DNA of 64,000 nt from Rhizobium sp. Leaf306 (GTDB taxonomy: Bacteria > Pseudomonadota > Alphaproteobacteria > Rhizobiales > Rhizobiaceae). The DNA lies in contig NZ_LMNX01000001.1 of the NCBI RefSeq assembly GCF_001423425.1, positions 1,417,001 through 1,481,000 of the forward strand, in the 5' to 3' direction. Below the pieces are notes generated by a model, which did not search any database, was not told the origin of the DNA, and worked only from the letters and a program-made list of their open reading frames with translations. Shown here one piece after another: positions 1 to 64,000 of the stretch; positions within the stretch are counted from its first letter, which is position 1; each line of letters begins with the position of its first letter. Both the position numbers and the translations under genes were made by a program.

Positions 1-2
1 CC

Positions 3-317
3 GCTGACGTTGAACGCTGGATCGTGGGCGCCGACAACGCGGCAGAGAATGGCTCAAACAGCGGCTCAGACTTTCGCGTGCGGGCTTACACCGACGCAGG
101 CGGCTTCAACGTTGATGCTCTGGTCATCTCGCGCGCGACCGGCGTCGTGACTTTTGGCGCTGCCCCGAAGCTTCCCTCTTACACAGTTGCGACCCTCCCG
201 GCCGCGTCCGCCTACGTCCAAGGCGTGATCTACGTCTCGAATGGGACCGCAAGCAAGCGTCTCGCGATCTCGGATGGCACCAACTGGCGCTTTCCTGACG
301 GCGCAATTGTCTCCTAA
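3..317 (+). CDS. Phage tail fibre / tail protein, C-terminal part (5' truncated)
   Basis: The reading frame is open from the first bases of the window, so the gene starts upstream and only about 104 C-terminal residues are visible. The segment with RWIVGADN, then SGSDFRVRAYTDAGGF and ISRATGVVTF, is the beta-rich repeat pattern seen in tail-fibre and tail-collar-like proteins of tailed phages. The end (VIYVSNGTASKRLAISDGTNWRF) resembles the small terminal domain of many phage structural proteins. It sits directly upstream of another phage gene and the lysis genes, which fits the usual tail-then-lysis order. The assignment rests on motif style and context. Host range or receptor cannot be inferred. 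Confidence 0.7.
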   Translation, partial: ADVERWIVGADNAAENGSNSGSDFRVRAYTDAGGFNVDALVISRATGVVTFGAAPKLPSYTVATLPAASAYVQGVIYVSNGTASKRLAISDGTNWRFPDGAIVS

Positions 318-341
318 CAATCAAACGAAGGAATGCCTAAA

Positions 342-827
342 ATGGCTCTTACAGATACCAAAACCCCTTATGAGATTCTGATCCGCTTCGGCCTCGACGG
401 TCTGCCGACCGGCGCGCATTGCCAGTACCTTCGCCGTGTCGTTCTCGATGGCGAAGTGCTGAAGGAAGAGGTCGGTCAGGCCGAGCCCCTCGATATCGCC
501 GGCTTCCCCACCTCGGGCATCATGTCGAACACGGCCCGCGATGCCCTGGCACGCGTGACGGCGTTGGAAAGCGAAAAGTCTGGCCTCATCGAGCAGCTCG
601 AGACAGCCGGCGAACGGGTGGCTGAATTGACTGCCGAGAAGGAGGCGCTTGCCACGCAGGTTCGCGAACTGCAGGCACAGATCGCAGGCCTCAATGATCG
701 AGCGTCGGCCGCGGCGACTGAAAAGCAGATCGTCGATGCGCAGCTGGCTGCAGCCAACCAGGAACGTGACGGCCTCGCGGATCAGGTTCGCGACCTCAGC
801 TCGAAGGCGAGCTTAGAATCCGAGTAA
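342..827 (+). CDS. Prophage protein with long coiled coil
   Basis: About 161 residues. An in-frame ATG lies at 333, but the GAAGGA Shine-Dalgarno (327-332) touches it with no spacing. The same motif is 9 bases from the ATG at 342, so 342 is preferred. Residues 1-60 form a compact domain beginning MALTDTKTPYEILIRFG. From about residue 65 to the end the sequence is a heptad-rich Ala/Glu/Gln/Leu coiled coil. It follows the tail-fibre gene by 24 bases and precedes the endolysin. Its position suggests a tail-associated or fibre-assembly protein. I do not recognise a named family, and the function is unknown. Confidence 0.7.
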   Translation: MALTDTKTPYEILIRFGLDGLPTGAHCQYLRRVVLDGEVLKEEVGQAEPLDIAGFPTSGIMSNTARDALARVTALESEKSGLIEQLETAGERVAELTAEKEALATQVRELQAQIAGLNDRASAAATEKQIVDAQLAAANQERDGLADQVRDLSSKASLESE

Positions 828-914
828 CGGCGGCGCATCTGGCGCCGTCACACTTAGACCGCGAAACATCGCCGCCGCTACGTTGAGACGCGGCAACTTC
901 AAGGACAATCCGAC

Positions 915-1646
915 ATGAATTCGATTCTGCAAAAAACGCAGAAGCGCATGCTGCTGCTTGGCTTCTCGCTACCGAAATACGGCGCCGACGGTGATTACGG
1001 CAAAGAGGCTGACGATGCCTTCAATTCGGCGCTCGACGAGCTGGAGAAGCTGCGCGGTCTTATCGCTACGCCTCCAACCTCCCTGCCGCCACCTGTCCCA
1101 ACAACTTCAGTCGATACAAGGGATAAGGTGATCTCTTCGGCTTGGATGCCGGATGCCAAGATCATCGGCATCGTCTTCCACTGGACGGCCGGACAGAACA
1201 AGGCCAGCGATCTCGATCGGTCTCACTACCACGTCCTGATCGAAGGTGACGGCAAGCACGTCCGCGGCGTGCCGTCGATCGACCTCAACAGCCTTCCAAA
1301 AGCCAAGTCCGGGTATGCCGCTCACACGCTGAACTGCAACACCGGTTTTATCGGCGTGTCGCTTTGCGGCATGGCCGGCGCCATTGAGATCCCGTTCAGT
1401 GCCGGCAAGCAGCCGATTACGCGTGTCCAGTGGGATGAACTGGCAAACGTTCTGGCACAGCTATGCAAGCGCTACGGCATCAAGGTCAGCCGCAAGACAG
1501 TTCTCAGCCATGCCGAGGTGCAAACGAACCTCGGCATCAAGCAGAAAGGCAAGTGGGACATCGCCCGCCTGCCGTTTGACACCTCCATCCAAGGCGCAGT
1601 CGCAATCGGCGACCAGATGCGCGCCATGGTGCAATCCAAGCTTTAA
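915..1646 (+). CDS. Phage endolysin, N-acetylmuramoyl-L-alanine amidase (Amidase_2/PGRP fold)
   Basis: 243 residues. It should cleave the amide bond between MurNAc and L-Ala in peptidoglycan to release phage. Residues 1-50 look like a small peptidoglycan-binding-type helical segment (KRMLLLGF, YGADGDYG). A Pro/Thr linker covers about 52-66, and the amidase domain runs from about 80 to 240. The probable zinc ligands are H89 (FHWTAG), H199 (LSHAEV) and D215 (GKWDIARLPFD), in the order expected for Amidase_2 enzymes. There is no signal peptide, so export should depend on the holin encoded 30 bases downstream. A GGA-type ribosome site lies upstream of ATG 915. Confidence 0.88.
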   Translation: MNSILQKTQKRMLLLGFSLPKYGADGDYGKEADDAFNSALDELEKLRGLIATPPTSLPPPVPTTSVDTRDKVISSAWMPDAKIIGIVFHWTAGQNKASDLDRSHYHVLIEGDGKHVRGVPSIDLNSLPKAKSGYAAHTLNCNTGFIGVSLCGMAGAIEIPFSAGKQPITRVQWDELANVLAQLCKRYGIKVSRKTVLSHAEVQTNLGIKQKGKWDIARLPFDTSIQGAVAIGDQMRAMVQSKL

Positions 1647-1676
1647 ACCCAACCCCTCGAAACAAGGAACTTTCCT

Positions 1677-2201
1677 ATGATCCGCATCGATATGATCGCG
1701 GCGCGTTTCTTTGCGCTGCTCGCTATTTTGTTCGTTCTCGCAAACACGCTGCAGCCGGCGCATGCGCAGGAGGCTGCGCCCGTCGTCGCCACGTCCTCTG
1801 TCTGGTTCGACCTTTGGGCGATCGTTCAGCCGCTTGTCGTGCTTCTCGGCTCGATCGTGGGGCCCGTGCTGATCACGTGGATCTCGGCGCGTCTGATCTC
1901 GTTACTTAAGGTAGCTGACGAAAAGCAGCAGCTCGACATTCAAGCGAAACTTCGCCAAGGCCTTCACGACTCGGCCGCCAACGCTCTGAAGTTTGCACTT
2001 GCTCGATCCGGTATTGCTGGCGGGTCGATTGCCAGCGTTACTGCTTCGGCGATCACCAGCGCGATGCTGCGAGACGCGACAAAGTATGTCGAGGAAAAGA
2101 ACCCGGAAACGCTGCAGAAGCTCGGCGTCACGCCCAACGCCTTGCAGGACATCATCATGTCGAAGGTTGCGGATCTGCTGCCGAAGCAGCCGTCTCGATA
2201 A
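1677..2201 (+). CDS. Phage holin-like membrane protein (LLH-type)
   Basis: 174 residues. The N-terminus (about residues 7-30) is a hydrophobic signal-like segment ending in AHAQ. A second hydrophobic stretch (about 44-72, LWAIVQPLVVLLGSIVGPVL) can span the membrane. The C-terminal half is amphipathic and helical with many Ala and Lys residues. Gene size, topology and position right after the amidase match LLH-like holins that form inner-membrane lesions to release endolysin. AAGGAAC lies just before ATG 1677. The call relies on topology and context rather than on catalytic motifs. The downstream hairpin at 2234-2272 probably ends this lysis operon. Confidence 0.7.
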   Translation: MIRIDMIAARFFALLAILFVLANTLQPAHAQEAAPVVATSSVWFDLWAIVQPLVVLLGSIVGPVLITWISARLISLLKVADEKQQLDIQAKLRQGLHDSAANALKFALARSGIAGGSIASVTASAITSAMLRDATKYVEEKNPETLQKLGVTPNALQDIIMSKVADLLPKQPSR

Positions 2202-2211
2202 CTTCGGCTGT

Positions 2212-2517
2212 CTATGCCGAGCCTGCAATTTTCGTTAGGGGCCATCCGCTCGGCGGAGGCGTGGCCCCTAACTTTTCCGCCCGCTGATCTAGCTTCTCAA
2301 CAGCCTTCACGCGGGCATCTTCGACAGTGTCGGCGGTCACGGTGACGATCCAACGGCCGGCGCGAAAACGATAGGTGTTCTTCGGGGGATACATTCGATG
2401 TCTGGAGCCTGCCACGAATGCCATCCACGCCACGCGGCGATCGATCCCCGCCTTTGTTTCGTCTGAGAGCAAGTCCCACCAGGCTCTGAAGCCCGCGCTC
2501 GTGTCCGATTTCGTCAT
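2212..2517 (-). CDS. Hypothetical prophage protein
   Basis: 101 residues, soluble and basic, with no recognised domain. The N-terminal half contains several Trp and Arg residues (FRAWWDLLSDETKAG, RVAWMAFVAGSRHR). The middle (YRFRAGRWIVTVTADTVEDARVKAVEKL) reads like a small beta-alpha module. It converges with the holin gene with a 10-base gap, and its last codons overlap a strong terminator hairpin for the opposite strand. With the next two genes it forms a short leftward group typical of late-region accessory genes. Function unknown. Confidence 0.5.
   Translation of the reverse strand: MTKSDTSAGFRAWWDLLSDETKAGIDRRVAWMAFVAGSRHRMYPPKNTYRFRAGRWIVTVTADTVEDARVKAVEKLDQRAEKLGATPPPSGWPLTKIAGSA
2234..2276 (+). 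terminator. Rho-independent terminator of the lysis genes
   Basis: GTTAGGGGCCA (2234-2244) pairs perfectly with TGGCCCCTAAC (2262-2272). The loop itself contains a TCCGC/GCGGA mini-stem, and TTTT follows on the + strand. It lies 33 bases after the holin stop codon. It is also inside the 3' end of the opposing gene at 2212-2517, so those bases also encode that protein's C-terminus. Confidence 0.75.
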
Positions 2518-2559
2518 GACAATCTCACGCCTGTACGCTGTTAGTTTCTGCCAAGACGC

Positions 2560-2763
2560 TCACCGTAGCATCTCGGCAATCTCGGCCGCTTCACTGCGCG
2601 CCTGGTTCGGTTTGTGCGGGTAATGCTCCCAGCACCACCATTGCGGCTCTCCGCGATTGTTCGAGAAGCCAAAGCCGCCCCACTCCCGGCATGACGGGAC
2701 GCTGCACCAATGGACATAAAGCTTCGCTGGTCCATTCAAAACGGTCCTAGTCTCGTCGCTCAT
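2560..2763 (-). CDS. Small prophage protein with Cys/Trp-rich motif
   Basis: 67 residues. ATG 2763 is preferred over a longer frame because GGGAG lies 8 bases upstream. The ATG also overlaps the stop of the preceding gene (ATGA), a sign of translational coupling. The core has CSVPSCREWGGFGF, followed by QWWCWEHYP. This Cys-x4-Cys plus Cys-x2-His arrangement could bind one zinc ion, as in small phage zinc-finger proteins. No catalytic motif is visible. Function unknown. Confidence 0.55.
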   Translation of the reverse strand: MSDETRTVLNGPAKLYVHWCSVPSCREWGGFGFSNNRGEPQWWCWEHYPHKPNQARSEAAEIAEMLR

Positions 2764-3044
2764 CCGCGTGGCTCCCAAAGGATCTGTGCTTGCAGGAGGC
2801 AGGGAAACCTCGCCCGACATTTCTCGGTCCCGGCATGCTCGCATCCCATAGCCAGCACGCGCCGGATCTGAACGAACTCCGCGTCCGCTCCAAACTTCTT
2901 GACCAAACTCTTGTGGCTGAAAACGCCCTGGCGAGCGCAGGGGGTGCAGACCATCTCAATGGTCTCGGCGCGATAGTCTTGGAGCGTTGGAAGCGGCATA
3001 GCAGGTTTCGTCTGTCTTTCGGACACGGGTTCTCGCTCGCGCAC
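2760..3044 (-). CDS. Small prophage protein, possible zinc-binding
   Basis: Up to 94 residues from a GTG at 3044. An ATG at 2999 would give 79 residues, and neither has a strong ribosome site, so the start is uncertain. It contains MVCTPCARQGVFSHKSLVKKFG and later AMGCEHAGTEKCRARFPCL. The paired cysteines suggest a metal-binding fold of the kind found in short Rhizobiales phage proteins. Its stop codon overlaps the start of the next gene by 4 bases, so the two are co-translated. Function unknown. Confidence 0.5.
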   Translation of the reverse strand: MREREPVSERQTKPAMPLPTLQDYRAETIEMVCTPCARQGVFSHKSLVKKFGADAEFVQIRRVLAMGCEHAGTEKCRARFPCLLQAQILWEPRG

Positions 3045-3195
3045 GGGGCACGTGTTCGCCTTCGAATAGGATGTTGATTGCCGGCCTCACACGGCGGTTT
3101 CGTTCTTATTATGTTCTCATCTGTTGGCGTGAGTCAACACCCGCCAGAGTGCGAAATTGCCAAAGGGCTAGAAACGAATGACTGGGAGAAACGAC

Positions 3196-3807
3196 ATGCC
3201 AAATGGCGCCTTTGATCCTGAAGCAAAATATGCGCAGCTTGGCGAGCGCGTCGAAAACCAATCCCGGCAGATCGGCGACCTCGACAACCGAATGGGCAAG
3301 GGCTTTTCGGAGATCGCCTCGCAAATCCGTTCGCTGGTCGATGATATTCGCGGCGGATCGAAAACGCAGTGGCCGATCATCATCGGCTTTTGTTCAGTGA
3401 CGATCACCGTTCTGGGCGGTCTCGGGTTCATGGCGCTGCAGCCGATCAAAGATAACATCGTCACGATGCGTGAGGACGTGCGCATGCGCGCGATCGAGAC
3501 AAAGGACAGCCTGTCAACGATCGTTGCTAGCATGGTCACGCAGAAAGAGATGGAATGGCGGACAGCGCGCGGCCAAGAAGACCGTCAGCGAACGGAAGCG
3601 GCAATCAAAGAGCTTCGGGAAGGGCTAGTGCCGAGAGACGAACACGCTCGCGTTTGGGCGAACTATGATCAGCGCTTTCAGGATCAGCAGCGGCAAGTAG
3701 ATGAACTGAAACAGGCCCAGGGCAGCGTCTACGGCGCGCGAGACGTTATCATGGATCTCAGGCAGCGCCTCGATCGGGTGGAGGGCGAGCGGATTGGCCA
3801 GCCTTAG
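3196..3807 (+). CDS. Prophage membrane-anchored coiled-coil protein
   Basis: 203 residues from ATG 3196, chosen over ATG 3178 because GGGAG lies 7 bases before it. Residues 1-55 are an acidic helical segment with NQSRQIGDLDNRMGKGFSEI. One transmembrane helix spans about 59-79 (WPIIIGFCSVTITVLGGLGFMAL). The remainder is a long charged coiled coil, ending in DLRQRLDRVEGER. There is no lipobox or cleavable signal. Its location after the lysis genes suggests a phage envelope-associated role. I cannot assign it to a spanin or another named family. Confidence 0.55.
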   Translation: MPNGAFDPEAKYAQLGERVENQSRQIGDLDNRMGKGFSEIASQIRSLVDDIRGGSKTQWPIIIGFCSVTITVLGGLGFMALQPIKDNIVTMREDVRMRAIETKDSLSTIVASMVTQKEMEWRTARGQEDRQRTEAAIKELREGLVPRDEHARVWANYDQRFQDQQRQVDELKQAQGSVYGARDVIMDLRQRLDRVEGERIGQP

Positions 3808-3970
3808 TCGTCGTTCGACTTAGTGTCCCTGAGCCACGAGGGAGAACCCTTCAACGCTTTGTTCTCGCTGAGCTGCGTATCATCTGGCATAATTTACGAT
3901 CTATTAATCTTTCCTTTGCAGGTGATTAACCTAAAGAATTGTAGTATCGATCAGTCACAGGGTGCTGCCG

Positions 3971-4954
3971 ATGCGTCAATTTACCTTCGCCGATCTCTTT
4001 TGTGGAGCGGGTCTTTTTTCCGAGGGCTTCAGAAGTTTGGGCTTTCGCCCCTCCTTTGCAGTAGATCTCGATCAGCGAGCGGTTGCTTCGTATAACCGCA
4101 ACGTCTCTCCTGTTGCGGCCTGCGGATCAGTATCTCTGGAAATAGCTATGCCTTCTGTAGACTGCCTGATCGCGGGCCCACCCTGTCAGGGCTTCAGTAC
4201 ATTAGGCCGCCGGGACGGAGCGGATGAAAGAAACCGTCTATCAGCGTATCTGCCGACGCTCGCAAACGCCTCAGGCGCCCTTATTGTTGTAGTGGAAAAT
4301 GTGCCGCCTTTTCTAGCGTCCACACATTGGGAAAAGATGGCGGCAGGCTTTGTGCGTTTAGGATATAAAGTGCAGACAATGGTTCTTGACGCGCAGGATT
4401 ACGGCGCACCACAGCGTCGCGCTAGAGCATTCACCATTGCGTCCAAGCTCGGAGCGATAGAGACTCCTCTCAAGAGCTCGACGAAAACGACGGTTTCCGA
4501 AGTATTGAGAGGTATCGCGCCGAGTGATCCGCTCCATGTATGGCCACAACCGACGGCTTTGGCACTGGAACGTATCAAACGGATACCTGCGGGGGGCGAT
4601 AAGCGTGACCTGATGAAGAGTGCGCCCTATCTATGCCCCGCTTCCTGGCATGCTCTGGGTGCCCAAGCGACTGATGTCTGGGGACGGATGGACGCCAATT
4701 CTCCCTCTAATACCTTGCGCTGCCGCTTTCAAAATCCATCGACAGGAAGGTATCTACACCCCACCGAAGACAGAGTGATTTCCTTACGGGAGGGGGCTCG
4801 CCTTCAAGGCGTTCCAGATCGCTGGCGATTTGAAGGCGACAGGTCCGCAGTGCAAAGGCAGATTGGCAACGGCGTACCTGTTCCCTTGGCCGCGGCAGTT
4901 GCAACCTCCGTCCATGCGGCACTGCGTCTTTCGCAATCGGCTGAGGCAGCTTAG
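3971..4954 (+). CDS. DNA (cytosine-5-)-methyltransferase
   Basis: 327 residues, starting at ATG 3971 (AGGG 8 bases upstream) rather than GTG 3962. It transfers a methyl group from SAM to C5 of cytosine in DNA. The family motifs are all present in order: motif I DLFCGAGLFSEGF (8-20), motif IV GPPCQGFS (69-76) with catalytic C72, motif VI ENVP (109-112), motif VIII QRRAR (148-152), and motif X QIGNGVPVPLA near the C-terminus. The target-recognition region between VIII and IX is short, so the recognised site cannot be read from sequence. Base composition is AT-richer than the flanking chromosome. It faces the ATPase-nuclease gene, and their stop codons share 4 bases (TTAG). It is probably the modification half of a restriction/defence pair. 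Confidence 0.95.
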   Translation: MRQFTFADLFCGAGLFSEGFRSLGFRPSFAVDLDQRAVASYNRNVSPVAACGSVSLEIAMPSVDCLIAGPPCQGFSTLGRRDGADERNRLSAYLPTLANASGALIVVVENVPPFLASTHWEKMAAGFVRLGYKVQTMVLDAQDYGAPQRRARAFTIASKLGAIETPLKSSTKTTVSEVLRGIAPSDPLHVWPQPTALALERIKRIPAGGDKRDLMKSAPYLCPASWHALGAQATDVWGRMDANSPSNTLRCRFQNPSTGRYLHPTEDRVISLREGARLQGVPDRWRFEGDRSAVQRQIGNGVPVPLAAAVATSVHAALRLSQSAEAA

Positions 4955-7170
4955 GTAGTCGATGCCTTGATAGGCTCGTCGAAGGTCTCGACGCCCTCCT
5001 CATCAAGCTCGCGCTCAAGGACGTCGATGGCGTCGATGTGAGCCGTGCGAGCGTCCTTGATCAACTCACTCATTCCAATAATCCTAATAGGGTCTCGTGG
5101 GGTAGATGCGAAATATTTCGCAAGCAGGTGAGCTTCATCTTGGATAGAGGGGTTCGGTTTGGGGAGTTCGCCGATCAAAATACCTTGGACATTGACTTTA
5201 TGCGATAGATTTGCCTCGCACCAATCGACCGTCTTATAGATATAGTCTTCAAGCTGACGCCAGTGGCTCAACCTTAGTCCGATCGTAGGTGCTTTGAGCT
5301 CTACAATTTTTATAATGAATGGGCCGTCAATTGAAGGTTCTGACGCTAGAAATACGAGATCTGGTCGCGTAACATCAACCTTGTTCCCATCGACCACCTT
5401 AGCGAATTTATCGACTCTAAGCTCTCGCGCTACTTTAGAGACAACCTTCTCCATTCGCTCGTCACTGGAAATATAATGGCTGAACTCCGGACGTATCAAC
5501 CAAGGATTTTCCTTAAGAAGTTGATGGAATTCACGCTCGTTCTGCTCTTTTTTCCAGGCAGAGATAGACCGCTCATGCAGTTCCATGAGCTTTAGAATAC
5601 CGTTCTTTCTGGCCTTGTAGAGTTTTAGTGCGTCCCATCGTTCGATATCGGAGACCTGACGCAACTGAACAGTCAGGTCTTCAATCGTTTTCAGATGAAT
5701 TCCGGAGGACGAAAGCTGGATCAAGACTTCGCTCGAGTTGATTGACCGGATCAGCGTTGGAGCCAGATCTTGAAACTCCTCGCTCCCAACGTCGTAGTCG
5801 CGCGCGAAAATGCGGAGAAGCTTTCTAGATGGCTCTCTAGTTTTAGCAGGCAAAGCCATGATCTGCCTCTCGATCATACTGGCTATCGGATCGGCTTTTA
5901 TATCGTCTTCGGCCTTTTCCTCGCGCCACTTGCCGTGTGCGCGGACGGCGGCGATCATTAAGCCCCTGACCACCTCCAGGAACGATTCGACGATCTCGTT
6001 CCCTTCCTTAAGGTCGCCTCTATCGGTAGCAATTAGGTCTAGTCCACCGCGGTCGAGAACGTCTGCCTCGACCATGCACTCCATGTAGTCGCTACCATAG
6101 AAGTTGTGCATTCCTGTTGCCATGCCAAAGAGGCTAGGTCCCGCTGCAGCTCGCTTGTTACAGTAGATGCGGGCACCCCGCTCATTACCCTTCAGCGATT
6201 TCGGTCGAAACCCGACGTAGTATTTGAATGGGAACTTCCCGACTTCTGGGACTTCGAAATAAGCGGTGGCCAGCTCATTCTTTTTGATTTTATCAACGGT
6301 GATTTCAGGAGGGTAGATGAAGACATAATCCGGGTGATAGGGTGGGATCGGTACGTCGTTGATGCGTATCTCGAAGTCTTCAGGTTTCAGGCCAAAAAAT
6401 CGTCGTTGAATGGTCCCAATGACTGTTTCTTGCCGTTCTTTCAGGGCCTCTGCACGCAGACGAGAAAGGGTTATCGTTGTTCCCTTCTTCCCTGCGTCAA
6501 CGTCCTTATATGTTACCGGAAGCTTAAGTTGCTCTATTGGCTTCCCTTCCTGCATGCTTTCAGTGTCGATCGTAACAATCGTGGCGAATGGCTCACCCTC
6601 GATTGTAGTCTCTACCTCAGCTCTAAGAGCCGCTCCGAACCCCGCGAGTTTGCCTACCCCTTTACGTCCCATGACCATACGTCCGCCTGGGGTCCGAAGG
6701 ATGCTCTCCAGTCCACTCGAGTCCTTCCGCCGCTGATGGTTCACCGATAAGAACTTATTTTTCACATCCTGCCATGACATTCCGTGACCGTTGTCTTCGA
6801 TGACAATTTGGAAATTAGGAGGCAGAATTTGTTGAATAGCGTCGAAGTTCTCAATCAGCGTTGAGGAAACCTCATCAGGCGTTGGCGTGCCTCCGTCAGC
6901 CTCACTGAGAAAAGCTTTTCCGGACGCGGCCTGGTGTTGAGTTCTTAACTTGATCCGCTCTGCCGCGATTGCTTCAAAGTCAATTTTTATGTTCACGCGG
7001 CTTGCGTCGCTGTCGTGAGCATTGGCGATGAACTCAACCAGCACCTTCCCAAGGTTGCTGTACATATCAGCGCCCAAGGTTCGCACGATCCCGCTCATAA
7101 ACGTCATTTCCATCTCTGACGGGCGGTTCGTATCGTCTTCCCGGGCATTCTCGATGCTGGTGGTGTCCAT
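4951..7170 (-). CDS. GHKL (MutL/Hsp90-type) ATPase fused to PD-(D/E)XK nuclease, defence-type
   Basis: 739 residues. The N-terminal ATPase has an N-box EFIANAHDSDA (46-56), G1 EDNGHGM (125-131, D126/G128/G130), G2 GRKGVGK (168-174) and a G3-like GTTITL (230-235), the Bergerat fold of MutL, Hsp90 and MORC. A linker (about 410-540) is helical. The C-terminus starts with NEREFHQLLKENPWLI (544-559), as in DUF4263/Shedu-like nucleases. It continues with RPDLVF (D604) and VELKAP (E624-L-K626), a PD-(D/E)XK active site, followed by WRQLEDYI. Iyer, Abhiman and Aravind described MutL-like ATPases beside Dcm-type methyltransferases in restriction-like systems, and this gene fits that group. It probably cleaves or translocates on DNA lacking the partner's mark. 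That role is inferred. Confidence 0.85.
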   Translation of the reverse strand: MDTTSIENAREDDTNRPSEMEMTFMSGIVRTLGADMYSNLGKVLVEFIANAHDSDASRVNIKIDFEAIAAERIKLRTQHQAASGKAFLSEADGGTPTPDEVSSTLIENFDAIQQILPPNFQIVIEDNGHGMSWQDVKNKFLSVNHQRRKDSSGLESILRTPGGRMVMGRKGVGKLAGFGAALRAEVETTIEGEPFATIVTIDTESMQEGKPIEQLKLPVTYKDVDAGKKGTTITLSRLRAEALKERQETVIGTIQRRFFGLKPEDFEIRINDVPIPPYHPDYVFIYPPEITVDKIKKNELATAYFEVPEVGKFPFKYYVGFRPKSLKGNERGARIYCNKRAAAGPSLFGMATGMHNFYGSDYMECMVEADVLDRGGLDLIATDRGDLKEGNEIVESFLEVVRGLMIAAVRAHGKWREEKAEDDIKADPIASMIERQIMALPAKTREPSRKLLRIFARDYDVGSEEFQDLAPTLIRSINSSEVLIQLSSSGIHLKTIEDLTVQLRQVSDIERWDALKLYKARKNGILKLMELHERSISAWKKEQNEREFHQLLKENPWLIRPEFSHYISSDERMEKVVSKVARELRVDKFAKVVDGNKVDVTRPDLVFLASEPSIDGPFIIKIVELKAPTIGLRLSHWRQLEDYIYKTVDWCEANLSHKVNVQGILIGELPKPNPSIQDEAHLLAKYFASTPRDPIRIIGMSELIKDARTAHIDAIDVLERELDEEGVETFDEPIKASTT

Positions 7171-7539
7171 GTCGCTGCCAATTATGTTTCCTGATTCGTA
7201 GCTTTCCTTGAACGGCGAGCGTTTTGCAACCGGAAGCTATAAATCGCTGTCGCGATAATTGTCCCTTTCGACTCTGTGCATATCCTCCGTCATGCTCGAT
7301 ATAGCTGACCGATGCATGCTGGATCGGCGGTGCGGGAAGCGTCTAAATTTTCGAAGCGATAACAAACCGGCTTTAGAACCCCTCACCTTCGCAGGAGTTC
7401 GTTGTTATTGCTTCCGAATTTCAGGCTATTCGTCGTCCAATTGGGACTCGAACAATCGAGAAGAACGAGGAGAGGCGTTGTCACGGGCTGTGAGAGATTG
7501 GTTTACGCGATGCCAAACGGATCGGACAAGAAACTTGCC
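7171..7539. other. Gene-free 370-bp spacer
   Basis: No convincing gene is seen. Short open frames on the + strand (7259-7543 and 7402-7653) lack ribosome sites and recognisable sequence. It should hold the promoter of the ATPase-nuclease gene, which is transcribed leftward from 7170. Composition is AT-richer than the surrounding chromosome. Confidence 0.5.
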
Positions 7540-8232
7540 CTAATCGGATGTGTTCGACCAATCGAAGAAGCTTCGCAGCACCCCCATATGCGCCCGCTGG
7601 ACGATGCGTCCATTATTCAGCATCCCAGGAGGAATGTCGGCCGTTGTTTTTAGAGGAAACCTGCCCTCGGCATCAAGGTTGTCGCCCGCGTACTGAAGTA
7701 TTCGGGCTAGCGCATAGGTATCCGCAATCAGCCCCAACTCGTCGCCGCCCCTTACAGGATTGAAGCTCTCAATTTCGCGAACCTGTGCGATCGTGATCGT
7801 CGCGAGCATGGAGTCTATGTAAGCTAATCTTTTGTATTGAGCCACAATGAACTCTGTGCTCAGGCTGTTCGGCCCTATTATCATAGTCGACAGCGAACTT
7901 CCTATGTCGATGAACCTTTGTGAGGCAATCGAGCAAGCAGCCAGGGCGTCGTCGCGGGCATCTGCATCACGATGACGTTTAGCGTCCCTCGCCTGCATCT
8001 GGTATGCCATCACGACGCTTGCACCACCAGCCAGAGCAGCTAACCCAGCAAGCAAGTCTTGGTAGGAGGAGATCCATCCGAGAGTGATAAAATCACCGAA
8101 GCGTTGCCATGCAAGTCCGGTGCACGCCTCGCTCCATATCCGGCCGCAGCCGGCGCGGCTCCATTTGAAGTAGATCGCGAGTGTCAGCCACAGTGTGACA
8201 ATCCCTAAAAGGGGCCATTGGAACCGTTTCAT
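7540..8232 (-). CDS. Hypothetical two-helix membrane protein
   Basis: 230 residues. A hydrophobic N-terminus (about 5-22, WPLLGIVTLWLTLAIYF) and a second helix (about 58-78, DLLAGLAALAGGASVVMAYQM) suggest two membrane spans with a short periplasmic loop. The remaining 150 residues are cytoplasmic and mostly helical. AGGA lies 8 bases before ATG 8232. It has the same strand as the ATPase-nuclease but is separated by 370 bp, so it is probably not in the same operon. I recognise no family. It may be prophage cargo or an accessory of the neighbouring defence genes. Both are inferences. Confidence 0.55.
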   Translation of the reverse strand: MKRFQWPLLGIVTLWLTLAIYFKWSRAGCGRIWSEACTGLAWQRFGDFITLGWISSYQDLLAGLAALAGGASVVMAYQMQARDAKRHRDADARDDALAACSIASQRFIDIGSSLSTMIIGPNSLSTEFIVAQYKRLAYIDSMLATITIAQVREIESFNPVRGGDELGLIADTYALARILQYAGDNLDAEGRFPLKTTADIPPGMLNNGRIVQRAHMGVLRSFFDWSNTSD

Positions 8233-8691
8233 ATCTAGTCCTGTGAACAGAGATGCAGCGTATGCATATCAGAGTTCGTTTGCTGACCGTTGATAGATTC
8301 CCACGTCAGCCCTCCGGAATCTTATCTAGCCCGTCTGGACACTTTTAGAAAAAGCATAACGATTGCGTAGGGTCAAAAACTGTCCAGACGGTCGGTAACC
8401 ACATTGATTATATTATATTCAGGTGTGCCGGCATGGGGCACCACTCGCTCGTAAGAGCGTTGATTTTGCATCCCTTCTGGAAATATCCCCCACCTGCATT
8501 CCGGCGCGAAAAGTACTGTCTCGATTGACGTCAAGCTGTCTCGAACGTGAACGAACGCGCTGTTTCACTTGTCAAATCGAGCTCTGAGCTTGCCCTTGCC
8601 AGCGTCCAGTCGGCATCTCTGCCTGTTTCCACTGCGTCGAAACCGATACCGGACCTTTCATTCCGCTTTGGTTCGCCTATCCCACCGTTTC
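8233..8691. other. Gene-free boundary region between accessory DNA and chromosome
   Basis: About 460 bp without a supportable gene. It contains the long inverted repeat at 8331-8391 and two smaller hairpins (GGTGTGCC/GGGGCACC around 8422-8442 and CGCTC/GAGCG around 8446-8459). It also has an AT-rich stretch near 8402-8420. It separates the AT-richer module from the GC-rich chromosome that starts with the EAL gene, so an attachment site could lie here. No duplicated core can be seen, because the other prophage end is outside the window. Confidence 0.4.
8331..8391. repeat. Inverted repeat, 11-bp arms
   Basis: CCGTCTGGACA (8331-8341) and TGTCCAGACGG (8381-8391) are perfect inverted copies separated by 39 AT-rich bases that include TTTTAGAAAAAG. 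The spacer is too long and not T-tailed, so this is not a normal terminator. It could be a recombinase or regulator binding site at the edge of the accessory region. Confidence 0.6.
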
Positions 8692-9498
8692 TCAGGCCGC
8701 CGCAGCAAGCATCGCCTTCGCGGAAGCCGGGATGGCGAGGTGTTCGAAGCTTGGCTTGGCGAGCAGGTAGCCCTGGATGAGGGACACGCCCAAATCCCGC
8801 AGGGCCGACATTTCGCCGACGGTTTCGACGCCTTCGCAGAGCGGCACGATGTTGAGTTCTTCGAGCATCCGCAACGTGTGCTTGACGATGGTGCGCCGGA
8901 CCGGATCGGTGTCGATCCCTCTGATCATGTCCATATCCAGCTTGACGATATCGGGCTGGAAATGACTGAGGAGGCCAAGACCGGAGTGGCCTGAACCGAA
9001 GTCGTCGATCGCAGTTTTAAAGCCCATATCCCGGTATGTCCGCAGGATGTGAAGGATGTGCTTGGTATCCAACTCCTCGTTCTCGGTGAACTCGAAGATG
9101 ATGCGATCAAGCGGAAAACCCGTCTTCATGGCCGTGGCAAGCGTCAGGCGGATACACGCCCGCGGTTCGTAGACGGCGTTCGGCATGAAGTTGATCGACA
9201 GTTTCACGTCGTCAGCGGGGTCGTAGAGCTGCGCGGCAAGTTCGATCGCCTTGACCCGGCACTGCTGATCGAACGCATAGCGGTTGTCGGCCTGCACCTG
9301 CGATAGAACTGACCCGGCACCTTCTCCGTTTAGACCGCGAACAAGCGCTTCGTGGGCGAAAATCTTGCCTGTTGCGATGTCGACGATCGGCTGGAATGCC
9401 ATCGAGAACGGTAGTTCGAATGCTGCGCCGTCGCGGCAGCCTTGGCAACTCGTCGTCATTATGGAAAAATCTCCGTTTGCATCAGACTTAAGGCTCAT
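8692..9498 (-). CDS. EAL-domain cyclic-di-GMP phosphodiesterase
   Basis: 268 residues, an EAL domain with almost nothing else. It should hydrolyse c-di-GMP to pGpG in the cytoplasm. Catalytic and metal-binding motifs are intact: EALVRG (E50), SINFMPN, FEFTENEE, IDDFGSGHSGL, VKLDMD, CEGVET and IQGYLLAKP. A CxxC pair sits near the N-terminus (SCQGC, 17-21) before FSMAFQPIVD. This pair recurs in short EAL proteins and might sense redox state or metal. GGAAG lies 8 bases before ATG 9498. An internal ATG at 9459, with GGAG 11 bases upstream, is a possible alternative. No GGDEF or membrane segment is present. Confidence 0.93.
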   Translation of the reverse strand: MSLKSDANGDFSIMTTSCQGCRDGAAFELPFSMAFQPIVDIATGKIFAHEALVRGLNGEGAGSVLSQVQADNRYAFDQQCRVKAIELAAQLYDPADDVKLSINFMPNAVYEPRACIRLTLATAMKTGFPLDRIIFEFTENEELDTKHILHILRTYRDMGFKTAIDDFGSGHSGLGLLSHFQPDIVKLDMDMIRGIDTDPVRRTIVKHTLRMLEELNIVPLCEGVETVGEMSALRDLGVSLIQGYLLAKPSFEHLAIPASAKAMLAAAA

Positions 9499-9711
9499 CG
9501 ATTAAACTTCCGTTTCCCGCATGCGTCGAAACCAAAGCGCTTTTCTTGCGTCACACACCCCTGCGGTGATATCCGGGCGGTGCCGTTTTGCGGCCTCCCG
9601 CACCCAACTCTGGATCCGGCAGCCTCTTCATTCGCGTGCGGCTCTTGAACGAAACTGTTTGAAGGTCGCAGACCGGGGGTATCCCCAAGACGCAGGAAGC
9701 GTATCGCAAGA

Positions 9712-10110
9712 ATGACACCAGCCATTGTCGAGGGCCGCGCGTGCGGAACCTGCACTCTTTGCTGCCGGTTGCCGGACATCGAAGATCTCAACAAGCCTGC
9801 GGACGAGTGGTGCAGGCACTGCGTTGCCGGACAAGGCTGTTCCATCTACCGGGATCGACCGATGCTTTGCCGCGACTTCGTGTGCCATTGGCTAACGCGC
9901 GAAGGACTGGGCGACGAGTGGGCTCCTCAAAGATCCCACCTGATGGTCTATGGGGAAGGACAGCAGATTACGGTCCTTGCCGATCCGGACTATCCCGATC
10001 TGTGGCGTCATCCGCCCTATATGCCGCAGTTCAAGGCATGGGCATCCAACGCTGAAGCACGCGGCGGCTATGTTATCGTCTTCTGGCGCGACGAGGTTCT
10101 GAAAATATAA
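9712..10110 (+). CDS. YkgJ-type cysteine-cluster (zinc/iron-chelating) protein
   Basis: 132 residues. The N-terminal half carries the spaced cysteines of the YkgJ/CxxCxxCC family: CGTCTLCCR (11-19), CRHC (34-37), GCSIYRDRPMLCRDFVCHW (42-60). Members bind metal and are of unsettled function, with roles proposed in Fe-S or metal handling. The C-terminal half has no Cys and is a small alpha/beta region. It stands alone between the EAL gene and paoC, and ends in a shared hairpin terminator. Confidence 0.85.
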   Translation: MTPAIVEGRACGTCTLCCRLPDIEDLNKPADEWCRHCVAGQGCSIYRDRPMLCRDFVCHWLTREGLGDEWAPQRSHLMVYGEGQQITVLADPDYPDLWRHPPYMPQFKAWASNAEARGGYVIVFWRDEVLKI

Positions 10111-10138
10111 GGCCGGAGCATCCGTGAATGCTCCGGCC
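10111..10138. terminator. Bidirectional hairpin terminator
   Basis: GGCCGGAGCAT (10111-10121) pairs perfectly with ATGCTCCGGCC (10128-10138) around a CCGTGA loop. It begins at the stop codon of the YkgJ-type gene and lies 29 bases after the stop of the convergent paoC. On the - strand it is followed by a T-rich tract (TTATATTTTC), so it is more convincing as the paoABC terminator. It can serve both genes. Confidence 0.75.
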
Positions 10139-10166
10139 AGAGGTTTGCGTAATCGTTCCGAGCGGA

Positions 10167-12374
10167 TCAGCCGACCTGCGGCATGTCCCGCAGCAGCTTG
10201 TCGAGCGTGACAGGGTAATCCCGGATACGCACGCCGGTTGCGTTGTGCACGGCGTTGGAAAGCGCTGCCGCCACACCGCAAAGGCCGAGTTCGCCAACAC
10301 CCTTTGCCTTCATCGGCGAAGTGGTCGGATCCGTCTCATCGAGAAAGATGACATCCTGATGCGGAATATCGGCATGGACAGGAACTTCGTAGCCGGCGAG
10401 ATCATGGTTGACGAAGAAGCCGCGACGCTTGTCGACGGCCAGTTCTTCCATGAAGGCGCCGCCGACGCCCATCGTCATCGCACCGATGACCTGGCTGCGG
10501 GCCGTGATCGGGTTGAGAATGCGCCCTGCTGCACAGACGCTCAGCATGCGCCGAACGCGGATTTCAGCCGTGTACATGTCGACGCCGACCTCGACGAAAT
10601 GGGCACCGAATGTCGACTGCTGCATCTCTTCTGCAAGATCGCCATACTCGATCGTATCTTCCGCAACGACACCGTCCTTGCCAGCTGCCTCTGCGAGAGC
10701 AATGCTGCGGTTGCCGGAACGGATCTGGCCGTCCGCAAACGTGACATCTGCGGAGTTGAAGCCGACCTTTTGCGAGATCGCATCCCGCAGCGCCACGCAT
10801 GCGGCATAGACGCCTGCGGTGGAGCTGTTTCCGCCCCACTGTCCGCCCGATCCCGACGACGCCGGGAAGCGGGAATCGCCGAGCTCTACGGCAACTTTAT
10901 CGATCGTTACGCCCATCATTTCGGCCGCGGTCTGGGCGATGATCGTGTAGCTGCCCGTACCGATATCCGTCATGTCGGTTTCGACAGTCACGACACCTTC
11001 GGAATCGAGCCGCACGCGAGCACCAGACTTCATGTTCATGTTGTTGCGGAACGCTGCCGCAACGCCCATGCCGACCATCCAGCGTCCGTCCTTGACGCGA
11101 CCCGTCTCGGCGTTGCGCTTGTCCCAGCCGAAGGTTTCAGCACCCCGGCGAAGACATTCGACCAGCTGGCGGTGCGAGAACTTCCGTTCAGGCTTTTCCG
11201 GATCAACCTGCGTGTCGTTGATGATCCGCAATTCGACGGGGTCGAGGTTGAGCTGCTCGGCCAGTTCGTCCATGGCGATTTCAAGCGCCATGAGGCCAGG
11301 CGCTTCGCCCGGTGCGCGCATTGCATTGCCTTCGGGCAGATCGAGCGCCGCAAGCCGCATGGAGGTCATCCGGTTTTCGCCGGCGTAGAGAAGACGAGTC
11401 TGCGCCACGGCTGTCTCCAGGCTGCCGCCCGGCAGATTGCCGTTCCAGCTTTCGTGAGCAATCGCGGTTATCTTGCCTTCCTGCGTGGTGCCGATGCGGA
11501 TACGCTGGATCGTTGCCGGGCGGTGCGTCGTGTTGTTCATCACGAAGGGACGCGGAAGCGCAAGCTTGACGGGGCGTCCCGCCGCTTTCGCACCAAGCGC
11601 TGCAAGCACCGCATCCGACCGGAGGAAAAGCTTTGAGCCGAAACCACCGCCGACAAACGGCGACATGATATGGACTTTCTCCGGATCGATGCCGAGCGTG
11701 ATCGCCATTTCTGACTTGTTCCAGGCAATCATCTGGTTCGAGGTCCAGACCGTAACTTCGTCGCCGTCCCACATGGCAAGAGACGAATGCGGCTCCATCA
11801 TCGCATGTGACTGGTCGGGTGTCGTGTAGGTCTGGTCGAACTTGACCGCTGCCTCGGCGAACGCCTTGTCGAAGTTGCCGGCAGAGGTGTCTGCGTCTTC
11901 ACCTTCGGAGCCCTCCGGCTTCTTGGCCGTGTCCTTCGCTGCTTCCAGATCGTAGGAACCGGGAGCGCGAACGTAATCCACCTTGATGAGGCTCGCTGCG
12001 GCGCGAGCCTGCTCAAAGGTTTCAGCGACGACGACGGCGATGGCCTGGTGATAATGCGAGATCTCGGGGCCACCGAGAAGCTTGGCCGCATTCATCTTGC
12101 CCTTGGAGAGCTTGCCAGCCGTTTCAGCCGTGACGACAGCCAGAACGCCCGGAGCGTTGCGGGCCGCCTGGATATCCATCGAGCTGATCCGACCCTTTGC
12201 GATGCCGGCGCCTACGGGATAGCCGTAGGCAACATTGAGGTTGGCGTGGTTCCATTCATAGGCATAGGTCGCCGTGCCGGTGACCTTCTTAGGGCCGTCG
12301 ATACGCGTGATGTGCTGGCCGACCACCTTCATCTGGTCGATGGGATTGGTCGTGGCGGGACGATCGAATAGCAT
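10167..12374 (-). CDS. paoC: Aldehyde oxidoreductase, molybdenum-cofactor-binding subunit
   Basis: 735 residues, the large subunit of a PaoABC-type xanthine-oxidase-family enzyme that oxidises aldehydes to acids. Mo-cofactor segments are visible, including VGGGFGSK and GSGGQWGGNSSTAG. E695 in GVGELGLCG is the expected catalytic glutamate. There is no signal peptide of its own, so it should be exported as a folded complex with the Tat-signal-bearing PaoA. AAGGGG lies just before ATG 12374, and the gene starts 3 bases after paoB ends. The maturation factor paoD is not nearby. The substrate is inferred from the family, since related enzymes can also oxidise other compounds. Confidence 0.92.
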   Translation of the reverse strand: MLFDRPATTNPIDQMKVVGQHITRIDGPKKVTGTATYAYEWNHANLNVAYGYPVGAGIAKGRISSMDIQAARNAPGVLAVVTAETAGKLSKGKMNAAKLLGGPEISHYHQAIAVVVAETFEQARAAASLIKVDYVRAPGSYDLEAAKDTAKKPEGSEGEDADTSAGNFDKAFAEAAVKFDQTYTTPDQSHAMMEPHSSLAMWDGDEVTVWTSNQMIAWNKSEMAITLGIDPEKVHIMSPFVGGGFGSKLFLRSDAVLAALGAKAAGRPVKLALPRPFVMNNTTHRPATIQRIRIGTTQEGKITAIAHESWNGNLPGGSLETAVAQTRLLYAGENRMTSMRLAALDLPEGNAMRAPGEAPGLMALEIAMDELAEQLNLDPVELRIINDTQVDPEKPERKFSHRQLVECLRRGAETFGWDKRNAETGRVKDGRWMVGMGVAAAFRNNMNMKSGARVRLDSEGVVTVETDMTDIGTGSYTIIAQTAAEMMGVTIDKVAVELGDSRFPASSGSGGQWGGNSSTAGVYAACVALRDAISQKVGFNSADVTFADGQIRSGNRSIALAEAAGKDGVVAEDTIEYGDLAEEMQQSTFGAHFVEVGVDMYTAEIRVRRMLSVCAAGRILNPITARSQVIGAMTMGVGGAFMEELAVDKRRGFFVNHDLAGYEVPVHADIPHQDVIFLDETDPTTSPMKAKGVGELGLCGVAAALSNAVHNATGVRIRDYPVTLDKLLRDMPQVG

Positions 12375-12377
12375 GGC

Positions 12378-13328
12378 TTACCCCTTGGTTTCTTCAAGGA
12401 TGCCGGCGAGCGTGCGCTCCGCCAGTGTCACCTTGAACGAATTTTCTTCGGTTGGCTTTGCGCCTGCAAAGACCTTGGCCATCACGGCCTTGGACCCCTG
12501 CGGCAAGTCGGCTTCCGCCTCTTCGACGCGCCATGGTTTGGGAGCCACACCGCCGACCGCAACGCGACCGGTGCCATCCGGCTGGATGATCGCGGCAACC
12601 GACACAAGAGCGAACGCATAGGACGCACGGTCTCTCACCTTGCGATACACGTGCTTGCCACCCACAGGTGCCGGCAGCGTAACGGCCGTGATGACCTCGC
12701 CGCGCTCAAGCGTGGTTTCGATCTCGGGCGTATCGCCGGGCAGTTTATGGAAGTCGGCAATCGGGATCGCGCGTGTTGCGCCATCGGGCTTGACCGTCTC
12801 AACGGTTGCATCGAGGGCACGCATGGCGATTGCCATGTCGCCGGGGTGGGTGGCGATACAGGCATCGCTGACGCCGATCACGCCCAGCTGGCGGGTCACG
12901 CCGCCGATGGCGGAACAACCGCTTCCGGGCTTGCGCTTGTTGCAAGGCTGGGCGGTGTCGTAAAAGTAAGGACAGCGCGTCCGCTGCAACAGGTTGCCGG
13001 CCGTCGTTGCCTTGTTGCGGAGCTGACCCGATGCGCCTGCGAGAAGTGCGCGCGAAAGCACGCCGTAGTCGCGGCGGATGCGCTCGTCAGAGGCGAGATC
13101 CGTATTGCGCACGAGCGCTCCGATCCGGACGCCGCCGTTTTCACTCTGCTCGATCTTGTCGAGGTCGAGACCGTTGACGTCGATGAGATGGGTCGGTGAT
13201 TCGATCTCTAGCTTCATCAGGTCGAGGAGGTTGGTGCCTCCCGCGATGAACTTGGCGTTCTGGTTGTTGGCGGCCTTGGACGCAGCTTCAGCCGGTGATG
13301 CGGCGCGTTCATAAGTAAACTGTTTCAT
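12378..13328 (-). CDS. paoB: Aldehyde oxidoreductase, FAD-binding subunit
   Basis: 316 residues from ATG 13328 (GGGGAGG 5 bases upstream). It passes electrons between the Fe-S subunit and the acceptor through FAD. The FAD-domain signature [14 protein letters not shown] is near the N-terminus. The segment [20 protein letters not shown] (about residues 120-140) carries the extra cysteines that in E. coli PaoB hold an additional [4Fe-4S] cluster. This marks it as PaoB-like rather than an ordinary CoxM-type subunit. Its start overlaps the paoA stop by 4 bases. Confidence 0.92.
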
Positions 13329-13972
13329 GCTTGCCTCCCCGAAACTTCCGTGATAGCCGCAACAATGTTCGGGTAGGCCCCGCATCGACAGATATTGCCG
13401 CTCATACGTTCGCGGATTTCCATCTCGGAAACCTGCGTGGGGGCGGTCAGGTCTTCCGTTACATGGCTCGGTATGCCGGCCTTGATTTCTTCAAGAACGG
13501 CGACGGAGGAACAGATTTGCCCAGGGGTGCAATAGCCGCACTGGAAGCCATCGTGCTTGACGAATGCCGTCTGCATCGGATGCATCTCGTCCGGTGTGCC
13601 AAGGCCTTCGATCGTGGTGATCTCGGAGCCCTCGTGCATGATGGCAAGCGACAGGCACGAATTGATGCGGCGACCATCGACCATGACAGTACAGGCGCCG
13701 CACTGGCCGTGATCGCAACCCTTCTTGGTGCCGGTCAGGTGCAGGTTCTCACGCAACGCGTCGAGCAGGGTCGTGCGGTTGTCGAGATCGAGATCCTGGC
13801 GTGTGCCGTTGACGACAAAACCCACCCGCGACGTCGCCGTCCCCGGCCGAGGAGGCGGTGTTGCCGCCTGCGCATTTGCAGCTCTGTTGCTATTTGCCAC
13901 GGCCACAGAGCCGGCAGCGGTTGCGACGAGAAGATCCCGTCGTGACATTTCAAACGAATTCGGACTCGACAT
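13325..13972 (-). CDS. paoA: Aldehyde oxidoreductase, [2Fe-2S] subunit with Tat signal
   Basis: 215 residues from ATG 13972 (GGAG 6 bases upstream), rather than an upstream ATG that lacks a ribosome site. The N-terminus [17 protein letters not shown] is a twin-arginine signal, so the PaoABC complex should act in the periplasm. The two ferredoxin-like clusters are visible: [11 protein letters not shown] with a further Cys in INSCLSLA, and CGYCTPGQ with CRCGAY. It is the first gene of paoABC. A GGAAC-N17-GGTT sequence (14033-14008, - strand) could be a weak EcfG-type promoter. Confidence 0.93.
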
Positions 13973-14163
13973 GGGGGCTCCATCTTGACGACTACAGTTG
14001 ACCCAATAACCACCAACTGCCCGAGTCTGTTCCGTCCCAAAGACCATTTCACCGGCGCCTTTTGTCACAGGCGATCACCGCACTCGACGATTTATCGGCG
14101 CCGGCAACGCATGGTTAATGTTTGTTTTATATCCAAGGACGTTCGTGTCCCAGATTTGTTCAT

Positions 14164-16884
14164 ATGGTTTCATTGGTGGCAATGCGTCTCACAGGCCCGC
14201 AATTTCGCGAAACTGACAAGCTGGAAGCCCAGGCTTCCGAACTGCCGGATACCGGCCACTCTCACCCCATAAATCCGCCTGAGCCCCCGAATGCGGGGCA
14301 ACAGGTGGCTTGCGACATCGTGTCGACAGTCCAGATGCAGGCTCACGAGATCGAGGCGCTGCCGGACTGGCAGAAGGCCTTCATGTTGGGCCCGACCGTT
14401 CGCTTCACCCGCACGCCGGAGAAGACCATCTCCAGGCGTGGGGCACCCTCCGGCCCGGAAGCGGAGGGCGAAGCCGTCGCTTCCCACGCCGTCCCCGAGG
14501 CTGTCATTCCCCCTATGGCGGCGCGAGCCGTTCAGGAGATTTCCGAGATTACTTTCACCCAAAGACATGACGGCGACGCGCTGTCGACCTCTATCGCTAG
14601 CTTCCTGTCGCCTGAACCCGGCGCCCGCAATCTCGTCGGCACTCTCGATCAGGCGCTGAGGGAACGCCGGGCCACGTTTGCCAGGGAAACCGTTGAACCG
14701 GTGCTGGTCGCAGTTGCGCCGCCGCAGCCTGAAGCAGTGATTGATGCTCCCGTGATTAGCACTGAAAGACAGTCTCCGATCGCCAACCTGCCGGATCATC
14801 TGTTCTTCGAGGTGATGAGCCTTGGAGAGGCCACCGGCGAAGAGTTCGCGCTGACCCCGCCTCCCCCGCCAAAGGTCGAGCAGAGACCTGTGTTCGTTGC
14901 TCAGCGTCCGCTCCCGACCTATCCGAAACAGCCGGTCCGGCCCGAACCTGTGCGGGTTGCCCTGAGGGCGCCGGTCATTCGCCAGCCGATCGAGACCCTG
15001 ACCAAACGTCTGGTTGAAGAAATTCCGGTGGGGCCGTCGCCGCTTGATCTCTATCGTTCGATCACGTTGCGCCAGGCCGGCCACGATGCTGCGCCAAATC
15101 CGGTGGTGCCTCCAGTGGAGGATGCGCCCGTCATCGCTGCTGCTGCTCCGGTCGTTCCTGAGCCTGTCATTCCTGAGCCTGTTCTCGTTGCGCCCGTCAT
15201 CGCTGAGACCGTCATCGAGGCCCCGGCGCCTGCGGTCGCCCCCGTCGTGCCAGTAAAGTCGACGCGGCAGGTTGTCATGGCCACCCGCGCGATCTCTCCG
15301 ATCCGGCCGTTCAACACCGAACCGCTGCATGCGTCCGACGACTACGAGTTCCCGTCGATCGAATTGCTGCAGGCACCGGTGGACGACCAGATCAGCCCCG
15401 TCAGCCAGGAAAGCTTGGAACAGAGCGCGGGGCTTCTGGAAAGCGTGCTGGAGGATTTCGGCATCCGCGGCGAGATCATCGACGTTCGTCCCGGCCCTGT
15501 CGTGACGCTCTACGAATTCGCCCCGGCACCCGGCGTCAAATCCTCGCGCGTCATCGGTCTTTCGGACGATATCGCCCGCTCGATGTCAGCGCTTTCGGCC
15601 CGCGTGGCTGTCGTTCCCGGTCGCAACGTGATCGGTATCGAACTGCCAAACCCCGTGCGCGAAACCGTCTATCTGCGTGAGCTGATCGAAAGCGGCACCT
15701 ATGCGGGTACCGGCTTCAGGCTTCCGCTTTGCCTTGGCAAGACGATCGGCGGAGAACCCGTCGTCGCCGAGCTTGCAAAGATGCCGCATCTGCTCGTCGC
15801 CGGCACAACCGGTTCGGGCAAGTCGGTCGCGGTCAACACGATGATCCTCTCGCTGATCTACCGTCTGCGGCCGGACCAGTGCAGGCTGATCATGGTCGAT
15901 CCGAAGATGCTCGAATTGTCGGCCTATGACGGTATCCCGCATCTGCTCACCCCTGTCGTGACCGACCCCAAGAAAGCGGTTCTGGCGCTGAAATGGGCGG
16001 TGCGCGAAATGGAGGACCGCTACCGCAAGATGTCGCGTCTTGGCGTTCGCAATATCGACGGCTTCAACGCCCGTGTGGCGGCCGCGTCCGCATCCGGCGA
16101 GGTCATCTCGATCAGCGTCCAGGTCGGTTTCGACCGTCAGACCGGCGAGCCGATCAACGAGCAGCAGGACATGGACCTGACGCCGTTGCCCTATATCGTC
16201 GTCATCGTCGACGAGATGGCCGACCTGATGATGGTGGCCGGCAAGGAGATCGAAGGTGCGATCCAGCGGCTTGCGCAGATGGCGCGTGCTGCCGGTATCC
16301 ACCTGATCATGGCGACGCAGCGGCCTTCGGTCGACGTCATCACCGGTACGATCAAGGCGAACTTCCCGACCCGTATCTCTTTCCAGGTGACGTCCAAGAT
16401 CGACAGCCGCACCATCCTTGGCGAACAGGGCGCGGAAAACCTGCTCGGTCAGGGCGACATGCTGCATATGGTGGGCGGCGGACGCATTGCCCGCGTTCAC
16501 GGTCCCTTCGTGTCGGACCAGGAAGTCGAGCGCATCGTTGCGCATCTGAAGACGCAAGGTCAGCCGCTCTATCTCGGCAGCGTCACGGAAGACGAAGAGG
16601 GTGAAGAGGTCGAGGAGGAAGACCAGGCGGTCTTCGACAGGTCCGCGATCAGCGAGGAAGACCGGGACGAGATGTACGAGCAGGCGATCAAGGTCGTCAT
16701 GCGCGACAAGAAGTGCTCGACCTCCTACATCCAGCGCCGCCTGTCGATCGGCTACAACAGGGCCGCATCGCTTGTCGAACGCATGGAGAAGGATGGGCTG
16801 GTCGGCCCGGCCAACCATGTGGGCAAACGAGAGATACTCGACCAGCGCGGTCAGCCGACCGCGGTCGAAGAGCCTGAACAGTAA
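14164..16884 (+). CDS. ftsK: DNA translocase FtsK, soluble form without membrane domain
   Basis: About 906 residues from ATG 14164. ATG 14182 or TTG 14122 are alternatives, and none has a clear ribosome site. It is a hexameric ATPase that pumps DNA toward the terminus during segregation. The N-terminal 400 residues are Pro/Val/Ala-rich and low complexity, with PEPVIPEPV repeats and no transmembrane helices. The motor has Walker A GTTGSGKS (about 546-553) and Walker [11 protein letters not shown] (about 679). A gamma winged-helix domain (about 833-895, [23 protein letters not shown]) reads KOPS-type sequences. Rhizobiales usually also encode a four-helix membrane FtsK, so this is probably the second paralogue. 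Confidence 0.92.
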
Positions 16885-16894
16885 TAGCTCAAAG

Positions 16895-16926
16895 ATATGG
16901 CCGGGATTTCCCGGCCATATTGTTTT
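16895..16926 (+). terminator. Rho-independent terminator after ftsK
   Basis: ATATGGCCGGG (16895-16905) pairs perfectly with CCCGGCCATAT (16910-16920) around ATTT, followed by TGTTTT. It is 10 bases past the ftsK stop. It also lies just beyond the end of the convergent DUF2177 gene, so it may stop both. Confidence 0.85.
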
Positions 16927-16932
16927 CGAACG

Positions 16933-17364
16933 CTAGTGGTGTTTTGTTCTGAAGAACCGCAGAACGATCCAGGTGGCAAGACCGCTGGCGAGACCCGAAA
17001 GCAAGGTTCCCCAAATGATGTCGGCCACGGAAAGCAGCGTCGACCAGTTCTTCATGACCGCATGGTTGGTGAGATCGTAGGTCATGTACGACATAAACCC
17101 GATCGCTGCTCCCTGCCGCACCGCTGCTCCGACACCGCCTGCAATCAGGGCCGGACGCACTGCCATCAGCGTCAGTCCGCCGATGTAGAGAAGGTAGAAG
17201 ATCACGGCAGGCGCGAGACGGAAACTCGGCAGAAGCATGTCGCCCATGACCGGCCGGTAAAGCAGGCTTGTCATCGTGCTGAGCCAGACGGAGTCTATCG
17301 CGCCGAACACGATGAACGTGGTGATGTAGGCAAGAGCCAGCGTCTTCAGCGAGATCTTCGCCAT
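16933..17364 (-). CDS. DUF2177 family membrane protein
   Basis: 143 residues from ATG 17364 (AGAGGGAA upstream). Four membrane helices are predicted (about 7-27, 44-64, 75-97, 112-137). DSVWLS near the N-terminus and AAIGFMSYMTYDLTNHAVMKNWS in the middle are typical of DUF2177. It is the last gene of the five-gene lipid-modification operon, 22 bases after DUF2147. DUF2177 proteins often accompany CFA-synthase, DUF1365 and FAD-oxidoreductase genes, but their biochemical role is unknown. Confidence 0.88.
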   Translation of the reverse strand: MAKISLKTLALAYITTFIVFGAIDSVWLSTMTSLLYRPVMGDMLLPSFRLAPAVIFYLLYIGGLTLMAVRPALIAGGVGAAVRQGAAIGFMSYMTYDLTNHAVMKNWSTLLSVADIIWGTLLSGLASGLATWIVLRFFRTKHH

Positions 17365-17386
17365 GGGTTCGTTCCCTCTTTCTGTG

Positions 17387-17767
17387 TCAGTCGATGCGGG
17401 ACCAGTTGACGGCACGGCAAAGAATACCGCCAGCAACGCAGCCTTTTGTCGTCATCTTCTTTTCCGCGACAACGACCGTGATCTTGAACGTCATGTTGCG
17501 TTGTGGATCAAAGGCGGTACCGGAATAGGATCCGTCAGCTGTTCGGTCGATCCTCATGACCAGCTTGTCGCCGGCCTTCTCGCTTCCCGATCCGGGCTTG
17601 ATCCATGTGTTGGTGGCGCAGATCTGGGCGCCGCAAGGCGCGATCTCGACCTTGGCATTGCCGTCGCCACGAGCCCAGTTGCCGTCCAGATCGGCGGCAA
17701 GAAGCGGCCCTGCCGACAGTGACAAGAGTGCTGCGACAGCACCGCCTCGCAAACCCAGATTACGCAT
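17387..17767 (-). CDS. DUF2147 family secreted protein
   Basis: 126 residues starting at ATG 17767, inside the last codons of the CFA-synthase gene (8-base overlap), so translation is likely coupled. Residues 1-22 form a signal peptide ending in PLLAAD. The mature part has GNWARGDGNAKVEIAPCGAQICATNTW, and later FKITVVVAEKKMTTKGCVAGGILCRAVNW. These DUF2147 features include four cysteines that could form two disulfides in the periplasm. Function unknown. The operon context suggests an envelope or lipid-stress role. Confidence 0.88.
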   Translation of the reverse strand: MRNLGLRGGAVAALLSLSAGPLLAADLDGNWARGDGNAKVEIAPCGAQICATNTWIKPGSGSEKAGDKLVMRIDRTADGSYSGTAFDPQRNMTFKITVVVAEKKMTTKGCVAGGILCRAVNWSRID

Positions 17768-18992
17768 GTTCAATCGTATAGAAGCCAACATTGATCGCTT
17801 CCTCCTCGAAGCCAGCCTCGCAATAGCAAAGGTAGTAGTCCCACAACCTACGGAAACGGCTGTCGAAACCGAGTTCCGCAATCTTCGGCCAGGCGGCGTG
17901 AAACCGCGTCCGCCACTCGGCCAGCGTCCGCGCATAGGACGCGCCAAAATGTTCGATGTCGCTGACGACAAGCCCGGATTTCTCAACGGCTGCCGTGAAC
18001 GCGCTGTCCGAGGGAAGAAACCCTCCCGGAAACACGTATTTCTGGATGAAATCCGGATTGCGCCGATAGGAATCGAAGCGGTCCTCGTTGATCGAGATCA
18101 CCTGCAAAACCGCACGGCCACCGGGCTTCAAACAGCGACGGATGGTGTCGAAATAAGCTGGCCAATAGGCCTCTCCGACCGCTTCGAACATCTCGATCGA
18201 GACGATCCGGTCGAATTGCCCTGATGTATCGCGGTAGTCCTGCAGTCGTAGATCGATCTGCCCCTCCACGCCGGCCTGCCGGATGCGCTCGTTTGCAAAG
18301 GCCAGCTGCGAAGGAGAAAGAGTAAGGCCGGTGACCCGGGCATTGACGTTCTGTGCGAGGTCCAAGGCAAGAGCGCCCCAGCCGCAGCCGATCTCGAGCA
18401 CGCTGTCGCCTTGGCTCATGGCGAGCTTTTCGCGGATACGCTCGAGTTTCTGACGCTGGGCATCTTCGAGAGACTGTCCCTGATGCTCGTAGAGCGCCGA
18501 GGAATAGAACATCGAAGGGTCTAGCCACTCAGCGTAGAACTCGTTGCCGAGATCGTAATGGGCCTCGATATTGCGTTTGCTGCCGCGCTTGGTATTGGCG
18601 TTGAGAAGATGCGACAGGCGAACCGCGATCCGGCCGAGATAGCCCCCATGGGTCGCAAGCGTCAGCCCATGCCGATTGCGTGCCGCAAACCGGATCACAT
18701 TGGTAAGATCAGGTGTCGTCCATTCCTGCTTGAGATATCCTTCTGCAAAGCCGATGTCGCCCGCATGCAGAACGCGGCTCAGCATCCGCCAGCGCTTGAT
18801 GACGATAACGGCGTCCGGCCCTTTTTCCGGCCCGGCCATCTCTATGGTGCGACCGGAAGGCAGCACAACGCGAATAGAACCGTAGCGGATACCGCTCAGC
18901 AGCCGGTTCACGACGCGCGCGCCGAAGCCGGCAACGCCAGCTCCGGGTGTGCGATCGGTCGTTACGGAGGTGAATTCGTCAGATTGGCTCAT
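17760..18992 (-). CDS. cfa: Cyclopropane-fatty-acyl-phospholipid synthase
   Basis: 410 residues. It should transfer a methylene group from SAM to a cis double bond of membrane phospholipid acyl chains. The N-terminal lipid-binding region (about 1-120) is followed by HYDLGNEFYAEWLDPSMFYSSALY (about 145-168). SAM motif I is VLEIGCGWGALALDLA (about 198-213), followed by SIEMFEAVG and KYVFPGGFLPS. Full family length is kept. The start overlaps the DUF1365 gene by 14 bases. The linkage with DUF1365 and an FAD-dependent oxidoreductase points to further processing of the modified acyl chain. Confidence 0.93.
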   Translation of the reverse strand: MSQSDEFTSVTTDRTPGAGVAGFGARVVNRLLSGIRYGSIRVVLPSGRTIEMAGPEKGPDAVIVIKRWRMLSRVLHAGDIGFAEGYLKQEWTTPDLTNVIRFAARNRHGLTLATHGGYLGRIAVRLSHLLNANTKRGSKRNIEAHYDLGNEFYAEWLDPSMFYSSALYEHQGQSLEDAQRQKLERIREKLAMSQGDSVLEIGCGWGALALDLAQNVNARVTGLTLSPSQLAFANERIRQAGVEGQIDLRLQDYRDTSGQFDRIVSIEMFEAVGEAYWPAYFDTIRRCLKPGGRAVLQVISINEDRFDSYRRNPDFIQKYVFPGGFLPSDSAFTAAVEKSGLVVSDIEHFGASYARTLAEWRTRFHAAWPKIAELGFDSRFRRLWDYYLCYCEAGFEEEAINVGFYTIEHA

Positions 18993-19794
18993 GGATTTCC
19001 ACTTTGCGTAGGGGAACAGCAGGAGTGACGGAGACGGGGTTTTCCGGTGGCTTTGGACGCTTGCGCAAACGCACGCCCTTGAGCCAGATTTTCAGTGCCT
19101 CCCAATGGATGCCGCCGACGACCCGGAGCGTCAGGAAGGGAATGGCGAAGAAGGCCTTCAGAAGCGCCCGGTCTGTCAGATCACGGCGGTGCGCGAGATG
19201 ACGGGCAGTCAGCATCGGCCCCTCGGCATCGAATGTATCGATCTTGATCGACAGCCGTTCGGACGGCGGCGTCACGCGAAAGGTATAGCGCTGGTCCATG
19301 TCCATGAACGGCGAGACATAAAATGCCTTGTCGCAGTGCTGGACGATCTCGCCGCCGACACGATTATCGGCCGGGATGAGGTAGCCATGGCGTTCGCCGA
19401 ACGTGTTGTCCACTTCCCACAGGATCGCCTTCACCTCGCCGTCGCGCCCGTAGCAGAAGAAGATGCTGAGCGGATTGAAGGCCCAGCCGAGTATTCTCGG
19501 CATGGTGAGAAGCTTGATCGACCCGCCATCAGGCTCGAGCCCTGCGGCGCGCATCCATTGCTCTATCTGGCCCCGAAGATCGGATCCCGAGCGGTCGCCG
19601 CGATCTCTTTGCCGAAACGAGAATAGATTGAACCGGTCGACGGAAAACAGTTTCAGGCCGCGATCAAGCGCGTCGAGCTCATCGAGATCGATCAGCAGCG
19701 AATAGATCCTGTAGGCCAGCCGATGCTCTTTCGGCCGCATGCGTGCATGCGTGACATGACCGGGATAAAGCGCCGACCGAAACGAAGCCGTCAT
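18979..19794 (-). CDS. DUF1365 domain protein, fatty-acid-modification partner
   Basis: 271 residues, soluble with no signal. Family features are YPGHVTHARMRPKEHRLAYRIY at the N-terminus, GWAFNPLSIFFCY in the middle, and FYVSPFMDMDQRYTF. DUF1365 proteins are encoded beside CFA synthases and flavin amine-oxidase-like proteins. In Rhodobacter the corresponding cluster belongs to the ECF-controlled singlet-oxygen response. The start overlaps the oxidoreductase stop by 4 bases (ATGA). The enzymatic role is not established here. Confidence 0.9.
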   Translation of the reverse strand: MTASFRSALYPGHVTHARMRPKEHRLAYRIYSLLIDLDELDALDRGLKLFSVDRFNLFSFRQRDRGDRSGSDLRGQIEQWMRAAGLEPDGGSIKLLTMPRILGWAFNPLSIFFCYGRDGEVKAILWEVDNTFGERHGYLIPADNRVGGEIVQHCDKAFYVSPFMDMDQRYTFRVTPPSERLSIKIDTFDAEGPMLTARHLAHRRDLTDRALLKAFFAIPFLTLRVVGGIHWEALKIWLKGVRLRKRPKPPENPVSVTPAVPLRKVEIHEPI

Positions 19795-21152
19795 GCCGTG
19801 ACCTCGATCGGAACGGTAGCGCCGAGCGGCCGGCGCACGATCCGGGCGCTTTCCTCGGCGACCTTCCAGGGACGCCGAACGCCGCCAAGATCTTCCGCGA
19901 CCGCCAGGCCTGCCTGGAGGCCGTCTTCATGGAAGCCCGAGCCGAAGTGGGCGCCGCAGAACCATGTGTTGCGCACACCCTGAAGCGACCAGATTTCCCG
20001 TTGTGCCCGCTCCGTTGCCATGTCGAAGATCGGATGCTCGTAGATCTCGCGTCGGATGACTGCGTCCTCGCGGGGCTGACGTGGGGGATTGAGTGTCACG
20101 AAGGTCGGCGGCGCATCGCCAAGCGGCTGCAGCTTGTTCATCCAGTAGGTGATGGCAGGCTGGACCTGCGCCTCGCCGGTCTTTGCCGAATAATTCCAGC
20201 TGGACCATGCGCCCTTGCGCTTCGGCATGAAGCTCTGGTCGCTGTGCAGAATCGCCTCGTTGCGGGAATAGCGGAAGGCACCCAGAATGCGTGTCTCGTG
20301 GTCATCAGCGTCCGACAGAAGACGACGTGCCTGATCTGCGTGGGTGGCGATCACCACCTCGTCGAATGCCTGCCATCCGTCCGGTCCGGTGGAAATTTCA
20401 ACACCGCCACCGGTTCGCCTGATCGCCTGGACGGGTGTCGACAGGCGAATGCGATCGCGAAAGTCAGCTGTCAGGCGATCCACATATTCCCGGCTTCCGC
20501 CCGTCACCGTGCGCCAGATTGGACGGTTCCAGAGTTCGAGCAGCCCGTGATTGCCACAGAAACGGACGAAGTTGACCGCGGGATACTCACCCACCTTACC
20601 CGCGGGCATCGACCATATCGCAGCCGCCATCGGGTAGAGATGGTCGTCGCGGAACGCCCGTCCGTAGTGATGTCGGTCGAGGTAGTCATCGAGTGACGAA
20701 CCGCCCATCGTCGACAGATCACGGGGAGCATTGCGGTAGAAGCGGACGAGATCGCGCATCATCGACCAGAAGCGTGGGCTGACGATGTTGGACTTCTGGG
20801 CGAACAGTCCGAACCCTGTGCCACCAGAATATTCGAAACCGCCATCGTCGAGCGAGACGGCGAAGGACATGCTGGAGGCCGTGGTTGGAACATCCAGATG
20901 ACGGAACAACGCCGTCAGATTAGGATAGGTCACCTCGTTATAAACGATGAAGCCGGTGTCGACGGAAACGGTTCTTCCCGATGCGTCGAAATCCACGGTA
21001 TGGCTGTGGCCGCCGATACGGTCGGCTGCCTCGAACATGGTAACATCGTGGGCCTTGGCCAGAAGCCATGCAGCGGACATGCCGGATATTCCACTGCCGA
21101 CAACTGCGATGCGTCGACGTCCCGAGGTCCTATGCGTCTCACGAATTGCCAT
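19791..21152 (-). CDS. FAD-dependent oxidoreductase, flavin amine-oxidase-like
   Basis: 453 residues from ATG 21152 (GGGGGA 5 bases upstream). The FAD-binding Rossmann motif VVGSGISGMSAAWLLA is at about 17-32, followed by FEAADRIGGHSHTVDFD. Near the C-terminus WFCGAHFGSGFHEDGLQAG is the second FAD signature. It belongs to the group of amine-oxidase-fold proteins clustered with CFA synthase and DUF1365, which probably oxidise or desaturate modified acyl chains. It is the first gene of the operon. An ECF-type promoter (21236-21208) ends 56 bases upstream of the start. Confidence 0.92.
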   Translation of the reverse strand: MAIRETHRTSGRRRIAVVGSGISGMSAAWLLAKAHDVTMFEAADRIGGHSHTVDFDASGRTVSVDTGFIVYNEVTYPNLTALFRHLDVPTTASSMSFAVSLDDGGFEYSGGTGFGLFAQKSNIVSPRFWSMMRDLVRFYRNAPRDLSTMGGSSLDDYLDRHHYGRAFRDDHLYPMAAAIWSMPAGKVGEYPAVNFVRFCGNHGLLELWNRPIWRTVTGGSREYVDRLTADFRDRIRLSTPVQAIRRTGGGVEISTGPDGWQAFDEVVIATHADQARRLLSDADDHETRILGAFRYSRNEAILHSDQSFMPKRKGAWSSWNYSAKTGEAQVQPAITYWMNKLQPLGDAPPTFVTLNPPRQPREDAVIRREIYEHPIFDMATERAQREIWSLQGVRNTWFCGAHFGSGFHEDGLQAGLAVAEDLGGVRRPWKVAEESARIVRRPLGATVPIEVTA

Positions 21153-21207
21153 ACAATTCCCCCAGCTCCCAAAGCAATCGATCACCTGCCCTGTGGGCTC
21201 TGTAATC

Positions 21208-21236
21208 ATTACGAGAGATTGAGATAGAGAGTTTCA
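21208..21236 (-). promoter_or_regulatory. ECF-type promoter for the FAD oxidoreductase-DUF1365-cfa operon
   Basis: Read on the - strand: TGAAAC (21236-21231), 17 bases, CGTAAT (21213-21208). The layout matches ECF sigma promoters (AAC-rich -35, CGT -10). The same hexamer pair and spacing recurs on the opposite strand for the divergent operon, which makes chance less likely. The sigma factor itself is not in the window. Confidence 0.7.
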
Positions 21237-21276
21237 CGCAATATCACTTCTTTTTGCGACATTTTTTCCAAGCCCA

Positions 21277-21305
21277 TGAAACTGATTGGCTATGTCAGCC
21301 GTAGA
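21277..21305 (+). promoter_or_regulatory. ECF-type promoter for the DUF1295-methyltransferase operon
   Basis: TGAAAC (21277-21282), 17 bases, CGTAGA (21300-21305). It is identical in the -35 hexamer, the spacing and the CGTA core to the divergent promoter at 21208-21236. The predicted transcript start is near 21312, about 38 bases before ATG 21350. Confidence 0.7.
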
Positions 21306-21349
21306 GGGACACAAAGAACGTGTCGGGCTTTCTACGTTCGAGGAGACCA

Positions 21350-22144
21350 ATGGATTACATTCACCTAATTTTTCTGGCGATAGGCCTGTCGCTGGCCATG
21401 GCGATCTCCTGGGCCGTACAGCGCGCGACAGGTGCGAGCGGCTGGATAGACACGATCTGGTCGCTGGCCGTCGGCGTCGGCGGCGTGACTGCGGCCTATC
21501 TGGCGGCCGGTCCCGTCGAGCGCCGCGTGACGGCAATCGTCATCGTCGCGGCCTGGTCGCTGAGGCTTGCCTTCCATATTGGCGCCCGCACGCGGCTCGG
21601 TGGCGAGGATCCCCGCTACGAAAAGCTTATCAAGGAATGGGGCGATCGCGCTTCCTTCCGCCTGTTCTATTTTCTCCAGATCCAGGCGGTCGCTGCCTTC
21701 ATTCTTGTGCTTGCAGTCTACTGCGCCGCTTCGAACCCGGCAGAATACCCGCAGGTGGGCGATCTTCTCGCGCTTGCCGTGGCAGCGATTGCCGTTATCG
21801 GCGAGATGGTAGCCGACGTTCAGCTCTCGAGATTCCGCAAGACGCCGGAAGCCAAGCGGGAAATCTGCCAGAGGGGGCTGTGGGCCTATTCCCGCCACCC
21901 TAACTATTTCTTCGAGTGGCTGTTCTGGTGCAGCTGGCCGCTGATGGCGCTTCCGGCGCTGGGCTTTGCCGCGATCGCGCTTCTCGCACCTGTGATGATG
22001 TACTGGCTGCTGGTGCACGTCTCCGGCATTCCGCCGCTTGAGGAACACATGCTGAAATCCCGGGGTGACCAGTTCCGTGCTGTCCAGGCACGCGTCAACG
22101 CATTTTTCCCCGGTCCGCGTCGATCCAAACTCTCAACACAATAA
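21350..22144 (+). CDS. DUF1295 membrane protein, steroid 5-alpha-reductase-like
   Basis: 264 residues from ATG 21350 (GAGGAG upstream). About seven membrane helices are predicted. The C-terminal region GLWAYSRHPNYFFEWLFWCSWPLMALP and PPLEEHMLKSRGDQFRAVQARVNAFFP is the conserved signature of the DUF1295/isoprenylcysteine-methyltransferase/5-alpha-reductase fold, which usually binds SAM or NADPH at the membrane. It is the first gene of the rightward operon and is followed 12 bases later by a CFA/CNMT-like methyltransferase. A reductase or methyltransferase step on a membrane lipid is inferred. Confidence 0.9.
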   Translation: MDYIHLIFLAIGLSLAMAISWAVQRATGASGWIDTIWSLAVGVGGVTAAYLAAGPVERRVTAIVIVAAWSLRLAFHIGARTRLGGEDPRYEKLIKEWGDRASFRLFYFLQIQAVAAFILVLAVYCAASNPAEYPQVGDLLALAVAAIAVIGEMVADVQLSRFRKTPEAKREICQRGLWAYSRHPNYFFEWLFWCSWPLMALPALGFAAIALLAPVMMYWLLVHVSGIPPLEEHMLKSRGDQFRAVQARVNAFFPGPRRSKLSTQ

Positions 22145-22156
22145 GGGAACGCCACG

Positions 22157-23185
22157 ATGAACATGCTGGCCTTTGCCATCAATACGGCTGAACGAGCACC
22201 CTTAAGCGATGGCGTGACGCTTGCCGGGATCGACTTTCTATGCGGTCGCACCAAGCGGAAGCTGGCCTCCACGCCGGCAACCGCCGAGGACGCGTTCGCA
22301 AGGTCGATGGCCGACTTTCCGATCGCCACCCATACGGATGATGCCAACCGCCAGCATTACGAACTGCCGCCAGAGTTCTTCAGCCTCGCTCTCGGTCCAC
22401 AGCGAAAATACTCCTGCGCATTGTATCTGGCTGACGATACAACGCTTGCGGAAGCGGAATCCTACGCGCTGGCCGAGACCGTGCGTCACGCGGAACTGAG
22501 TGATGGAATGGACATTCTCGAGCTCGGCTGCGGCTGGGGTTCGCTGTCGCTCTACATGGCCCAGCATTTTCCCAATGCCCGGATCACCTCCGTCTCCAAC
22601 TCGGCCCCGCAGCGTGAGCACATCCTCAGCGAAATCGAGCGGCTGAAGCTCGACAACCTCACCGTCATCACCGCCGACATGAACGACTTTTCGACGGATG
22701 AGACCTACGACCGGGTCGTTTCGGTGGAAATGTTCGAACACATGTCGAACTGGCGAGGCCTTATGGAGCGCACAAGAGGCTGGCTGAAGCCCGACGGAAA
22801 GCTGTTCCTGCACGTGTTCACCCACAAGGATCGGTCCTACCGGTTCGAGCACGACAACCCAGCTGACTGGATTGCCCACCATTTCTTCACCGGCGGCATC
22901 ATGCCCGCGCACGACCTGCCGCGGCGTTTCGATGATATTTTCACCGTCGAACAAGACTGGCGCTGGTCGGGTCTCAACTATCGCCGCACCGCGATGCATT
23001 GGCTTGAAAATTTCGATCGCGAGATCGGGCAAATCCAGCCGATCCTGAAGGATGTCTACGGCAAGGATGCCTGCCTCTGGCAGCGCCGCTGGCGTCTCTT
23101 CTTCCTTGCCACTGCCGGATTGTTCGGCCATGACAAGGGAGAGGTCTGGGGCGTTGGGCATTACCTGATGACACCCAAGCGGTAA
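22157..23185 (+). CDS. CFA/coclaurine N-methyltransferase-like SAM methyltransferase
   Basis: 342 residues. It has the CFA-like core but lacks the N-terminal lipid-binding domain of classical Cfa. Motifs are [24 protein letters not shown] (about 68-91), SAM motif [16 protein letters not shown] (about 117-132), [11 protein letters not shown], and [13 protein letters not shown]. The end ([25 protein letters not shown]) matches plant coclaurine N-methyltransferase-like proteins more closely than Cfa. It is co-transcribed with DUF1295, and the divergent operon carries a true cfa under the same promoter type. The substrate is probably an unsaturated acyl chain, but an amine is possible. Confidence 0.88.
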
Positions 23186-23204
23186 CATCTGCCGGGGGGT
23201 CGCG

Positions 23205-24239
23205 TTGCGCACATCAAAAGTCATCCACATCGTCAGCTGCCATGCGGAGGGCGAAGTCGGGGATGTCATCGTCGGCGGTGTACTGCCGCCGCCGGGCGAT
23301 ACACTCTGGGACCAGTCCCGCTTCATCGCCCGTGACGAAACGCTGCGCAACTTCGTGCTGAACGAGCCCCGTGGCGGTGTCTTCCGGCACGTGAACCTGC
23401 TGGTGCCGCCGAAGGATCCGCGCGCCCAGATGGGCTGGATCATCATGGAGCCCGCCGACACGCCACCGATGTCCGGCTCCAACTCCATCTGTGTTGCGAC
23501 CGTACTGCTCGACACCGGCATCATTCCCATGACCGAGCCGGTGACACGCATGACGCTCGAAGCGCCAGGCGGCCTGGTCGAGGTCACAGCGGAATGCCGC
23601 GACGGCAAGGCCGATCGGATCACGGTGCGCAACGTGCCATCCTTTACAGACAAGCTCGCAGTGTCGCTGGAAGTGGCCGGCTTCGGAACACTCACGGTCG
23701 ACACAGCCTATGGCGGCGACAGTTTCGTCATCGTCGATGCGGCTTCACTGGGGTTCGAGGTGAAACCCGACGAGGCACGCGAGATTGCAGAAGCGGGCGT
23801 GAAGATTACCGCGGCCGCCAATGAGCAGATCGGCTTTACCCATCCGGACAATGCCGGCTGGGACCACATTTCCTTCTGCCAGATTGTAACTCCCCTCACC
23901 CGGGAAAACGGCGTGCTGAGCGGTGCAAACGCCGTCGTCATCCAGCCGGGCAAGATCGACAGGTCTCCCACCGGTACGGGCTGCTCGGCGCGCATGGCGG
24001 TTCTCCATGCGCGTGGCGAGATGGCAATCGGCGAGACCTATATCGGCCGCTCGATCATCGGTTCGGAATTCCACTGCCGTATCGAGTCGACGACGCGTGT
24101 CGGTGATCGCGAGGCAATCTATCCGCTGATCTCCGGCCGCGCCTGGATTACCGGAACGCATCAATTGATGCTGGATCCGTCGGACCCTTGGCCGGGCGGT
24201 TACCGTCTTTCGGATACCTGGCCGAAGCTCGGAAGGTGA
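23205..24239 (+). CDS. Proline racemase family protein, probable hydroxyproline 2-epimerase
   Basis: 344 residues with a TTG start at 23205 (GGGGGG 5 bases upstream). The family converts trans-4-hydroxy-L-proline and its D-epimer, or dehydrates trans-3-hydroxyproline. The catalytic pair reads Ser/Cys: S90 in [10 protein letters not shown] and C260 in GTGCSARMA. Proline racemases and most 4-hydroxyproline epimerases have Cys/Cys, and dehydratases have Thr/Cys. Ser/Cys members have been linked to hydroxyproline epimerase activity, so epimerase is preferred. It begins 19 bases after the CFA-like gene and may be read from the same promoter. No other hydroxyproline-catabolism gene is nearby. Confidence 0.85.
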
Positions 24240-24246
24240 AGCGGCG

Positions 24247-26115
24247 TCAAAAAACGACCGGATGGGTTTTGCCGGTCTGGACGTTGACGAGCCCCTCCGG
24301 CGCGTAATCGCTCGGGGCGACCAGCACCCAGCGCCAGGGTGCACAGGTGAGCGTCGCAAAGGCGAGACGCTCCGGGAAGCCTGCAGACCAGCGCGGATGG
24401 AAGCTCGGCTCGAACATCCACTCGACCTTTTCGCCCTCTGCATAGAGCACCTGCATCTCCTCATGCAGAGCGTCCGCCGACCGGCAGCTCATCAGCCCCG
24501 CCACCTCGTAGCGAACCCGCGCGACGACCTTTCCATCGCGAACCAATGCCCAGCCACCATCATTGGCAGCGACGGCGTTGACAGCTGCGGCCATCGCTTC
24601 GTCCGATGAGCCGACGCACCAGATATTGTGCTTGTCATGTGCCATGGAGCAGGCAAGCGCCGTATCCGGCGTCCGCGGCCCGCAGCCAAGCCAGAACATT
24701 TTCGACACCGCTCCCTTGCCCGAGAACCGGTCGATGATCGAGAACTTGGTGATGTTGCGATCGGCATCGCGCTGGACGAGCCCGTCTTCGACAGGAAGTT
24801 CGAAGGTCAGGAAATCATCCGTCCAGTGAAACGGTCGCAGCACCGCAGCCGTCATTGTCTGGCGGCCGGGGTGAGCGGCAATCGCGAAATCTGCGGCCGT
24901 CAGCTCACGGCCGATATTGATTGTCTTCGTTGCCCAGTCCGGCCAGTCGATTTTGGGCACCTCGGGCAGATAGCGCTTGCCATCAGAAACCTGGATGCCA
25001 TCGGCCCAGACCTTGGCGATCTCGAATTTCTCAACGTCGGACAGAAGCACGATATCGGCATAACGTCCCGGCGCGATCGTGCCCACCCAGGGCGTCAGGC
25101 GCATGTGACGGGCCGGATTGATGGTCACACACTGGATGGCGATCTCGGGCGCAAGGCCTGCCTCGATGGCGAGGCGAACATTGTAATCGGTGGCGCCGAG
25201 TTTCAGAGTATCGGAGGCGCTGCGATCGTCGGTCGTCAGCGCGATCTGCGACCAGTCGGCGAGGCCCTTCTCGAGGAGACCGGCGATAACCTCCGGCAAA
25301 CTGTGCGGGCGCAGTTCCATGAACAGGCCGCGGGTCAGCTTGTCCCAGAACTCCTCGACCGTCCAGGCTTCGTGATCCGATGCCAGACCGGCCGCGGCGA
25401 AAGCGTTGATCGTTGGGATGTCGCGAATGCCCGCCGCGTGACCTTCAACGACTCCGCGCTTCTCGAACGTTGCTCGGATCATGCCCCAGAGGCGGTCGTA
25501 GGAAGGGCTGGTTCTGTCCCACACGCCCGGCCAGTCCATCACCTCGTCGAGGCCCGCAACCATCAGGCTTTCGGACATGAACTGCTTTTGCTCGTCATAA
25601 CCGAGATACCCGCCGCCATGCTCGTAACCGGTGGGCGGCACGGCCGATCCGGGCAGCGGGAAGATCTTGAGCGGCGAGCCGGCGGTGCGGGCCTTCAGCC
25701 AGAATTCAAGCGTCTTTGCGCCGTTGACGTTCGAAAACTCATGGCTTGCCTCACAGGTCCAGGTATTGCCGCGGGGAAGAACGAGTGCTGCTTCCCATTC
25801 CGGTGTCAAATGCGAGCTTTCGATATGCTTGTGCACCTCTCCAAGCCCTGGAATGGCAGCCAGATCGGGTTCATGCACCCGGTGAGCGACGGTGCCCGGA
25901 TAGGATCCCGCATCGCCGACATAGGCAATGCGGCGGCCCTTGATGATGATTTCCTGATTCGTGCGCCATGTCCGCGTGCTGACATCGAGCAGCCGGCCTA
26001 CCCGGAGCGCCGTATCGGCTGGCAACTTGCCAAGTGCGACGAGCGTCAATTCCTGGCGAACCGCGATCTCGACATCAGAATCGAGGCCAATATCGTTGAT
26101 GGCGGGAGTATCCAA
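24247..26115 (-). CDS. Adenine deaminase-like amidohydrolase
   Basis: 622 residues from a TTG at 26115 (GAGGAG 8 bases upstream). The amidohydrolase barrel covers the first two thirds. Its metal motif is GLGEVHKHIESSHLTP, where most adenine deaminases have GxxDGHxHIESS. Later VEGHAAG, ALTTDDRSASD and GTIAPGRYADIVLL fit metal ligands and the beta-sandwich. A C-terminal adenine-deaminase domain follows from about residue 430. It should deaminate adenine or a related purine or pterin. The altered first motif makes the exact substrate uncertain. It lies 33 bases after the SURF1 gene and converges with the epimerase gene. Confidence 0.82.
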   Translation of the reverse strand: MDTPAINDIGLDSDVEIAVRQELTLVALGKLPADTALRVGRLLDVSTRTWRTNQEIIIKGRRIAYVGDAGSYPGTVAHRVHEPDLAAIPGLGEVHKHIESSHLTPEWEAALVLPRGNTWTCEASHEFSNVNGAKTLEFWLKARTAGSPLKIFPLPGSAVPPTGYEHGGGYLGYDEQKQFMSESLMVAGLDEVMDWPGVWDRTSPSYDRLWGMIRATFEKRGVVEGHAAGIRDIPTINAFAAAGLASDHEAWTVEEFWDKLTRGLFMELRPHSLPEVIAGLLEKGLADWSQIALTTDDRSASDTLKLGATDYNVRLAIEAGLAPEIAIQCVTINPARHMRLTPWVGTIAPGRYADIVLLSDVEKFEIAKVWADGIQVSDGKRYLPEVPKIDWPDWATKTINIGRELTAADFAIAAHPGRQTMTAAVLRPFHWTDDFLTFELPVEDGLVQRDADRNITKFSIIDRFSGKGAVSKMFWLGCGPRTPDTALACSMAHDKHNIWCVGSSDEAMAAAVNAVAANDGGWALVRDGKVVARVRYEVAGLMSCRSADALHEEMQVLYAEGEKVEWMFEPSFHPRWSAGFPERLAFATLTCAPWRWVLVAPSDYAPEGLVNVQTGKTHPVVF

Positions 26116-26148
26116 GGCGCGTTCTCCTCAAGATGAAATCGTTGCGGA

Positions 26149-26904
26149 TCAACCGGCCGCGCGCTGCAAGCGTCCGAAGAAGATCGCAGCACCGAGAGAC
26201 ATGATTGCGAGCGCAAACCAGGTCAGTGCGTAACTCAGATGACTGTTGGGAAATTGGATGACGGTCAGGCCGCCAACCGGATAGCCACCCGGGTTCGACG
26301 TTGCGTCCGCATCGATGAAATAGGGCATGACGCCCTGAAGACCGCGCGACGCGCTGATCGCTGCGACATCGCGCGAATACCAACGCTCGTTGCCCGGATC
26401 GTTCTCCCGCAGGAAGCCGCCGCCGGGTTCGGAGAGGCGGACAAGACCTGTGACGGCGGCTTCGCCGACGGTCTGGCTTTCAACCCGGGTTGAGGGATCC
26501 CTGCGGTCAGGGGGCACGAAGCCGCGATTGATCAGGATCGTCCTGCCGTCTTCAAGCTTCAGCGGCGTCACGACCCAGTATCCGGGCCCGAGCTTCGTCA
26601 CGGCCTGAACCAGCGCTTCCTTCGTGTGATCGAAGGACCCGGAGATGGCGACGTGGAGATATTCGATATCGTCAGGTGACTGGCCGGCTGCCGGAGGTGC
26701 CACCGGCGTTGCATGCACACGGGCGTCGACCCTTGCGATAAGATCGAGCTTCCATATCAGGCGTTGCACCTGCCAGGATCCGAGCGCCACGAAAATCAGC
26801 GTCGCGAAGACCAGAAACGCCCGCATGATATGGGAGCGAGAACGGGAAAGTGGCGCGGAATGACCCGCGCCACTTTGATTGGTGTCTGTCTCAACCGGTC
26901 TCAT
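26149..26904 (-). CDS. SURF1 family protein, terminal-oxidase assembly factor
   Basis: 251 residues. Two membrane helices are predicted, at about 27-45 (MRAFLVFATLIFVALGSWQVQRL) and 224-243 (LSYALTWFALAIMSLGAAIFF), flanking a periplasmic domain. The SURF1 signatures GxWQxxRLxWK and LINRGFVP (about 124-131) are present. SURF1 helps insert heme into heme-copper oxidases. It starts 7 bases after cyoD ends, with GAGG upstream, so it is the fifth gene of the quinol-oxidase operon. Confidence 0.93.
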   Translation of the reverse strand: MRPVETDTNQSGAGHSAPLSRSRSHIMRAFLVFATLIFVALGSWQVQRLIWKLDLIARVDARVHATPVAPPAAGQSPDDIEYLHVAISGSFDHTKEALVQAVTKLGPGYWVVTPLKLEDGRTILINRGFVPPDRRDPSTRVESQTVGEAAVTGLVRLSEPGGGFLRENDPGNERWYSRDVAAISASRGLQGVMPYFIDADATSNPGGYPVGGLTVIQFPNSHLSYALTWFALAIMSLGAAIFFGRLQRAAG

Positions 26905-26911
26905 GACCGCC

Positions 26912-27313
26912 TCAAGGCATGTTCTTCATCATCTCCGGCGACATGACCATCATGTTTGCATTGAGATGGTGCATGACCCAGAGCGAGCCGGAGAGAGCGA
27001 TGACCACGATGACGATCGTGAAGATCAGTGCCATCGCCGTCCAGCCGCCTTCGGACTTGGTGTTCATGTGCAGGAAGTAGATCATGTGCACAACGATCTG
27101 GATGACGCCGAAGATCATAACCAGAGCGCCGGTGACAGCCTTGTTGTCGAAGACGTCGCCCATCACAAGCCAGAACGGTATCGCCGTCAGGATCACCGAC
27201 AGGATGAAGCCGGTCGTATAGCTTTTCAGCGAACCGTGGCTCGCCTCGTGCCCGTGGCTATGGGCGTGATGCGCGGCGTGCGCATCTTCGTGCGCGGGTG
27301 CTTTGTCGGTCAT
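26912..27313 (-). CDS. cyoD: Cytochrome o ubiquinol oxidase subunit IV
   Basis: 133 residues from ATG 27313. The N-terminus is His-rich (HEDAHAAHHAHSHGHEASHG). Three membrane helices follow, with the CyoD pattern SYTTGFILSVILTAIPFWLV and VIQIVVHMIYFLHM. It stabilises the bo3 oxidase complex. The start overlaps cyoC by 4 bases. An upstream extension of the frame lacks a ribosome site. Confidence 0.95.
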   Translation of the reverse strand: MTDKAPAHEDAHAAHHAHSHGHEASHGSLKSYTTGFILSVILTAIPFWLVMGDVFDNKAVTGALVMIFGVIQIVVHMIYFLHMNTKSEGGWTAMALIFTIVIVVIALSGSLWVMHHLNANMMVMSPEMMKNMP

Positions 27314-27939
27314 CCGAGGACTCCCATGAGGTAAACGACGGAGAAGACGCCGATCCAGATGACGTCGAGGAAGTGCCAGAACATCGACAGGCACATCAGG
27401 CGACGGCGGTTTTCCGGGATCAGGCCATGCTTGGAAACCTGCACCATCAGCGTGACCAACCAGATGATACCGAAGGTAACGTGCAGACCGTGGGTTCCGA
27501 CCAGCGTGAAGAACGCCGACAGGAACGCAGAGCGCTGCGGACCGGCACCTTCGTGCAGGAGATGGCTGAATTCGTAGAGCTCGATGCCCAGGAAGGCGAG
27601 ACCGAACACGCCGGTCACGCCCAGCCAGAACAGCGTCTCCGCCTTGGCGCCACGCTCCATCTGAAGCATCGCGAACCCGTAGGTGATCGACGAGAACAGC
27701 AGCATCGCGGTGTTGAGCGCGACGAGCGGCAGGTCGAACAGATCCGCCGGTGATGGTCCGGCCGCATAATTGCGGCCGACGACAGCGTAGGTGGCGAACA
27801 GGATCGCGAAGATCAGGCAGTCGCTCATCAGGTAGAGCCAGAACCCAAGATTGGTGCTGTTCTCCGGATGATGATCTTCTTCCAGGTAGAATTGCGGGTT
27901 TTCCGCCGTCTCTGTTTTAGAAGCACTCATGGTTATCAC
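27310..27939 (-). CDS. cyoC: Cytochrome o ubiquinol oxidase subunit III
   Basis: 209 residues with five membrane helices. Family motifs include [23 protein letters not shown] near the N-terminus, and [33 protein letters not shown] in the middle. It is a structural subunit of the proton-pumping quinol oxidase. It overlaps cyoB and cyoD by 4 bases each, a tightly coupled operon. Confidence 0.96.
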
Positions 27940-29939
27940 ACCTGCCTAGCGAGCAGTTCGGTCCGCTTGTTCTCTTCCGCGACAACGTCGTCCGCCGGAA
28001 TGTAGTAGTCGCGGTTGTAGTTGAACGTATGGACGATCGACACAACGATGATGGCGATGAAGGACAGGGCAGCAAGCCACCACATGTACCAGATCAGGCC
28101 GAAGGCGAGTGCCACGCTGATGCCGGAGAGGATCGCGCCGGTGCCGGTGTTCTTCGGCATGTGGATCGGCTTGAAACCCTGAAGAGGACGCGCATAACCG
28201 CGGTTCTTCATGTCGTACCAGCTGTCGTGATCGTGGACCACCGGAGTGAAGGCGAAGTTGTAGTCCGGTGGCGGCGACGATGTCGACCATTCCAGAGTAC
28301 GGCCGTGCCATGGGTCGCCCGTTTCGTCCCTCAGTTCATCACGCTTCCAGACGCTGACGCCGATCTGGATGATGAATGAGGCGATACCGATGGCAATCAT
28401 ACCTGCACCGCAGGCTGCGATGATGAACCAGATCTGCAGCGACGGATCTTCGAACTGCGATACGCGGCGGGTGACGCCCATCAGGCCAAGAACGTAGAGC
28501 GGCATGAAGGCGAAGTAGAAGCCGACGAACCAGAACCAGAACGATACCTTGCCCCAGAATTGGTTCAGCTTGAAGCCGAACGCCTTCGGGAACCAGTAGT
28601 TCACGCCTGCGAGAAGGCCGAACAGCACGCCGCCGATGATGACGTTGTGGAAGTGGGCGATCAGGAACAGGGAGTTGTGGAGCACGAAGTCGGCAGGCGG
28701 AACAGCCAGCATGACGCCGGTCATACCACCGATGGCAAACGTCACCATGAAGCCGACCGTCCAGAGCATCGGGACGTCGTAGCGAATACGACCGCGATAC
28801 ATCGTGAACAGCCAGTTGAACATCTTCGCGCCCGTCGGGATCGAGATGATCATCGTGGTGATGCCGAAGAAGGCGTTGACCGAAGCACCCGAACCCATCG
28901 TGAAGAAGTGGTGCAGCCACACGAGGTAGGACAGGATCATGATCACGCAGGTCGCGTAGACCATCGAGGCATAGCCGAACAGGCGCTTGCCGGAGAAGGT
29001 CGCAACGATTTCCGAGAAGATCCCGAAGACCGGAAGGATCAGGATGTAGACTTCCGGGTGACCCCAGATCCAGATCAGGTTCACGTACATCATCGGGTTA
29101 CCGCCGAGGTCGTTCGTGAAGAAGTTGGTGCCGACGTAACGGTCAAGCGACAGCAGCACGAGGGTTGCGGTCAGGATCGGGAACGAGGCAACGATCAGGA
29201 TGTTGGTGCAGAGTGCCGTCCAGGTGAAGATCGGCATCTTCATGAAGGACATGCCGGGAGCACGCATCTTCACGATTGTCGCGATCAGGTTGATACCCGA
29301 CAACGTCGTGCCGACGCCCGCCACCTGCAGACCCCAGATGTAATAATCCACCCCGACGCCCGGGCTGTAATCGGCGCCCGACAGTGGCGGATAGGCCAGC
29401 CAGCCGGTACGTGCGAACTCGCCGATGAACAGCGAGATCATGATGATGATCGCACCGGCCGTCGTCATCCAGAACGAGAAGTTGTTCAGGAACGGGAACG
29501 AGACGTCACGCGCGCCGATCTGCAGCGGCACGATATAGTTCATGAAACCGGTAACGAAGGGCATCGCCACGAAGAAGATCATGATCACGCCATGGGCGGT
29601 GAAGATCTGGTCGTAGTGGTGAGAGTTGAGGTAGCCCTCGTTGCCGTTGAAGGCGATGGCCTGCTGTACACGCATCATGATGGCGTCGGCAAAGCCGCGG
29701 AACAGCATGATGATGGCCAGCACGATGTACATGATGCCGATTTTCTTGTGATCGACACTGCAAACCCAGTCGCGCCAGAATGGCCCCCAGAGCTTGAAGT
29801 AGGTCATGAGACCCACCACGCCGATGCCGCCCAGACACACGGCCGCAAACGTCACGATCAGGATCGGTTCGTGAAACGGCAGTGATTCGAAGGACAACCT
29901 TCCGAAGATAAACTTCAGGATGTCAGGATTGGAAAACAT
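27936..29939 (-). CDS. cyoB: Cytochrome o ubiquinol oxidase subunit I
   Basis: 667 residues, a heme-copper oxidase with about 15 membrane helices. It oxidises ubiquinol and reduces O2 while pumping protons. The low-spin heme ligand region [17 protein letters not shown], the CuB/Tyr cross-link [12 protein letters not shown], the CuB pair [10 protein letters not shown], and the heme ligands [10 protein letters not shown] are all intact. Length matches E. coli CyoB (663). Confidence 0.97.
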
Positions 29940-29950
29940 GGGACAACCCG

Positions 29951-31081
29951 TTAATTGTTGATCTGCGCAGGCGCCGGATCGGCGTCGCCATTGTTCGTGT
30001 CCGGCATCGAGTGGTTGCCGTGACCTTGCTCATTGTGCGGCTGTTCATCGCTCTTGGCAGGTGTGCCAGTCGCGGGGAAAGTCGCGGCGTTTGTACCTTC
30101 CGCATCTCCGATACGACGATTGTCATACTGAAGTTTCGCGCGGTTCTCGTGGCTCTCGGTGCCGGCACCACCCATCATGTCGATATGCATCATTTCGTTC
30201 ATGCACATCTTGCCCGGTTCGGCACACATGTTGAGGATCGCGCTGTAGAGATCCTTGTCGGCCGCCGCAAAGTAGCGGATCGGCTCACGCTCGGACGGCT
30301 TCTCAAGCTTCAGATAGGCATCGCGGTTGAGTGCGGTACCCTGCTGCTTGACCTTTGCGATCCAGCCGTCGAAGCCTTCGGCCGTGTAGCCGTGGAACTT
30401 GAAGCGCATGTGCGAGAACCCGGCACCGCTGTAGTTTGCCGAAAGTCCCTCGAACTCGCCTTCCTTGTTGATGACGGCGTGCAGCTTGGTCTGCATCCCC
30501 GGCATCGCGTAGATCTGGCCGGCGAGCGCCGGAATGTAGAACGAGTTCATCACCGAGCTCGATGTGATCTCGAACGTGATCGGGCGATCGACCGGTGCGG
30601 CCATCTCGTTGACCGTGGCGATGCCGTATTCCGGATAGAAGAACAGCCACTTCCAGTCGAGCGCCACGACTTGAACCGTCAGAGGCCGCGTTTCGGCGGG
30701 AACCGGACGTTCCGCATCGAGGCGGTCGAGAGGACGATACGGGTCGAGACGGTGGGTGCTGATCCAGGTGATCGCACCGAGCGCCACAATGATCGCCAGC
30801 GGCGCGGCCCAGATAACCACTTCGAGCCGTGTCGAGTGATGCCATTCCGGATCGTATTTTGCTGTGGTGTTCGCATGACGATAGTGCCAGGCGAAGTAGA
30901 GCGTGAGAAACACGACCGGCACGATGATCAGCAGCATCAGAACGGTCGAGACGATAATCAGATCTGCCTGCTGCCTGGCGATATCGCCTGATGGCGACAT
31001 CACGACGAGATTGCAGCCCGAAAGGGTGGCCAAAAGCGGCAGCAAAGCGATTTGGATGAGACGTTTCAACATTGGGAACAT
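29951..31081 (-). CDS. cyoA: Cytochrome o ubiquinol oxidase subunit II
   Basis: 376 residues from ATG 31081 (ATG 31072 also possible). The signal peptide ends in a lipobox, LSGC, so it is a lipoprotein. Two membrane helices anchor a periplasmic cupredoxin-like domain. The CuA ligands of cytochrome c oxidases are absent, as expected for a quinol oxidase. An extra C-terminal tail (last 70 residues, Asn/Gln/Pro-rich) extends beyond the E. coli length of 315. It is the first gene of cyoABCD-SURF1. Confidence 0.95.
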
Positions 31082-31376
31082 TGGTCTGCTCGAAACTTTC
31101 GATGTGTCCAGTCGGCCTAACGGAGCAAGCAACTGATCTCCATGAGGTGTTTCGTCGCAGTGCAATAACTTTTTCGCGCTGCAATGCAAGCGGGGTGTGT
31201 GGATTGATGATGGTCGTTGCAAAAACATCAACTCCGCCTCAATGTCCATCTGTTGCCATGGGTGCCTCAGAAAACACCAAAATCCGCCCAAAATATGCTT
31301 TTTGCGCGACGTCTTGATTGACAGCTGGTACGCCCGACATTCTCATGTGGAAACAGACGTGCAGGAGAACACATTC

Positions 31377-32726
31377 ATGAGCCAACTTGCCAATCCTACA
31401 TCCACAGAGATGGAACGGGATGCCCGGCAGATCCACGACGACAAGCCGGTCGAACCGAGCAATATTGCTATCGGGGTCGTCATCGGCAGAATGTCGGAAT
31501 TTTTCGACTTCTTCGTGTACGGCCTTGCCTCGGTCCTGGTTTTTCCTCGGGTGGTCTTTCCGTTTGCCGGAGACCCGGTCACCGCCACGCTTTACTCGTT
31601 TGCGATCTTCTCGCTCGCGTTCATCGCGCGTCCTGTTGGCTCGGTGGTCTTCATGTGGGTCGACCGTACCTATGGACGCGGCACGAAGCTGACGATTGCC
31701 CTTCTCGTGCTCGGTGGCTCGACGGCCTCGATCGCCTTCCTGCCCGGCTATGAGACGATCGGATACTGGTCGCCGGCTCTGCTGGCGCTGTTCCGTCTGG
31801 GCCAGGGTTTTGCGCTGGGTGGAGCCTGGGACGGTCTTGCATCGCTGCTGGCACTGAATGCACCCCCGAACCGCCGCGGCCTTTACGCGATGATCCCGCA
31901 GCTCGGCGCGCCATTCGGGTTTGCGCTCGCGAGCGTCCTGTTCGGCTATTTCGTCTTCAATCTCTCCGACGCCGACTTCCTGAGCTGGGGCTGGCGCTAT
32001 CCGTTCTTCGTCGCGTTTGCCATCAACGTTGTGGCCCTGTTTGCTCGTCTGCGCATTGTTGCATCGAAAGAGTTCGGCGATGCGCTCGAAGCCCACGAAT
32101 TGCAGGCAAAGCCGGTTCTGGAAGTGCTGCGCGTTCACGGGGGCGACGTCGTTCTCGGCGCCTTTGCCCCGCTTGCAAGCTTCGCGATGTTCCACCTTGT
32201 AACGATCTTCCCGCTGAGCTGGGTGACACTTTTCGGTGGCCAGAGCGCCGGGAAATTCCTGTTCGTCCAGGTCATCGGTGCTTTGCTCGGACTCGTGACG
32301 GTCGTGATCTCCGGTCTTCTTGCAGACAGGATCGGTCGTCGCCGCCAGTTGATCATTGGTGCGGTGATCATCGCCATCTTCAGCTTTACGGCGCCGTTCC
32401 TGCTGAATGCGGGCGGTACCGGCCAGGATGCATTCATCATCATCGGCTTTGCCATCCTCGGCCTTTCCTTTGGTCAGGCCTCCGGTTCGGTTTCGTCGCG
32501 CTTCAGCCAGCCTTACCGTTACACCGGTTCGGCCCTGACCTCCGACCTCGCATGGTTGGTCGGCGCAGGTTTTGCGCCACTGACCGCGCTCGGTCTCGCG
32601 AGCCAGTTCGGCATCATCTTCATCGGCGGATACCTGATTTCGGGTGCCATCTGCACGATCGTCGCCCTGATGCTCAGCCGTGCACCTGACAGGTCCGCCG
32701 ACAGCCCGCAGGGTGTCGCGACCTGA
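31377..32726 (+). CDS. MFS transporter, metabolite:H+ symporter type
   Basis: 449 residues from ATG 31377, with AGGAGA upstream. Twelve membrane helices are predicted. The MHS-group features are GRMSEFFDFFVYGLASVLVFP at helix 1, and DRTYGRGTKLTIALL after helix 2, followed by RLGQGFALGGAWDG. The substrate is unknown. Family members move organic acids, betaines or shikimate. It is divergent from cyoA, an arrangement common in Rhizobiales, and ends in a strong terminator. Confidence 0.88.
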   Translation: MSQLANPTSTEMERDARQIHDDKPVEPSNIAIGVVIGRMSEFFDFFVYGLASVLVFPRVVFPFAGDPVTATLYSFAIFSLAFIARPVGSVVFMWVDRTYGRGTKLTIALLVLGGSTASIAFLPGYETIGYWSPALLALFRLGQGFALGGAWDGLASLLALNAPPNRRGLYAMIPQLGAPFGFALASVLFGYFVFNLSDADFLSWGWRYPFFVAFAINVVALFARLRIVASKEFGDALEAHELQAKPVLEVLRVHGGDVVLGAFAPLASFAMFHLVTIFPLSWVTLFGGQSAGKFLFVQVIGALLGLVTVVISGLLADRIGRRRQLIIGAVIIAIFSFTAPFLLNAGGTGQDAFIIIGFAILGLSFGQASGSVSSRFSQPYRYTGSALTSDLAWLVGAGFAPLTALGLASQFGIIFIGGYLISGAICTIVALMLSRAPDRSADSPQGVAT

Positions 32727-32755
32727 TCGAAGGGGTTAAAGCCGATAGACAGACT

Positions 32756-32786
32756 AAAAGGGTCAGCCAGCGCTGGCCCTTTTTAT
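32756..32786 (+). terminator. Rho-independent terminator after the MFS gene
   Basis: AAAAGGGTCAGC (32756-32767) pairs with GCTGGCCCTTTT (32772-32783), with one G-T wobble and a short loop. The right arm runs into further Ts. It lies 30 bases after the transporter stop and 25 bases before the end of convergent modC, so it may serve both. Confidence 0.85.
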
Positions 32787-32810
32787 TTCGGGCACGGCGT
32801 ACACGGCTAA

Positions 32811-33881
32811 TTACCGTGCCAGGGTGACGGTCTTGATCACCGCATAGACGGGAAGTCCGGCTTGAAGTGCAAGACGCTCAACCGACAGGCCGGTGATCCG
32901 GGCAAGCACCACGTCTTCGCCACACCGGATCTTGACGCGCACCATGCCCTCCCCTTCGGCATCCATCTGGGCGATCTGCCCTTCCAGAATGTTGAGGGCG
33001 CTCAGCCCTTCGGGCTTCCTGGTGGCGAGCATCACATCTCGCCCCGGCACATGGAGCCTGACGCTCTGTCCAACCTGCGCCCGCGCGTTCGAAACGACGA
33101 GAACTTCGGACGAAAGCCGCACAGTCGCCAAGCCATGCGCCGAATCGATCGCTTCGACGGTTCCGGAAAGCACCACGCCGGCTTCGCGGCGCTCTGTGGC
33201 CAGTACTTGGCTGCCGGACAGCACGTCCGACGGTGTGCCTGATATCTCCACCCGACCGTCGCTCATCATCACGACGCGGTCCGAGAGCCTCGCCACTTCC
33301 GCGACCGAATGGCTGACATAGACGATGGGCATCGCGGTCTCATCGCGCATCCGCTCCAGATAGGGCAGGATTTCGGCCTTTCGCTCGTCGTCGAGCGCTG
33401 CGAGTGGTTCGTCCATCAGGAGCAGTCTTGGTGACGACAAAAGCGCTCGGCCGATCGCCACGCGCTGCTTTTCGCCACCGGAAAGGTTGCCCGGCCGGCG
33501 GTCGAGGAGCGGACCGATGCCGAGCAGTTCGACAACATGCGAGATATTCTCGACCTGCGCTGACTTGGGCGCGAACCATTTTCCGTAAAGAAGGTTCTGA
33601 CGGACGCTTAGATGCGGGAAGAGCCGTGCTTCCTGGAAGACATATCCGAAGCGACGCCTGTGCATTGGCACGAAGATGCCACGTTCGGTATCCAGCAAGA
33701 CATCGCCGTCAATCTCGATCCGTCCGCGCTGCGGTTTGGAGAGGCCGGCAATGGCGCGCACCAGCGATGTCTTTCCGGATCCCGAGCGGCCGAACAGCGC
33801 CGTCACGCCGCCTGTCGAGGTGAAGGATGCGTCGAGCACGAAGCTCTTGAACGACTGCCGCACGTCCACGATCATCGTCAT
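32811..33881 (-). CDS. modC: Molybdate ABC transporter ATPase
   Basis: 356 residues. Walker [10 protein letters not shown] (about 31-39), signature [16 protein letters not shown], Walker [17 protein letters not shown] and the switch His in VSHSVAE are present. The C-terminal third (about 290-356, [20 protein letters not shown]) is a Mop domain that binds molybdate and can tune transport. It powers import through ModB. The start overlaps modB by 4 bases. Confidence 0.96.
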
Positions 33882-34579
33882 TCGACCGCCACCTTGCGTC
33901 CGACCAGATAGGCCATGAATTCGGACGCGAGCAGCGCCGCAAACGAGATCGCGATCGCCACGATGGTAAGACGCATGGCGCCGACATCACCGCCGGGAAC
34001 CTGCGTGAACGTGTAGATCGCTGCCGACAGCGTCTGCGTTTCGCTGGGGATATTGGATACGAATGTGATCGTCGCACCGAATTCACCCATGGCCTTTGCG
34101 AAGGCGAGAATCATGCCGGCGATAATGCCGGGAAGAATGAGCGGCAGGGTAATGGTGAGGAAGACCCAGAGGGGACTGGCGCCAAGCGTGCCGGCCGCCT
34201 CCTCCAGCTTCCGATCCACAGTTTCGATCGACAATCGGATCGAGCGGACCATCAGGGGAAATCCCATCACCCCGCAGGCAAGGGCGGCACCCGTCCAGCG
34301 AAAGGAGAGGACGATGCCGAGATAATCCGCGAGGAACGAGCCCACCACGCCACGTCTGCCGAAGACGATGAGCAACAGGAATCCGGTCACAACAGGCGGC
34401 AGGATCAGCGGCAAAAGCACGATGCCGTTGAGGATCGATTTGCCCCAGAATTTTCCGCGCGCCAAGACATAGGCGACGAGAATGCCGAGCGGAAGGCTGA
34501 CAAGGACGGCCACGCTCGAGACCCGAAGGCTCAGGCGCACCGCCGTCCATTCCTCCTCGCTGAGTACCAACCAGTCCAA
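33878..34579 (-). CDS. modB: Molybdate ABC transporter permease
   Basis: 233 residues from a TTG at 34579 (GAAGGGAAG upstream). About five membrane helices, with the permease EAA-like loop [27 protein letters not shown] (about 140-166) that contacts ModC. It forms the channel for molybdate or tungstate. It lies between modA and modC in the usual order. Confidence 0.95.
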
Positions 34580-34627
34580 CGCTGCTTCCCTTCAGACATC
34601 AGCCCAAGGGGCCCAAGTCAAACTGGC

Positions 34628-35413
34628 TTACTTCAGAACCGTAAAGCCTTCCTTTTCGAAGAAAGGCGCGGCTTTGGCGGACTTCAGGTAATCGAGATAA
34701 CCCGCGGCATCCGGCGATTTTGAATCCGAGAGAATCGCAATCGGGTAGATAATCGGCGCGTGGCTGTCCGCAGGGAAGGTTCCAACCACCGCGACACCCG
34801 GATCGGCAGCGGCATCGGTTGCATAGACGATGCCGTAAGGCGCTTCGCCGCGCGACACCAGCGCGAGCGCTGCCCTCACACTTTCGGCACCGGCGACGCT
34901 TTTTTCGACCGACGACCAGATGCCGAGCTTTTCCAGCGCCGACTTTGCGTATTTGCCCGCAGGAACCGAATTCGGCTCACCCATGGCAAGCTTGCCGCCG
35001 TTCAGAAGCCGGGCAAGGTCGAGACCCCTGATGATATCGACCGGTGCGGCATTCTCTTTGGGCGCGACCAGCACGATTTGATTTCCGAGCCAGTTGGACT
35101 TTGTGTCTTCCTTCACCAGAGCCTTGTCGGACAGATAGTTCATCCAGTCGAGATCCGCGGAGATGAACACGTCTGCCGGCGCACCGCTTTCGATCTGCTT
35201 GGCGAGCGCCGAGCTTGCCGCATAGGAGGCTGTCACCGGCTTGCCATAGGCCTTGTTGGCAGCGTCGAGCGCATTCTTCATGCTGGCTGCAGCAAACACC
35301 GTCACCTTCTCATCCGCCGCGGCCGGAGCAGCCAGCAAGGCGAGAGACAAGGAGGCTGCGAGGACGGTCATCAACCCTTGAAAAACATAGGAACGTCGAG
35401 TCTTACCATTCAT
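34628..35413 (-). CDS. modA: Molybdate-binding periplasmic protein
   Basis: 261 residues from ATG 35413 (GGGAG 9 bases upstream). The signal peptide covers about 1-34, ending in APAAADE. The ModA motif TVFAAASMKNALD starts the mature protein, and GAPADVFISADLDWMNYL follows. It captures molybdate for ModBC. Molybdenum supply links it to the paoABC aldehyde oxidoreductase elsewhere in this window. A palindromic region lies upstream and may be the ModE operator. Confidence 0.96.
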   Translation of the reverse strand: MNGKTRRSYVFQGLMTVLAASLSLALLAAPAAADEKVTVFAAASMKNALDAANKAYGKPVTASYAASSALAKQIESGAPADVFISADLDWMNYLSDKALVKEDTKSNWLGNQIVLVAPKENAAPVDIIRGLDLARLLNGGKLAMGEPNSVPAGKYAKSALEKLGIWSSVEKSVAGAESVRAALALVSRGEAPYGIVYATDAAADPGVAVVGTFPADSHAPIIYPIAILSDSKSPDAAGYLDYLKSAKAAPFFEKEGFTVLK

Positions 35414-35450
35414 CCAATCGCGCTCCCAGGCATAAGCAAGATATCCATCT

Positions 35451-35504
35451 CGATATATCGCACGCGGAATTTTTGCCAAGGGATATATTCCGCGAAATAT
35501 CTCG
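35451..35504. promoter_or_regulatory. Candidate ModE-type operator upstream of modA
   Basis: CGATATATCG (35451-35460) is a perfect palindrome. CGCGGAAT (35463-35470) and ATTCCGCG (35487-35494) form a perfect inverted repeat, and GATATATTCCGCGAAATATC (35482-35501) is a near palindrome. The whole block is an imperfect inverted repeat 38-91 bases upstream of the modA start. ModE sites in other bacteria contain TATAT-rich half sites, but the match is only approximate. Confidence 0.45.
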
Positions 35505-35603
35505 CTGGGTAAGCCAATCCAGAACGCTCCACAGCAATCGGCCCCAAGCACCAGCATCGAGTGCCGCACCGATGGTCTTAATCACCGGTGCTGCTTTGCG
35601 GGT

Positions 35604-35780
35604 TCAAACAACGCGACCGAGCCGGTGGTACAGGTTCGAGTATTTTACCGCCTCCGGCTGCTCCTTGATTTCCTGCAAATAGTGACTGATCGCGACCCGG
35701 ATGAGTTCGAAGTCCTGGTTTGAGAAGACGGCTCTCGATCGTTCGGGTTGTGACGTCTTGGTCTCAGTATTTGTCGACAT
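35604..35780 (-). CDS. Small hypothetical protein downstream of aceA
   Basis: 58 residues from ATG 35780 (GGAGG 7 bases upstream). The N-terminal 15 residues are polar and probably disordered. The rest (FSNQDFELIRVAISHYLQEIKEQPEAVKYSNLYHRLGRVV) is helical and ends in a conserved-looking YHRLGRVV. It follows aceA on the same strand with a 67-base gap and is probably co-transcribed. Function unknown. Confidence 0.65.
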   Translation of the reverse strand: MSTNTETKTSQPERSRAVFSNQDFELIRVAISHYLQEIKEQPEAVKYSNLYHRLGRVV

Positions 35781-35847
35781 TTCAGCTCCTCCGTTGAAAG
35801 TGTACCTCGAAGGAGCATCGCTCCTTCGAGGCGTATGATCCTGCAGC

Positions 35848-37440
35848 TCAAGCTGCAAACTGGTTCATCGTATTGTGCTCTCCAGCCGCCTTCAGCGCCG
35901 CATCGCCACCAAAATATTCCTTGTGATCGTCGCCCAGATCCGAACCGGCCATATTCTGGTGCTTCACCGCTGCGATCCCCTGGCGAATTTCCTGCCGCTG
36001 AACGCCGGCGACGTAGCCAAGCATTCCCTGATCGCCGAAGTACTCCTTCGCAAGATTGTCGGTCGAAAGAGCGGCCGTGTGGTAGGTCGGCAGGGTGATC
36101 AGATGATGGAAGATGCCTGCTCGCTTTGCTGCGTCACGCTGAAATGTCCGGATGCGCTCATCAGCTTCTTTGCCGAGTTCCGTACCGTCGTAGTCGACGC
36201 TCATGAGCTTCGCACGGTCATACTCCGAAACGTCCCTACCCTGCTCGACCCACGCGTCAAAGACCTGTTGCCGAAAGTTCAGCGTCCAGTTGAAGGAAGG
36301 CGAGTTGTTATAGACGAGCTTCGCGTTCGGAACGACATCGCGGATGCGGTCGACCATCCCGGCGATCTGCTCGATGTGCGGTTTCTCGGTCTCGATCCAG
36401 AGAAGGTCCGCGCCGTTCTGAAGCGCATTGATGCAATCGAGCACGCAACGATCGGCACCCGTGCCGGGTCGGAACTGGTAGAGGTTCGAGCGGAGGCGCT
36501 TGGGACGAAGAACCTTGTCGCCACGGGTCAGCAGGACGTCACCGTTCGATCGCTGGCCCGCGCCGACCTCTTCGCAATCCAGAAACGAATTGTACTGGTC
36601 GCCGATATCGCCTTCGGAGACCGAAAAGGCGATCTGTTTGGTCAACCCCGCACCCAGTGAATCCGTGCGAGCCACGATGACGCCGTCGTCCACTCCCATC
36701 TCGAGAAAGGCGTAGCGCAACGCACGGATCTTCGCGACAAAGTCTTCATGAGGGACGGTAACTTTACCATCCTGATGGCCACACTGCTTCTCGTCGGAGA
36801 CCTGGTTTTCGATCTGAAGAGCGCAGGCCCCTGCCTCGATCATTTTCTTGGCGAGCAGGTAGGTCGCTTCGGCATTGCCGAACCCGGCATCAATATCGGC
36901 TATGACCGGGACGACGTGCGTTTGGAAATCATCGATCGCGGAGGTAAGCTGCCGTTCCTTGACAGCATCGCCTGCCTCCCGGGCTTTGTCGATTTGCCGG
37001 AATAGGTCACCAAGTTCACGAGCATCGGCTTGCCGCAGGAACGTGTAAAGCTCGTTGATCAATGCCGGTACAGTCGTCTTCTCGTGCATCGACTGGTCTG
37101 GCAGAGGCCCGAATTCCGAGCGCAATGCGGCGACCATCCAGCCGGAGAGGTAAAGGTATCGCCGCTCCGTGCTTTTAAAATGCTTTTTGATCGATATGAT
37201 CTTCTGCTGACCGATGAACCCATGCCAGCACCCGAGCGACTGCGTGTACTTGGACGGGTCGTTATCATACGCGTCCATGTCTCGCCGCATGACCTTGGCG
37301 GTGTATTTGGCGATGTCGAGGCCGGTCTTGAACCGGTTCTGAAGCCTCATCCTCGCAACGGCCTCGGGTGTCATTCCAGTCCAGCATTCATTCCCACCTA
37401 TCAGGTGCTCGGCTTCTTCGAGTAGTTTTTGATACGACAT
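35848..37440 (-). CDS. aceA: Isocitrate lyase, long form
   Basis: 530 residues from ATG 37440 (GGAGGG upstream). It splits isocitrate into succinate and glyoxylate, the first step of the glyoxylate shunt. The catalytic motif is KQCGH (C220), with TRTDSLGAGL (R/T/D) and the C-terminal NMAGSDLGDDHKEYF. An insertion at about 265-330 makes it about 100 residues longer than the usual 430-residue alphaproteobacterial enzyme. It closely resembles the Pseudomonas aeruginosa type. It is divergent from an ScfR/RamB-like regulator, which probably controls it. Confidence 0.96.
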   Translation of the reverse strand: MSYQKLLEEAEHLIGGNECWTGMTPEAVARMRLQNRFKTGLDIAKYTAKVMRRDMDAYDNDPSKYTQSLGCWHGFIGQQKIISIKKHFKSTERRYLYLSGWMVAALRSEFGPLPDQSMHEKTTVPALINELYTFLRQADARELGDLFRQIDKAREAGDAVKERQLTSAIDDFQTHVVPVIADIDAGFGNAEATYLLAKKMIEAGACALQIENQVSDEKQCGHQDGKVTVPHEDFVAKIRALRYAFLEMGVDDGVIVARTDSLGAGLTKQIAFSVSEGDIGDQYNSFLDCEEVGAGQRSNGDVLLTRGDKVLRPKRLRSNLYQFRPGTGADRCVLDCINALQNGADLLWIETEKPHIEQIAGMVDRIRDVVPNAKLVYNNSPSFNWTLNFRQQVFDAWVEQGRDVSEYDRAKLMSVDYDGTELGKEADERIRTFQRDAAKRAGIFHHLITLPTYHTAALSTDNLAKEYFGDQGMLGYVAGVQRQEIRQGIAAVKHQNMAGSDLGDDHKEYFGGDAALKAAGEHNTMNQFAA

Positions 37441-37523
37441 GAGACCCTCCAATGTTTCTGTCCATGGGACGATAACAGCCGGTAAGGCCATGGCGAGCCA
37501 CACTGAAGTCAAGCTGTCAAACT

Positions 37524-37550
37524 TTACAGAAGTTCTTCGAAATGCTGTAA
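37524..37550. promoter_or_regulatory. Candidate operator between aceA and its divergent regulator
   Basis: TTACAG (37524-37529) and CTGTAA (37545-37550) are perfect inverted copies, 15 bases apart. A nearby CTGTCAAACTTTACAG repeats the CTGT/ACAG half sites. The block lies 7 bases before the regulator's start codon and 84 bases before that of aceA. Autoregulation and aceA control from one site are plausible. Confidence 0.45.
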
Positions 37551-37557
37551 TGCTTGT

Positions 37558-38958
37558 ATGGATAATCGTGTTTACCTTGGGCCGCGCTTGCGAAGACTTC
37601 GCCGGGACTTGGGCCTGAAGCAGGTAGAGATGGCGAGCGACCTCGACATCTCGCCATCCTATGTCGCGCTGATGGAACGCAATCAGCGCCCGGTGACAGC
37701 TGAAATACTGCTGCGCCTCGCCAAGGCGTATAAGATCGATTTTAGCGAATTTACCGCTGACTCAGGCCAGGATCTTGTCGCGCAGTTACGGCTTGCAGCA
37801 CGAGACGCGATCTTCACTGACATCGATTTGAATGCGGTCGATATCGCGGATATCGCACACAGCTTTCCCGGGTTTGCTGAAGCGCTGCTGCGACTTTACA
37901 CGGCATACAAAGAGGAGCAGTTCGCTTTAGCCGACCGGCGCCAACACACGACAAACGACGGACGCCCGTTTGAAGGGGATTCCATCGCCGCCGTCAGAAG
38001 CTTTCTAGCCGCCCGAAAGAACTTCTTCCCGATTTTGGACACGCTGTCGGAAAAGCTGGCGGGCCGGGTAAGCCAAGGCGGCGGTTTGCCAGCCTTCCTC
38101 CAGAACGAGCACGGGTTTAAAGTCCGAAGGCTTCCCACAGAGGTGATGTCAGGATCCCTCCGGCGACTTGACTGGCATCGCAAGGAACTGCTGCTCAACG
38201 AAGCTCTGGATCATTCAAGCCAGAATTTCCAGATGGCGCAGCAGCTCGCCTACCTCGAGTTTGAGAACGAGATTGCAAGCACCGTTGCCGAAGGGAATTT
38301 CGAATCGCAGAATTCGGAGCGGCTTGCTCATCGAGCTATCGCTGCCTATTGCGCGGGGGCAATCCTGATGCCGTATGCTGCCTTTGCCAAAGCTGTGGAG
38401 GCTCGCCGATACGATCTAGACTCATTAGCTCGTTTCTTCGGGACGAGCTTCGAGCAGACTGCGCACCGGCTCACGACGCTCCAGAAGCCCGGACACGAGA
38501 GAGTTCCCTTCTTCTTCATAAAGGTCGACGTTGCCGGAAACGTCTCCAAGAGACTGAACAGCGGCGCCTTTCCCTTTGCACGACACGGCGGCGGCTGTCC
38601 GTTGTGGACGGTCCATCAGGTGTTTACCTCTCCAAGGCGGGTCGTGACACAATGGATGGAGCTGCCTGATGGCCAAAGGTTCTTCTCGATAGCTCGAACC
38701 GTGCACTCGGGCGGTGGCAGCCACGGCCTTCCGAGCGTCGACCGCGCGATCGCGATCGTCTGTGAGGCTCGATATGCAGACCGGCTTGTCTACGCCTCAG
38801 AGCACCCTCAGACACATAATCCGACGCCTATCGGCATTGCGTGCCAGCTCTGTCAGCGCACAGAATGCACTTCTCGTGCCGAACCGCCGATTGGACGGCA
38901 GGTACTTCCGGACAACTATCGGAGGACGGAGGCTCCGTTTGGGTTCTCCGACGCGTAG
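37558..38958 (+). CDS. XRE-family regulator, ScfR/RamB-like (short-chain fatty acyl regulator)
   Basis: 466 residues. The HTH_3 DNA-binding domain spans about 8-62 (LRRLRRDLGLKQVEMASDLDISPSYVALMERNQRPVT). A middle IrrE/M78-like domain (about 180-290) lacks an HExxH zinc site. The C-terminal DUF2083 domain carries CQLCQRTECTSRAEPPIGR, a possible metal site. Such proteins control acetate, propionate and glyoxylate-shunt genes and may sense acyl-CoA. No ribosome site is seen before ATG 37558, so the mRNA may be leaderless. It is divergent from aceA. Confidence 0.9.
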   Translation: MDNRVYLGPRLRRLRRDLGLKQVEMASDLDISPSYVALMERNQRPVTAEILLRLAKAYKIDFSEFTADSGQDLVAQLRLAARDAIFTDIDLNAVDIADIAHSFPGFAEALLRLYTAYKEEQFALADRRQHTTNDGRPFEGDSIAAVRSFLAARKNFFPILDTLSEKLAGRVSQGGGLPAFLQNEHGFKVRRLPTEVMSGSLRRLDWHRKELLLNEALDHSSQNFQMAQQLAYLEFENEIASTVAEGNFESQNSERLAHRAIAAYCAGAILMPYAAFAKAVEARRYDLDSLARFFGTSFEQTAHRLTTLQKPGHERVPFFFIKVDVAGNVSKRLNSGAFPFARHGGGCPLWTVHQVFTSPRRVVTQWMELPDGQRFFSIARTVHSGGGSHGLPSVDRAIAIVCEARYADRLVYASEHPQTHNPTPIGIACQLCQRTECTSRAEPPIGRQVLPDNYRRTEAPFGFSDA

Positions 38959-39078
38959 CCCGACTTAGGACGCGTACGATGCGCTCTACATGAGTAAGAA
39001 GGGTAATGGCGCTTTGCAAACTAACGGATGCTGCGAACGTGTCGGCGAGCCGGGCATCCTAACTCGAAGGCTTTCCAA

Positions 39079-39112
39079 CCCTGCTGAACACGGGTTCAGC
39101 AGGGCCGTTTTG
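39079..39112 (+). terminator. Hairpin terminator between the regulator and the binding-protein gene
   Basis: CCCTGCTGAAC (39079-39089) pairs perfectly with GTTCAGCAGGG (39094-39104) around ACGG, followed by CCGTTTT on the + strand. It lies 120 bases past the regulator stop and 60 bases past the end of the convergent binding-protein gene. Confidence 0.7.
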
Positions 39113-39171
39113 ACAATTGGGTTGGTCTTGCAAACCCATTGACAGGCCGGAGCAGCACTCAGCCGGAACGC

Positions 39172-40347
39172 CTACTTCTTGGCGAAGGCCAGACCCGGAT
39201 CGCCCTGTTTCTCGAAGGTCTGGATTTCCTTGTTGAAGTATTTGCCGTCTGCGCCTTTCTCGACGCTGCGCAGATAGATGTTCTGGGTGATGTGCCGGCT
39301 GGTAGGATCGATCGTCACGGGTCCACGCGGACTGGTCCATGACAGGCCTTTGACGGCCTCGACGGCCTTGGCCGCATCCTGCTTGCCGCCGGTTGCCTCG
39401 ATCATTTTTGCGATGACATGCATGCCATCGAATGCGCCGACGGCCGGGAAGGAAAGTTCGGCAGGGTTGCCGATCGCCTTTTGCGCTGCTTCGACGAAAG
39501 CCTTGTTTTCGGCCGAGTCATGCGAGACCGCGTAGTGGAAACTGGTGGTGAGGCCAAGGCCGGCTTCGCCCAGAGCCGGCAGATCGGATTCCTGCGTCAG
39601 ATCGCCCGTTGCGAAGAACTTGATGCCTGCTGCCTTGAGACCGGTGTCGTTATAGGCCTTCACGAAGGCAAGCGTCGGCGGGCCGGATGGCAGGAAGGTG
39701 AACAGCGCCTGCGCGCCGGAATCCTTGATCCGCTGCATCAACGGTGCGAAATCCGTTGTCGAAAGCGGCATCCGGATGGATTCGACAACCTGCCCGCCCT
39801 CTTTCTCGAACGCTGTTTTGAAAGCCGTCTCGGCATCGGCGCCTGGGCCGTAATCGCTGACCAGCGTGATCGTCTTGGTAACGCCGCCGTCCTTGGCGAC
39901 CTTGGCGAGCGGCGTGGCCGTCTGCCAGGTGGTAAACGAGGTGCGCACCACATAAGGGCTCGCGTTCACGATTGCGGACGTGGCGGCGTTCATGACAACC
40001 ATCGGCACATTGCCCTGCTGCAGCATGGGGGCCGCCGCCATCGCGTCTGGCGTGAAATAATATCCGGCGAGATACTGGACCTTCTCGCGAACGATCAGCT
40101 CCTGCGACATCGCTTTGGACTTGGCGGGATCGGCGGTCGGCACGTCGCGATAGACCACCTCGATCTCGTTATCGCCAACCTTCTTGCCGTTCAGGGCAAA
40201 GAAGGCATCGATACCGGCTTTGAAGTTTTTTCCCTGCAGCGCGAATGGGCCCGAGAAGGGACCGACGACGCCGACCTTGATGGTCTCGGCATAGCTGGCT
40301 CCCGACATCAAGGTCAGTGCGAAAACAGTTGAAATCAGCGTCTTCAT
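39172..40347 (-). CDS. ABC transporter periplasmic binding protein (branched-chain amino acid / aromatic acid type)
   Basis: 391 residues from ATG 40347 (GGGAGAG upstream). The signal peptide is MKTLISTVFALTLMSGASYA. The fold begins IKVGVVGPFSGPFALQGKNFKAGIDAFF, a type I periplasmic-binding-protein start. It follows pcaB on the same strand after 112 bases with a hairpin between. In Sinorhizobium, PcaQ also controls an ABC system for protocatechuate, so an aromatic acid ligand is a reasonable guess. No permease or ATPase gene is adjacent. Confidence 0.85.
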   Translation of the reverse strand: MKTLISTVFALTLMSGASYAETIKVGVVGPFSGPFALQGKNFKAGIDAFFALNGKKVGDNEIEVVYRDVPTADPAKSKAMSQELIVREKVQYLAGYYFTPDAMAAAPMLQQGNVPMVVMNAATSAIVNASPYVVRTSFTTWQTATPLAKVAKDGGVTKTITLVSDYGPGADAETAFKTAFEKEGGQVVESIRMPLSTTDFAPLMQRIKDSGAQALFTFLPSGPPTLAFVKAYNDTGLKAAGIKFFATGDLTQESDLPALGEAGLGLTTSFHYAVSHDSAENKAFVEAAQKAIGNPAELSFPAVGAFDGMHVIAKMIEATGGKQDAAKAVEAVKGLSWTSPRGPVTIDPTSRHITQNIYLRSVEKGADGKYFNKEIQTFEKQGDPGLAFAKK

Positions 40348-40422
40348 TAGGCTCTCCCGTGCCATGTGTCGCATCGCCTCCCGATGTAACGTTGCGAGAA
40401 GATTGCATGCGGTGCTGCAATG

Positions 40423-40451
40423 TAAAACCGAAATCGGCGTGTCAGCCGATT
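40423..40451 (-). terminator. Probable terminator after pcaB
   Basis: AATCGGC (40432-40438) and GCCGATT (40445-40451) form a stem with a 6-base loop. Read on the - strand the hairpin is followed by TCGGTTTT. It lies 9 bases after the pcaB stop and would partly separate pcaDCHGB from the binding-protein gene. Confidence 0.5.
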
Positions 40452-40459
40452 GCTATCCG

Positions 40460-41530
40460 TCAAATATCGCGCGGGGCATCGCGGCCGAGCTCGGTGATGT
40501 TGAAAGCGAGCTCGCCGGCCAGCCGCAGGCCCGCACCCGCCGCCATCACGATATGCGGCAGGACCAGCCATTCCAGCGTCCAGGCAGCGCCCGAGCGCTC
40601 CTGCTCGTGGACCATGGCCAGTTGCATGCCGGAAAGCTGGACCGCAGTGTAGCGCGAAAGAGCGACAAGCGCTTCGGCCGCCACCGGGTTCTGCTTGTGC
40701 GCCATGGCCGATGAGGCACCACCGCCAGACAGTGTTATCTCGCCCCCCATTTGCGCGAGAAGAGCGATATCCTGTCCGAATTTGCCGAGGCTTCCAGAAA
40801 TTGTCGCAAGGATGCCGGCGAACTCGGCAAGCCTTCCTCTCTGGCTCTGCCATTGCGGCGCATCGGCAAGGCCGAGCTCGGCGGCCATCATGGCGCGCAC
40901 TTGAGCCGCGTGATCACCCAGTTTTTCCAGCGTGCCGACGGCACCGCCAAACTGCAGCGCAAAGCCATCCTCGGCAAAGGCGGCAAGTAGATGTTTCTGG
41001 CGGATAAGCGGATGGCGCCAGGCATCCACGCGGTCCGATACCTTGATCGGCAAGGCCGCCTGCATGCGCGTATGCCCCATCATCGCGCGGGAACCGTGCG
41101 CCCGGTCAACTTCACCGAACCGCTCGGCCAGATCCTGCAGTCGCCCCGACAGAAGCGCGGCGACCGATTTCAGGCGCAGCATCAGAGCCGTGTCGATAAC
41201 GTCCTGGCTGGTCGCGCCGAAATGGACATGCGGCGCCGCCTCCCCACCGATCGCACTCCGCAGCTGTCGGACCAACTCCGGAACGACGACACCGTCTCTG
41301 GCTGTCGCCTGCTTCAACTTGGCCATATCGGGCGAAAACGACGCGCATGCCGCAGCGATCGCCTGCGCGGATGCATCCGGTATCAGACCACTTTTTGCCT
41401 GCGCGGTGGCGAGAGCCGCTTCGAAGGCCAGCATCGCCGTGATCTCGGCCTCTGGAGACAGAAGCCTTGAGACCTCCTCATCGCCGAGCAGACCGGACAG
41501 GAAGGGATGTTCGAATGCGGAAACGCTCAT
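40460..41530 (-). CDS. pcaB: 3-carboxy-cis,cis-muconate cycloisomerase
   Basis: 356 residues of the fumarase/aspartase superfamily. It lactonises beta-carboxy-muconate to gamma-carboxymuconolactone in the protocatechuate pathway. The superfamily signature is the SGGGASSAMAHKQNPVAAE loop at about 268-286. HFGATSQDVIDTALML (about 98-113) supplies another active-site strand. It is the last enzyme gene of pcaDCHGB. The C-terminus is shorter than in roughly 450-residue relatives, which is normal for alphaproteobacterial PcaB. Confidence 0.93.
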   Translation of the reverse strand: MSVSAFEHPFLSGLLGDEEVSRLLSPEAEITAMLAFEAALATAQAKSGLIPDASAQAIAAACASFSPDMAKLKQATARDGVVVPELVRQLRSAIGGEAAPHVHFGATSQDVIDTALMLRLKSVAALLSGRLQDLAERFGEVDRAHGSRAMMGHTRMQAALPIKVSDRVDAWRHPLIRQKHLLAAFAEDGFALQFGGAVGTLEKLGDHAAQVRAMMAAELGLADAPQWQSQRGRLAEFAGILATISGSLGKFGQDIALLAQMGGEITLSGGGASSAMAHKQNPVAAEALVALSRYTAVQLSGMQLAMVHEQERSGAAWTLEWLVLPHIVMAAGAGLRLAGELAFNITELGRDAPRDI

Positions 41531-41571
41531 GCCGGAATTGTCACCTTGCTGGTCTTTCTCGAAAGTAGCCG

Positions 41572-42189
41572 TCAGATATCGAAGAATATCGTTTCCTTGT
41601 CACCCTGGAGATGGATGTCGAAGCGAACCGTATCACCGTCCCGCTGCCCGATCAGGGTCGGCACCCGCACGCGATGCTCGATGCGGGCAAGGACCGGATC
41701 CTCCGCATTGGCGGTTTCCTCGTCGGAGAAATACATTCGCGTCTGCAGGCCAAGATTGATGCCACGCGCCACGATCCAGAACGTGACATGAGGCGCCATC
41801 AGCCGGCCGTCCCGGAACGGCACCCGCCCGGGCTTGATCGTTTCGAACGCGAACTCGCCGGTTGCCATATCGCCGGGACAACGGCCCCACCCCAGGAAAT
41901 TGGGATCGGCTGCACCGCGCGTTTCCGACGGGCTGTTGTAGATCCCGTCCGCGTCGGCCTGCCAGATCTCGATCAGCGCATCCTTCAGCGGTGCGCCGGC
42001 ACCGTCATAGACAAAACCCCTGATGGTGATCCGTTCGCCCTTGGTCTTGTCGCTGGCCATCGGCCCGGACCCAAGATCTTGGTCGTAGATGCCTTCAAGG
42101 CCTGCGAAATTCGGCGTGCAACCGATATGCACGTAAGGCCCGGCGGTCTGGGATGGCGTTTCTTTGAGGTAGTTCAGCGGCTGCGCCAT
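41572..42189 (-). CDS. pcaG: Protocatechuate 3,4-dioxygenase alpha subunit
   Basis: 205 residues from ATG 42189 (GGAAGG 9 bases upstream). A TTG at 42195 is less likely. It pairs with PcaH to form the non-heme Fe(III) ring-cleaving enzyme. The fold markers are TAGPYVHIG near the N-terminus, ALIEIWQADADGIY, and GRLMAPHVTFWIVARGI. The iron ligands sit on the beta subunit. The start codon lies just after the pcaH stop. Confidence 0.95.
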   Translation of the reverse strand: MAQPLNYLKETPSQTAGPYVHIGCTPNFAGLEGIYDQDLGSGPMASDKTKGERITIRGFVYDGAGAPLKDALIEIWQADADGIYNSPSETRGAADPNFLGWGRCPGDMATGEFAFETIKPGRVPFRDGRLMAPHVTFWIVARGINLGLQTRMYFSDEETANAEDPVLARIEHRVRVPTLIGQRDGDTVRFDIHLQGDKETIFFDI

Positions 42190-42191
42190 GA

Positions 42192-43348
<1,157 letters not shown>

Positions 43349-43353
43349 GTCGT

Positions 43354-44148
43354 TCAGGACTCCAGTTCTTCGAGAAAGCCGCGGATCAGGGCCGCATAGG
43401 CGCCAGGCGCTTCGATACAGGGTATATGCGCCGTGCCTTCGATGATTTCATAGCGTGCATTGGGAATAAGATCCGCCAGGGAGCGCACCAGTTCCGGCGG
43501 GGTCGATCCATCCTGATCGCCTGCTATGCAAAGCGTCGGCACCGCGATCCGGGCTGCCTGCTCCGTGTAATCCGCCTTGCTGATCGCAGCACATGTGCCG
43601 CTGTAGCCGAGGGCGGGTTGGCGCACCAGCATGTTGCAATAGGCCTTGTAGGCGGCATTTCCGGGCTCGCGGAATGCTGCGGTGAACCATCGCTGCATGA
43701 CAGGTTCGAGAATGCTGCCGATCCCGTTTTGCTCGACGGCGCCGATACGGTCAGCCCACATCTGCGGTGTCCCGATCTTGTGCGCCGTGTTGGAAAGGAT
43801 CAGCGCGCGAACGAGATCCGGCCGCGACACGTAGAGGCTCTGGGCAATCAATCCACCCACGGAAAGGCCGCAGACGATGACATCGGACAGGCCGAGATGA
43901 TCGAGCAGGGCTGCAAGTTCGCCGGAGAGATCCTCTATGGAATAAGGGGGATTTCCGAGATCCGACAATCCGTGACCACGCTTGTCATAGGTGAGAACCG
44001 TATAGTCACCCGCCAGCTTAGGGATGACGTGATGCCAGATGCGGCTATCCGTGCCGAGCGAGTTGACGAGCACCACGACCGGCCGGCCATCTCCCGCCCA
44101 GTCGATGTCATAGTGAACTGTGACGCCGCCAAGATCGACAAACTGCAT
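43354..44148 (-). CDS. pcaD: 3-oxoadipate enol-lactonase
   Basis: 264 residues from ATG 44148 (GGGAGG 10 bases upstream). It is an alpha/beta hydrolase that opens the enol-lactone to beta-ketoadipate. The nucleophile elbow is CGLSVGGLIAQSL (Ser about 97). The acid is in CIAGDQDGSTP and the His in GTAHIPCIEAP. It is the first gene of pcaDCHGB and is controlled from the PcaQ box about 73 bases upstream. Confidence 0.95.
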   Translation of the reverse strand: MQFVDLGGVTVHYDIDWAGDGRPVVVLVNSLGTDSRIWHHVIPKLAGDYTVLTYDKRGHGLSDLGNPPYSIEDLSGELAALLDHLGLSDVIVCGLSVGGLIAQSLYVSRPDLVRALILSNTAHKIGTPQMWADRIGAVEQNGIGSILEPVMQRWFTAAFREPGNAAYKAYCNMLVRQPALGYSGTCAAISKADYTEQAARIAVPTLCIAGDQDGSTPPELVRSLADLIPNARYEIIEGTAHIPCIEAPGAYAALIRGFLEELES

Positions 44149-44220
44149 GAACCAAATCCTCCCGGGCATAGTGTTCGCACTGGCATGCAGTTAAGTAAAA
44201 TGATAATTTCTGCCGATTGC

Positions 44221-44236
44221 TTAACCCATGGGTTAT
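44221..44236. promoter_or_regulatory. PcaQ binding site overlapping the pcaQ start codon
   Basis: Read on the - strand the site is ATAACC-CATG-GGTTAA, an exact match to the published rhizobial PcaQ consensus ATAACC-N4-GGTTAA. It sits in the pcaD-pcaQ intergenic region. Its last two bases are the first two of the pcaQ ATG (44235-44237). It should activate pcaDCHGB and block or tune pcaQ. Confidence 0.85.
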
Positions 44237-45179
44237 GAATTTGGACAATCTCAAGATCAAGTTCCGCCACCTGCAGACCTTTGTCGAGGTCGCCCGGCAG
44301 AAGAGTGTCGTGCAGGCCTCCAAGGTGCTGAATGTCAGCCAGCCGGCGGTGACGAAGACCATTCGCGAGATGGAGGAGGCGCTTGGCGTGACGGTGTTCG
44401 AGCGCGAAGGCCGCGGTCTGCGCTTGACGCGATCAGGGGAAGTGTTTCTGCGCCACGCCGGAACCACGCTCGCCTCCTTGAAGAGGGGCATGGATGCCGT
44501 CTCCACCACCCGCTTTGGTGACACAATGCCGCTGCGGATCGGCGCGCTCCCGACGGTCGCCAGCAACATCATGCCGCTGGCAATGACGCTTTTCCTTGCC
44601 GAGAATGCAGGCGGCCAGGTCAAGATCGTGACGGGCGAGAATGCCGTCCTGATGGAACAGCTACGCCTCGGCGATCTCGATCTGGTGGTGGGACGGCTTG
44701 CGGCGCCCGAGAAAATGGCGGGGTTGAGCTTCGAGCATCTCTATTCGGAACAGGTCGTGTTTGCGGTCCGCACCGGGCATCCTCTGCTCGAGGCGAAACA
44801 GTCGCTCTTTGAGACGCTGGGGCATTTCCCGATCCTGATGCCGACGCGCGGATCGATCATTCGGCCCGTCGTCGAGCAGTTTCTGATCACCCACGGCATT
44901 ACCGATCTCCCGGTCCAGATCGAGACGGTTTCCGATACGTTCGGTCGCGCCTTCGTCCAGACCAGCGACGCTATCTGTATCATCTCCCACGGCGTTGTGG
45001 CGGCCGATATCGCCCACGGCCTGCTGGCAACGCTGCCCATCGACACGGCGGAGACGAAGGGTCCGGTGGGGCTGACCCTCAAGGCCGAGGCCGGCGTCCC
45101 TGCGCCGCTCGATATTCTGATGCAGACGATCCGCCAGGCGGCGCGCGACATTGCAGGGGCGGCGGGCAAACGCGATTGA
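44235..45179 (+). CDS. pcaQ: LysR-type activator of the pca genes
   Basis: 314 residues from ATG 44235. A TTG at 44217 would be inside the operator. The HTH is FVEVARQKSVVQASKVLNVSQPAVTKTIREMEEALG (about 15-51), and the effector domain follows from about 90. PcaQ responds to beta-carboxymuconate and protocatechuate metabolites and activates pcaDCHGB. No ribosome site precedes the ATG because the PcaQ box occupies that place, which suggests a leaderless or short-leader transcript. Confidence 0.95.
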   Translation: MNLDNLKIKFRHLQTFVEVARQKSVVQASKVLNVSQPAVTKTIREMEEALGVTVFEREGRGLRLTRSGEVFLRHAGTTLASLKRGMDAVSTTRFGDTMPLRIGALPTVASNIMPLAMTLFLAENAGGQVKIVTGENAVLMEQLRLGDLDLVVGRLAAPEKMAGLSFEHLYSEQVVFAVRTGHPLLEAKQSLFETLGHFPILMPTRGSIIRPVVEQFLITHGITDLPVQIETVSDTFGRAFVQTSDAICIISHGVVAADIAHGLLATLPIDTAETKGPVGLTLKAEAGVPAPLDILMQTIRQAARDIAGAAGKRD

Positions 45180-45232
45180 CGACCGCAGGTCACCGTGATC
45201 GAACGGGCTAAAGAGGCATGAGGGAGCGGAGA

Positions 45233-46489
45233 ATGCAGGATCGGACGTTGTTGGAGGCGATGTTTCGTGCGGCGGTAAAGGCCGCCGATCCTCTGACCGG
45301 CATCAGCCGGCACCTGCCAGCGAAGCCGCAAGACGGCCGTACCGTCGTTGTCGGTGCCGGCAAGGGCGCGGCCCAGATGGCCGCTGCGCTCGAAACGATA
45401 TGGCCCGGCGAACTCTCGGGCGTCGTCGTCACCCGTTACGGCTACGGTTGCGAAACACGGTTTATCGAGGTTCTGGAAGCGTCTCACCCGGTGCCCGATG
45501 CGGCCGGTCTCGCCGCTGCCGTCAGGATCATGGAGGCGGTCTCCAGCCTGACGGAACGGGATCTGGTGATTGCACTGGTCTGCGGCGGCGGCTCTGCCCT
45601 TCTGCCGGCGCCACCGGAGGGACTGACGCTCGATGACGAGATCGCGCTCAACGAGATCCTGCTGGCATCGGGCGCGCCGATTTCAGCGATGAACGTTGTC
45701 CGCAAGCATCTTTCGACCATCAAAGGTGGCCGGCTTGCAGCAGCAACCCGGGCCAGGGTCGTCAGCCTGATCGTCTCCGACATTCCCGGCGACAATCCGG
45801 CCTTTGTCGCGTCCGGCCCGACAATCCCCGACGAAAGCACGCGGCACGATGCGCTGGCCATCGTCGAAAACTACGGACTCAATCTCACGCGGGACATGAT
45901 GGCGCATCTGACGTCGCCCGCAGCAGATGCTCCCGATCCTTCAGACCCGGTTTTCGCCCGGAACGAGCACCACGTCATCGCCTCGGCCGGCGTTTCGCTG
46001 CAGGCCGCCGCCGAGATAGCGCTGGCACATGGCCTGACGCCGCATATCCTGTCGGATTCCATCGAAGGTGAAGCGCGCGATGTGGCGCTCGTTCATGCAG
46101 CGATTGCGCGGGAAATTGCAAAGCACGACCGGCCGTTCGCCAAGCCTGCCGTGCTTCTCTCAGGTGGCGAAACGACTGTGACGCTGCGCTCCGACGGCGG
46201 ACGTGGCGGACGCAACGGCGAATTCGCACTGGCCCTTGCGCTCGCGATCGACGGCCTTGAGATCACTGCGCTCGCAGCCGATACGGATGGGATCGACGGC
46301 TCCGAAAACAACGCCGGCGCCTTTTGTGACGGCTGCACGACAAGGCGACTGATCGCGGCCGGACAGGATGGACGCGCGCTTCTGTCACGCAACGACAGCT
46401 ATACCGGCTTCGAAGCGACCGGTGACCTGTTCGTCACCGGCCCGACGGGCACGAATGTCAACGATTTCAGGGCGATCCTGATCCGGTAA
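45233..46489 (+). CDS. Glycerate 2-kinase (MOFRL family)
   Basis: 418 residues from ATG 45233 (GGGAG 6 bases upstream). It phosphorylates D-glycerate to 2-phosphoglycerate. Older annotations call the family TtuD hydroxypyruvate reductase. Motifs are VVGAGKGAAQMAAALE, CGGGSALLPAPPEGLTLDDEIALNEILLASGAPISAMNVVRKHLS (about 113-157), and the C-terminal MOFRL part GRGGRNGEFALALA with DGIDG. It follows pcaQ by 53 bases on the same strand but has no clear link to the pca pathway. Confidence 0.9.
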   Translation: MQDRTLLEAMFRAAVKAADPLTGISRHLPAKPQDGRTVVVGAGKGAAQMAAALETIWPGELSGVVVTRYGYGCETRFIEVLEASHPVPDAAGLAAAVRIMEAVSSLTERDLVIALVCGGGSALLPAPPEGLTLDDEIALNEILLASGAPISAMNVVRKHLSTIKGGRLAAATRARVVSLIVSDIPGDNPAFVASGPTIPDESTRHDALAIVENYGLNLTRDMMAHLTSPAADAPDPSDPVFARNEHHVIASAGVSLQAAAEIALAHGLTPHILSDSIEGEARDVALVHAAIAREIAKHDRPFAKPAVLLSGGETTVTLRSDGGRGGRNGEFALALALAIDGLEITALAADTDGIDGSENNAGAFCDGCTTRRLIAAGQDGRALLSRNDSYTGFEATGDLFVTGPTGTNVNDFRAILIR

Positions 46490-46501
46490 TCCGGCTGTCG
46501 T

Positions 46502-47407
46502 TCACTGCAGTTGCGGTTTCAGAAGGAAGTCGTTGCGGTCCGCCGATTTCACGCGAAGCCAGGCTTCGCGGCCGTCACGGAGAACACGCATGGGAATTTC
46601 GGCACCGGGCGGTCCGCTTTCCCAAACCTTGCGGTAGAAGTCAGCCAACCCGTCGACCTCACCGTCGCGGATTTCCGAGATGACGTCGCCACGCTTGAGC
46701 CCTGCCTTTGCGGCCGGGCCATTTTCGGTGACGCTCATGACAACGACGTCGCCATTCGTTTCTGCCGAGAACGCGCCGAGCCAAGGGCGCGGCTGGCGCT
46801 TGAATTCGCCGCTGTTGAGCAGGTCATCCAAGATTGGAGCCAGTAGGTTGATCGGGACCACCATATTGATATCGGCGATCTCTCCGCCCTTGCTCATCTG
46901 CAGCCGTAGCGAGCCGACGCCGATCAACCGGCCTTCGGCATCGACCATCGCGGCGCCTCCCCAGGAGGGATGCGCCGGCGTGATAAAGATCGCCTCGTCG
47001 AGCAGGTACTCCCAGTATCCTGCGAACTCCTGCTTGGCGACGATATTGCCGCGCACATACTGGCCCTCCCCGTCCGCAAAAACGATCGGATCTCCGACAG
47101 CAGCATTGTCGGAATCCCCGATCTCGAGCGCAGGCAGTTCCAAGGGCGCCAAGGCCTGCACGAGACCGAAGCCGCTTTCCTGATCGTAGGCGAGTGCATG
47201 GCCCGGGACCTTGCGGCCATCACGGCTCGTGATCCACACGTCATCGGCCTCGGTAATCAGATAGCCGATCGTCAGGATAAGACCGTTTTCCCGGATGACC
47301 ACACCGCTGCCTTCGCGCCGGACGCCGAGAGCATCGGCCGTGAACGCGTTATCGGGAATGGAGGCGCGTACCGCGACGACGGACGCCAAGATTTTCTCTA
47401 TATCCAT
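46502..47407 (-). CDS. Do/HtrA-like protein with PDZ domain, triad lost (pseudoprotease)
   Basis: 301 residues from ATG 47407 (AAGGA 8 bases upstream), without an obvious signal peptide. A trypsin-like domain (about 5-195) and a PDZ domain (about 205-295, MSVTENGPAAKAGLKRGDVISEIRDGEV) are clear. The catalytic positions are changed. Where Do proteases have TNxHV this has TIGYLI (Y49), the Asp site reads SGFGL (G79), and the GNSGG site reads PSWGG (W149). It is therefore probably not a protease but a binding or regulatory protein. It converges with the glycerate kinase gene with a 12-base gap. Confidence 0.82.
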   Translation of the reverse strand: MDIEKILASVVAVRASIPDNAFTADALGVRREGSGVVIRENGLILTIGYLITEADDVWITSRDGRKVPGHALAYDQESGFGLVQALAPLELPALEIGDSDNAAVGDPIVFADGEGQYVRGNIVAKQEFAGYWEYLLDEAIFITPAHPSWGGAAMVDAEGRLIGVGSLRLQMSKGGEIADINMVVPINLLAPILDDLLNSGEFKRQPRPWLGAFSAETNGDVVVMSVTENGPAAKAGLKRGDVISEIRDGEVDGLADFYRKVWESGPPGAEIPMRVLRDGREAWLRVKSADRNDFLLKPQLQ

Positions 47408-47544
47408 GATGCCGATCCTTATCTTGTCGCGGTAGGGGCGCGGCCGCCTAGCCGAATTGATTGATCGCAAACTGCACGCTGTTTCCAAGCGACAGGGTCA
47501 AAATATGATTTTGCGCGGACCGGTTCAAGAGGTTGCTACCAGAC

Positions 47545-47577
47545 ATGGAAAGGCCGCCGGAGTTACCCGGCGGCCTT
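47545..47577 (-). terminator. Terminator after the DUF992 gene
   Basis: AAGGCCGCCGG (47550-47560) pairs perfectly with CCGGCGGCCTT (47567-47577) around a 6-base loop, followed on the - strand by TCC. It lies 28 bases past the DUF992 stop. Confidence 0.75.
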
Positions 47578-47605
47578 CCAAATGACTTGACGTCTGGCCG
47601 ATAGA

Positions 47606-48133
47606 TCAGTTGGCTGGGGTCAGCGTAACCGAAGTACCTGTCGCAGCAACGTTCAGGCCGAGCTGACCGGTGATGCTGACGGTCTGGAGATGGATCGAAC
47701 CGGATGTGCCGCCGACGAGAATGTTGGCGCCGATGCCGGCACCGACAGTCGCTTCAGCCGTTGCGCCCTGGTAGAGGCCGCCGAGCGAACCGTGGTGATA
47801 GCCAGCGGTCGGTGCGAAGACTGCCCAGATCAAGCGGCTGCGCGTGGTGAAGCCGAGATCGACACCCATCTTGCGAATGACGCCGGTGTACTGATCGATC
47901 GGCTCGCTGCCCATCGTGGACGAGAAGGTGCATTCGGCTTCCTTGGCGGAACCGATGACGTAACCGACGCCACCGCCGACCTGGCAATCGAGATAGCCGA
48001 TACGGACGCCGCCGCGCTGGTCAGCTTCCTGGTATGGTGCATCCCTGCGCGAAATCACGTCAGCAGAAAAGGCGGTCGTTGCGGTGAGAACGATCGGCAG
48101 GGCGGCAACAGCCGCGGCGAAAGTCTTATTCAT
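47606..48133 (-). CDS. DUF992 family secreted protein
   Basis: 175 residues with a signal peptide (about 1-23, cleavage after AFSA). The mature part has GVRIGYLDCQVGGGVGYVIGSAKEAECTFSS and ends in a Gly/Thr-rich beta segment. DUF992 proteins are common in Rhizobiales, secreted or outer-membrane associated, and without known function. The two cysteines probably form a disulfide. It is monocistronic with its own terminator. Confidence 0.88.
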   Translation of the reverse strand: MNKTFAAAVAALPIVLTATTAFSADVISRRDAPYQEADQRGGVRIGYLDCQVGGGVGYVIGSAKEAECTFSSTMGSEPIDQYTGVIRKMGVDLGFTTRSRLIWAVFAPTAGYHHGSLGGLYQGATAEATVGAGIGANILVGGTSGSIHLQTVSITGQLGLNVAATGTSVTLTPAN

Positions 48134-48325
48134 CCCTGTACTCCATTTAATTCTTCTTTTACCGCGACCTCACCTCTTGGTCGGTCGCAGGCAGCGAACA
48201 TAAACGCACATGACTCCGAATCGATCCCGTCATCGCTACACGAAATGTCACGCCGGATTCCAGAACGTGAGTGGATTGCATTGGCGGCGCCCGTCGAAAA
48301 GCCATGATCGGCTGGCGGCGCCCGT

Positions 48326-48739
48326 TCAGGGATCGGTGAAGCTGATCGTCCGCAACCGGATCTGGTCCTGACGCGGCTCACGGGCGAAAAGGATGGCTCC
48401 CGAGGCTTTCGATTGCGCGGGAACGTAATCGAAGGTGACATCCGCCTGTTCGACGGCCGCATCACCATCCATGACCTCGCCGCGCACGACGACCGCTGCC
48501 GCCGTTCGGTTAGCGCTGTTGGAAACATCGAACCGGATGCGGTAGCCGCCCTCGACGGGCATGCGTTCGGTGATCTCGATACGGAACGCGGGCGGGACTT
48601 TCTCCTCACTTACGGCGCGCCAGCCAACCCAGCCAAGGACGCCCGCAACAATCAGCGTCGAAACGATCGCAGTGACCCATTCGATCCAGTGTGCCTCACC
48701 CTTTTCTGTGACCTTGCCGATATCGCTCGTGTCTTTCAT
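48326..48739 (-). CDS. TIGR02588 family protein
   Basis: 137 residues. One N-terminal membrane helix (about 21-41, WVTAIVSTLIVAGVLGWVGW) anchors a periplasmic beta-sandwich-like domain with FRIEITERMPVEGGYRIRFDVSNSANRTAAAVVVRGEV. It almost always occurs next to TIGR02587, here 10 bases upstream on the same strand. Function unknown. The paired genes probably form an inner-membrane complex. Confidence 0.85.
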   Translation of the reverse strand: MKDTSDIGKVTEKGEAHWIEWVTAIVSTLIVAGVLGWVGWRAVSEEKVPPAFRIEITERMPVEGGYRIRFDVSNSANRTAAAVVVRGEVMDGDAAVEQADVTFDYVPAQSKASGAILFAREPRQDQIRLRTISFTDP

Positions 48740-48749
48740 CAGGGCCTCG

Positions 48750-49643
48750 CTAAAGGATCAGTCGGGCCGCGGCAGCGCCGATCGCCCCCGGGAATGAGAG
48801 GACGATGACCGAGATCAGCACCGGCGTTGCCGCCATGCCGTCCAGCCGGCCGAAGATCCACAGCACATAGAGGCTGACCAGCATCGCGACCATATAACCG
48901 GGAAGCGTGTAGCGGAAGAAGATAGGCCAGCGTGAGCTGTCTTCCGGCATTCTGTGCCCGCCGCGAAAAGACACCGCGTAGACGAAACAGTGCATGATGG
49001 CGATCGACACCAGGATTGTTACCACCCCGTGCCAGTTCATCATCTTGTAGGAAATCAGGACGACTTCTTCCGTCGGCGCGACATTGAGGTTGAGAAACAG
49101 TGCACCGATCGCCATCAGAAACAGCTCGCGCACGTAGTTCGTCGAAAGACTGTCGGGAACGGCATCTGATGACTGGGACGTCTCGTCGTCCTCGTCGTCA
49201 GCGTTATCCTCTCCACCCAGCTGGGAGCGCCCGAGCATGGCGCCGATGCTTGCCGGAACCGCCTGGATGGCGATCTTGCCGATGATCGTTGCCATGGGCA
49301 TATCGGCCTTCAGCACGCCGAGCATCACAAGTGCCGCACCACTTATGACGATCCCGAGCGCGAAGGCCGTCAACGCGTCGCGCACGGCCTGCCAGAAGGT
49401 AGAGGTCCGCTCAAACCCGATGAGATGCGCAAGCACGATCAGGAGCGGGATGTTGACGAGGAGCAGGATCAGGAGCCGGGATTGCTCGATATAGAAACCC
49501 AGTTCCCACAGCTCCATCGTCATCAGCATGGGGATGCCGAACAGCATCGCGCCCGCGGCACCCCGGCCAAGGCCCACGAGAAAGCGCCGCAATTCGCCGT
49601 CGGCTTGCGTCTTGCTGTTTTCGATACTGGCAGTTCCGCCCAA
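48750..49643 (-). CDS. TIGR02587 family integral membrane protein
   Basis: 297 residues from a TTG at 49643. No strong ribosome site is seen, so the start is uncertain. Seven or eight membrane helices are predicted, with an acidic cytoplasmic loop (GGEDNADDEDDETSQSSD, about 142-160). Family-typical segments are GAAGAMLFGIPMLMTMELWELGFYI and NLNVAPTEEVVLISYKM. It is the partner of TIGR02588. Function unknown. Confidence 0.85.
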   Translation of the reverse strand: MGGTASIENSKTQADGELRRFLVGLGRGAAGAMLFGIPMLMTMELWELGFYIEQSRLLILLLVNIPLLIVLAHLIGFERTSTFWQAVRDALTAFALGIVISGAALVMLGVLKADMPMATIIGKIAIQAVPASIGAMLGRSQLGGEDNADDEDDETSQSSDAVPDSLSTNYVRELFLMAIGALFLNLNVAPTEEVVLISYKMMNWHGVVTILVSIAIMHCFVYAVSFRGGHRMPEDSSRWPIFFRYTLPGYMVAMLVSLYVLWIFGRLDGMAATPVLISVIVLSFPGAIGAAAARLIL

Positions 49644-49761
49644 ACCGGTCGCTTTCGCTTACACGCCTGAATGGCATAGATAGGAACATGGCCCCGATTG
49701 GCTAGCTATCCCTCTGCCGATAAAAGGACTTATCCTCAGTTTGCGGAAGGGCTTCTTAACG

Positions 49762-50397
49762 ATGGCGACACAATTTCTGATCGATGGACGACAAGACGCG
49801 CCGGTGACCATCCTTCTTGCGCATGGCGCAGGCGCCCCGATGGACTCAAGCGCGATGAAAGCGGTCACTGAGGCTCTCGCTGACGAAGGGTTTCGCGTGG
49901 CGCGGTTCGAGTTCGCATACATGGCGGCGCGGCGTGAAAGCGGCAGCAACCGGCCGCCACCGAAAGCCGAACGATTGCAGGAGGAATACCTAAAGGCAAT
50001 CACCGACCTTGATGTGAAATCCCTTTTGGTGATCGGCGGAAAATCCATGGGCGGACGCGTCGCCAGCATGGTTGCTGACCAGGAGTTTGCCGATGGCAGG
50101 ATTGCCGGTCTCCTCTGCCTGGGTTATCCGTTCCACCCGCCGGCCAAACCGGACAAGCTCCGCACTGCACATCTGAGCGACCTTAAGACGCCGACGCTGA
50201 TCTGCCAGGGAACCCGCGACCCGCTCGGCAGCGAAGAGGAGGTCAAAGGCTACGATCTTTCGGACGCGATCGAACTCCTGTGGCTTCCCGATGGCGATCA
50301 CGATCTGAAGCCGCGAAAAACCGTTTCAGGCTATTCCGCCGACGATCACCTGAAGACGGTTGCGGCCCACGTCAAAAGCTGGTCCGCGCGGCTTTGA
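49762..50397 (+). CDS. Alpha/beta hydrolase (KANL3/Tex30-like)
   Basis: 211 residues from ATG 49762. An upstream TTG at 49741 is less likely. The fold starts VTILLAHGAGAPMDS, and the nucleophile elbow is GGKSMGGRVAS (Ser about 98). The acid is in CQGTRDPLG, and the His in LPDGDHDL near the end. It belongs to the small dienelactone-hydrolase-like group annotated as Tex30 or KANL3. The substrate is unknown. Confidence 0.85.
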   Translation: MATQFLIDGRQDAPVTILLAHGAGAPMDSSAMKAVTEALADEGFRVARFEFAYMAARRESGSNRPPPKAERLQEEYLKAITDLDVKSLLVIGGKSMGGRVASMVADQEFADGRIAGLLCLGYPFHPPAKPDKLRTAHLSDLKTPTLICQGTRDPLGSEEEVKGYDLSDAIELLWLPDGDHDLKPRKTVSGYSADDHLKTVAAHVKSWSARL

Positions 50398-50425
50398 TGC
50401 TTACTGCCCCGTCTTGAGTCCCGGT

Positions 50426-51220
50426 CTAACGGTCGAAAATGTCCTGCCACTGTTTCTCGCCCATCATGCAATCGCTTTTCGGCCCGGACGCAATCTTCAT
50501 GACTTTCTCCGGAGGCGTGATGCCGCTCACCTCCATCACCAGCTTGCGGCGCACCGCGACTGCGAAATCCTCGATGCGGTGAACCGGGAGAACGAAGGAG
50601 CCCGGACCACCCGTCACGCAATCCGCGTAATACTTGTCCAGGCCGCCCGGTGCACCTGACGGTCGCAGCATCAGAGCCAGACCGTTGATGACGATTCCGG
50701 CCTCGACCGCCTTGTTCCTTGCAGGCTCAACCGGGTTGCCGGAATTGTTGGGCCCATCGCCCGAGATATCGATGACCTGCCGCATGCCCCTCAGCGGGTT
50801 GGAGACGATCATCGTCGCCCCTTGCGTGATCGCCGCGGAAATCGACGTCCGCCTCTGTGTCTCGATCGGACGCGCTGCCAGTTTTTGCGTAAAGACGAGC
50901 GCATCCTGCGCATTTTCGATCACGTGCCAGTCGATGACCGACCCCGGCACGACCCCGCCAGCCCATTCGAAATAGCTGATCGCAATGCGGCCGGTCATGC
51001 CGGACCTGACCGCATCGAGAAATTCCCTGTGCTGGAGAGCTTCGATATAGCCTTCGCGCTGGATGGCGACCTCTTCGAAATCCATGGAACGGGAGGTATC
51101 GACGGCTAGGACGAGTTCGACATCGACCTCGCCGGACGGACCGCCCGCAGTGGCAGGCGATTGTACGACGGGCGTTGCAGCCGAAGACAGGCTGATCAGC
51201 ATCGCAAGTGTTGCAAGCAT
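50426..51220 (-). CDS. DUF1194 protein with von Willebrand A domain
   Basis: 264 residues from ATG 51220 (GGAG 6 bases upstream). A signal peptide covers about 1-25. The vWA domain starts VELVLAVDTSRSMDFEE, with an intact MIDAS motif DxSxS, and continues to DISGDGPNNSGNP. Such proteins bind ligands through a divalent metal and are secreted or periplasmic. DUF1194 proteins are alphaproteobacterial and uncharacterised. It converges with the hydrolase gene with a 28-base gap. Confidence 0.87.
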   Translation of the reverse strand: MLATLAMLISLSSAATPVVQSPATAGGPSGEVDVELVLAVDTSRSMDFEEVAIQREGYIEALQHREFLDAVRSGMTGRIAISYFEWAGGVVPGSVIDWHVIENAQDALVFTQKLAARPIETQRRTSISAAITQGATMIVSNPLRGMRQVIDISGDGPNNSGNPVEPARNKAVEAGIVINGLALMLRPSGAPGGLDKYYADCVTGGPGSFVLPVHRIEDFAVAVRRKLVMEVSGITPPEKVMKIASGPKSDCMMGEKQWQDIFDR

Positions 51221-51323
51221 CTGCACTCCAATCACTGCGTTTGTACTGGTGAAAACAGTAACACAGGAATGAAAAGCTTCGATGCAGTTGTGCGAACTCG
51301 ACTTCAACTCTCAGTGATGAGAC

Positions 51324-51581
51324 TCATTCTGCAGGCGTCACCTCCTGCTGGGTGCCTTGTGTGAGCGCTTCGACAAGGCAATCCATGATCGCTTTTCTGA
51401 GCGCGTAGGTGCTTGCGCTGGTTCGCTTGCGGTCAAGGCACTGCGCGGCTTCGATCAGGCTCATACCGTGGTGGACGACAATCTGATGGGCCCTGTTCAT
51501 GGCCCAGTATTCGACTGAAGAACTCTGGTCTTCAAACCTGTGGCTTACTGCGTCCAATGTGGCCTCACTAGATAAATGCAT
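51324..51581 (-). CDS. Small ANTAR-like protein
   Basis: 85 residues. The core EYWAMNRAHQIVVHHGMSLIEAAQCLDRKRTSASTYALRKAIMDCLVEAL has the three-helix pattern of ANTAR RNA-binding domains (helix, HGxSxxEA turn, two more helices). ANTAR proteins normally carry a receiver or GAF sensor, and none is present here. It might act as a stand-alone antiterminator or be a decayed paralogue. The match is by pattern only. Confidence 0.55.
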   Translation of the reverse strand: MHLSSEATLDAVSHRFEDQSSSVEYWAMNRAHQIVVHHGMSLIEAAQCLDRKRTSASTYALRKAIMDCLVEALTQGTQQEVTPAE

Positions 51582-51725
51582 CGTGACGGCGAATCATTTG
51601 CTGAGCACAATCTAGCGCAACAGTATAGATTCGTGAATCCGGCACGGATTTGCTTCGCGGCAATAAACAGTCCAAATTCTTAAGTGAAAACAATCACTGT
51701 TAGTTTTTATGAATGAGATCTTCCC

Positions 51726-51747
51726 CGTGATATGAATATATATCACG
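51726..51747. repeat. Palindromic element between the siderophore operon and the ANTAR-like gene
   Basis: CGTGATAT (51726-51733) and ATATCACG (51740-51747) are perfect inverted copies 6 bases apart. The element lies 45 bases past the end of the siderophore ATPase gene and about 145 bases upstream of the ANTAR-like gene. It lacks a T tract, so an operator is more likely than a terminator. Confidence 0.5.
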
Positions 51748-51791
51748 TTTCTGGCGCGAGACTTGTCGGCATGCCGCCGGCATCGACCAGT

Positions 51792-52571
51792 TTACCGCGG
51801 GACGACCATCGGTTTTCCCGTCACCGGATCGGCAATGATCATTGATTTCAAACCGAAAGCCGCGTCGAGATTGGCTTCCGTCATGACCTGCTCGGGGCTT
51901 CCCACATCCACCAGTCCGTTACTGCCGAGCAACACGAGATGATCGGAAAACCGGACGGCTAGATTGAGATCGTGCAGTACGGCCACAACCGTCGTTCCGT
52001 GGTTGCGATTGCGCTCGCGCAGCACGGAAAGCACGTCCATCTGGTGGCTGAGGTCAAGCCATGTCGTCGGCTCATCGAGCAAAAGGTAGGGCGTATCCTG
52101 TGCGAGCACGAGCGCGATCCAGGCCCGCTGCCTCTGGCCGCCGGACAGTTCGTCGAGCGGCCTGTCGGCGAGATCGGCAAGGCCGACCTGTGACAACGCC
52201 CGTTCGCAGGCGATCGCATCGGTCTCGCTCCAGGGCGCGAGCAGTCCGCGCCAGGGTGTGCGGCCTCGCCGCACCAGATCAGACACACTGATGCCTTCCG
52301 GGGCCTTGGATGCCTGCGGCAGGATGGCGAGCCTTCGTGCGAGAGCTCTCGTGTCGATCTTCGCAATATCATCCCCCCCCAGCGTCACAGTGCCGTGCAG
52401 CGGCGGGATAAGCCGTGCCAACGCTTTTAGAAGCGTCGATTTTCCGCATCCGTTCGGCCCGAGAATGGTCGTGATCTTGCCGTCCGGCAGTGTGAGCGAC
52501 AGATCCTGGATCACGATCCGATCGCGATAGCCAAGGGTCAGGAGTTCGGTTTTCAGCGCCTTGCCTGTCAC
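51792..52571 (-). CDS. Ferric-siderophore ABC transporter ATPase (FecE/FhuC type)
   Basis: 259 residues. Walker A LGPNGCGKST, signature LSGGQRQRAWIALVLAQ, Walker B LLLDEPTTWLDL and the H-loop VLHDLNLAVR are intact. It energises uptake of an iron chelate through the two permeases encoded upstream. It is the last gene of the operon and overlaps the preceding permease by 4 bases. Confidence 0.95.
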   Translation of the reverse strand: MTGKALKTELLTLGYRDRIVIQDLSLTLPDGKITTILGPNGCGKSTLLKALARLIPPLHGTVTLGGDDIAKIDTRALARRLAILPQASKAPEGISVSDLVRRGRTPWRGLLAPWSETDAIACERALSQVGLADLADRPLDELSGGQRQRAWIALVLAQDTPYLLLDEPTTWLDLSHQMDVLSVLRERNRNHGTTVVAVLHDLNLAVRFSDHLVLLGSNGLVDVGSPEQVMTEANLDAAFGLKSMIIADPVTGKPMVVPR

Positions 52572-53584
52572 AGGTCTCCAGTCTCCATTTCACGCGAGAG
52601 CAGCCACAGTAGATAGGGCGCTCCCATGATCCCTGTCATCACGCCGACCGGTAGCTGCAGACCCGGCACAAGCGAGCGCGCGACGAGATCCGCGAGTACA
52701 GTAATTGTGGCACCTGTGACGGCGGCTGCTGCAAGCCGCGATCCCGGACTGCTGGCCTTAGTCATCCGCGAGCCGAGCGGCCCGGCCATCAGCGCCACGA
52801 ACGGCACCGGCCCCGCCACGGCGACACCGGCGCCGGCCAGCAGCACACCCGTGGCGATCAGCAGATATTTCGACCGGCGCACACGCGCGCCGAGACCCGT
52901 TGCAAGCTCATCGCCCAGTTCGAGCAGGCCGAGCGAGCGCACCTGAAAGGCCAGCAAAGCAAACAGAACGCCGCCGGTGGCGGAAACCTGAAGCGCATGT
53001 CCCCAGTTGCGGGCGGCCAGAGAGCCTGCAAGCCAGCGCTGCGCATCCGCAGCCTCCTGGAGCGGCAGGCGGGTCATCAGGAAGCTGCTTGCAGCAGAAC
53101 AGAAAAAACCCATTCCGAGGCCGACGAGAATAAGCGTCAGCGCCGCCTGCGTACCGTGCCGCCGGTAAGAAAGTCCCGCAACAATGACAGCCGCAATCAA
53201 TCCGCCGGCGGCGGCCAGAAATGGCAGCGGCAGGGAAAGGCCGAAGGCGACGCCGCAGATCACCGCAAGGCCAGCACCTTGCATGAAACCCATCACATCC
53301 GGCGCCGCCAGCGGATTGCGCAGCAGGATCTGGAAGATCGTGCCGGACGCGCCGAGAACGGCCCCGACACCGACTGCCGTCGCAATTCCCGGGCCTCGCA
53401 GGACACGCAGCGTCAGCGCTCCTGGCCCGGTCCCCGTCCATAGACCGGTCCACAGATCCTGCGGTGTCAAAAAGATCTGGCCGAGCATGAGCGATGCGAG
53501 AATGGAGGAAAGCAGCAGGCCAACCAGCAGGACGACGCCAGCCCTGCCGCCACCCCTCGCCCGACCATTGCCTCGCGCCGTCAC
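52568..53584 (-). CDS. Ferric-siderophore ABC permease (FecD type)
   Basis: 338 residues, a FecCD-family permease with about nine to ten helices. Typical segments are GTIFQILLRNPLAAPDVMGFMQGAGLAV and VAGPVPFVALMAGPLGSRMTK. It overlaps both neighbours by 4 bases. It forms the inner-membrane channel with the other permease. Confidence 0.94.
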   Translation of the reverse strand: MTARGNGRARGGGRAGVVLLVGLLLSSILASLMLGQIFLTPQDLWTGLWTGTGPGALTLRVLRGPGIATAVGVGAVLGASGTIFQILLRNPLAAPDVMGFMQGAGLAVICGVAFGLSLPLPFLAAAGGLIAAVIVAGLSYRRHGTQAALTLILVGLGMGFFCSAASSFLMTRLPLQEAADAQRWLAGSLAARNWGHALQVSATGGVLFALLAFQVRSLGLLELGDELATGLGARVRRSKYLLIATGVLLAGAGVAVAGPVPFVALMAGPLGSRMTKASSPGSRLAAAAVTGATITVLADLVARSLVPGLQLPVGVMTGIMGAPYLLWLLSREMETGDL

Positions 53585-54567
53585 GATGTCGCTCCGGGAC
53601 GAAGCCGCCGTGCGATGATGACGAAAGCCGGAGCCCCGATCAGCGCTGTCATGATGCCGACGCGAATTTCCGATGGCGCGAGAAGGATACGCCCGAGCGT
53701 ATCCGCATAGAGCAGGATCGACGCGCCGATGACAGCGGCCGCCATCAGCTCGAACCGCAGGGCGTGTCCGGCGACGCGCCGCGCCAGGGGCGGAACCAGA
53801 AGGCCGACGAAAGCGATGGGGCCCGCGACCGCGACCGCAGCACCCGTCGTCAGCGTGATCGCCACGAGAGCTCCGGCCTGCACGCGCGCCGGTTTCGTGC
53901 CCAGCCCGCGGGCAAGCGAAGACCCGAGTGAAAGTGCCTCGATGCGCGGCGCAATCAGGAGAGCCACCCCGATACCGATGGCAGCGGCGCTCCCCATGCC
54001 GGCGAGCGGACGCGCGCCAGCCTGTGCCAGCGATCCTGTGATCCAGAAACGGAGAATTTCGAGCGTCTCGTTGCGGGCAAGGACGATGGCCGAGACCAGA
54101 GACAGAAGCATCGCATTGAGCGCTGTGCCCGCGAGCGCCAGCCGGACGGGGCCTGCATCGCCGCGTAGTCCACCGCCCAGCATGAACACGGCGGCGGCGG
54201 CGAGTGCTGCGCCCGGAAAGGCCATGGCAGACATCAAGCCACTATCGGACCGCCCTGTCAGCAAAGCCGCAATCACCACTGCGAAGGCGGCACCGGAGTT
54301 GACGCCCATGATGCCGGGATCCGCCAGCGGATTACGAGTGAGCGCCTGCATGATCGTGCCGGCGATACCGAGGCCCGCACCGGCGATCAGCGCCGCGACA
54401 AGGCGCGGCATTCGGACGGAACCGATGACGATATGGACCGGATTGCTCTCATCATATGCAAAGATTGCCTGGAACACATCGATAGGCGTGACATCGCGCA
54501 CCCCGACGCCAAGTGTCAGCACCACGGCGAAGAGGAAAATCAGGCCAAGGACGGCGGCTGATTTCAC
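53581..54567 (-). CDS. Ferric-siderophore ABC permease (FecC type)
   Basis: 328 residues of the FecCD family. Typical segments are GTIMQALTRNPLADPGIMGVNSGAAFAVV and VAVAGPIAFVGLLVPPLARRVAGH. About ten helices are predicted. It overlaps the binding-protein gene and the second permease by 4 bases each. Confidence 0.95.
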   Translation of the reverse strand: MKSAAVLGLIFLFAVVLTLGVGVRDVTPIDVFQAIFAYDESNPVHIVIGSVRMPRLVAALIAGAGLGIAGTIMQALTRNPLADPGIMGVNSGAAFAVVIAALLTGRSDSGLMSAMAFPGAALAAAAVFMLGGGLRGDAGPVRLALAGTALNAMLLSLVSAIVLARNETLEILRFWITGSLAQAGARPLAGMGSAAAIGIGVALLIAPRIEALSLGSSLARGLGTKPARVQAGALVAITLTTGAAVAVAGPIAFVGLLVPPLARRVAGHALRFELMAAAVIGASILLYADTLGRILLAPSEIRVGIMTALIGAPAFVIIARRLRPGATS

Positions 54568-55610
54568 GGGGCAAGCCCGGCGGCAACGCTTGACGGAACC
54601 TGTGTCTCGACTTTCCCGTCCAGAGCCAACCCGATCTCCGCTTCGAGCCGCTCGAGCGCGAACGGCAGGGAAAGAACGCTGCCGAAGGTCAACGCTCCGG
54701 CCAGAAGCGCTCCGGCCAGAACCTCACGACCCTCGACATGAGCCTTCAGCGTCTTGCGCATCGGCATTGAGACGATGTCCGGCACGGCATCGGACGTGGA
54801 GACCCAGATCAGCAGGTCCGCGTCGAGACTGGAAAGATCCTCCGGGGAAAGCCGGGCGTAAAAACCCTCGTTTGTTTCGAGGTTGGCGAGTGCTGGCGGC
54901 GGCCTGAAACCCAATTCCTTCAGGAACGTCGCGCGGGTATCGGTGCCGATGAAGGCACCGGTTTCTCCGCCGAAATTGTAGGCGCAGACAGCGGTCTGTT
55001 CCGCCCATTGCGGATGCCGTGTCCTGATGTCCGCAAACCTCGACTTGACGCCTTCGATGAGTTCCTCAGCCTTGCCAGTGTTGCCGACCGCGCGACCGAT
55101 GACGCGGGTCTGGGCGTCCCAGGTGGTGCCATAGGCGAGATCGCCCTTTTCCTGCATCAGGACAGGCGCAATCTGGGATAGGATATCGTATTCGGCCTGC
55201 GAGATACCTGATCCGATGCCGATAATCAGGTCCGGTTGGAGCGAAGCGACGATCTCCATTGACACTTCACCCGAGATGACCTGCGGCTGGGCATCTCCCA
55301 TCAGCGCCTGGGCCCAAGGCCAGACGTTGTAGGGATAGCCTCCGAACCACTGGCGCGTGGCGACAGGGACGACACCCAGCGCCAGGAGAGGATCATGGGT
55401 GGAATACCCGAGCGAGACCACACGCCTGGCCGGCTGCGGCAGTACCGTTTCACCGAAGGCATGGACAAAGCGAAGTTCGTCTTGCGCCATCGCGACACCA
55501 GGAAGGCCTCCGGTCGCCGCAGCGGCAAACCCCGACGCGATAGCCGTCAGAACCTGTCGTCTCGTGGGTGCAACGATACCGAAGCCGATCGCTGTCTGGC
55601 AGATAGGCAT
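54564..55610 (-). CDS. Ferric-siderophore periplasmic binding protein
   Basis: 348 residues with a Tat-like signal (TRRQVLTAIASGFAAAATGG, about 16-35). The type III binding-protein fold begins RFVHAFGETVLPQPARRVVSLGYS and continues with SLQPDLIIGIGSGISQAEYDILSQIAP. It delivers the iron chelate to the two permeases. It lies 80 bases after the TonB receptor gene on the same strand. Confidence 0.92.
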   Translation of the reverse strand: MPICQTAIGFGIVAPTRRQVLTAIASGFAAAATGGLPGVAMAQDELRFVHAFGETVLPQPARRVVSLGYSTHDPLLALGVVPVATRQWFGGYPYNVWPWAQALMGDAQPQVISGEVSMEIVASLQPDLIIGIGSGISQAEYDILSQIAPVLMQEKGDLAYGTTWDAQTRVIGRAVGNTGKAEELIEGVKSRFADIRTRHPQWAEQTAVCAYNFGGETGAFIGTDTRATFLKELGFRPPPALANLETNEGFYARLSPEDLSSLDADLLIWVSTSDAVPDIVSMPMRKTLKAHVEGREVLAGALLAGALTFGSVLSLPFALERLEAEIGLALDGKVETQVPSSVAAGLAP

Positions 55611-55690
55611 CTGTAAACGGTCCTTTCCACAGTCATGTCTTGGTATACTCAGGTTTCACAGTTCGAGTGCCCCATTGAGGCGAAGCCCGG

Positions 55691-57847
55691 TTACCAAGTG
55701 TATTTCAGCGTTGCGAGAACCGTACGGCGATCGCCGTAATAGGCGGTGTTGCTGAAGCCGTCGATCTGGCTGATATATTCCTTATCGAGCAGGTTCGTGA
55801 CGTTCGCCGAGAGAGCGACGTTGTCGCGGATCTGATATTTCACGGCTGCGTCGAACAGGACCCTCGACGGAACGGGATCCGTGTTGGCGTTATCGGCATA
55901 GGAACTGCCGACCAGGCGTCCGCCAACGCCGAGCGTCAGATCGCCGCGCGCGCCGTTTCCGGGAAGCGTGTAGTCGAACCATGCCGACGCCATATGCTTG
56001 GGAACGAGATACGGCCGGTTGCCGACGAGGGTGGGGTCGACATCCTCCTCGATCTTGGCATCCAGGTAGGAATATCCGGCGGTAAAGTTGATCCGATTGG
56101 ACAGCGCTACCTTGGCTTCCAGTTCGAGACCGCGAACGTTGATCTTTCCGACCTGGTACTGAGCCGAATAGTCCGGTGCCCATTGTGCGACGTTGGTCTG
56201 CGTCAGGTCGAACAGTGCCGCCGTGAAGAGCGCATCGATGCCGGTCGGCTCATACTTGATGCCGATTTCGTACTGCCTGCCTTCCTGCGGTTTAGGGGTG
56301 CCGATGAAGTAGCTGCGATTGGCCGCAACCGGCAGGAAGGATTCCGAGTAGTTGGCGTAGACGGATACTTCGCTTGTTGCCTTGTACGTCACACCGGCGC
56401 GCTTCGAAAAATTCTCGTCGATCGCGTCGGAGTAGGTCCCGTAGGAGGTGTTTTCTGTCTCGGCGTGATCATAACGACCGCCAACAGTGAAGATCAGCCG
56501 ATCGTCGTAGGTCAGCTCTTCCTGGATATAGAGACCCTTGGTCGTGAGATCGGATTCGGACGCAACGCCGGCACCGAATGACACGCAGCTTCGACCGCAG
56601 TATACCGGATTGCGGATATCGCCGATGCCGAGTGCAGTACCGTCAAACCGCATTTCCTCGTTGCTGTCGCGGCCGTAGTCGAAGCCGAGCAGCGTCCGGC
56701 TGTCGAAGGCACCAAAGCTCGCCTCGTACTGCAACTGGTTGTCGATATGGAAGCGCGTGGATTCGCCGTAGACTGCAAGAGCGTTCCGGCTCGTGGCTGG
56801 ATCAGCCGAATTGTAGACACTCTCGTATGTGACATCGAGTTTGGTGTACCTGGCGTTCTGGCGGAACTCGAAACCATTGCCGAAATCGTGGCGGAACTGG
56901 TAACCGATATTCTTCTCGATTACGTCCATGTTGTCGAAATCTTGCTCGCCGAGATAGGTCTCGGAATCGATGCCGGAGCCGAGCGGAATGCCGTGAGACG
57001 TGCTGCCGTCACGCTTGTTGTAGTCCATCAGAAACGTGAAGGACGTATCCGCGGTCGGAGACCAGGTCAGCGCCGGCGCGACGTAGATGCGATCGTCTTC
57101 GGTCTCGTCGATCCCTGCGTCGGCATTCTGCCACTTGCCGGTCAAACGATAGCTCCAGATACCGTCTGCATCCAGCGGGCCGCCGAAATCGGTTCCAGTC
57201 TCGACATGACCGTCGCCGAGTGTCGTGTAGACTTCGCCGAATTTCTCGTCCTGCGGAAGCTTGGTCACCGCATTGACGATACCACCCGGTCCCGACAGTC
57301 CGAACAGAGACGAGTTGGAACCCTTCAGCACTTCGATGCGCTGCATCGCATAGGGTTCGATACGGTTGGTCGTAAAATCGCCACCCGTATACATCGGCAG
57401 ACCGTCGCGATAGGTCGCGTTGCCGGTCGAGTAGAACCCGCGGATCAGATAGTGATCGTAGCGATTGTCGGAGCCGTAGATGTCAGTCGAAACACCCGGC
57501 GTATAGGCCAGAGCCTCGTCGAGCGTCGTGACGCCGCGCTTTTCCAGTTCTTCTTCCGTCACGACGGAAACCGAAGCGGGTGCATCGAGCAGAGGGGTAT
57601 CGGTCTTGCTGCTGGAACGGGAAGCCTTGGCAACGATCGTCGCATCGGGACCCACTCCATTGCCACCGCTTTCCAGCACAATCGGGGCGAGCGTTGTGCC
57701 GGTGGCATCAGCTGTCTGTGCAAGAGCCTGCAGCGGCAGCAGGATTGCCACACTGGAAAGAAGCGCTATCCGTTGGGCGCTTACCCGGCGCCCCATCGAA
57801 ATCCGTGAAAAACGATTGATTTGAAAAGGTCTTGACCGAAACGCCAC
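55691..57847 (-). CDS. TonB-dependent siderophore receptor
   Basis: About 718 residues from a GTG at 57847 (AGGGGA 7 bases upstream). ATG 57796 is an alternative with a weaker site. The signal peptide ends PLQALAQT. The plug domain has SVSVVTEEELEKRGVTTLDEALAYTPGV, and the beta-barrel ends LATLKYTW with an aromatic terminus. It imports a ferric siderophore, probably hydroxamate type, and feeds the ABC system encoded downstream. A TGA-N9-TCA iron box lies 73 bases before the GTG. Confidence 0.93.
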   Translation of the reverse strand: MAFRSRPFQINRFSRISMGRRVSAQRIALLSSVAILLPLQALAQTADATGTTLAPIVLESGGNGVGPDATIVAKASRSSSKTDTPLLDAPASVSVVTEEELEKRGVTTLDEALAYTPGVSTDIYGSDNRYDHYLIRGFYSTGNATYRDGLPMYTGGDFTTNRIEPYAMQRIEVLKGSNSSLFGLSGPGGIVNAVTKLPQDEKFGEVYTTLGDGHVETGTDFGGPLDADGIWSYRLTGKWQNADAGIDETEDDRIYVAPALTWSPTADTSFTFLMDYNKRDGSTSHGIPLGSGIDSETYLGEQDFDNMDVIEKNIGYQFRHDFGNGFEFRQNARYTKLDVTYESVYNSADPATSRNALAVYGESTRFHIDNQLQYEASFGAFDSRTLLGFDYGRDSNEEMRFDGTALGIGDIRNPVYCGRSCVSFGAGVASESDLTTKGLYIQEELTYDDRLIFTVGGRYDHAETENTSYGTYSDAIDENFSKRAGVTYKATSEVSVYANYSESFLPVAANRSYFIGTPKPQEGRQYEIGIKYEPTGIDALFTAALFDLTQTNVAQWAPDYSAQYQVGKINVRGLELEAKVALSNRINFTAGYSYLDAKIEEDVDPTLVGNRPYLVPKHMASAWFDYTLPGNGARGDLTLGVGGRLVGSSYADNANTDPVPSRVLFDAAVKYQIRDNVALSANVTNLLDKEYISQIDGFSNTAYYGDRRTVLATLKYTW

Positions 57848-57919
57848 GCGAAATTCCCCTCGTACTAAAATTCCTGCCACGACGCCCCGCCGCTTCAGAC
57901 CAAGCGGCAAGGAAAATCA

Positions 57920-57934
57920 TGATTATTTTGATCA
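57920..57934. promoter_or_regulatory. IRO box (RirA site) before the TonB receptor gene
   Basis: TGA-TTATTTTGA-TCA matches the TGA-N9-TCA iron-responsive box that RirA uses in Rhizobiales. It is 73 bases upstream of the receptor GTG. With enough iron, RirA should repress the receptor and the downstream ABC genes. Confidence 0.65.
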
Positions 57935-58090
57935 GGAATTATCGGGAGGGCTTTTGCAAGTCAACGGTTGAACTCTTTTGCTCAAAGCAAGAGTTGCCCG
58001 GAACGGAAACGCGAGGTCAAACTGTGGCAGGAATGTCATAGCGGGGGCGCTGGCTGTCCGTGCTTCCGGGATAGGACAGGGCTGCCTAAG

Positions 58091-58555
58091 CTAGCTCCGC
58101 TCTGCCAGCGCGTTCAATTTCGCACCCTCGAGACGGTAGAAGATGTGGGTTTCCTTCCGCTCGCCGCCGAGGTCGTCGTAGAACTTCAAAAGCCGCTGGT
58201 TCGTGCGCGCCGCCGTCCAATCGACGCGGCCAAACTTCCGTTCGACGGCAATCGCTGCAAGCCGCTGCATCAGTTTGATACCAACCTCTTGGCCCCGCTC
58301 GGAAGCTGACACGAAAAGCTCTTTGAGGAACAGGCCCGGCACCAGGCCGGGACCGGGAAAGATCGAAGCGAAGGCGGCAAAGCCGATCACGCGGCTGGTT
58401 CCGGCGACGATGATCTCGGTATTGAGCGGCCGGTTGAGAATCCCCGCGACGATTGCTTCCCGCGGAGGGCAGAACACGCCGTAATAGCCCTGCATTTCCT
58501 CGAGCAGTCCCGCAAGTTCATCGGTGTCCCCGGCGCTAAACGGACGAATATGCAT
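58091..58555 (-). CDS. GNAT family N-acetyltransferase
   Basis: 154 residues from ATG 58555. The GNAT fold shows LKELFVSASERGQEVGIKLMQRLAAIA (about 88-114), where motif A (Q/RxxGxG/A) reads RGQEVG, for acetyl-CoA binding. FYDDLGGERKETHIFYRL closes the fold. The substrate is unknown. Confidence 0.85.
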   Translation of the reverse strand: MHIRPFSAGDTDELAGLLEEMQGYYGVFCPPREAIVAGILNRPLNTEIIVAGTSRVIGFAAFASIFPGPGLVPGLFLKELFVSASERGQEVGIKLMQRLAAIAVERKFGRVDWTAARTNQRLLKFYDDLGGERKETHIFYRLEGAKLNALAERS

Positions 58556-58603
58556 GATTTTTGCCCTGTTGGGATACGTGTGATCGTCCGGCAGAAAAAT
58601 CAA

Positions 58604-58897
58604 TCAGCGCGGATCGTGATATCCTTCCAGCCAAAGTGCGCGACGGTCAAGATCATCCGGGTAAGGGCAGGTGTCCAGCGTGTTGCCGCTTGCCGCGGAC
58701 CTCCGGCCTTCTTTCAGGATGATCAGCCGTTCCGAATCCGTCAGTGTATCAGGCTGGACTGCGGTGCTGTCGATGGCTACTTCCACCCGCACCCCCTGTC
58801 CACGCAACGCATCGATCGAAGAGACGGCATCCTGCGCCGTTGCGAAACTTTCCCGAATGATCTGATCGCCTCGGACGGCCCTTAACTCGTAGGTCAT
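58604..58897 (-). CDS. Hypothetical protein with a general-stress-type promoter
   Basis: 97 residues with AGGAG upstream of ATG 58897. The first half (MTYELRAVRGDQIIRESFATAQDAVSSIDALRGQGVRVEVAIDS) looks like a small alpha/beta unit. The end is polar and rich in Asp and Arg. No domain is recognised. A GGAAC-N17-TGTT element lies directly upstream, so it may be part of the EcfG regulon. Confidence 0.65.
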   Translation of the reverse strand: MTYELRAVRGDQIIRESFATAQDAVSSIDALRGQGVRVEVAIDSTAVQPDTLTDSERLIILKEGRRSAASGNTLDTCPYPDDLDRRALWLEGYHDPR

Positions 58898-58919
58898 GGC
58901 GCATCTCTCCTTGTTGTCA

Positions 58920-58947
58920 GAAACAGAGGAGATGCGGTTATTGTTCC
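58920..58947 (-). promoter_or_regulatory. EcfG-like promoter
   Basis: On the - strand: GGAAC (58947-58943), 17 bases, TGTT (58925-58922). The consensus for the alphaproteobacterial general-stress sigma factor is GGAAC-N16/17-CGTT, so one -10 base deviates. It ends 23 bases before the start codon. Confidence 0.5.
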
Positions 58948-58970
58948 GGCCGCCTAACGCTTCCGCTAAG

Positions 58971-60473
58971 CTAATTTTTCTGCCCGACCGAGCGGCCTGC
59001 CCCGTCCGGGAACGTTAGCTTGGCATGCGCCTGCGCAATCGGCGCAAGCTTTGCCATCACTTCCGGAGGAGCGACCACGGATTTGCCGGCGCTTGCATCC
59101 ACATGCAGCATCAGCTGCTCTGCCGTCGCGATGATGCCGTCAGTCTTCGAGTCGTGAATGGTCGAGAAAAATCGGACGCGCTTTTCGTCGACGGACAGGA
59201 TCTGCAGTGTGGCGTAGATCGCCTGGCCGAGCTTGGCCTCGCCCAGATGCCGGATATGCGTCTCGACCGTGTAATAGCTGTGGCCCGCCTCGACATACGC
59301 GAAGTCGACGCCGATCAGGCGCAGCAGGGCATCGGACGTGTCGCCGAACACCTGGAGGTATCGGTGCTCCGTCATGTGGCCATTGTAATCGACCCAGGCG
59401 GCGTTGACCTTGGTATCGACCAGCCGCAGCGGGGCCGAGGTGTCGACGGACAGGCTTGCGCCGTTGCCGTTTCCGCCGCCTTCAGACCAGAGATGCGTCT
59501 CGAACTCGGAGAGGATCTTTCCGGCGCCCCAGCCCTTGCCGCCGTCGCCAGCTTTCAGCGCCTGCATGATGCCTACCAAGTTTTCGTCCCGGATGCGTTC
59601 CAGATCGCGGATGCCATAGGCGCCGGACTGGGCATCCGATTGGGCTGCGATCTTGTCGACCAGGGCGTCATCGAGATCGACCACGTCGGTCAGCTTGGTC
59701 CAGGGCCAGGCGAGGCAGGGGCCGAACTGCGCCAGAAAATGCCGCATGCCCGCTTCGCCACCCGCAATGCGGTAGGTTTCGAACAGTCCCATCTGCGCCC
59801 AGCGCATGCCGAAGGAATAGCGGATCACATCGTCGAGTGTCTCGGTATCGCAGATATCGTCATGGATCAGCCACAGCGCCTCACGCCAGAAGGCTTCCAG
59901 CAGACGGTCGCCGACAAAGGCTTCGATCTCCTTCTTGAGGATCACGCCCTTCATGCCAATCGGCGCCAGCCGCTCGCGGGCGAGAAGCAGGGTCTCCGGG
60001 CTTGTGCGTTCGCCGCCGACCAGTTCGGCCAGCGGCAGGAGGTAGACAGGGTTGTAGGGATGCGCGACGAACATACGCTCGGGATGCCGCATGTCGCGCT
60101 GCAGTTGCGTCGGCATCAGTCCTGAAGTGGACGATCCGATCAGCGCCTTCGGATCGGCAGCCGCATCGATTTTCGTCAGCACGCCACGCTTCAGGTCCAG
60201 CCGTTCCGGGACGCTTTCCTGGATCCAGTCGGCGCCTGCGACCGCCTCCTCCAGCGTCGCGCAGAACGTGAGTTTTCCCCGAGGTGGCAGCGGCGCCATG
60301 GTCAGCATGCCATAGGCGCGCTCCGCATTGGCCACCACCTCCGTGACGATGCGCTCGGCATCGGGGTGCGGATCGAAGATGGAAACGTCGATGCCGCCAA
60401 GCAGGAAACGCGCGGCCCAGGCGCCACCGATGACACCGCCGCCGATACAGGCTGCCTTCTTGATCTTGCTCAT
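58971..60473 (-). CDS. lcdH: L-carnitine dehydrogenase / betainyl-CoA thioesterase fusion
   Basis: 500 residues from ATG 60473 (AAGGTG 7 bases upstream, rather than GTG 60482). The N-terminal 320 residues are a 3-hydroxyacyl-CoA-dehydrogenase-like carnitine dehydrogenase with NAD motif GGGVIGGAWAARFL. The C-terminal part (about 345-480, NAAWVDYNGHMTEHRYLQVFGD) is a hot-dog thioesterase. Together they turn carnitine into dehydrocarnitine and release betaine from betainyl-CoA, the step after the cleavage enzyme encoded upstream. The fusion is known in rhizobia. Confidence 0.93.
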   Translation of the reverse strand: MSKIKKAACIGGGVIGGAWAARFLLGGIDVSIFDPHPDAERIVTEVVANAERAYGMLTMAPLPPRGKLTFCATLEEAVAGADWIQESVPERLDLKRGVLTKIDAAADPKALIGSSTSGLMPTQLQRDMRHPERMFVAHPYNPVYLLPLAELVGGERTSPETLLLARERLAPIGMKGVILKKEIEAFVGDRLLEAFWREALWLIHDDICDTETLDDVIRYSFGMRWAQMGLFETYRIAGGEAGMRHFLAQFGPCLAWPWTKLTDVVDLDDALVDKIAAQSDAQSGAYGIRDLERIRDENLVGIMQALKAGDGGKGWGAGKILSEFETHLWSEGGGNGNGASLSVDTSAPLRLVDTKVNAAWVDYNGHMTEHRYLQVFGDTSDALLRLIGVDFAYVEAGHSYYTVETHIRHLGEAKLGQAIYATLQILSVDEKRVRFFSTIHDSKTDGIIATAEQLMLHVDASAGKSVVAPPEVMAKLAPIAQAHAKLTFPDGAGRSVGQKN

Positions 60474-60478
60474 GCCGG

Positions 60479-61384
60479 TCACCTTTTCTGCAGCTTGAGT
60501 TTTTCGCGCACCTCGGCCGGGCCGATGATCTTTGCGCCCATGCCCTCGATCACACCGACCGCTTTTTCGACGAGCTGCGCATTGGTCGCGAGTTGCCCCT
60601 TGCCGGCATAGAGATTGTCTTCAAGACCGACCCGCACATTGCCGCCGGCCAGCACCGCTGCCGCCGGATAGGCAAGCGCGTTGCGGCCGATCGAGAAGGC
60701 CGAGAACGTCCAGGTTTTCGGAACGTTGTTGACCATGGCCATGAACGTGTTCAGGTCGTCGGGCGCGCCCCATGGAATTCCCATGCAGAGCTGGATCAGC
60801 ACCGGATCCTCGATCAGGCCTTCCTCGACGAGTTGCTTGGCAAACCACAGATGGCCGGTATCGAAAGCCTCGATCTCGGGACGGACGCCAAGCGCCGTCA
60901 TCTGCCTTGCCATTTCGCGCAGCATCGACGGCGTGTTGGTCATGACGTAATCGCCGAGCGAGAAATTCATGGTGCCGCAGTCGAGCGTGCAGATCTCCGG
61001 CAGGCACTCCGCCACATGCGCCACACGCTCGGTCGCGCCGGCCATGTCGGTTCCATCAGGATTGACCGGGAACGGCGCTTCGACATTGCCGAACACGAGA
61101 TCGCCGCCCATGCCGGCGGTGAGGTTCAGGACCACATCGACATCGGCCGAGCGGATGCGATCGGTCACTTCCCTGTAGAGTTCGATATTGCGGGCCGCAG
61201 CACCGGTTTCCGGGTTGCGCACATGGCAGTGAACCACGGCGGCTCCCGCCTTCGCCGCGTCGATCGCAGAATCGGCGATCTGCTTCGGCGTGATGGGCAC
61301 GTGTGACGATCGTGATGTCGTATCTCCGGCACCCGTCACGGCGCAGGTTATGAAAACCTCGCGGTTCATCTCAAGCGGCATCAT
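60479..61384 (-). CDS. BKACE-family enzyme, probable dehydrocarnitine cleavage enzyme
   Basis: 301 residues from ATG 61384, or possibly ATG 61381. GGAG lies 3 and 6 bases upstream respectively. The beta-keto acid cleavage fold has the zinc motif HCHVRNPETG (about 51-60) and later GNVRVGLEDNLY with the third ligand. BKACE enzymes split a beta-keto acid with acetyl-CoA to give acetoacetate and a CoA ester. Context with lcdH and its regulator points to dehydrocarnitine, giving betainyl-CoA. Confidence 0.9.
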   Translation of the reverse strand: MMPLEMNREVFITCAVTGAGDTTSRSSHVPITPKQIADSAIDAAKAGAAVVHCHVRNPETGAAARNIELYREVTDRIRSADVDVVLNLTAGMGGDLVFGNVEAPFPVNPDGTDMAGATERVAHVAECLPEICTLDCGTMNFSLGDYVMTNTPSMLREMARQMTALGVRPEIEAFDTGHLWFAKQLVEEGLIEDPVLIQLCMGIPWGAPDDLNTFMAMVNNVPKTWTFSAFSIGRNALAYPAAAVLAGGNVRVGLEDNLYAGKGQLATNAQLVEKAVGVIEGMGAKIIGPAEVREKLKLQKR

Positions 61385-61427
61385 ATGCTCCTTCTGATTG
61401 AGCGTATTACGACCGAGAGGCGGATGG

Positions 61428-61466
61428 AATGCTTTGCATTATCGGAGCCATTTCATACACTATCGG
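61428..61466. promoter_or_regulatory. Candidate regulator site between carnitine genes and cdhR
   Basis: AATGC-TTT-GCATT (61428-61440) is a small palindrome. TATCGG occurs twice (61440-61445 and 61461-61466) as a direct repeat 21 bases apart, two helical turns, as AraC-type regulators often bind. It lies between the two divergent start codons. Confidence 0.35.
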
Positions 61467-61488
61467 CAATCAGCACGGATTACGGTGA

Positions 61489-62475
61489 ATGAGCCAAAAG
61501 GCCCCCAGTCAGCACTTCGATATCCTTCTTCTGCCAGAGACCAACCTCATCCTTCTGGCGTCTGTGATCGAACCGTTGCGGGCTGCAAATCGCATTGCCG
61601 GGGGCGACCTCTATCGCTGGACACTGCATTCTCCTGATGGAACGCCGGTCGACACGACATGCGGAATACCGATCGCGGTGGCTGGCGCGTTTCGACCGGC
61701 AAGGGAAACGGACCCGCTGTTCGTCTTGTCGAGTTATGACTGGAAGAAAAGCGTCACGAACGACCTGAAGGCGCAGCTTGCTCGCACAGCGAGACATCGA
61801 AGCCTGATCGCGGGTATTGAGACCGGAACCTTCGTGCTGGCCGAGGCTGGCCTGCTGAACGGGTCGCGTGCAACCATCCACTGGGAGGATCTGGAGGCCT
61901 TTTCGCTGGTTTATCCGGAGGTCGAGCTTGTTCGAGACCGCTTCGTGATCGACAGCAAGCGCATTACGACAGGCGGACCGGTTCCGACGCTCGACCTGAT
62001 GCTGGAACTGATCCGCAGGGCCCATGGCCATACGCTGGCGCTCGAAGTGTCCAGGCTGTTTCTCTATGAATACGGTCACCGCCTAGACCGCGAGCATGGT
62101 TCAGCCGTCACTCCCGTCAGACATGGACGCGACGCCAGAGTTCAGGCGGCGGTGCGATTGATGGAGGAGACTGTCGATGCTCCCTTGGTTCTCACCAGGC
62201 TCGCAAAGCGCGTCGGTGTAAGCGCGCGGCATCTTCAAGACATGTTCCAGACAACGATGGGTGTGGGACCACACACTCATTATATTGCCCTGCGTCTGAA
62301 CGCAGCCCGACGAAAGGTCATCGAGACCTCAGCAGCAATCGCCGACATCGCCGCCGAGACCGGTTTCAACTCGGCTTCCGCCCTATCGCGCAGCTACAGG
62401 GCGCAGTATCGCGAAAGTCCGAGTGAGACGCGACGGCGAGTCAAGCGCCGCGATCCTGTTATTTCTTCAGGATGA
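61489..62475 (+). CDS. cdhR: GATase1/AraC-type regulator of carnitine genes
   Basis: 328 residues. The N-terminal DJ-1/PfpI-like domain (about 5-185, HFDILLLPETNLILLASVIEPLRAANRIAGG) is an amidotransferase-like fold used for ligand sensing. The C-terminal AraC HTH (about 215-320) has LTRLAKRVGVSARHLQDMFQTTMG and IADIAAETGFNSASALSRSYRAQYRESPSETRRR. It is divergent from the carnitine genes, like CdhR of pseudomonads. Naming follows that context. Its last 17 bases overlap the YqaE gene on the other strand. Confidence 0.85.
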   Translation: MSQKAPSQHFDILLLPETNLILLASVIEPLRAANRIAGGDLYRWTLHSPDGTPVDTTCGIPIAVAGAFRPARETDPLFVLSSYDWKKSVTNDLKAQLARTARHRSLIAGIETGTFVLAEAGLLNGSRATIHWEDLEAFSLVYPEVELVRDRFVIDSKRITTGGPVPTLDLMLELIRRAHGHTLALEVSRLFLYEYGHRLDREHGSAVTPVRHGRDARVQAAVRLMEETVDAPLVLTRLAKRVGVSARHLQDMFQTTMGVGPHTHYIALRLNAARRKVIETSAAIADIAAETGFNSASALSRSYRAQYRESPSETRRRVKRRDPVISSG

Positions 62476-62617
62476 CCCACAGCGCGTGCACGATACCCGG
62501 AAGAAAGCCGCACAGGGTGAGGAGGATGTTCAGCCAGAAGTGGAGGCCGAGGCCGACCTGCAGGAACACGCCGAGCGGCGGCAGGAGGAAGGCAAAAAGG
62601 ATGCGGATGATGTCCAA
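62459..62617 (-). CDS. YqaE/Pmp3 family small membrane protein
   Basis: 52 residues, with a TTG start at 62617 (GGAGAG upstream). The sequence begins with DIIRILFAFLLPPLGVFLQV, continues GLHFWLNILLTLCGFLPGIVHALWVIL and ends KK. It has two membrane helices with the PPLGVF and GFLPGIVHA motifs of Pmp3/YqaE proteolipids. In other organisms these are stress-induced and affect membrane potential or salt tolerance. An EcfG-like element lies upstream. It converges with cdhR with a 17-base overlap. Confidence 0.88.
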   Translation of the reverse strand: MDIIRILFAFLLPPLGVFLQVGLGLHFWLNILLTLCGFLPGIVHALWVILKK

Positions 62618-62649
62618 AATTATCTCTCCGAATGATCAATGGCGCAAGA

Positions 62650-62674
62650 TAACGTGCAGTGCAGCGAAAAGTTC
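62650..62674 (-). promoter_or_regulatory. EcfG-like promoter of the YqaE gene
   Basis: On the - strand: TGAAC (62674-62670), 16 bases, CGTT (62653-62650). One base of the GGAAC -35 deviates. It lies 33 bases before the TTG start. Confidence 0.5.
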
Positions 62675-62722
62675 ATTTTCCCGCTCTGCGGTCGAGGTGC
62701 GTGGCGAGGCGCTTTCGAGCGC

Positions 62723-63223
62723 CTACCGGGTTAAGTTGATGCTGCTGGTTACGACCGTCTTGCCCGTGCTCGGATCCTTGTCGACCGTCTGTAGACGCAG
62801 GCTGCCAGCACCGCGCGATTCGATTGTCATATTGGCAGTCCGATCGCCGTTGATGACACGTGCCCAACGGACGGACAGATTGATCCGGTTGCCGGATTGT
62901 CTTCCCGAAAGGGTCGAAGGCTGACCGGAAGGGCCGGTATAGGTGCCGCGGTAGCCATTGCCGCTTTCCTGAAGTGTGGCGGATATTTTGCGCTGGACGA
63001 CCAGCAGGCCGCGGCAGGTGCCGTCCATCGAAAACGCCGTGCGCCCACCCGACATATCGAATTTGCACGTCACGTTGATCGGCTTTGCGCCGATGCGCGT
63101 CACGACGGTGCCAACGCCGGTCCAGCTGCCCTTGAGCGTGGGAAGAAAGGAAGACTCCTGTGCCGATACGGGCAAGCTGAGAAGGCTGGCGATGCAGGCG
63201 ATGATCGGGCGGCGAAAGCGCAT
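62723..63223 (-). CDS. Secreted hypothetical protein, stress-regulated
   Basis: 166 residues from ATG 63223 (GGAG upstream). A signal peptide (about 1-22) ends PVSAQE. The mature part is beta-rich, with GSWTGVGTVVTRIGAKPINVTCKFDMSGGRTAFSMDGTCRGLLVVQRKI, one Cys pair, and a GNGYRGTYTGPSGQPSTLSGRQ repeat-like stretch. I recognise no named family. A perfect GGAAC-N17-CGTT element precedes it. Role unknown, envelope location inferred. Confidence 0.75.
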   Translation of the reverse strand: MRFRRPIIACIASLLSLPVSAQESSFLPTLKGSWTGVGTVVTRIGAKPINVTCKFDMSGGRTAFSMDGTCRGLLVVQRKISATLQESGNGYRGTYTGPSGQPSTLSGRQSGNRINLSVRWARVINGDRTANMTIESRGAGSLRLQTVDKDPSTGKTVVTSSINLTR

Positions 63224-63251
63224 GGGTTGGCTCCATCTGAGATTGCTACCC

Positions 63252-63277
63252 AACGTCGCAAACGCGTTTGGAGTTCC
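63252..63277 (-). promoter_or_regulatory. EcfG promoter (exact consensus)
   Basis: On the - strand: GGAAC (63277-63273), 17 bases, CGTT (63255-63252). Both elements match the general-stress consensus exactly. It ends 29 bases before ATG 63223. Confidence 0.7.
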
Positions 63278-63422
63278 CCTCCTCCAAAGCAGGATCCGGC
63301 GGAGCCTGAACGAGAACTGTGACGGGCTCGAATGCGGGACGCTGCCCTTGATCCTGGAGCTCCTGTTAAGAGACGCCGGCGACCGGGGTCTCTCCATGCG
63401 GTCACTTTTGACGTCCGGATTG

Positions 63423-63447
63423 GGAACCACGATTTACGTTTGCCGTT
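63423..63447 (+). promoter_or_regulatory. EcfG promoter (exact consensus) of the SDR gene
   Basis: GGAAC (63423-63427), 16 bases, CGTT (63444-63447). It matches the general-stress consensus and ends 41 bases before ATG 63489. Confidence 0.68.
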
Positions 63448-63488
63448 TGCCCTTCGCCGATTTTCGCGTCGCAGCAAGGAATGTGCTC

Positions 63489-64000
63489 ATGGAATTGAAA
63501 ACGCAGGTCGCCCTGGTCACTGGCGCCGGATCTGGAATTGGCAAGGCGGCAGCGCTCAAGCTGGCCCAATCGGGAGCCAGAATCGGGCTTCTCGGCCATA
63601 CGCGCAGCGAACTGGAAGAGACGGCTGACGAAATCACGGCCGGAGGCGGCGACGCCCTCGTGCTGGATGCCGACGTTGCGGACGAAGCCGCCATGAGAGC
63701 AGCGGTTGATCATCTGGTCGAAGCCTATGGCCAACTGGACATCGTTGTGATCAACGCCGGTATCAATGGTGTCTGGGCCCCGATCGACGACATGAAGCCG
63801 GACGAGTGGGACACCACGATCCGCGTCAACCTGCGCGGCACCTACCTATCCTTTCACGTCACCGTGCCGCATCTCAAGAAACAGGGCGGGTCGGTCGTCG
63901 TAATCTCCTCGATCAACGGCAACCGCACGTTCACAACGCCGGGCGCTACCGCCTATTCGGCCACCAAGGCTGCCCAGGTTGCGATGGTGCAGCAACTGGC
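63489..64000 (+). CDS. SDR family oxidoreductase (3' truncated by window end)
   Basis: About 170 residues are visible. AAGGA lies 8 bases before ATG 63489. The Rossmann motif is VTGAGSGIGKAAA (about 10-22). NAG is at about 90, the catalytic Ser in VVVISSINGN, and the YSATKAA active-site Tyr/Lys are present near the end. It is an NAD(P)-dependent dehydrogenase of unknown substrate. The frame stays open to base 64000, so the C-terminus lies outside. Confidence 0.9.
   Translation, partial: MELKTQVALVTGAGSGIGKAAALKLAQSGARIGLLGHTRSELEETADEITAGGGDALVLDADVADEAAMRAAVDHLVEAYGQLDIVVINAGINGVWAPIDDMKPDEWDTTIRVNLRGTYLSFHVTVPHLKKQGGSVVVISSINGNRTFTTPGATAYSATKAAQVAMVQQL

What the first reader, a model, noticed from the sequence alone, without database searches (positions are those of the whole stretch)
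3971..7170. Compact two-gene defence module: C5-methyltransferase facing a GHKL ATPase-PD-(D/E)XK nuclease fusion
The methyltransferase has all catalytic motifs. The partner joins a MutL/Hsp90-type ATPase (N-box, G1, G2, G3) to a Shedu/DUF4263-like nuclease with D604 and E624-x-K626. MutL-like ATPases near Dcm-type enzymes were reported as restriction-like systems, usually with separate helicase or nuclease genes. Here ATPase and nuclease are one polypeptide and no helicase is present. The block is AT-richer than the flanks and sits at a prophage edge, which fits mobile immunity. The mechanism (ATP-gated cleavage of unmodified DNA) is inferred.
Basis: partly seen in the sequence, partly recalled or inferred. 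Interest (0 to 1): 0.85.

Follow-up and report, generated by a model that had tools for sequence, protein, structure and literature searches.

The report
Prophage restriction system with ATPase-fused nuclease
A prophage carries a two-gene DNA-marking and DNA-cutting pair of a kind already described, here from a side branch of the family whose DNA target and use of ATP have not been worked out.

Summary
A C5-cytosine methyltransferase (3971-4954, +) faces a 739-aa GHKL ATPase/PD-(D/E)XK protein (4951-7170, -), tail to tail with a 4-nt overlap. Models show a MORC-like GHKL+S5 half and an EndoMS/Shedu-like nuclease domain with E545, D604, E624-x-K626. All 64 relatives scanned match the BbrUII/HgiDII model. 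The window protein scores 170 bits against a cut-off of 550, so it lies beside that curated family, in a 13-row clade with an insert in the ATPase domain. Of 130 usable non-redundant loci, 111 have a C5 methyltransferase within 800 bp, and the two proteins' distances correlate (Mantel r 0.64). The pair is cargo of a 41.4-kb prophage at a tRNA-Leu gene; the likely attR is 8428-8444. Most likely it is a type II-like restriction-modification system. Target site, ATP dependence and anti-phage activity are inferred. New member of a known kind.

The parts
3971..4954 (+). C5-cytosine DNA methyltransferase (327 aa from ATG 3971)
   Evidence: PF00145 9e-51; TIGR00675 dcm 124.6 bits, cut-off 100.65; PADLOC MTase_II 8.2e-67
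4951..7170 (-). GHKL ATPase - S5 - helical linker - PD-(D/E)XK nuclease, 739 aa
   Evidence: HATPase_c_3; NF050001 BbrUII/HgiDII 8e-50; phrog_6203 1.5e-59 over residues 119-709; AlphaFold model pLDDT 84.9
6001..7116 (-). GHKL ATPase plus S5/transducer domains, about residues 19-390
   Evidence: VIA-align: Morc3 ATPase-CW 5ix2_B Z 24.6, 297 aligned, rmsd 3.2; MORC4, MORC2, TRAP1, SMCHD1, Hsp90, topo VI-B follow
6811..6981 (-). insert of the GHKL domain, residues 64-120, two predicted helices, typical of the 13-row clade
   Evidence: 38-65 residues in 13 of 13 clade rows against median 7 (max 31) in 120 others; helices 65-88 and 98-112 in the model
4999..5565 (-). PD-(D/E)XK nuclease domain, residues 536-724
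   Evidence: separate AlphaFold model pLDDT 87.4, pTM 0.82; EndoMS 5gke_A Z 11.2, Shedu 8ti9_B Z 8.8; profile of the domain hits NucS 2vld at 1.1e-5
5359..5361 (-). codon of D604
   Evidence: conserved in at least 90% of 64; aligned with the D of NucS in the profile match
5293..5301 (-). codons of E624-L625-K626
   Evidence: E624 in at least 90% of 64; K626 in 97 of 126 rows with a letter, M in 23; aligned with ELK of NucS and EndoMS
7540..8232 (-). ORF of 230 aa, the longest one between the pair and the likely attR; probably further prophage cargo
   Evidence: no match over cut-off in Pfam and none in PADLOC, NCBIfam (E 0.1) or PHROGs (E 0.01)
8428..8444 (.). likely attR: 17-bp copy of the 3' end of tRNA-Leu(CAA); the other copy is at G000:C1:1383997-1384013
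   Evidence: 17-bp exact repeat; tRNA-Leu at L216:3928-4012; integrase match at C1:1384173-1384640
1..8444 (.). right end of the 41.4-kb prophage (C1:1383997-1425444): tail gene, endolysin, a weakly Rz-like gene, then the pair
   Evidence: PHROGs tail spike and endolysin matches; Phage_lysis 22 bits, under its cut-off of 25.4; ORF table of the upstream stretch

Best explanation
A prophage-borne, type II-like restriction-modification system. The methyltransferase marks cytosine C5 at a specific, unidentified site. The partner is a dimeric GHKL ATPase whose C-terminal PD-(D/E)XK domain cuts DNA that lacks the mark. It is a sister subfamily of the BbrUII/HgiDII restriction enzymes and has the paraMORC3 architecture. 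Shown: gene order, domains, conserved catalytic residues, frequent pairing in relatives, prophage location. Inferred: cleavage, site specificity, dimerisation, ATP-gated clamping of DNA, and immunity of the lysogen against other phages.
For: NF050001 8e-50 for the window protein and a match in 64 of 64 sequences. Two PADLOC REase_II models match 64 of 64. The restriction-enzyme model also aligns through the nuclease domain: profile 304-638 on C1:1422038-1423093, about residues 360-711, 7.3e-9. 111 of 130 rows (133 under 90% identity, 3 at contig ends set aside) have a C5 methyltransferase within 800 bp; the same model in 414,516 control bases found only the window's own gene. GHKL and methyltransferase distances correlate over 101 pairs, Mantel r 0.64, 999 permutations at most 0.086. 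MORC-like and EndoMS/Shedu-like folds. M.HgiDII is a characterised GTCGAC methyltransferase and M.BbrUII a characterised C5 methyltransferase, as cited in PMC5867850 (passages read).
Against: The window protein scores far below the family cut-off (170 against 550 bits), so activity cannot be carried over directly. The seed of the survey (A1) held the window protein and five others that all have a methyltransferase neighbour, which may favour paired loci. 19 of 133 rows have none within 800 bp (four of the loci have one 1.3-2.4 kb away), and Iyer et al. report a subset of paraMORC3 as stand-alone genes (passages read). K626 is M in 23 of 126 rows. A haloarchaeal methyltransferase of the HgiDII kind gave no detectable methylation (PMC5867850, passages read). 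I saw no biochemical test of this pair.
Confidence: 0.8

Rival explanations
1. A Shedu-like (type I-D) sensor nuclease: the GHKL domain senses phage DNA ends or structures and triggers the nuclease independently of sequence; the methyltransferase is a loosely linked neighbour.
For: VcSduA has GHKL plus DUF4263 nuclease and defends on its own (passages read). 38 of 62 isolated nuclease domains hit SduA_C at E 0.1 or better. Shedu chains lead the Foldseek list at 3.1e-4 and score Z 8.8 and 8.6. 19 of 133 rows lack a methyltransferase within 800 bp.
Against: The window's own SduA_C match is E 0.01, 16.4 bits against 27. All 13 rows of its clade have a methyltransferase within 800 bp, and over the family the two proteins' distances correlate.
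Confidence: 0.1
2. A mismatch-repair accessory: a MutL-like ATPase with an EndoMS/NucS-like nuclease that mends T:G mismatches left by deamination of the neighbouring methylase's product, as Vsr does.
For: The highest-scoring fold of the nuclease in VIA-align is EndoMS/NucS, also found by profile; the own genome has no Vsr match.
Against: A Vsr-like gene coexists with the GHKL gene in 45 of 165 loci, so the one does not replace the other there. Relatives are curated as restriction enzymes. Fold similarity among PD-(D/E)XK proteins does not carry function.
Confidence: 0.05
3. A decayed or orphan system that only methylates; the nuclease is expressed weakly or inactive.
For: HVO_C0040, a HgiDII-like methyltransferase, appears silent (passages read).
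Against: Both frames are intact and the listed catalytic residues are present.
Confidence: 0.05

Closest known systems
BbrUII/HgiDII family restriction enzymes (NCBIfam NF050001), with their C5 methyltransferases
   Same: GHKL ATPase and C-terminal PD-(D/E)XK in one polypeptide, homology over both halves, C5 methyltransferase next door
   Different: 170 bits against a cut-off of 550; a separate clade; 38-65-residue insert in the GHKL domain; mostly convergent genes in its clade; target unknown
paraMORC3 (Iyer, Abhiman and Aravind 2008, PMC2292703)
   Same: GHKL + S5 + C-terminal RE-fold nuclease with E-D-ExK; the paraMORC2-5 families are reported near DNA methylases and Vsr nucleases (passages read)
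   Different: they also report helicase neighbours for these families and a stand-alone subset of paraMORC3; no reference sequence was at hand to place the window protein in their tree; the phage relative in PhiR44_1 is deposited as ParaMORC3
VcSduA, Shedu type I-D (PMC12137116)
   Same: GHKL ATPase and PD-(D/E)XK nuclease in one protein
   Different: VcSduA defends as a single gene; the window's SduA_C match is below cut-off; the VcSduA sequence was not compared here
MzaB and other MutL-like defence ATPases
   Same: GHKL ATPase domain; the MzaB model matches 31 of 64 sequences at E 0.001
   Different: Mza is multi-gene (recalled); the window protein itself does not match MzaB at E 0.001

Membership tests
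BbrUII/HgiDII restriction enzymes (NF050001) | score over the curated cut-off of 550 bits | tested here: not met
   170 bits; clade members P0003, L055, L060, L063 187.5, 181.1, 189.5, 217.2
BbrUII/HgiDII restriction enzymes (NF050001) | homology over ATPase and nuclease | tested here: met
   profile 49-205 on residues 121-277 and 304-638 on about residues 360-711; P0003 113-707 on 49-639 in its best stretch
BbrUII/HgiDII restriction enzymes (NF050001) | adjacent C5 methyltransferase | tested here: met
BbrUII/HgiDII restriction enzymes (NF050001) | GTCGAC specificity | not testable with these tools
   GTCGAC occurs 29 times in the 41,448-bp prophage and 33 times in 55,555 bp of host; no avoidance and no information on specificity
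paraMORC3 | GHKL + S5 + C-terminal RE-fold domain with E-D-ExK | tested here: met
   definition read
paraMORC3 | place in the authors' paraMORC3 clade | not tested
   no reference sequences at hand
Shedu (SduA) | SduA_C / DUF4263 domain over Pfam cut-off (27 bits) | tested here: not met
   no hit in the whole protein; 16.4 bits, E 0.01 for the isolated domain
Shedu (SduA) | SduA-type nuclease fold | tested here: inconclusive
   Foldseek 3.1e-4, TM 0.34; Z 8.8, 138 aligned, rmsd 4.7 for 8ti9_B, behind EndoMS at Z 11.2
MutL mismatch repair | MutL family score | tested here: not met
   no MutL model for the window protein at E 0.1; 48 of 64 sequences match TIGR00585 at E 0.001
C5-cytosine DNA methyltransferase | PF00145 / TIGR00675 over cut-off | tested here: met
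   173.6 against 22 bits; 124.6 against 100.65 bits
type II-like restriction-modification | cleavage at unmodified sites, protection by the methylase | not testable with these tools
   needs bench work

The most novel reading that the evidence does not exclude
This clade is an ATP-gated restriction enzyme that works as a MORC-like clamp: ATP-driven closing of the GHKL dimer traps DNA, the clade-specific helical insert contacts it, and the nuclease fires only on unmethylated sites held in the clamp. It would be a compact bacterial model for how MORC proteins hold DNA in response to methylation.
Probability: 0.3. Interest if true: 0.6.

Novelty: new member of a known kind. Interest (0 to 1): 0.22.

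Why it matters
It adds a well-bounded prophage-borne subfamily to a restriction-enzyme family whose ATPase domain has no explained role in what I read. If ATP proves necessary, a small two-gene system would let MORC-type clamp behaviour be studied together with DNA methylation. As a discovery of a new kind of defence it does not stand.

Tried and rejected
Rejected: 'new architecture'. 'MutL repair protein'. 'Shedu member' by the Pfam cut-off.

Led nowhere: the viral-contig scan with the single protein matched no pattern; phmmer of the full protein against PDB sequences found nothing. Right of the prophage only the EAL gene itself matched, in seven of the eight stretches fetched from seven same-genus genomes. 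In nine stretches around the left host gene in other same-genus genomes a tRNA-Leu match follows that gene in eight (two in the other orientation), the 15-base part of the repeat I looked for is in none, and nothing right of the likely attR matched within 16 kb, so the empty site was not shown. GTCGAC counts say nothing on specificity. Helicases were not searched for around the relatives. Paper searches for the fusion as a type II enzyme returned nothing or no such paper; the Psychrobacter paper (passages read) has a 651-aa MutL-like ORF and separate RM pairs and was not used; PMC4618763 (passages read) held nothing on BbrUII. The full-length fold searches list ATPase-half matches, hence the separate nuclease model.

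Rows dropped before counts: the N. gonorrhoeae hits (L051, longest GHKL frame 297 aa; H5 was not fetched) and L054 (same protein accession as L049) were not in the survey of 165 loci. With the window protein, 166 rows were cut to 133 under 90% identity and 3 of these set aside as contig ends. Seven of the 133 (length outside 550-800 aa, L065 among them) were left out of the tree of 126, a quick tree with SH-aLRT support only. Structure and family scans used 64, and for the nuclease domain 62, of these sequences.
Full report
What is there. The window holds a C5-cytosine methyltransferase at 3971-4954 (+) and a 739-aa protein at 4951-7170 (-); the two genes converge and overlap by four bases at their stop codons. 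The methyltransferase passes the Pfam and NCBIfam cut-offs. The partner has a GHKL ATPase domain by Pfam. An AlphaFold model from an alignment of 64 sequences (pLDDT 84.9) shows GHKL and S5 domains, a long helical region (about residues 390-540) and a C-terminal alpha/beta domain. The ATPase half matches MORC3 best (Z 24.6), with MORC4, MORC2, TRAP1, SMCHD1, Hsp90 and topoisomerase VI-B further down. The C-terminal domain modelled alone (pLDDT 87.4) matches EndoMS/NucS (Z 11.2 and 10.7) and Shedu (Z 8.8 and 8.6); in Foldseek's own order Shedu comes first at 3.1e-4 with a low TM-score of 0.34. A profile of 62 such domains finds NucS and EndoMS in the PDB by sequence (1.1e-5, 2.7e-5), and the alignment sets D604 on the NucS aspartate and E624-L-K626 on its ELK. 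E545, D604 and E624 are each conserved in at least 90% of 64 sequences, K626 in 97 of 126 rows with a letter.

What it belongs to. The protein matches the NCBIfam model 'BbrUII/HgiDII family restriction enzyme' at 8e-50, 170 bits against a cut-off of 550, and PADLOC REase_II models at about 2e-20 and 4e-20. All 64 members of the family alignment match these models. The window protein falls in a separate clade of 13 rows (SH-aLRT 100, quick tree, no bootstrap): a Shinella plasmid, two Sphingomonas, Methylobacterium, another Rhizobiales, Bradyrhizobium, Chromobacterium, a betaproteobacterium, two Verrucomicrobia, a planctomycete and a viral contig. All 13 carry a 38-65-residue stretch between the N-box and the G1 motif where 120 others have a median of 7 and at most 31. 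Eleven of 13 are convergent with the methyltransferase and two have it upstream on the same strand.

Pairing. Of 165 loci, 148 hold a C5-methyltransferase match somewhere in the stretch fetched. Of 133 rows under 90% identity, 111 have one within 800 bp, 19 do not and 3 lie at contig ends. In 414,516 control bases of the own and same-genus genomes, the window included, the only hit of the same model was the window's own gene; the own genome has one further C5 methyltransferase on another contig, outside those bases. Over 101 pairs the two proteins' distances correlate with r 0.64, against at most 0.086 in 999 permutations; shared ancestry of linked genes produces this, so it shows that the pair travels together, not that it interacts. 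The seed used for the scan held only proteins with a methyltransferase neighbour, which may favour paired loci. A Vsr-like gene is present in 45 of 165 loci, but PF03852 has no match in the window's genome.

Where it sits. The integrase match at C1:1384173-1384640 lies next to a tRNA-Leu(CAA); a 17-bp stretch covering its last 16 bases recurs at window 8428-8444. Between them are 41.4 kb. Left of the pair are a tail-spike match, an endolysin and a gene with a sub-threshold Rz-lysis match. The pair and a 230-aa unknown gene lie between these and the likely attR. Relatives are common on phages: in viral contigs 107 of 154 pattern-matching stretches encode one at E 1e-3 or better, and a P2-like phage carries one that is deposited as ParaMORC3.

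How it most likely works. Methylation of one site by the methyltransferase and cutting of unmarked DNA by the fusion protein is the plain reading, since M.HgiDII and M.BbrUII are characterised methyltransferases (as cited in PMC5867850; passages read) and NCBI files their family's fusion proteins as restriction enzymes. By analogy with MORC and other GHKL proteins (established knowledge), the ATPase would dimerise on ATP and clamp DNA. Which part reads the site is unknown.

What is known already. Iyer et al. 2008 defined paraMORC3 by this domain order and motif, and noted that a subset of paraMORC3 stands alone (passages read); they also report a minority of MORC neighbourhoods with methylases or nucleases but no helicase (passages read). 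In VcSduA both E27 of the ATPase and K557 of the nuclease are needed for defence (passages read). What remains new is a side branch of the family with an insert, and the open question of what ATP does in it.

Noticed in passing
family alignment, column of K626 (e.g. L050, L066, L072, L078, L091): 23 of 133 rows have ExM instead of ExK, and 22 of these 23 carry an arginine at the column of Q639 (74 of 97 K rows have Q there): a possible migrated catalytic base.
   Followed up: partly
window 7540-8232 (-): 230-aa ORF inside the prophage near the likely attR, with hydrophobic stretches near its N-terminus and no family match over cut-off in four libraries.
   Followed up: partly
G000:C3:122947-123939: A second C5-methyltransferase match in the host genome, 34% identical to the window's.
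   Followed up: no
L053, phage PhiR44_1: A P2-like phage carries the related pair between its portal gene Q and replication gene A.
   Followed up: no
L049, L057, L067, L072, L108 and others: Vsr-like genes lie in 45 of 165 loci, in several of them directly next to the GHKL gene.
   Followed up: partly
L051 (NZ_CP119142.1): A 2.17-Mb N. gonorrhoeae record filed as plasmid looks like a chromosome by size and holds a GHKL relative whose longest frame is only 297 aa.
   Followed up: no
phrog_6203: This PHROGs family of unknown function matches residues 119-709 of the window protein and could be named after it.
   Followed up: partly
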